From contig JACQOY010000007.1 in assembly GCA_016207765.1 (NCBI GenBank), forward strand, positions 1 through 13,103: a DNA stretch of 13,103 nt, in the 5' to 3' direction. Position numbers and translations under genes: made by a program. This DNA is from Deltaproteobacteria bacterium (GTDB lineage Bacteria; UBA10199; SBBF01). The notes below the pieces were generated by a model. That model saw only the letters and a program-made list of their open reading frames with translations. It had not been told where the DNA came from and ran no database searches. Shown here piece after piece: positions 1 to 13,103 of this stretch. Position 1 is the stretch's first letter, and each line of letters starts with the position of its first letter.

Positions 1-44
1 GACTCATAAGCCCTTGGTCGAGAGTTCAACTCTCTCCCCTGCCA
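1..44 (+). tRNA. partial tRNA with CAT anticodon (Met or Ile2), 3' part
   Basis: The window opens inside a tRNA gene. The anticodon loop is CTCATAA at 3-9 with anticodon CAT at 5-7. The 3' strand of the anticodon stem follows, then a 5-base variable loop (15-19). The T arm is GAGAG / TTCAACT / CTCTC (20-36), the acceptor 3' strand is CCCTGCC (37-43), and A44 is the discriminator base. The next bases are CAT, so CCA is not encoded. The base before the loop (A2) would face G10, a mismatch at the top of the anticodon stem. The 5' half lies outside the window. CAT serves elongator Met, initiator Met and lysidine-modified Ile tRNAs, and this fragment cannot separate them with certainty; the loop resembles elongator Met. 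Confidence 0.85.
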
Positions 45-64
45 CATTCTTAACCTTCCTTCCT

Positions 65-120
65 CCCCCCAAATCTGTTACCCTGAAGTTGAATTGGGGG
101 GTTTTCCCCCCTCAAGGTAA
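65..120 (+). terminator. G/C-tract hairpin region after the tRNA, with two exclusive pairings
   Basis: CCCCCCAA (65-72) can pair perfectly with TTGGGGGG (94-101), which is followed by TTTT. This would be a modest intrinsic terminator for the tRNA transcript. The same G tract (96-101) can instead pair with CCCCCC (106-111) across a TTTT loop. That second stem is flanked by an imperfect inverted repeat (78-86 with 112-120, one mismatch), giving a long hairpin. The T run is only four bases, so termination is plausible but not certain. The rest of the space up to 246 is AT-rich and then purine-rich, and I see no convincing promoter in it. Confidence 0.4.
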
Positions 121-246
121 AATGTAAGTAGCTGATATTGTTATTTTTAATTTAGTTCTGATTCGGGCGAAACTTTCGGGGGGTAAGGAGCCGATAATAG
201 GGGTGAGAGCAAGAAGGTGTTTTAAGGATTAAGAAAGGAATAGACA

Positions 247-957
247 ATGCCTCCCAAAGGTCCAGCAATTGATAGTGCAAGCCCGGTTACATCAGCTTCG
301 GCACAACCGGCGGCAACCCCCAAACCAAGCACAGCCGCTACGGTTACAAGTAGTACATCTACATCATCTACTACTTCTGCTACTTCCGCCCTCGATGCCG
401 CTTCCGGCACCACAAGCATGGAAGTAGCGCTTCGGGCCAATGAATCGGGTCCTCCAAAGGTGGATGGAAACAAGTTGACTGCGGGAATTGGGGAAACCAG
501 CGGTGGCTCCACCGATAAACTGGTCGGTGATATGGAGGCCGACTCCGTGGAGCATGTTGAAACAGCCGGAGAAAGCCCTGCGGGAGATAGTCTGTCAAAA
601 ACTGGAACCGGGGTTGCCATTGTCGGGGCCGCTATCGCCTGTATCCCTGTCTGGCCGGTGGCTCAAATTGTTGGCGCCATTGTCGCGGCGGTGGGGGGCA
701 TTTTGGCTCTTGTTGGTGACGGCGTGAGCAAAGGGGCGGAAACATCCGGGAAAACCATTGGAAAAAACGAAGAGGATAGACTAAAAATTTTAAAAAACAC
801 TTTCAGCAAAGAAAAACGTCCCAATCTTATTTCTCAAAATTTGACGGGAGAAACCCCGACAAAACCGGATCAGGCAACGGAAGAGGTTTCTTCCTCGGCG
901 ACAGCGATGTTGGAACATAACGATATGGGCACGGGCAACGGATCATCAACTGCTTAA
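247..957 (+). CDS. unrecognised 236-aa protein: Ser/Thr/Ala-rich N-terminus and glycine-rich hydrophobic core
   Basis: I do not recognise a family. Residues 1-60 are low in complexity and rich in Ser, Thr, Ala and Pro, without a Sec-type signal peptide. Residues 61-118 are polar. Residues 119-160 form a hydrophobic stretch with many small residues (GVAIVGAAIACIPVW, then VAQIVGAIVAAVGGILALVG), enough for two membrane helices or a glycine-zipper hairpin. The last 75 residues are charged and polar. The ATG at 247 has an AAAGGA ribosome-binding site about 7 bases upstream. The next gene starts 17 bases after the stop, so the two are probably co-transcribed. A disordered N-terminus with a central hydrophobic hairpin is seen in some type III-secreted proteins, but no secretion genes are visible here, so that is speculation. 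The coding call itself is fairly safe: long frame, ribosome-binding site, coherent composition. Confidence 0.72.
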   Translation: MPPKGPAIDSASPVTSASAQPAATPKPSTAATVTSSTSTSSTTSATSALDAASGTTSMEVALRANESGPPKVDGNKLTAGIGETSGGSTDKLVGDMEADSVEHVETAGESPAGDSLSKTGTGVAIVGAAIACIPVWPVAQIVGAIVAAVGGILALVGDGVSKGAETSGKTIGKNEEDRLKILKNTFSKEKRPNLISQNLTGETPTKPDQATEEVSSSATAMLEHNDMGTGNGSSTA

Positions 958-974
958 ACAGGAGAATAAATCAT

Positions 975-1859
975 ATGGGAAGTCCAATAAATCCAACAGC
1001 AGGTTCATCGGGAATAGCGGGTCGTGTGGAACGGGAGGAACAGAATCCCGCCGGTACCGCCGCGGAGCAGGGAAAGAAAAGGATTGAAGACGGCCAGAAA
1101 GCGGATGAGGAAATGGCCGCCAATGCCGAAATGGCCAGCGAAGGGGCAATGATCGCCATCGATCTTGCCTTGACGGCCATATCGGTTATTCCGGGAGGAG
1201 GGGCCGTGTCTGCCGGAGGAAAAGTCGCCGAACAAGGGGCCAAAGTGGCTATCGAGGCAAGTAAAGAAACCGCCAAGGCGGCGACAAAAGTGGCCAAAGA
1301 AACGGCCCAAGCGGGCGTCAAGGCGGCCAAGGAAGGGATGAAAGCGGGAGTCACCGCCGCCAAAGAGACGGCCAAGACGATGACAAAAGAAGCGGGCAAA
1401 GCGGCCATCGCCACAGCCAAAGAGGCAGGGAAGGAATCGCTCCATGCCGCCAAAGAAGTGGGCAAGGTGGGTGTCCAAGCGGCAAAAGCCGAGGGAAAAC
1501 AAGTGGTCAAGGCGACCCAAGAACTTGGCAAAGAAGCGGTCAAAACGGCAAAGGCCGAAGGGGTCAAGGCCTTTAAGGAAAGCAAAGAGGCTTTCAAGGC
1601 GGCCAAAGAAGTGGGCGATAAGGCGGGTATCAAACAGGCAAAGGAAGCCCTCAACACAGCCCGCAAAGAAGCTGGGGAAGGACTTAAAGGGGTGACCAAA
1701 ACACTTGAGTATTCAAAGGCCGGCATCGGAATTGCGACCAGCGGTTTTGCCGCGGTCAAACGCCGCGATCCAATGGGGGTCGCAAAAGCGGGCGGCAAGG
1801 CGGCCGAAATCGGCATTAAGGAAGGGGCGCAAGCCGTCAAAAAAGACAAGACCTCCTGA
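975..1859 (+). CDS. unrecognised 294-aa Lys/Ala/Glu-rich protein with 11-residue amphipathic helical repeats
   Basis: I do not recognise a specific family. Residues 1-55 are polar. Residues 57-80 are a mildly hydrophobic, glycine-containing segment (AMIAIDLALTAISVIPGGG). Residues 90-240 are almost entirely Ala, Lys, Glu, Gly and Val arranged as AAKE(x)GK-like units. The AKE-type motif falls at about 107, 118, 129, then 148, 159, 170, 181 and 192, which is an 11-residue period with one phase shift. This hendecad pattern is known from LEA group 3 proteins, apolipoproteins and synuclein-like lipid-binding helices. There is no signal peptide and no Cys. A GGAG ribosome-binding site lies 10 bases before the ATG, and the upstream gene ends 17 bases away. 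The repetition makes the reverse strand look open as well (long Ala/Leu/Ser frame), which I take as a shadow. A membrane-surface or stress-protective role is inference from repeat type only. Confidence 0.75.
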   Translation: MGSPINPTAGSSGIAGRVEREEQNPAGTAAEQGKKRIEDGQKADEEMAANAEMASEGAMIAIDLALTAISVIPGGGAVSAGGKVAEQGAKVAIEASKETAKAATKVAKETAQAGVKAAKEGMKAGVTAAKETAKTMTKEAGKAAIATAKEAGKESLHAAKEVGKVGVQAAKAEGKQVVKATQELGKEAVKTAKAEGVKAFKESKEAFKAAKEVGDKAGIKQAKEALNTARKEAGEGLKGVTKTLEYSKAGIGIATSGFAAVKRRDPMGVAKAGGKAAEIGIKEGAQAVKKDKTS

Positions 1860-1897
1860 GGCGGCATTTCTAGACATTCTCCCAACCGTTTTCTATA

Positions 1898-1983
1898 GTA
1901 GGGGCGATCCTTGTGATCGCCCTTCTTTTCTGGGCAACCCCATAAAGAGGGGCCGTTTGCACAGACACAAGGTTTGCCCCTAC
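1898..1983. repeat. 86-bp palindromic repeat abutting the der start codon
   Basis: The element is bounded by GTAGGGGC (1898-1905) and its inverted copy GCCCCTAC (1976-1983). The match extends inward with gaps, since both arms contain CCTTGTG or its complement. The left arm is itself a perfect hairpin: GGGCGATC (1902-1909), loop CTTGT, GATCGCCC (1915-1922). The interior holds CCCC (1938-1941) against GGGG (1949-1952), and GGGCAA (1932-1937) can pair with TTGCCC in the right arm. Terminal inverted repeats around short nested hairpins are typical of REP/MITE-like dispersed elements. The last base of the repeat is directly followed by the ATG of der. Confidence 0.7.
1901..1931 (+). terminator. 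intrinsic-terminator-like hairpin formed by the left arm of the repeat
   Basis: A perfect 8-bp GC-rich stem (GGGCGATC / GATCGCCC, 5-base loop) is followed at 1923-1931 by TTCTTTTCT. It lies 42 bases past the stop of the repeat-rich protein gene and could end that transcript before der. If it works, the repeat supplies the terminator, and der would need a promoter inside or just after it, which I cannot identify. Confidence 0.45.
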
Positions 1984-3363
1984 ATGCAAAAACCCTTAGT
2001 CGCCATTGTCGGTCGTCCCAACGTCGGCAAATCCACACTTTTTAATCGCCTTGTCGGAAAACGGCAGGCTCTTGTCCAGGATCGCCCCGGTATTACGCGC
2101 GACCGCCATTATGCCGAGGCCGAGTGGGATGGGACCATCTTCCGCCTTGTCGATACCGGGGGCCTCGAATTTCAAACAACCGACCGTCTTCAGAAAAAAA
2201 TGTCTGATCAGGCCTTTCGCGGCATCGAAGAGGCCGATTGTATCCTCTGTGTGGTAGACGGCAAGGTCGGTGTCACCACTCTCGACCGCGAATGGGTCGA
2301 AAAAATCCGCAAGATCAACAAACCGAAGCTTTTCGTCGTGAACAAGGTCGACTCCGCCAAGGATGAGGCCCTTTTGGCCGATTTTTATCCCCTCGGCATG
2401 GATCCGATGTTTCCCGTTTCGGCGGAAACGTCGCGGGGCATTTCGGATTTGTTGGATCGGCTAATAGCGAACTTGAAGGAGACTCCTCCCCTTTGTAAGG
2501 GGAGGCCGGGTGGGGTAGAGGAGTTGGCCGGGATTTCTACCTCCCCCAACCCCTCCTTACAAAGGAGGGGAGAAAACGAACTAACCATCTCCATCATCGG
2601 CCGCCCCAATGTCGGAAAATCCACGTTGCTCAATCGTCTGTTGGGTGAAGAACGGGCCATTGTGGACGAGACGCCGGGAACTACACGCGATCCCATCAAC
2701 ACTCATCTGACCGTTGACGGAACCATCATCTGCCTGATTGATACGGCGGGAGTCCGCAAAAAAGGAAAAACGGACAAGGCTATCGAAAAATTTTCCATCA
2801 TCAAAAGCTTAAAAAGCATTGAGGAATCCGATATCACCCTTTTGGTCATCGACGGGGCCGAAGGGATTACCGATCAGGATTGCCACGTGGCGGGCCAGGC
2901 CTTTGAAAAAAACAAGGCCATTATCATGCTGGTCAACAAATGGGATGAAGGGGTCAAAAAAACAAGTCGCGACCAATTTCTCGATCATTTAAAGCGGAAA
3001 CTTCACTTTACCCCCGACAGCCCGGTCCTTTTTATCTCGGCCAAGACAGGGGCGAAGGTCGAAAAAATATTTCCGACAATACTCCGCATTCAAAAACAGT
3101 ACGAATACCGGGTTCCCACGGCGGAACTCAACAGGGAGTTTGCCCGTATTATCGAAAGGCATCCTCTGCCGGTTTTCAAGGGAAGGAACATCAAAATTTA
3201 TTACGCAACGCAGACCGGAATAAAACCCCCGACATTTGTTGTTTTTTCAAACGAACCGGGTAAAATCCATTTTTCATACGAGCGATACCTGAATAATGCC
3301 CTCCGGGAGGCTTTTGGTTTTACCGAAGTGCCGGTCAAGATATTGTTCAGGAAGAGAACATGA
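1984..3363 (+). CDS. der: ribosome-assembly GTPase Der (EngA), with an in-frame repeat-derived insertion
   Basis: Der is an essential double-GTPase that binds the 50S subunit during assembly. The protein has 459 residues. Domain 1 has the P-loop GRPNVGKS at 10-17, DTGG at 57-60 and NKVD at 120-123. Domain 2 has GRPNVGKS at 206-213, DTAG at 253-256 and NKWD at 318-321. A KH-like C-terminal domain covers about 380-459. All guanine-nucleotide motifs look intact. Between the GTPase domains, residues 167-196 (TPPLCKGRPGG ... SLQRRGE) come from an inserted palindromic repeat; without it the length is near the usual 430-440. The ATG at 1984 is chosen because MQKPLVAIVGRPNVGKS is the normal Der N-terminus; the frame stays open further upstream only by chance. 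The sole ribosome-binding candidate is AAGG about 11 bases upstream, inside the abutting repeat. The stop overlaps the next start as ATGA. Confidence 0.96.
   Translation: MQKPLVAIVGRPNVGKSTLFNRLVGKRQALVQDRPGITRDRHYAEAEWDGTIFRLVDTGGLEFQTTDRLQKKMSDQAFRGIEEADCILCVVDGKVGVTTLDREWVEKIRKINKPKLFVVNKVDSAKDEALLADFYPLGMDPMFPVSAETSRGISDLLDRLIANLKETPPLCKGRPGGVEELAGISTSPNPSLQRRGENELTISIIGRPNVGKSTLLNRLLGEERAIVDETPGTTRDPINTHLTVDGTIICLIDTAGVRKKGKTDKAIEKFSIIKSLKSIEESDITLLVIDGAEGITDQDCHVAGQAFEKNKAIIMLVNKWDEGVKKTSRDQFLDHLKRKLHFTPDSPVLFISAKTGAKVEKIFPTILRIQKQYEYRVPTAELNREFARIIERHPLPVFKGRNIKIYYATQTGIKPPTFVVFSNEPGKIHFSYERYLNNALREAFGFTEVPVKILFRKRT
2484..2572. repeat. palindromic repeat inserted in frame within der
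   Basis: The left arm (2484-2516) and right arm (2539-2571) form an imperfect terminal inverted repeat of about 33 bases. Each arm is also a hairpin around the shared core TTTGTAA: CCTCCCC/GGGGAGG on the left and CCCCTCC/GGAGGGG on the right. The element is read through without stops and adds about 30 residues with the character PPLCKGRPGG ... NPSLQRRG to the linker between the two GTPase domains of Der. Insertion of palindromic elements in frame into genes is known for Rickettsia palindromic elements. This one is a different sequence, and its family was not checked. Confidence 0.85.
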
Positions 3364-4160
3364 AACGCCTGTACGCCGAACTAAAGCACATCGCCGTCTT
3401 GTACCGGAAACATGACTGTTTTAATCTCGCGGCCGCACTTTCCTTTTACGCCATCCTTTCGATTCTCCCCATCCTGCTTATCGTCATCTCGCTGGCCGGC
3501 CACTACGTGGGGCAATCGGATATCTTGCTGGAAAAGACGGGGGGGCTGATCGAAAGCGTTGTTCCCTCGCTCAAAACGGGGCTTGTGAACAATATCAAGA
3601 CAATCGTGGAGGCGCGGACCCGATCGGGGTGGTTCGGCGTTCTTCTTTTGTTTTTTGTGGCCCACTTCATGTTCGCCAATCTCGAACACACGGTCAATCG
3701 CCTGCTAAGCGCGAGGGAAAAGCGGCATTTTCTGATCACCCGCCTTTTGTTTCTCGTATGGCTGATGGGGCTTTCGTTTTTGCTCTGCGTCCCCGCCCTG
3801 GTCAATATCGCCCAGACCATGGTTGAGCGCTGGGGATTTTCTCTGGAGTTTTCGCGGGCCTTTCGGGGAAACGAATGGTTTTTCATCGTCTCGGTTTTGT
3901 CTTTTGTGATGATGATTCTGCTGGTGCCGACGCAGAAAGTCCCTTTGGGCGACGCCGTTCTGGGCGGCCTGATTTTCGGTTTTCTTCTGCAAATAGCCCG
4001 ATGGCTTTTCCAGTTCTACACCCTCACCTATTTTCACCGTTACAACCTGATTTACGGCTCACTGACTACTTTGATCATCGGCGCTTTCTGGATTTTCTAT
4101 TTTTCAAATATCCTGCTTCTCTGCGTGTTGTGGGTGGGGGAAAGACAGAAAAGGAGGTAA
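3360..4160 (+). CDS. YihY/BrkB-family inner-membrane protein
   Basis: This 266-residue polytopic membrane protein has the family features: an N-terminal segment LAAALSFYAILSILP (23-37) leading into the first membrane helix, hydrophobic spans at about 32-50, 92-110, 128-150, 172-190, 198-218 and 234-258, and the C-terminal motif YGSLTTLIIGAFWIFYFSN (232-250). The family (UPF0761, often mislabelled ribonuclease BN) has no agreed biochemical function, and older records call some members virulence factor BrkB. Its start ATG overlaps the der stop (ATGA), so translational coupling is likely. Its own 3' end carries the ribosome-binding site of the following kinase, with only 2 bases between genes. 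The family call is firm; the function is unknown. Confidence 0.9.
   Translation: MKRLYAELKHIAVLYRKHDCFNLAAALSFYAILSILPILLIVISLAGHYVGQSDILLEKTGGLIESVVPSLKTGLVNNIKTIVEARTRSGWFGVLLLFFVAHFMFANLEHTVNRLLSAREKRHFLITRLLFLVWLMGLSFLLCVPALVNIAQTMVERWGFSLEFSRAFRGNEWFFIVSVLSFVMMILLVPTQKVPLGDAVLGGLIFGFLLQIARWLFQFYTLTYFHRYNLIYGSLTTLIIGAFWIFYFSNILLLCVLWVGERQKRR
4151..4158 (+). promoter_or_regulatory. strong ribosome-binding site fixing the first kinase start
   Basis: AAGGAGGT lies within the last codons of the preceding gene, 4 bases before the ATG at 4163. It chooses this start over much longer upstream extensions of the frame, which would overlap the membrane-protein gene. Confidence 0.85.
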
Positions 4161-4162
4161 AA

Positions 4163-5296
4163 ATGGGGGGAAAAAAGGCCTGGGGGAAAAAACCGCCGGC
4201 TCAAATACAGGCAATTATCGATAACGCCCTCGATGCCGTCGTGATGATGGATTCTTCCGGTCGAATCACCTTTTGGAACCCCCAGGCCGAAAAAATTTTC
4301 GGGTGGTCCAAAAAAGAGGTCATCGGACGGAAAATGTCCGAAACAATCATCCCCGAAAAATACCGGGTCGCCCACGAAAAAGGGTTGAAGCGTTTTCTTG
4401 AAACGGGGGAGGGGTCCGTTTTGAACAAACGGCTCGAGTTGACGGCCCTTCACCGTGAGGGGCATGAATTTCCCGTGGAACTGACGGTAACGCCGACCCC
4501 CGCCGAGAACGCCTACCAATTCAGCGCCTTCATCCGGGATATCACCGAACGCAAAAAAGCGGAGGAAGATCTCAAAAAAGCCAACGAAGAACTTGTCCGG
4601 TTGAACCGGATAAAATCGGAATTCACCTCGATGGTATCGCATGAATTGCGAACGCCGCTCAATATCATCAAGGAGGGGATCGATATTGTGTTCGACGGCC
4701 TTGACGGCCCTTTGACCCCTTCCCAGAGGGAAACGCTTGATATCGCGAAAAACAACGTCGACAGGCTGGGACGACTCATCAACAATGTGCTCGATTATTC
4801 GCGCCTTGAAGCGGGAAAAATCGAGTTGGCGCTCAGAAAAACCAACCTCAATGAAGTGGTCGGGGAGGTTTGCCATTTTTTCAGACGGGTGGTGGATAAA
4901 ACCGCCATCGATTTTGTTCTTCATCTTCCCGAAAAAACCGTTTTTGGCTTGTGTGATGCCGACCAGGTAAAACAGGTGCTGATCAACCTGGTGAACAACT
5001 CACTCAAGTTCACCGAGCGGGGAAAAATCATTCTGCGTCTTTCTTCCACCGCCGATGAAGCCCGAATCGATGTTGAAGATACAGGACGGGGCATTCCCGA
5101 AGAGGACCAGCAAAAAGTTTTCGAAATGTTCACACAAGCCCCTTACCGCGGGATGTGGAAGACAGGGGGATCCGGAGTGGGGTTGGCGGTCTGCAAATTG
5201 ATCATGGAATTACACCATGGAAAAATCACCGTTGAGAGCGAGGTCGGAAAGGGGAGCCGGTTTGCCGTTTTCTTTCCGCTCGGCGCCGTATCATGA
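4163..5296 (+). CDS. soluble PAS-domain sensor histidine kinase
   Basis: The protein has 377 residues and no membrane segment, so it is probably cytoplasmic. A PAS domain covers about 14-128 (IIDNALDAVVMMDSSGRITFWNPQ, ending with FIRDITERKKAEEDL), followed by a short coiled linker. The HisKA domain has the phosphorylated histidine at H160 in SHELRTPL. The HATPase domain has an N box around 275-284 (NLVNNSLKFT), G1 DTGRGIP at 306-312, an F box near 319-323 and G2 GGSGVGLAVC at 335-344. All catalytic motifs are intact. The stop overlaps the ATG of the next kinase gene (ATGA). Its transmitter part is closely similar to that of the next kinase, so the pair looks like a tandem duplication. No output or receiver domain is attached; the partner is probably one of the two nearby receiver-only proteins. 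Confidence 0.93.
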   Translation: MGGKKAWGKKPPAQIQAIIDNALDAVVMMDSSGRITFWNPQAEKIFGWSKKEVIGRKMSETIIPEKYRVAHEKGLKRFLETGEGSVLNKRLELTALHREGHEFPVELTVTPTPAENAYQFSAFIRDITERKKAEEDLKKANEELVRLNRIKSEFTSMVSHELRTPLNIIKEGIDIVFDGLDGPLTPSQRETLDIAKNNVDRLGRLINNVLDYSRLEAGKIELALRKTNLNEVVGEVCHFFRRVVDKTAIDFVLHLPEKTVFGLCDADQVKQVLINLVNNSLKFTERGKIILRLSSTADEARIDVEDTGRGIPEEDQQKVFEMFTQAPYRGMWKTGGSGVGLAVCKLIMELHHGKITVESEVGKGSRFAVFFPLGAVS

Positions 5297-7305
5297 AAAA
5301 CAGCCCGTTTTTAAAATCGTCCGTCGTTTATCTTCTTAAAACCGGTGTTCTCGGCGGTCTTTATTTGGCCACGGCAAAAATGGGGTTGATGCTCGATGCC
5401 GTCAGCGGATTTGCCACGGTCGTCTGGCCTCCCACCGGCATTGCCCTGGCGGGCCTTTTGCTTTTCGGATACCGGCTCTGGCCCTCAATCGCCATTGCGG
5501 CTTTTCTGGCCAATATTGATGCGGGAGCCTCCTTGTCCATTGCCTGCGGCATTGCCATGGGGAACACCCTCGAAGCGGTTATAGGGACATGGCTTCTTCG
5601 CCGGTTAAGCGGTTTCAAGAATTCATTCGACCGGCTTCGTGATGTGATCGCTTTTATCTTTTTGGCGGCCCTTTTGGCCACAACAATCAGCGCGACCATC
5701 GGCGTTTCAACCCTCTATCTGGCCAAAATTGTCTCGGCCACTTCTTTTGATCATGCCTGGAGCGCCTGGTGGGTGGGGGATATGCTGGGGGCACTGGTGA
5801 TGGCTCCTGTTTTTCTGGCATGGGGAAGGGGAATTTCATTCCGGAAAATCAGGTTTTGGCGGGTTGTGGAAGCGGTGGTTTTATGTCTGACTCTGCTTTT
5901 CATTTGCCTGTGGATTTTTTCGGAGTTTTTTGCCGGAAGAATCAAAGCATCCCCTGTTTCCTACATGATGTTTATCCCCATGATCTGGGCGGCTGTCCGC
6001 TTCGGTCCGCGCGGCTCCGCTTTGGCAGTCTTTGCCGTCTCGGTGCTGGCGGTCTGGGGAACCGTCCGGGGTTTTGGGCCTTTTACCCAAAAAACGCTCG
6101 CGGAGAGCCTTTTCTTTCTTCAAACCTTCATGGGAATTGCCGCTGTCACGTCGCTTATGCTGGCCGCGGCGGCCGGCGAGCGTCTGGCGCTGACCGATAC
6201 CCTCCGTCAGAGCGAGGAAAGATTCCGGGCATTGGTCGAGTCTTCTCCGGCGGGAATCCTGGCTGTCAACGACAGGGGAGAAATTGATTTTTTCAACACG
6301 GCGGCCGAAAAGATGTTCGGCTATTGGCGCGGGGAAGTGATCGGCAAAAAGGTCGAGTGTCTGCTCTCCAAGGCCTTGCACGAGGCGCATATCCGGCAGA
6401 GAGCCGGATTTTTTGCCAAACCGGAAATGAGACAGATGGGGGCGGGAAGGGATTTGAACGCCCTCCACAAAAACAGAAGCGAGTTTCCAGTGGAAATAGG
6501 CTTAAGCCCCGTCAAGACAAGAGAAGGAATCCAGGTGGTAGCTTTTATAACGGACATTACAATCCGCAAAAAAACGGAAGAGGACTTGAAAAAAATCAAC
6601 GAGGAGCTCCAGCGCTTGAATGAAAACCGGGCCCTGTTTACCTCGATTGTCTCCCATGAACTTCGCACCCCTTTGCAGTCGATCAAGGAGGGGATCGACA
6701 TCGTCTTGGACGGCATCGACGGGCCGGTCACTTCCCGGCAAAAAGAAACCCTCGGCATTTCGAAGAGCAATGTGGACCGGCTGGCCCGCTTAATCGACAA
6801 TGTCCTCGATTATTCCAAGCTGGAAGCGGGAAAAATGAAAATGGAATTTGAAAAAACCGACTTGAACAGGCTGGTTGAAGAAGTTTACCGGTTGATGAAA
6901 CTGGAGGTGGGAAGGAAAGGGCTCGATTTTTTCATCGAACTTCCCGCGGGCCCTGTTTTTGCGGTGGTGGACGACGACAAAATAAGACAGGTCCTCATCA
7001 ATCTGGTCCATAACGCCGTCAAATTCACAGACAAGGGGAAAATTTCGGTTCGTTTGGGCCAAATCCGGCATGCGGTTTCACTGGAGGTGGAAGACACCGG
7101 AAGCGGCATCCGCCGTGAAGATCAGGCGACTATTTTCGATATGTACGACCAAGGGCCTGATGCGCAAGCTTTCAAAATCGGCGGAAGCGGAATAGGGCTG
7201 ACGGTTTGCAAGCTGATTGTGGATCAGCACGGCGGGCAAATCCGTCTTGAAAGCTCCCCCGGGAAAGGGAGCAAATTCACCATTACCCTCCCTCAACGGA
7301 CATAG
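5293..7305 (+). CDS. MASE1-PAS membrane sensor histidine kinase
   Basis: The protein has 670 residues. Residues 1-295 are a multi-span membrane module with MASE1 features (LYLATAKMGLMLDAVSGF, VVWPPTGIALAGLLL, WWVGDMLGALVMAP). MASE1 is a predicted integral sensor domain whose ligand is generally unknown. A PAS domain follows at about 305-428. HisKA carries H455 in SHELRTPL. The HATPase has NLVHNAVKFT around 570-579, G1 DTGSGI at 601-606 and G2 GGSGIGLTVC at 630-639. The start ATG overlaps the stop of the soluble kinase gene, so both are likely made together. The last 13 bases overlap the 3' end of the convergent response-regulator gene. The transmitter shares long stretches with the upstream kinase (IKEGIDIV.DG.DGP, NVDRL.RLI.NVLDYS.LEAGK), which supports duplication followed by gain or loss of the membrane sensor. 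Confidence 0.93.
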   Translation: MKNSPFLKSSVVYLLKTGVLGGLYLATAKMGLMLDAVSGFATVVWPPTGIALAGLLLFGYRLWPSIAIAAFLANIDAGASLSIACGIAMGNTLEAVIGTWLLRRLSGFKNSFDRLRDVIAFIFLAALLATTISATIGVSTLYLAKIVSATSFDHAWSAWWVGDMLGALVMAPVFLAWGRGISFRKIRFWRVVEAVVLCLTLLFICLWIFSEFFAGRIKASPVSYMMFIPMIWAAVRFGPRGSALAVFAVSVLAVWGTVRGFGPFTQKTLAESLFFLQTFMGIAAVTSLMLAAAAGERLALTDTLRQSEERFRALVESSPAGILAVNDRGEIDFFNTAAEKMFGYWRGEVIGKKVECLLSKALHEAHIRQRAGFFAKPEMRQMGAGRDLNALHKNRSEFPVEIGLSPVKTREGIQVVAFITDITIRKKTEEDLKKINEELQRLNENRALFTSIVSHELRTPLQSIKEGIDIVLDGIDGPVTSRQKETLGISKSNVDRLARLIDNVLDYSKLEAGKMKMEFEKTDLNRLVEEVYRLMKLEVGRKGLDFFIELPAGPVFAVVDDDKIRQVLINLVHNAVKFTDKGKISVRLGQIRHAVSLEVEDTGSGIRREDQATIFDMYDQGPDAQAFKIGGSGIGLTVCKLIVDQHGGQIRLESSPGKGSKFTITLPQRT

Positions 7306-7667
7306 TCGTGAACCATTGAGAGTAGCGCGCGGGTATCGATCGGTTTGGTGATAAAGCCGCTGGCGCCGTTTTCAAGGCAGTAATCCACCACCTCTTGTTC
7401 CTTGTGGCCGCTTAAGATGAGGATCGGAGGGATTTTTTCCCCCTCCGGAATCCAATCTTTTGCATGTTTTAAAAAGGCGGTCCCATCGGCGTGTTTCAAT
7501 CCCAGATCAAGAATGATCAGATTCGGCTTCGATTTTTTCAACGATTCGAGGGCTGTTTCGGCAAAGGCGACACAAGTACACTGAAAACCGTGAAACTGCA
7601 GACGCTTTTTCACCAGTTTTTGGACATCCGGATCGTCATCCACAATAAGGATTCGTTTCTTTTTCAT
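7293..7667 (-). CDS. single-domain response regulator (receiver only)
   Basis: The protein has 124 residues and consists of one receiver domain. The acidic pocket is D10-D12 in ILIVDDDPD, the phospho-acceptor is D54 in LIILDLGL, the switch residue is S86 in LILSG, and the conserved lysine is K108 in FITKPID. There is no DNA-binding or enzymatic output domain, as in CheY- or Spo0F-type relay proteins. The ATG follows a G-rich ribosome-binding site (AGGGGG). The gene is convergent with the MASE1 kinase and overlaps its end by 13 bases, so it is close to the kinases but not co-transcribed with them. It is a likely phosphoryl acceptor for one or both kinases, which is inference from position. Confidence 0.92.
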   Translation of the reverse strand: MKKKRILIVDDDPDVQKLVKKRLQFHGFQCTCVAFAETALESLKKSKPNLIILDLGLKHADGTAFLKHAKDWIPEGEKIPPILILSGHKEQEVVDYCLENGASGFITKPIDTRALLSMVHDYVR

Positions 7668-7689
7668 TCCACCCCCCTACTGAACCTTT

Positions 7690-7718
7690 TCTATAACACT
7701 TGATCATACCTTTAACAA
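7690..7718 (-). promoter_or_regulatory. candidate sigma-70-type promoter for the first receiver gene
   Basis: On the minus strand, TTGTTA (7718-7713) is followed after 17 bases by TATAGA (7695-7690), each 4 of 6 to consensus. Transcription would start near 7683, leaving a short leader that contains the G-rich ribosome-binding site before the ATG at 7667. The position fits well, but the match is only moderate. Confidence 0.4.
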
Positions 7719-7955
7719 ACGAAACTCTCAATAGGGACGCTCTATTATTCCGGCCAAAAGGAGTATTCGCATTGGATAGATTTTTTGCCATGTGCCGTCA
7801 TCAAAAATTCTTTGAGGCAAGAGCCGTGCCAAAAAATAAGCGGTATCTATCTGAAATCAGTTTGGTTTATCCCCTACGCTCGTCGGCTTCGGGGACGAGC
7901 CTTGCCGGGTCAAAACCCCGTGGCTTGCCCTGTGGGGTTCATACCATTGATTAGA
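7719..7955. other. intergenic space between the two receiver genes, with two GC-rich hairpins
   Basis: I see no confident gene here. The segment 7870-7945 is richer in GC than its flanks and holds two inverted repeats. The first is GCTCGTC/GACGAGC (7878-7884 with 7894-7900, loop containing CTTCGG). The second is AACCCC/GGGGTT (7914-7919 with 7934-7939). Read on the minus strand, the second hairpin ends in GGGGTTTTG just after the stop of the 7956-8348 gene, so it may be a weak terminator. The block may also be a dispersed repeat; it cannot be decided from one copy. Confidence 0.4.
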
Positions 7956-8348
7956 CTATCCAATTGCCGGAAAAGAGGTGCCGTCTAAGGCCTTTTTGAC
8001 GAGGCTGATCAGTTCGTGCGGGTTATACGGTTTTTTAATAAAACCGTCGGCTCCGAGTTTGTCCACGCAATCGTCTTTTTTCGAGACATGTGCCGAAAAA
8101 AAGAGGACCGGGATTTTCTTTAGCTCCCGGCTCGCCCTCAGCCGTTTGAATATTTCCAGCCCCGACACGTCGGGGAGCCAGATATCCAAAAGAACAAGGT
8201 CGGGTTTTTCGCGGCAAATGAATTCGTAGGCCCCGTTTCCTTCCATGTATGAAGCGACTTCGAATCCGCCGGCGCGGAGGCGCTTTTCAGTCAGACGGAC
8301 CAGATCGCGTTCATCGTCAATAATCGCAATTTTCGGCACCGTGGGCAT
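7956..8348 (-). CDS. single-domain response regulator (receiver only)
   Basis: The protein has 130 residues and one receiver domain: acidic pocket D11-D12 in IAIIDDERD, phospho-acceptor D55 in LVLLDIWLPD, switch S85 in VLFFSAH, and conserved lysine K106 in FIKKPY. There is no output domain. The start is taken as the ATG at 8348 (MPTVPKIAIIDDE) because AAAGG (8354-8358) lies 5 bases upstream; a longer version from a TTG at 8387 has no ribosome-binding site. A GATAAT -10-like box (8359-8364) with a poor TTGCAG 17 bases further up is present, but a start from it would exclude the ribosome-binding site, so I do not call it. The gene is divergent from ligA, with 64 bases between. It is not a close copy of the other receiver, so the two probably have different partners. 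Confidence 0.92.
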   Translation of the reverse strand: MPTVPKIAIIDDERDLVRLTEKRLRAGGFEVASYMEGNGAYEFICREKPDLVLLDIWLPDVSGLEIFKRLRASRELKKIPVLFFSAHVSKKDDCVDKLGADGFIKKPYNPHELISLVKKALDGTSFPAIG

Positions 8349-8412
8349 TGGAGCCTTTATTATCCCTAATTTATTGTTTGTCTGCAACCGGTGACTTGAT
8401 TATCCTCTTTTC

Positions 8413-10422
8413 ATGCCCCTGGAATCGGTCAGAAGAAAAATAGAGGCCCTTCGCGAGGAGATTCGCCGGCATGATTTTTTGTATTATATCAAGGACAAGC
8501 CGAGGATTTCCGATGCCCAATATGACGCCCTTTTTCGGGAACTGAAGGAACTCGAAGAAAAATACCCGCAACTACTCTCGGCTGATTCTCCCACGCAGAG
8601 GGTCGGAGGGGCCCCGGTTGACTTTCTTCCCAAATTCAAACACCGCGTTCCCCTCTTGAGCCTTGAATCGCTTTTTACAGAAGCGGATGTTCAGGCCTTC
8701 GACAAAAGAATCCGAAAAGAAGTTGATATGTCCTCTGCGTCCCATTTGTCCTATCTCGTCGAACCCAAGTTTGATGGCTTGTCGGTGGAGGTGGTCTATC
8801 GGAACGGGGTTTTTCATCAGGCAGGGACGAGGGGGGATGGAGAAACGGGCGAAGAGGTGACGCAGAATGTGAAAACAATCAAATCGTTGCCGTTAAAATT
8901 ATCCGGGAAAGATATCCCGAAGGAACTCCATCTCCGCGGCGAAGTCGTGATGACAGTCAAGGGTTTTGAGGCGCTCAACAAAAAACTGATCGAGGAGGGG
9001 GAGGAGCCCTTCGCCAACCCGCGAAATGCCGCCAGCGGGGCGCTCCGCCAGCTTGATTCCCGAATTACGGCGAAACGGCCGCTCGATATTTATCTGTACG
9101 GATTGCTTTATGCGGAAAACTGGCGCCCCAAAACCCAGGAAGAGGTTTTGGAAACCCTCTCTTCCTGGGGAATCCGGATCAACCCCGTGCACAAAAAATG
9201 TGATTCACTGCAAGAGATCTGCGATTTTCACGCCGATCTTCATCAAAAGAGGGACCATCTCGACTACGAAATCGATGGGATTGTGGCCAAGGTGGATGAT
9301 CTTTCCCTTCAGGAGTCCTTGGGGGCAAGGACCCGGTCTCCGCGATGGGCCTTTGCCTACAAATTTGAACCGCGCAAAGAAATCACAACGGTGGAAAATA
9401 TCGTCGTTCAGGTGGGGCGGCAGGGGACACTGACCCCCGTGGCAATCTTGAAACCGGTGGACGTGGGGGGGGTCACTGTCAGCCGGGCAACCCTCCACAA
9501 TCTCGATATTATCCAAAAATTGGATGTGCGCCTTGGAGATGAAGTCAAGGTGGCGCGAGCAGGTGATGTAATACCTGAAGTAATTGAAGTTAACCACGAG
9601 TCAAGAAAAGATAAAATTGAAGAATTTAAAATGCCTTTAAAATGCCCGGTATGCGGTTCGAAGGTGGTTCGTGAGGGGGTCTTCTTTTTTTGCACCGGCG
9701 GCTATACCTGCCGGGCGCAGGTGAAGTGGTCGATCATCCATTATGCCTCGCGTGATGCCATGGACATTGAAGGACTGGGAAGGGAAACGGTCGATCTGTT
9801 GATTGAAAAGGGGCTCATCAAAAATGTTGCCGATCTTTACACGATCAAAAAAACGGACCTCCTCATACTTCCCGGTTTTAAAGACAAAAAGGCGCAGAAT
9901 CTTTTGGACGGCATTGAGGCGAGCAAAAAGCGTTCACTCTCGCGTTTTCTGTATGGATTGGGCATTCGGCACGTCGGGGAGCAGATTGCGCGGCTGATTT
10001 GCAATCATTTTGGGTCGCTTGGAAAAATGGAAAGGGCGTCCCTGGAGGAAATTCAAAATATTGATGGAGTCGGCCCCGAAATCGCCAGGAGCCTTGTCGA
10101 TTATTTTCGGGATGCGAGAAATCAAAAACTGGTGGAGTTGTTGCTGGGGCGCGGGGTCACTCCACAGCACGAGGCCAAAAAAACCCCATCGGGCCCGCTC
10201 TTGGGAAAAACGTTTGTCTTTACCGGCGAAATGGAATCGATGTCCCGCCCGGAGGCTTCGAGGAAGATTGAGACCCTTGGAGGACGGGCCATTGATAGTG
10301 TCAGCAAAAAGACCGATTATGTGGTGGCGGGGGCCAACCCCGGATCAAAATTTGACAAGGCCAAAAAACTGGGCGTAACCATTCTGGATGAAAAGGAATT
10401 TTTGAAAATGATCGGATCTTGA
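8413..10422 (+). CDS. ligA: NAD-dependent DNA ligase LigA
   Basis: LigA seals nicks in duplex DNA during replication and repair using NAD. The protein has 669 residues, the usual size. The order is the N-terminal Ia region with adjacent tyrosines (Y24, Y25), the adenylation domain with active-site lysine K119 in KFDG (119-122), the OB fold (about 320-400), a four-cysteine zinc finger (C411, C414, C427, C433), helix-hairpin-helix repeats (about 450-580) and a C-terminal BRCT domain (about 594-669). All key residues appear present. The ATG at 8413 lacks a clear ribosome-binding site; the bases before it are TATCCTCTTTTC. A GATTAT box ends 9 bases before the ATG, so a near-leaderless transcript is possible but unproven. 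A short AT-rich patch (about 9560-9648) differs in codon use from the rest. The gene converges on the chromate-transporter gene with 38 bases between and no obvious terminator. Confidence 0.97.
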   Translation: MPLESVRRKIEALREEIRRHDFLYYIKDKPRISDAQYDALFRELKELEEKYPQLLSADSPTQRVGGAPVDFLPKFKHRVPLLSLESLFTEADVQAFDKRIRKEVDMSSASHLSYLVEPKFDGLSVEVVYRNGVFHQAGTRGDGETGEEVTQNVKTIKSLPLKLSGKDIPKELHLRGEVVMTVKGFEALNKKLIEEGEEPFANPRNAASGALRQLDSRITAKRPLDIYLYGLLYAENWRPKTQEEVLETLSSWGIRINPVHKKCDSLQEICDFHADLHQKRDHLDYEIDGIVAKVDDLSLQESLGARTRSPRWAFAYKFEPRKEITTVENIVVQVGRQGTLTPVAILKPVDVGGVTVSRATLHNLDIIQKLDVRLGDEVKVARAGDVIPEVIEVNHESRKDKIEEFKMPLKCPVCGSKVVREGVFFFCTGGYTCRAQVKWSIIHYASRDAMDIEGLGRETVDLLIEKGLIKNVADLYTIKKTDLLILPGFKDKKAQNLLDGIEASKKRSLSRFLYGLGIRHVGEQIARLICNHFGSLGKMERASLEEIQNIDGVGPEIARSLVDYFRDARNQKLVELLLGRGVTPQHEAKKTPSGPLLGKTFVFTGEMESMSRPEASRKIETLGGRAIDSVSKKTDYVVAGANPGSKFDKAKKLGVTILDEKEFLKMIGS

Positions 10423-10460
10423 TACAGAAACCCACGATGAAATCCGGCACGCTGCAAATC

Positions 10461-11624
10461 TCAATGAAACATGTGGGGATAGACCAGCAAACCCAAAACA
10501 GCCGCGATTAAAATAATCAGTGGTTCCGAAATTTTTTTGCTCTTGAACAGGACAAGAAGCGATGCGGCGGCAAAAAGGGCCGTGGGCCAGTCGATAATCG
10601 ATCTCCGGGCCAGAACGACAACCGCTCCGGCAATGGCCCCGGTGGCCGCTGACGTAACACCGGTGACAAAGGCATTGAGACCGGGCCGTCTTCCGTACTT
10701 TTTGAAATAGGGGGCGGGAATAATGGTGAAAAGATAGCAGGGGAGAAAGGTTGCCAGGGCGGCCACAGTGGCCCCCGAAAATCCGGCCGCCAGAAAACCG
10801 ATGAAGCCCACCGTAATCACGACCGGCCCCGGCGTAATCATCGCCACGGCCACGGCGTCCACAAACTGACGGGCCTCCATCCAGCCGTATTCCTTGACGA
10901 CCCCCCCGTAGAGAAAAGGGACAATCGCCAGGCCGCTTCCAAAAACCATCGCCCCCGCCTTGGTGAAAAAGAGGGCAATCTTCAAAAAAGTCTCGTTCGT
11001 GGCCGGAGGATCGCCCCACAAAAAGGACGAGAAAGGCATGATGAAAAAACTGGAGAGCCGCGGAGACTTTAAAAAACGGGGAGGCGCCTTGGTGAGCCAA
11101 TAGACAATTCCCGCGAGGAGAAAGGAAAGAATATACTCGGTCTCCGTGACAACCGTCACAATGGCTGTTGCGAGGTAGATTGCCCAGAGAAGTTTATCCG
11201 CACCGATGGTCTTTCGCGTCAGTTTATAGGCGCTATGGGCAATGATACCGATAACACTTGCCCCCACGCCGTAAAAAACCGCCTGCATCCAGGAAAGGCC
11301 GCCGTAAATTTTGTAGGCCCAGCCGAGAAGAACCACCATAACAAAAGAGGGGAGAACAAAGGCAATTCCCGCCAGCGTCGCGCCGAGGATTTTGTAATCG
11401 ACATAGCCGATGTAGATGCCGAGTTGGGCCGCCAAAGGCCCCGGGGCAAGCTGGGCGAGGGCGAGCCCTTCCTTGTAATCGTCCTCGGTGATCCAGCGGC
11501 GTCTCTCCACAAGATCGCGGTTCATATAACCGACCAGGGCGATCGGTCCGCCAAAGCCGAGATAGCCGAGGCGCAAGAAATAAAAAACCAGCTCTTTAAG
11601 GGTATAGGGCCGCCCGCTTTGCAC
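10461..11624 (-). CDS. chrA: CHR-family chromate transporter, full-length two-half form
   Basis: The protein has 387 residues and is highly hydrophobic, with two homologous halves as in long-chain CHR proteins. The first half carries GFGGP (23-27) and LAQLAPGP (56-63). The second carries MVFGSGLAIVP (226-236) and AMITPGPV (261-268). Known members export chromate from the cytoplasm, though many relatives have untested substrates. The GTG at 11624 is chosen as start because AAGGAGG lies 5 bases before it and the protein then begins just ahead of the first conserved helix. The frame stays open to 11756, but the extra 44 residues are unconserved-looking and would run antisense through the cysteine-rich leader of the neighbour. 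The gene is divergent from a sulfate-binding protein gene, which is meaningful because chromate enters cells through sulfate uptake systems. The symbol rests on family, not on proven chromate export. Confidence 0.9.
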   Translation of the reverse strand: MQSGRPYTLKELVFYFLRLGYLGFGGPIALVGYMNRDLVERRRWITEDDYKEGLALAQLAPGPLAAQLGIYIGYVDYKILGATLAGIAFVLPSFVMVVLLGWAYKIYGGLSWMQAVFYGVGASVIGIIAHSAYKLTRKTIGADKLLWAIYLATAIVTVVTETEYILSFLLAGIVYWLTKAPPRFLKSPRLSSFFIMPFSSFLWGDPPATNETFLKIALFFTKAGAMVFGSGLAIVPFLYGGVVKEYGWMEARQFVDAVAVAMITPGPVVITVGFIGFLAAGFSGATVAALATFLPCYLFTIIPAPYFKKYGRRPGLNAFVTGVTSAATGAIAGAVVVLARRSIIDWPTALFAAASLLVLFKSKKISEPLIILIAAVLGLLVYPHMFH

Positions 11625-11629
11625 GCGAT

Positions 11630-11636
11630 CCTCCTT
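11630..11636 (-). promoter_or_regulatory. ribosome-binding site supporting the GTG start of the chromate transporter
   Basis: On the minus strand AAGGAGG is followed by 5 bases and GTG at 11624-11622. An in-frame ATG at 11648 lies upstream of this site and has no comparable sequence before it, so the GTG is preferred. Confidence 0.75.
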
Positions 11637-11697
11637 GCGCGGGATCATGCAAAACAAACACCGCGAAGTAAACCCGTTAATTTTTTTCCTTGGCCTA

Positions 11698-11726
11698 TTG
11701 ACATTCAAAAGCGATTCATGTACTGG
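11698..11726 (+). promoter_or_regulatory. weak promoter candidate for the cysteine-leader transcript
   Basis: TTGACA (11698-11703) is a perfect -35 hexamer. At 17 bases spacing stands TACTGG (11721-11726), a poor -10. A start near 11733 would put the leader-peptide ATG (11736) almost at the 5' end, a leaderless arrangement. If transcription starts further upstream, GGTGA (11725-11729) is available as a ribosome-binding site 6 bases before the ATG. I cannot choose between these. Confidence 0.25.
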
Positions 11727-11735
11727 TGAAAAGTA

Positions 11736-11849
11736 ATGCATAATGAACTCGCTCAAATCATTCCTTCAAAAAACGGCGCCTGCGGGTGTTGCTGTATGTG
11801 TACACAGCCGGCGGCGCGCTGGATGAGCGGGTTTGCGGTCCTCTCTTAA
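11736..11849 (+). CDS. cysteine-rich leader peptide (37 aa) upstream of the sulfate-binding protein gene
   Basis: A short frame from ATG 11736 to TAA 11847-11849 encodes 37 residues with the run CGCCCMC at positions 16-22, that is five Cys and one Met in seven residues. Cysteine is rare elsewhere in this window, and consecutive Cys codons (11787-11795: TGT TGC TGT) are hard to explain by chance. GGTGA (11725-11729), complementary to the 16S rRNA tail, lies 6 bases before the ATG. The Cys codons overlap the first strand of a hairpin that controls a downstream antiterminator/terminator pair. The gene that follows takes up sulfate, the source of sulfur for cysteine. The peptide is probably a sensor read by the ribosome rather than a functional protein. 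Poly-cysteine leader ORFs that act as cysteine-responsive attenuators are known in mycobacteria. Translation here is inferred, not shown. Confidence 0.72.
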   Translation: MHNELAQIIPSKNGACGCCCMCTQPAARWMSGFAVLS

Positions 11850-11913
11850 TCGCTAATCCTTAAATCATCTAAGCTTGGTCCCGCCGGCTGAAACAAAACG
11901 CCGGAAGGGCGGG
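11776..11913 (+). promoter_or_regulatory. transcription attenuator with exclusive antiterminator and terminator helices
   Basis: Four segments are seen. Segment 1 (11776-11795) pairs with segment 2 (11804-11817) through GCGCC/GGCGC and GCTGT/ACAGC. Segment 2 can instead pair with segment 3: CAGCCGGCGG (11805-11814) is perfectly complementary to CCGCCGGCTG (11881-11890). Segment 3 also forms the 5' arm of the terminator with segment 4. A further stem, 11821-11829 with 11851-11859 (8 pairs, one mismatch), brings segments 2 and 3 together. The Cys codons of the leader peptide are in segment 1. A ribosome waiting at the early Cys codons would block segment 1, free segment 2 to hold segment 3, and let transcription continue. 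A ribosome reaching the stop at 11847 would leave 1:2 paired and permit termination. The pairings are read directly from the sequence; the behaviour is inferred from the trp/his attenuation model. Confidence 0.7.
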
Positions 11914-11930
11914 TGTGTTTTTGTTTTTTC
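11880..11930 (+). terminator. intrinsic terminator in the leader of the sulfate-binding protein gene
   Basis: CCCGCC (11880-11885) pairs with GGCGGG (11908-11913), with an inner GGC/GCC extension (11886-11888 with 11900-11902) or an alternative CCGGC/GCCGG stem. A U-rich tract follows (TGTGTTTTTGTTTTTT, 11914-11929). It points along the plus strand and ends about 14 bases before the ribosome-binding site. The only plus-strand gene upstream, ligA, ends 1.4 kb away beyond an opposed gene, so its natural target is the leader transcript of the sulfate-binding protein gene itself. Confidence 0.75.
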
Positions 11931-11954
11931 TCGTTTTTTTAAAAGGAGAATGAA

Positions 11955-12998
11955 ATGTTCATCGATCAAAAAATTAATCGGGTTTTTAAAACTCTGATTT
12001 TTGCTTTTAGTTTTCTGGTAGTTCCTCTCATATCACATGCCGATGTGACGCTCTTGAACGTCTCGTACGATCCGACACGGGAGTTCTACCAGGAATTCAA
12101 CTCCGCCTTCGCCAAACAGTGGCAGACGAAAAAGGGAGAGAAGGTGACGATTAATCAATCCCACGGCGGATCGGGAAAACAGGCCCGCGCCGTCATCGAC
12201 GGCCTTGAGGCCGATGTCGTTACATTGGCTTTGGCCTACGACATCGACGCGATTGCCGAAAAAGGGGGATTGTTGCCCGCCAACTGGCAGAGCCGTCTTC
12301 CCAACAACAGCACGCCATATACCTCCACCATTATTTTTCTGGTGAAGAAGGGAAATCCAAAGGGAATCAAGGACTGGGACGACCTGGTGAAACCGGGACT
12401 CTCGGTCATCACGCCGAACCCCAAAACCTCCGGCGGGGCGCGCTGGAACTATCTGGCGGCGTGGGGTTATGCGCTGAAAAAATACGGCAATGACGAGGCA
12501 AAGGCAAAAGAGTTCGTCGCCCAACTCTATAAAAATGTGCCGGTCCTTGATTCAGGCGCCCGTGGCTCCACGACAACGTTCGTGGAACGGGGAATCGGCG
12601 ATGTCCTGATTGCTTGGGAAAACGAGGCCTATCTGGCAGTGAACGAAACCGGTAGCACCGGTGGCGTCGGCAAGGGGAAATTCGAAGTGGTCATCCCGTC
12701 GGTAAGTATTCTGGCGGAACCGCCGGTGGCTCTGATCGACAAGGTGGTCGACAAACACAAAACACGCGAGGTCGCTCAAGCCTATCTGGAATATCTCTAT
12801 TCCGATGAAGGGCAGGAGATCGCGGCCAAACATTATTTTCGCCCCCCTTCGGCCGCAGTCGCCGCAAAATACACTGGCCGTTTTCCCAAACTGAACCTGT
12901 TCACCATCGACGAACTATTCGGTGGTTGGAAAAAGGCGCAGGCGAAACATTTTGCCGATGGCGGACTGTTCGATCAGATTTATGAAGGGGCAAAGTGA
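11955..12998 (+). CDS. sbp: periplasmic sulfate-binding protein of an ABC importer
   Basis: The protein has 347 residues. Residues 1-29 form a Sec signal peptide (basic start, hydrophobic [12 protein letters not shown], cleavage expected after SHA). The mature part has the family features: [17 protein letters not shown] (33-49), [11 protein letters not shown] (68-78), [12 protein letters not shown] (87-98) and the signature NPKTSGGAR (155-163). It should bind sulfate (possibly thiosulfate, as CysP does) and deliver it to a CysTWA permease for assimilation into cysteine. AGGAG lies just before the ATG at 11955. No permease gene is visible in the 105 bases after the stop, which hold a palindromic repeat. 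The leader has a cysteine-rich peptide and a terminator/antiterminator, so expression is probably raised when charged cysteinyl-tRNA is scarce. It may equally carry chromate, given the divergent chrA-type gene. Confidence 0.95.
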
Positions 12999-13028
12999 AA
13001 AAAATGGACTGTTCAGGTGTCGGTGGAA

Positions 13029-13070
13029 CCCCCCCCTCTTAATGTTAAGAGGGGGCGGGGGGGAGTTAAG
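13029..13070. repeat. palindromic repeat after the sulfate-binding protein gene
   Basis: CCCCCTCTTAA (13032-13042) pairs perfectly with TTAAGAGGGGG (13045-13055) around a 2-base centre, followed by GGGGGGG and AGTTAAG. The plan (C tract, short A/T core, G tract, second G tract, AGTT) resembles the left arm of the element inside der, though the sequences differ. It may be one arm of a longer element whose second arm lies beyond the window. No U tract follows, so it is not a clear terminator, but it could stabilise the upstream mRNA end. The last 33 bases (13071-13103) hold nothing I can identify. Confidence 0.6.
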
Positions 13071-13103
13071 AAGAGACAAAGTGTTTCCCAGTTGTCATAA
13101 CTC

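Follow-up and report, generated by a model that had tools for sequence, protein, structure and literature searches.

A 37-codon open reading frame (ORF) with clustered Cys codons, separated by 105 nt from a gene for the sulfate-binding protein of an ABC importer (sbp), is most probably a cysteine-sensing leader peptide gene through which a sulfate-uptake operon is controlled by ribosome-mediated attenuation. The window analysed is one entire contig of 13,103 bases from an incomplete deltaproteobacterial genome (G000; 1.89 Mb in 256 contigs). Computation shows the ORF and its conservation, the covariation of an RNA helix, hairpins that resemble terminators in two lineages, the geometry of the promoter and the genes targeted (Table 1); translation, stalling, the start site and the direction of the response we infer.

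Table 1 Features of the leader region and its target gene in the window.
Feature	Position	Strand	Basis or remark
TTGACA, candidate −35 box of leader promoter	11698..11703	+	TTGAC[A/G] upstream of ATG in 9/9 leaders
TACTGG, candidate −10 box, weak (two of six consensus positions)	11721..11726	+	17 nt after −35
Cys-rich leader ORF, 37 codons (MHNELAQIIPSKNGACGCCCMCTQPAARWMSGFAVLS)	11736..11849	+	six homologues elsewhere in the phylum
Strand 1, overlapping Cys codons; possible partner of strand 2 (protector hairpin)	11773..11793	+	duplex −26.0 kcal/mol
Stretch with Cys codons, residues 16, 18, 19, 20, 22	11781..11801	+	
Strand 2, CAGCCGGCGG, putative antiterminator 5' arm	11805..11814	+	10-bp perfect complement of 11881–11890
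Enclosed hairpin between strands 2 and 3 (GGATGA..TCATC)	11821..11869	+	fold; most stem bases same in G001
Terminator-like hairpin	11873..11916	+	−16.7 kcal/mol beside T-rich tail; 0/100 shuffles as good
Strand 3, CCGCCGGCTG, common to putative antiterminator and terminator	11881..11890	+	fold, duplex tests
U-tract of terminator-like hairpin (GTTTTTGTTTTTTC)	11917..11930	+	sequence
GGAG, Shine-Dalgarno of sbp	11945..11948	+	sequence
sbp, sulfate-binding protein of ABC importer	11955..12998	+	contig ends behind sbp

Translation of the window returned the frame, its ATG, its stop and the run CGCCCMC at residues 16–22 just as the initial annotation had described them, and the ATG is the earliest possible start, with an in-frame TGA three codons upstream (TGAAAAGTAATG). 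The frame is short, and start-to-stop ORFs with three Cys in seven residues arose in 769 of 10,000 cases when the 306-nt upstream region (+ strand) was dinucleotide-shuffled, which would suit a chance ORF; however, four in seven arose in 37 shuffles and five in seven, as found here, in only two, and homologues in six other genomes refute chance, leaving that explanation a negligible probability. Among the remaining stop-terminated frames on both strands of the window, none reaches four Cys in seven residues. The 37-codon frame is thus real.

Homologous leaders were sought in the 46 genomes of the phylum, a number equalled by the class search. A close sbp (E 1e-80 or better) is present in 13 of these genomes (G000, G001, G002, G005, G006, G010, G011, G013, G017, G026, G028, G038 and G043) and a weaker relative in three more (G021, G031 and G044). 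A Cys-rich leader heads the sulfate operon in seven of the 13, representing six genera and four families: the window's genome, G001 (40 aa; L025 3759–3881), G010 (31 aa, 9 Cys, C-terminal end CMCMCICI), G013 (31 aa), G017 (37 aa), G026 (37 aa, 8 Cys) and G043 (33 aa). These are short leader ORFs with clustered Cys codons, as attenuators have, save that G043 has just three, scattered, and would be a weak sensor. The leaders were recovered by different routes: by a scan upstream of sbp (G001), by a regular expression upstream of sbp (G010), by a search with the window peptide in which G013 (E 0.011) and G017 (E 1.64) were recognised by their place before a porin-sbp operon, and by a one-mismatch DNA pattern (G026 and G043). 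The leader and sbp of G026 lie on two contigs, and the sequences suggest a single operon because the DUF2292 frame ending the sbp contig resembles the start of the ORF after the leader. No leader was seen in the other six close-sbp genomes, where sbp, if its start is readable, lies 44–90 nt from the neighbouring frame; G002 and G038 offered scant upstream sequence for the scan.

The 46 genomes contain four copies of the exact sequence ATGTGTAYNNNGCCGGC, every one of them at one of these leaders. A profile of the seven peptides searched against 385 genomes returned the seven at E 5.5e-16 to 2.9e-10, values due partly to the model having been built from them, with the next match at 0.0037; behind 15 of the 30 weaker matches, which were inspected by eye, no sulfate gene was recognised. 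Searches of predicted proteins with P0002 and with the seven-peptide alignment, in which candidates had to share three 5-residue words, gave no match, as would be expected if gene callers overlook the frame; weak protein matches in G024, G016, G019, G035, G005, G029 and G045 were rejected by eye. Orthologues with a broken frame or without the Cys codons, which the initial annotation had named as grounds for abandoning its proposal, were looked for among the leaders, and all seven keep an open frame with 3–9 Cys codons.

The genes behind the leaders serve the supply of the amino acid encoded in them. The sulfate-uptake gene proposed for the window is confirmed, sbp matching NF008022 (542 bits) and TIGR00971 (505 bits) far above cut-off. 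It is the first gene after the leader in the window and in G001, where it is followed by cysT, cysW and an ABC ATPase gene. The first gene is a porin gene (Porin_O_P) in G010 and, by position and resemblance, in G013, and a DUF2292 protein gene followed by a porin gene in G017 and G043 (the G043 porin by eye), so that in the relatives DUF2292 and porin genes precede sbp. Two tandem sbp copies stand behind the single leader in G017 and G043 (L118 4622–6648 and L228 8492–10519), with 76% and 65% identity to the window protein. The upstream neighbour of the leader is a chromate transporter gene in the window and an aminotransferase-like frame, identified by eye, in G001, which indicates that the leader goes with the sulfate operon. 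In the window this chromate efflux transporter gene (TIGR00937; 10461–11648, − strand) stands head to head with sbp; chromate enters cells through sulfate importers, and the pairing may therefore be functional.

Beside each leader lies a potential RNA helix. A GCCG strand (strand 2) starts exactly 5 nt past the last clustered Cys codon in 7/7 leaders, and a complementary strand (strand 3) with compensatory changes follows 54–75 nt downstream, also in 7/7. Over eight positions and six distinct rows 94% of cells are paired, covariation is 0.442 against 0.196 in shuffles and a maximum of 0.167 when slid, and four pairs are changed on both sides; these figures only lean towards the 2:3 helix, since 70 of 500 shuffles also reach four such pairs and complementarity was itself the basis on which strand 3 was picked. 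A fairer duplex test, in which a fixed 24-nt stretch following the last Cys codon was set against shuffled downstream sequence, clearly beat shuffles in four of the seven (p 0.002 in G000, 0.001 in G010, 0.001 in G013 and 0.009 in G043) and was not clear in G001 (p 0.20), G017 (p 0.08) and G026 (p 0.25). When leaders were crossed, the own downstream region was the best partner in just four of seven (G010, G013, G017 and G043), because the GC-rich strands resemble each other. Positions 11802–11900 fold at z −4.33 and the whole leader at z −2.06 relative to shuffles. When the RNA is cut 12 nt downstream of strand 3, the minimum-energy fold keeps 5–8 of the eight 2:3 pairs in 7/7 leaders; with RNA up to the gene start it keeps the helix in 5/7, G017 and G043 preferring other folds, and RNAalifold, given only G000 and G001, selected different helices. 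The duplex of strands 1 and 2 has p 0.07 against shuffles in the window and 0.01–0.75 over the seven leaders. Homologous Cys-rich leaders and a covarying helix before sulfate operons thus support the initial annotation in its proposal of an analogous cysteine-responsive attenuator.

Two other explanations of a conserved Cys-rich frame were weighed against attenuation. Cys-rich peptides can bind metals, and the ORF might encode a functional peptide, for metal or thiol binding or as a nascent-chain sensor, whose place before sbp reflects co-transcription. Residues other than the clustered Cys do recur: all seven peptides contain M-C, followed by P in six, and (F/L)-(A/T)-Q, such as F-A-Q, returns near the N-terminus of five (G000, G010, G017, G026 and G043) with synonymous codon changes, residues of which plain attenuation gives no account. 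However, length (31–40 aa) and C-terminus vary freely, all seven leaders head sulfate operons, and the most constrained stretch is the one able to pair with downstream RNA, where a residue alternates between A and T with the pairing (GCCGGCG with CGCCGGC, GCCGACG with CGTCGGC); we consider a functional peptide improbable. Lower still do we rate a metabolite- or protein-binding RNA of which the Cys-rich frame would be a by-product. The 26-nt identical run and largely unchanged inner hairpin shared by G000 and G001 would suit such an RNA, as would the possible alternative helices, but in the more distant homologues the nucleotides diverge while the open frame and the Cys codons stay, the latter alternating synonymously between TGT and TGC. 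Moreover, Rfam at gathering scores gave no match in the window or eight related loci, the sole row being a chance-level SNORA57 (E 0.82).

The output stage appears to differ between the relatives. In the window, strand 3 doubles as the 5' arm of a hairpin that is followed by GTTTTTGTTTTTT; G010 has the same arrangement in quite different sequence, with a hairpin of −15.5 kcal/mol followed by eight T that 0/100 shuffles equalled. A mutually exclusive antiterminator and terminator can be recognised in these two genomes; a recognisable terminator is absent from the other five leaders, the closest relative G001 included, and a terminator scanner restricted to loops of 3–8 without bulges lists neither the window's hairpin nor that of G010. 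In G013 a stretch is complementary to the Shine-Dalgarno (SD) region (p 0.013, with the first gene taken to start at GTG), and such pairing is weaker in G017 (p 0.037) and G043 (p 0.083), which suggests a fold that probably hides the SD in G013 and perhaps in G017 and G043. The same comparison is at chance in G000 (p 0.85) and gives no hint in G001 and G026, where neither a terminator nor an SD-hiding fold was found. With terminator-like hairpins in two lineages and anti-SD hints in three, the sensor seems common to all seven leaders and the output stage to have changed between them.

A uniform output is the rival here: the same sensor could act translationally or through Rho in all lineages, the window's hairpin being no working terminator. 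The five leaders without terminator and the anti-SD pairings favour this, as does positions 11875–11925 folding alone no better than shuffles (z −0.24); mycobacterial Cys leaders, too, lack conserved terminators in the part of PMC1262725 available, and PMC13236596, seen likewise in part, terms their control translation attenuation. Against it, hairpin and U-tract overlap strand 3 in both G000 and G010 and were equalled in 0/100 shuffles, and anti-SD pairing in the window's genome does not exceed chance. We regard a uniform non-terminator output as unlikely, if still the explanation to be taken most seriously after the preferred one.

The preferred reading, classical attenuation, accounts for the Cys codons, the helix, the terminator and the target. 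The transcription start would lie on the ATG or only a few bases from it, which would place the leader ORF at the very beginning of the message. When Cys-tRNA is short, a ribosome would stall in the Cys codons, covering strand 1 and freeing strand 2; strand 2 could then pair with strand 3 as an antiterminator, which would take away the 5' arm of the terminator and let polymerase continue into sbp. When Cys-tRNA is ample, the ribosome would run on, strand 2 would be masked or re-paired with strand 1, the terminator would form and sulfate uptake would be off. In the relatives, this leader and helix would be coupled to a terminator (G010) or, probably, to a fold that hides the SD (G013, perhaps G017 and G043). 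The direction, with uptake on when Cys-tRNA is short, is taken from physiology. One weak point is the strand 1:2 pairing needed for shut-off in the window, given its p value. Another is spacing: a ribosome held at the window's last Cys codon would cover part of strand 2, and as the 5-nt spacing would let it hinder the helix, stalling must occur mostly on the earlier Cys codons unless the last one has some further role. The end of strand 2 lies 35 nt upstream of the end of the window's stop codon, too far for a terminating ribosome to cover it; in G010 and G013 strand 2 would be covered.

Promoter geometry points to a message with almost no untranslated leader. TTGAC[A/G] ends 30–33 nt before the ATG in 8/9 leaders and 40 nt before it in G013, as TTGACG; as background, 20 of 2210 ATGs in the same sequences carry the motif 28–34 nt before. 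A TA-initial hexamer follows 17 nt on in 8/9 (18 in G010), matching TATAAT at merely 2–4 of six positions, and G001 has TATTTG at the site of the window's TACTGG; a standard promoter scan of the window listed no promoter at the leader. AGGA, GGAG, GAGG and AAGG are absent from the 15 nt before the ATG in 9/9 leaders. The GGTGA that had been put forward as a ribosome-binding site is present at 11725–11729, but it overlaps the candidate −10 box and reads TGTGA in G001, and that role is unsupported; given TTGACA 30–33 nt before the ATG in 8/9 leaders and no SD motif, it is probably part of the promoter instead. With ordinary sigma-70 spacing the message is predicted to start about 0–4 nt before the ATG in 8/9 leaders, and about 3 nt before it in the window. 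Promoter geometry and the lack of an SD motif together suggest that the leader ORF is probably leaderless or nearly so, like the poly-Cys ORFs of mycobacteria.

An analogous leader was found in a second phylum. Outside the first phylum, 25 genomes have sbp at E 1e-30 or better, and inspection upstream of sbp in 18 of them gave such leaders in two, G195 and G333, which belong to one family and two genera and were the sole representatives of their phylum in the search. Their peptides end in FCCRCICR* and FCCCICR*, respectively, and a DUF2292 gene, a porin-like frame (by eye) and sbp follow. The promoter geometry is the same as in the first group, and after the stop both have a hairpin that begins alike and then a second one whose stems differ yet pair in both. 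These leaders may share descent with those of the first group or may have arisen separately. Nothing clearly above the opposite-strand control was found in the other 16 genomes, four of which have ORFs with three Cys in six, against three such ORFs on the control strand. A looser scan added a few ORFs, such as one in G087 with five Cys in nine, nearly 4 kb before sbp. Scanning of 16 of 18 DUF2292 loci gave stop-to-stop frames with three Cys in seven in G262, G312 and G371, besides G195 and G333.

Wider searches added no convincing leader. The pattern CxCCCxCTQP had three matches in GTDB genome contigs, all chance on inspection, and TGYNNNTGYTGYTGY, searched in eight genomes, was far too common to discriminate, the short ORFs in 29 loci and ten picked places being inspected as peptides alone. 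No leader was found at 30 PAPS reductase/sulfurylase-family loci, where the only new ORFs with four Cys in seven, in L028 and L075, looked unrelated, and a plasmid collection gave one unconvincing match each by protein and by DNA.

Attenuators of the trp, his and leu operons combine a leader peptide rich in the regulated amino acid with a mutually exclusive antiterminator and terminator. Both elements recur here; the differences are the cysteine signal, the sulfate-uptake target, a leader ORF without SD motif and an output stage that apparently varies among the relatives. T-box and S-box riboswitches control cysteine and methionine genes and likewise place cysteine-related control in the 5' leader, whereas here nothing matches Rfam and the proposed sensor is a translated ORF.

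The literature searched consisted of titles and abstract openings, with subscription journals thinly covered, and the papers named here were available in part. Cys leader peptides have been predicted in the Mycobacterium cys operon, P. acnes and B. longum cbs, with no conserved terminator hairpins found for them (PMC1262725). They resemble the present leaders in having Cys-codon runs in short leader ORFs before cysteine genes, and differ in that a terminator/antiterminator pair is recognisable here in G000 and G010. Poly-cysteine leaderless short ORFs of mycobacteria were described by Canestrari et al. 2020, as summarised in PMC9031893 and PMC13236596 and cited as the experimental paper in PMC9094748, while PMC4633059 states that no bacterial examples for cysteine would precede its own candidates. 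As described, the mycobacterial ORFs are likewise short, with clustered Cys codons at the head of sulfur or cysteine operons, leaderless there and probably nearly so here, and cysteine supply would in both cases be read by ribosome speed; here, in contrast, the hosts belong to uncultivated phyla, the target is a sulfate importer with porin and DUF2292, and there is a 2:3 helix with, in two lineages, a terminator-like hairpin. The likeness is one of description, and we claim no kinship.

Within that literature, demonstrated cysteine attenuators are confined to mycobacteria, with predictions for a few other Actinobacteria, no report of a Cys leader peptide outside Actinobacteria was found, and terminator/antiterminator parts for cysteine are unreported. 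The best reading is a known kind of device, cysteine-responsive attenuation, in new lineages and on a sulfate importer. We lean, though only slightly, towards a broader view in which Cys-codon attenuation is widespread, or has evolved repeatedly, for sulfate uptake in at least two uncultivated phyla outside Actinobacteria, acting on leaderless messages with one conserved sensor (Cys codons and a helix 5 nt behind the last) and different outputs, among them the first full terminator/antiterminator attenuator for cysteine. If so, the four-family series and its second-phylum analogue would give cysteine attenuation a more general place in the control of sulfate uptake, and the seven natural variants would offer a single sensor that seems to be coupled to different outputs. 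The near-leaderless start, as in mycobacteria, raises the question of whether a leaderless leader ORF gives a better Cys readout.

Elsewhere in the window, positions 13029–13055, which follow closely on sbp towards the end of the contig, hold a palindrome-like CCCCTCTTAATGTTAAGAGGGG, and a GTPase-like frame (1705–3363) includes at 2482–2577 a stretch rich in proline and glycine (TPPLCKGRPGG..PSLQRRGEN). Both are perhaps dispersed palindromic repeats; the repeat finder, at the settings used, reported no pairing at either place. An alanine/lysine-rich frame at 975–1859 contains five degenerate 27-nt repeats between 1309 and 1812.
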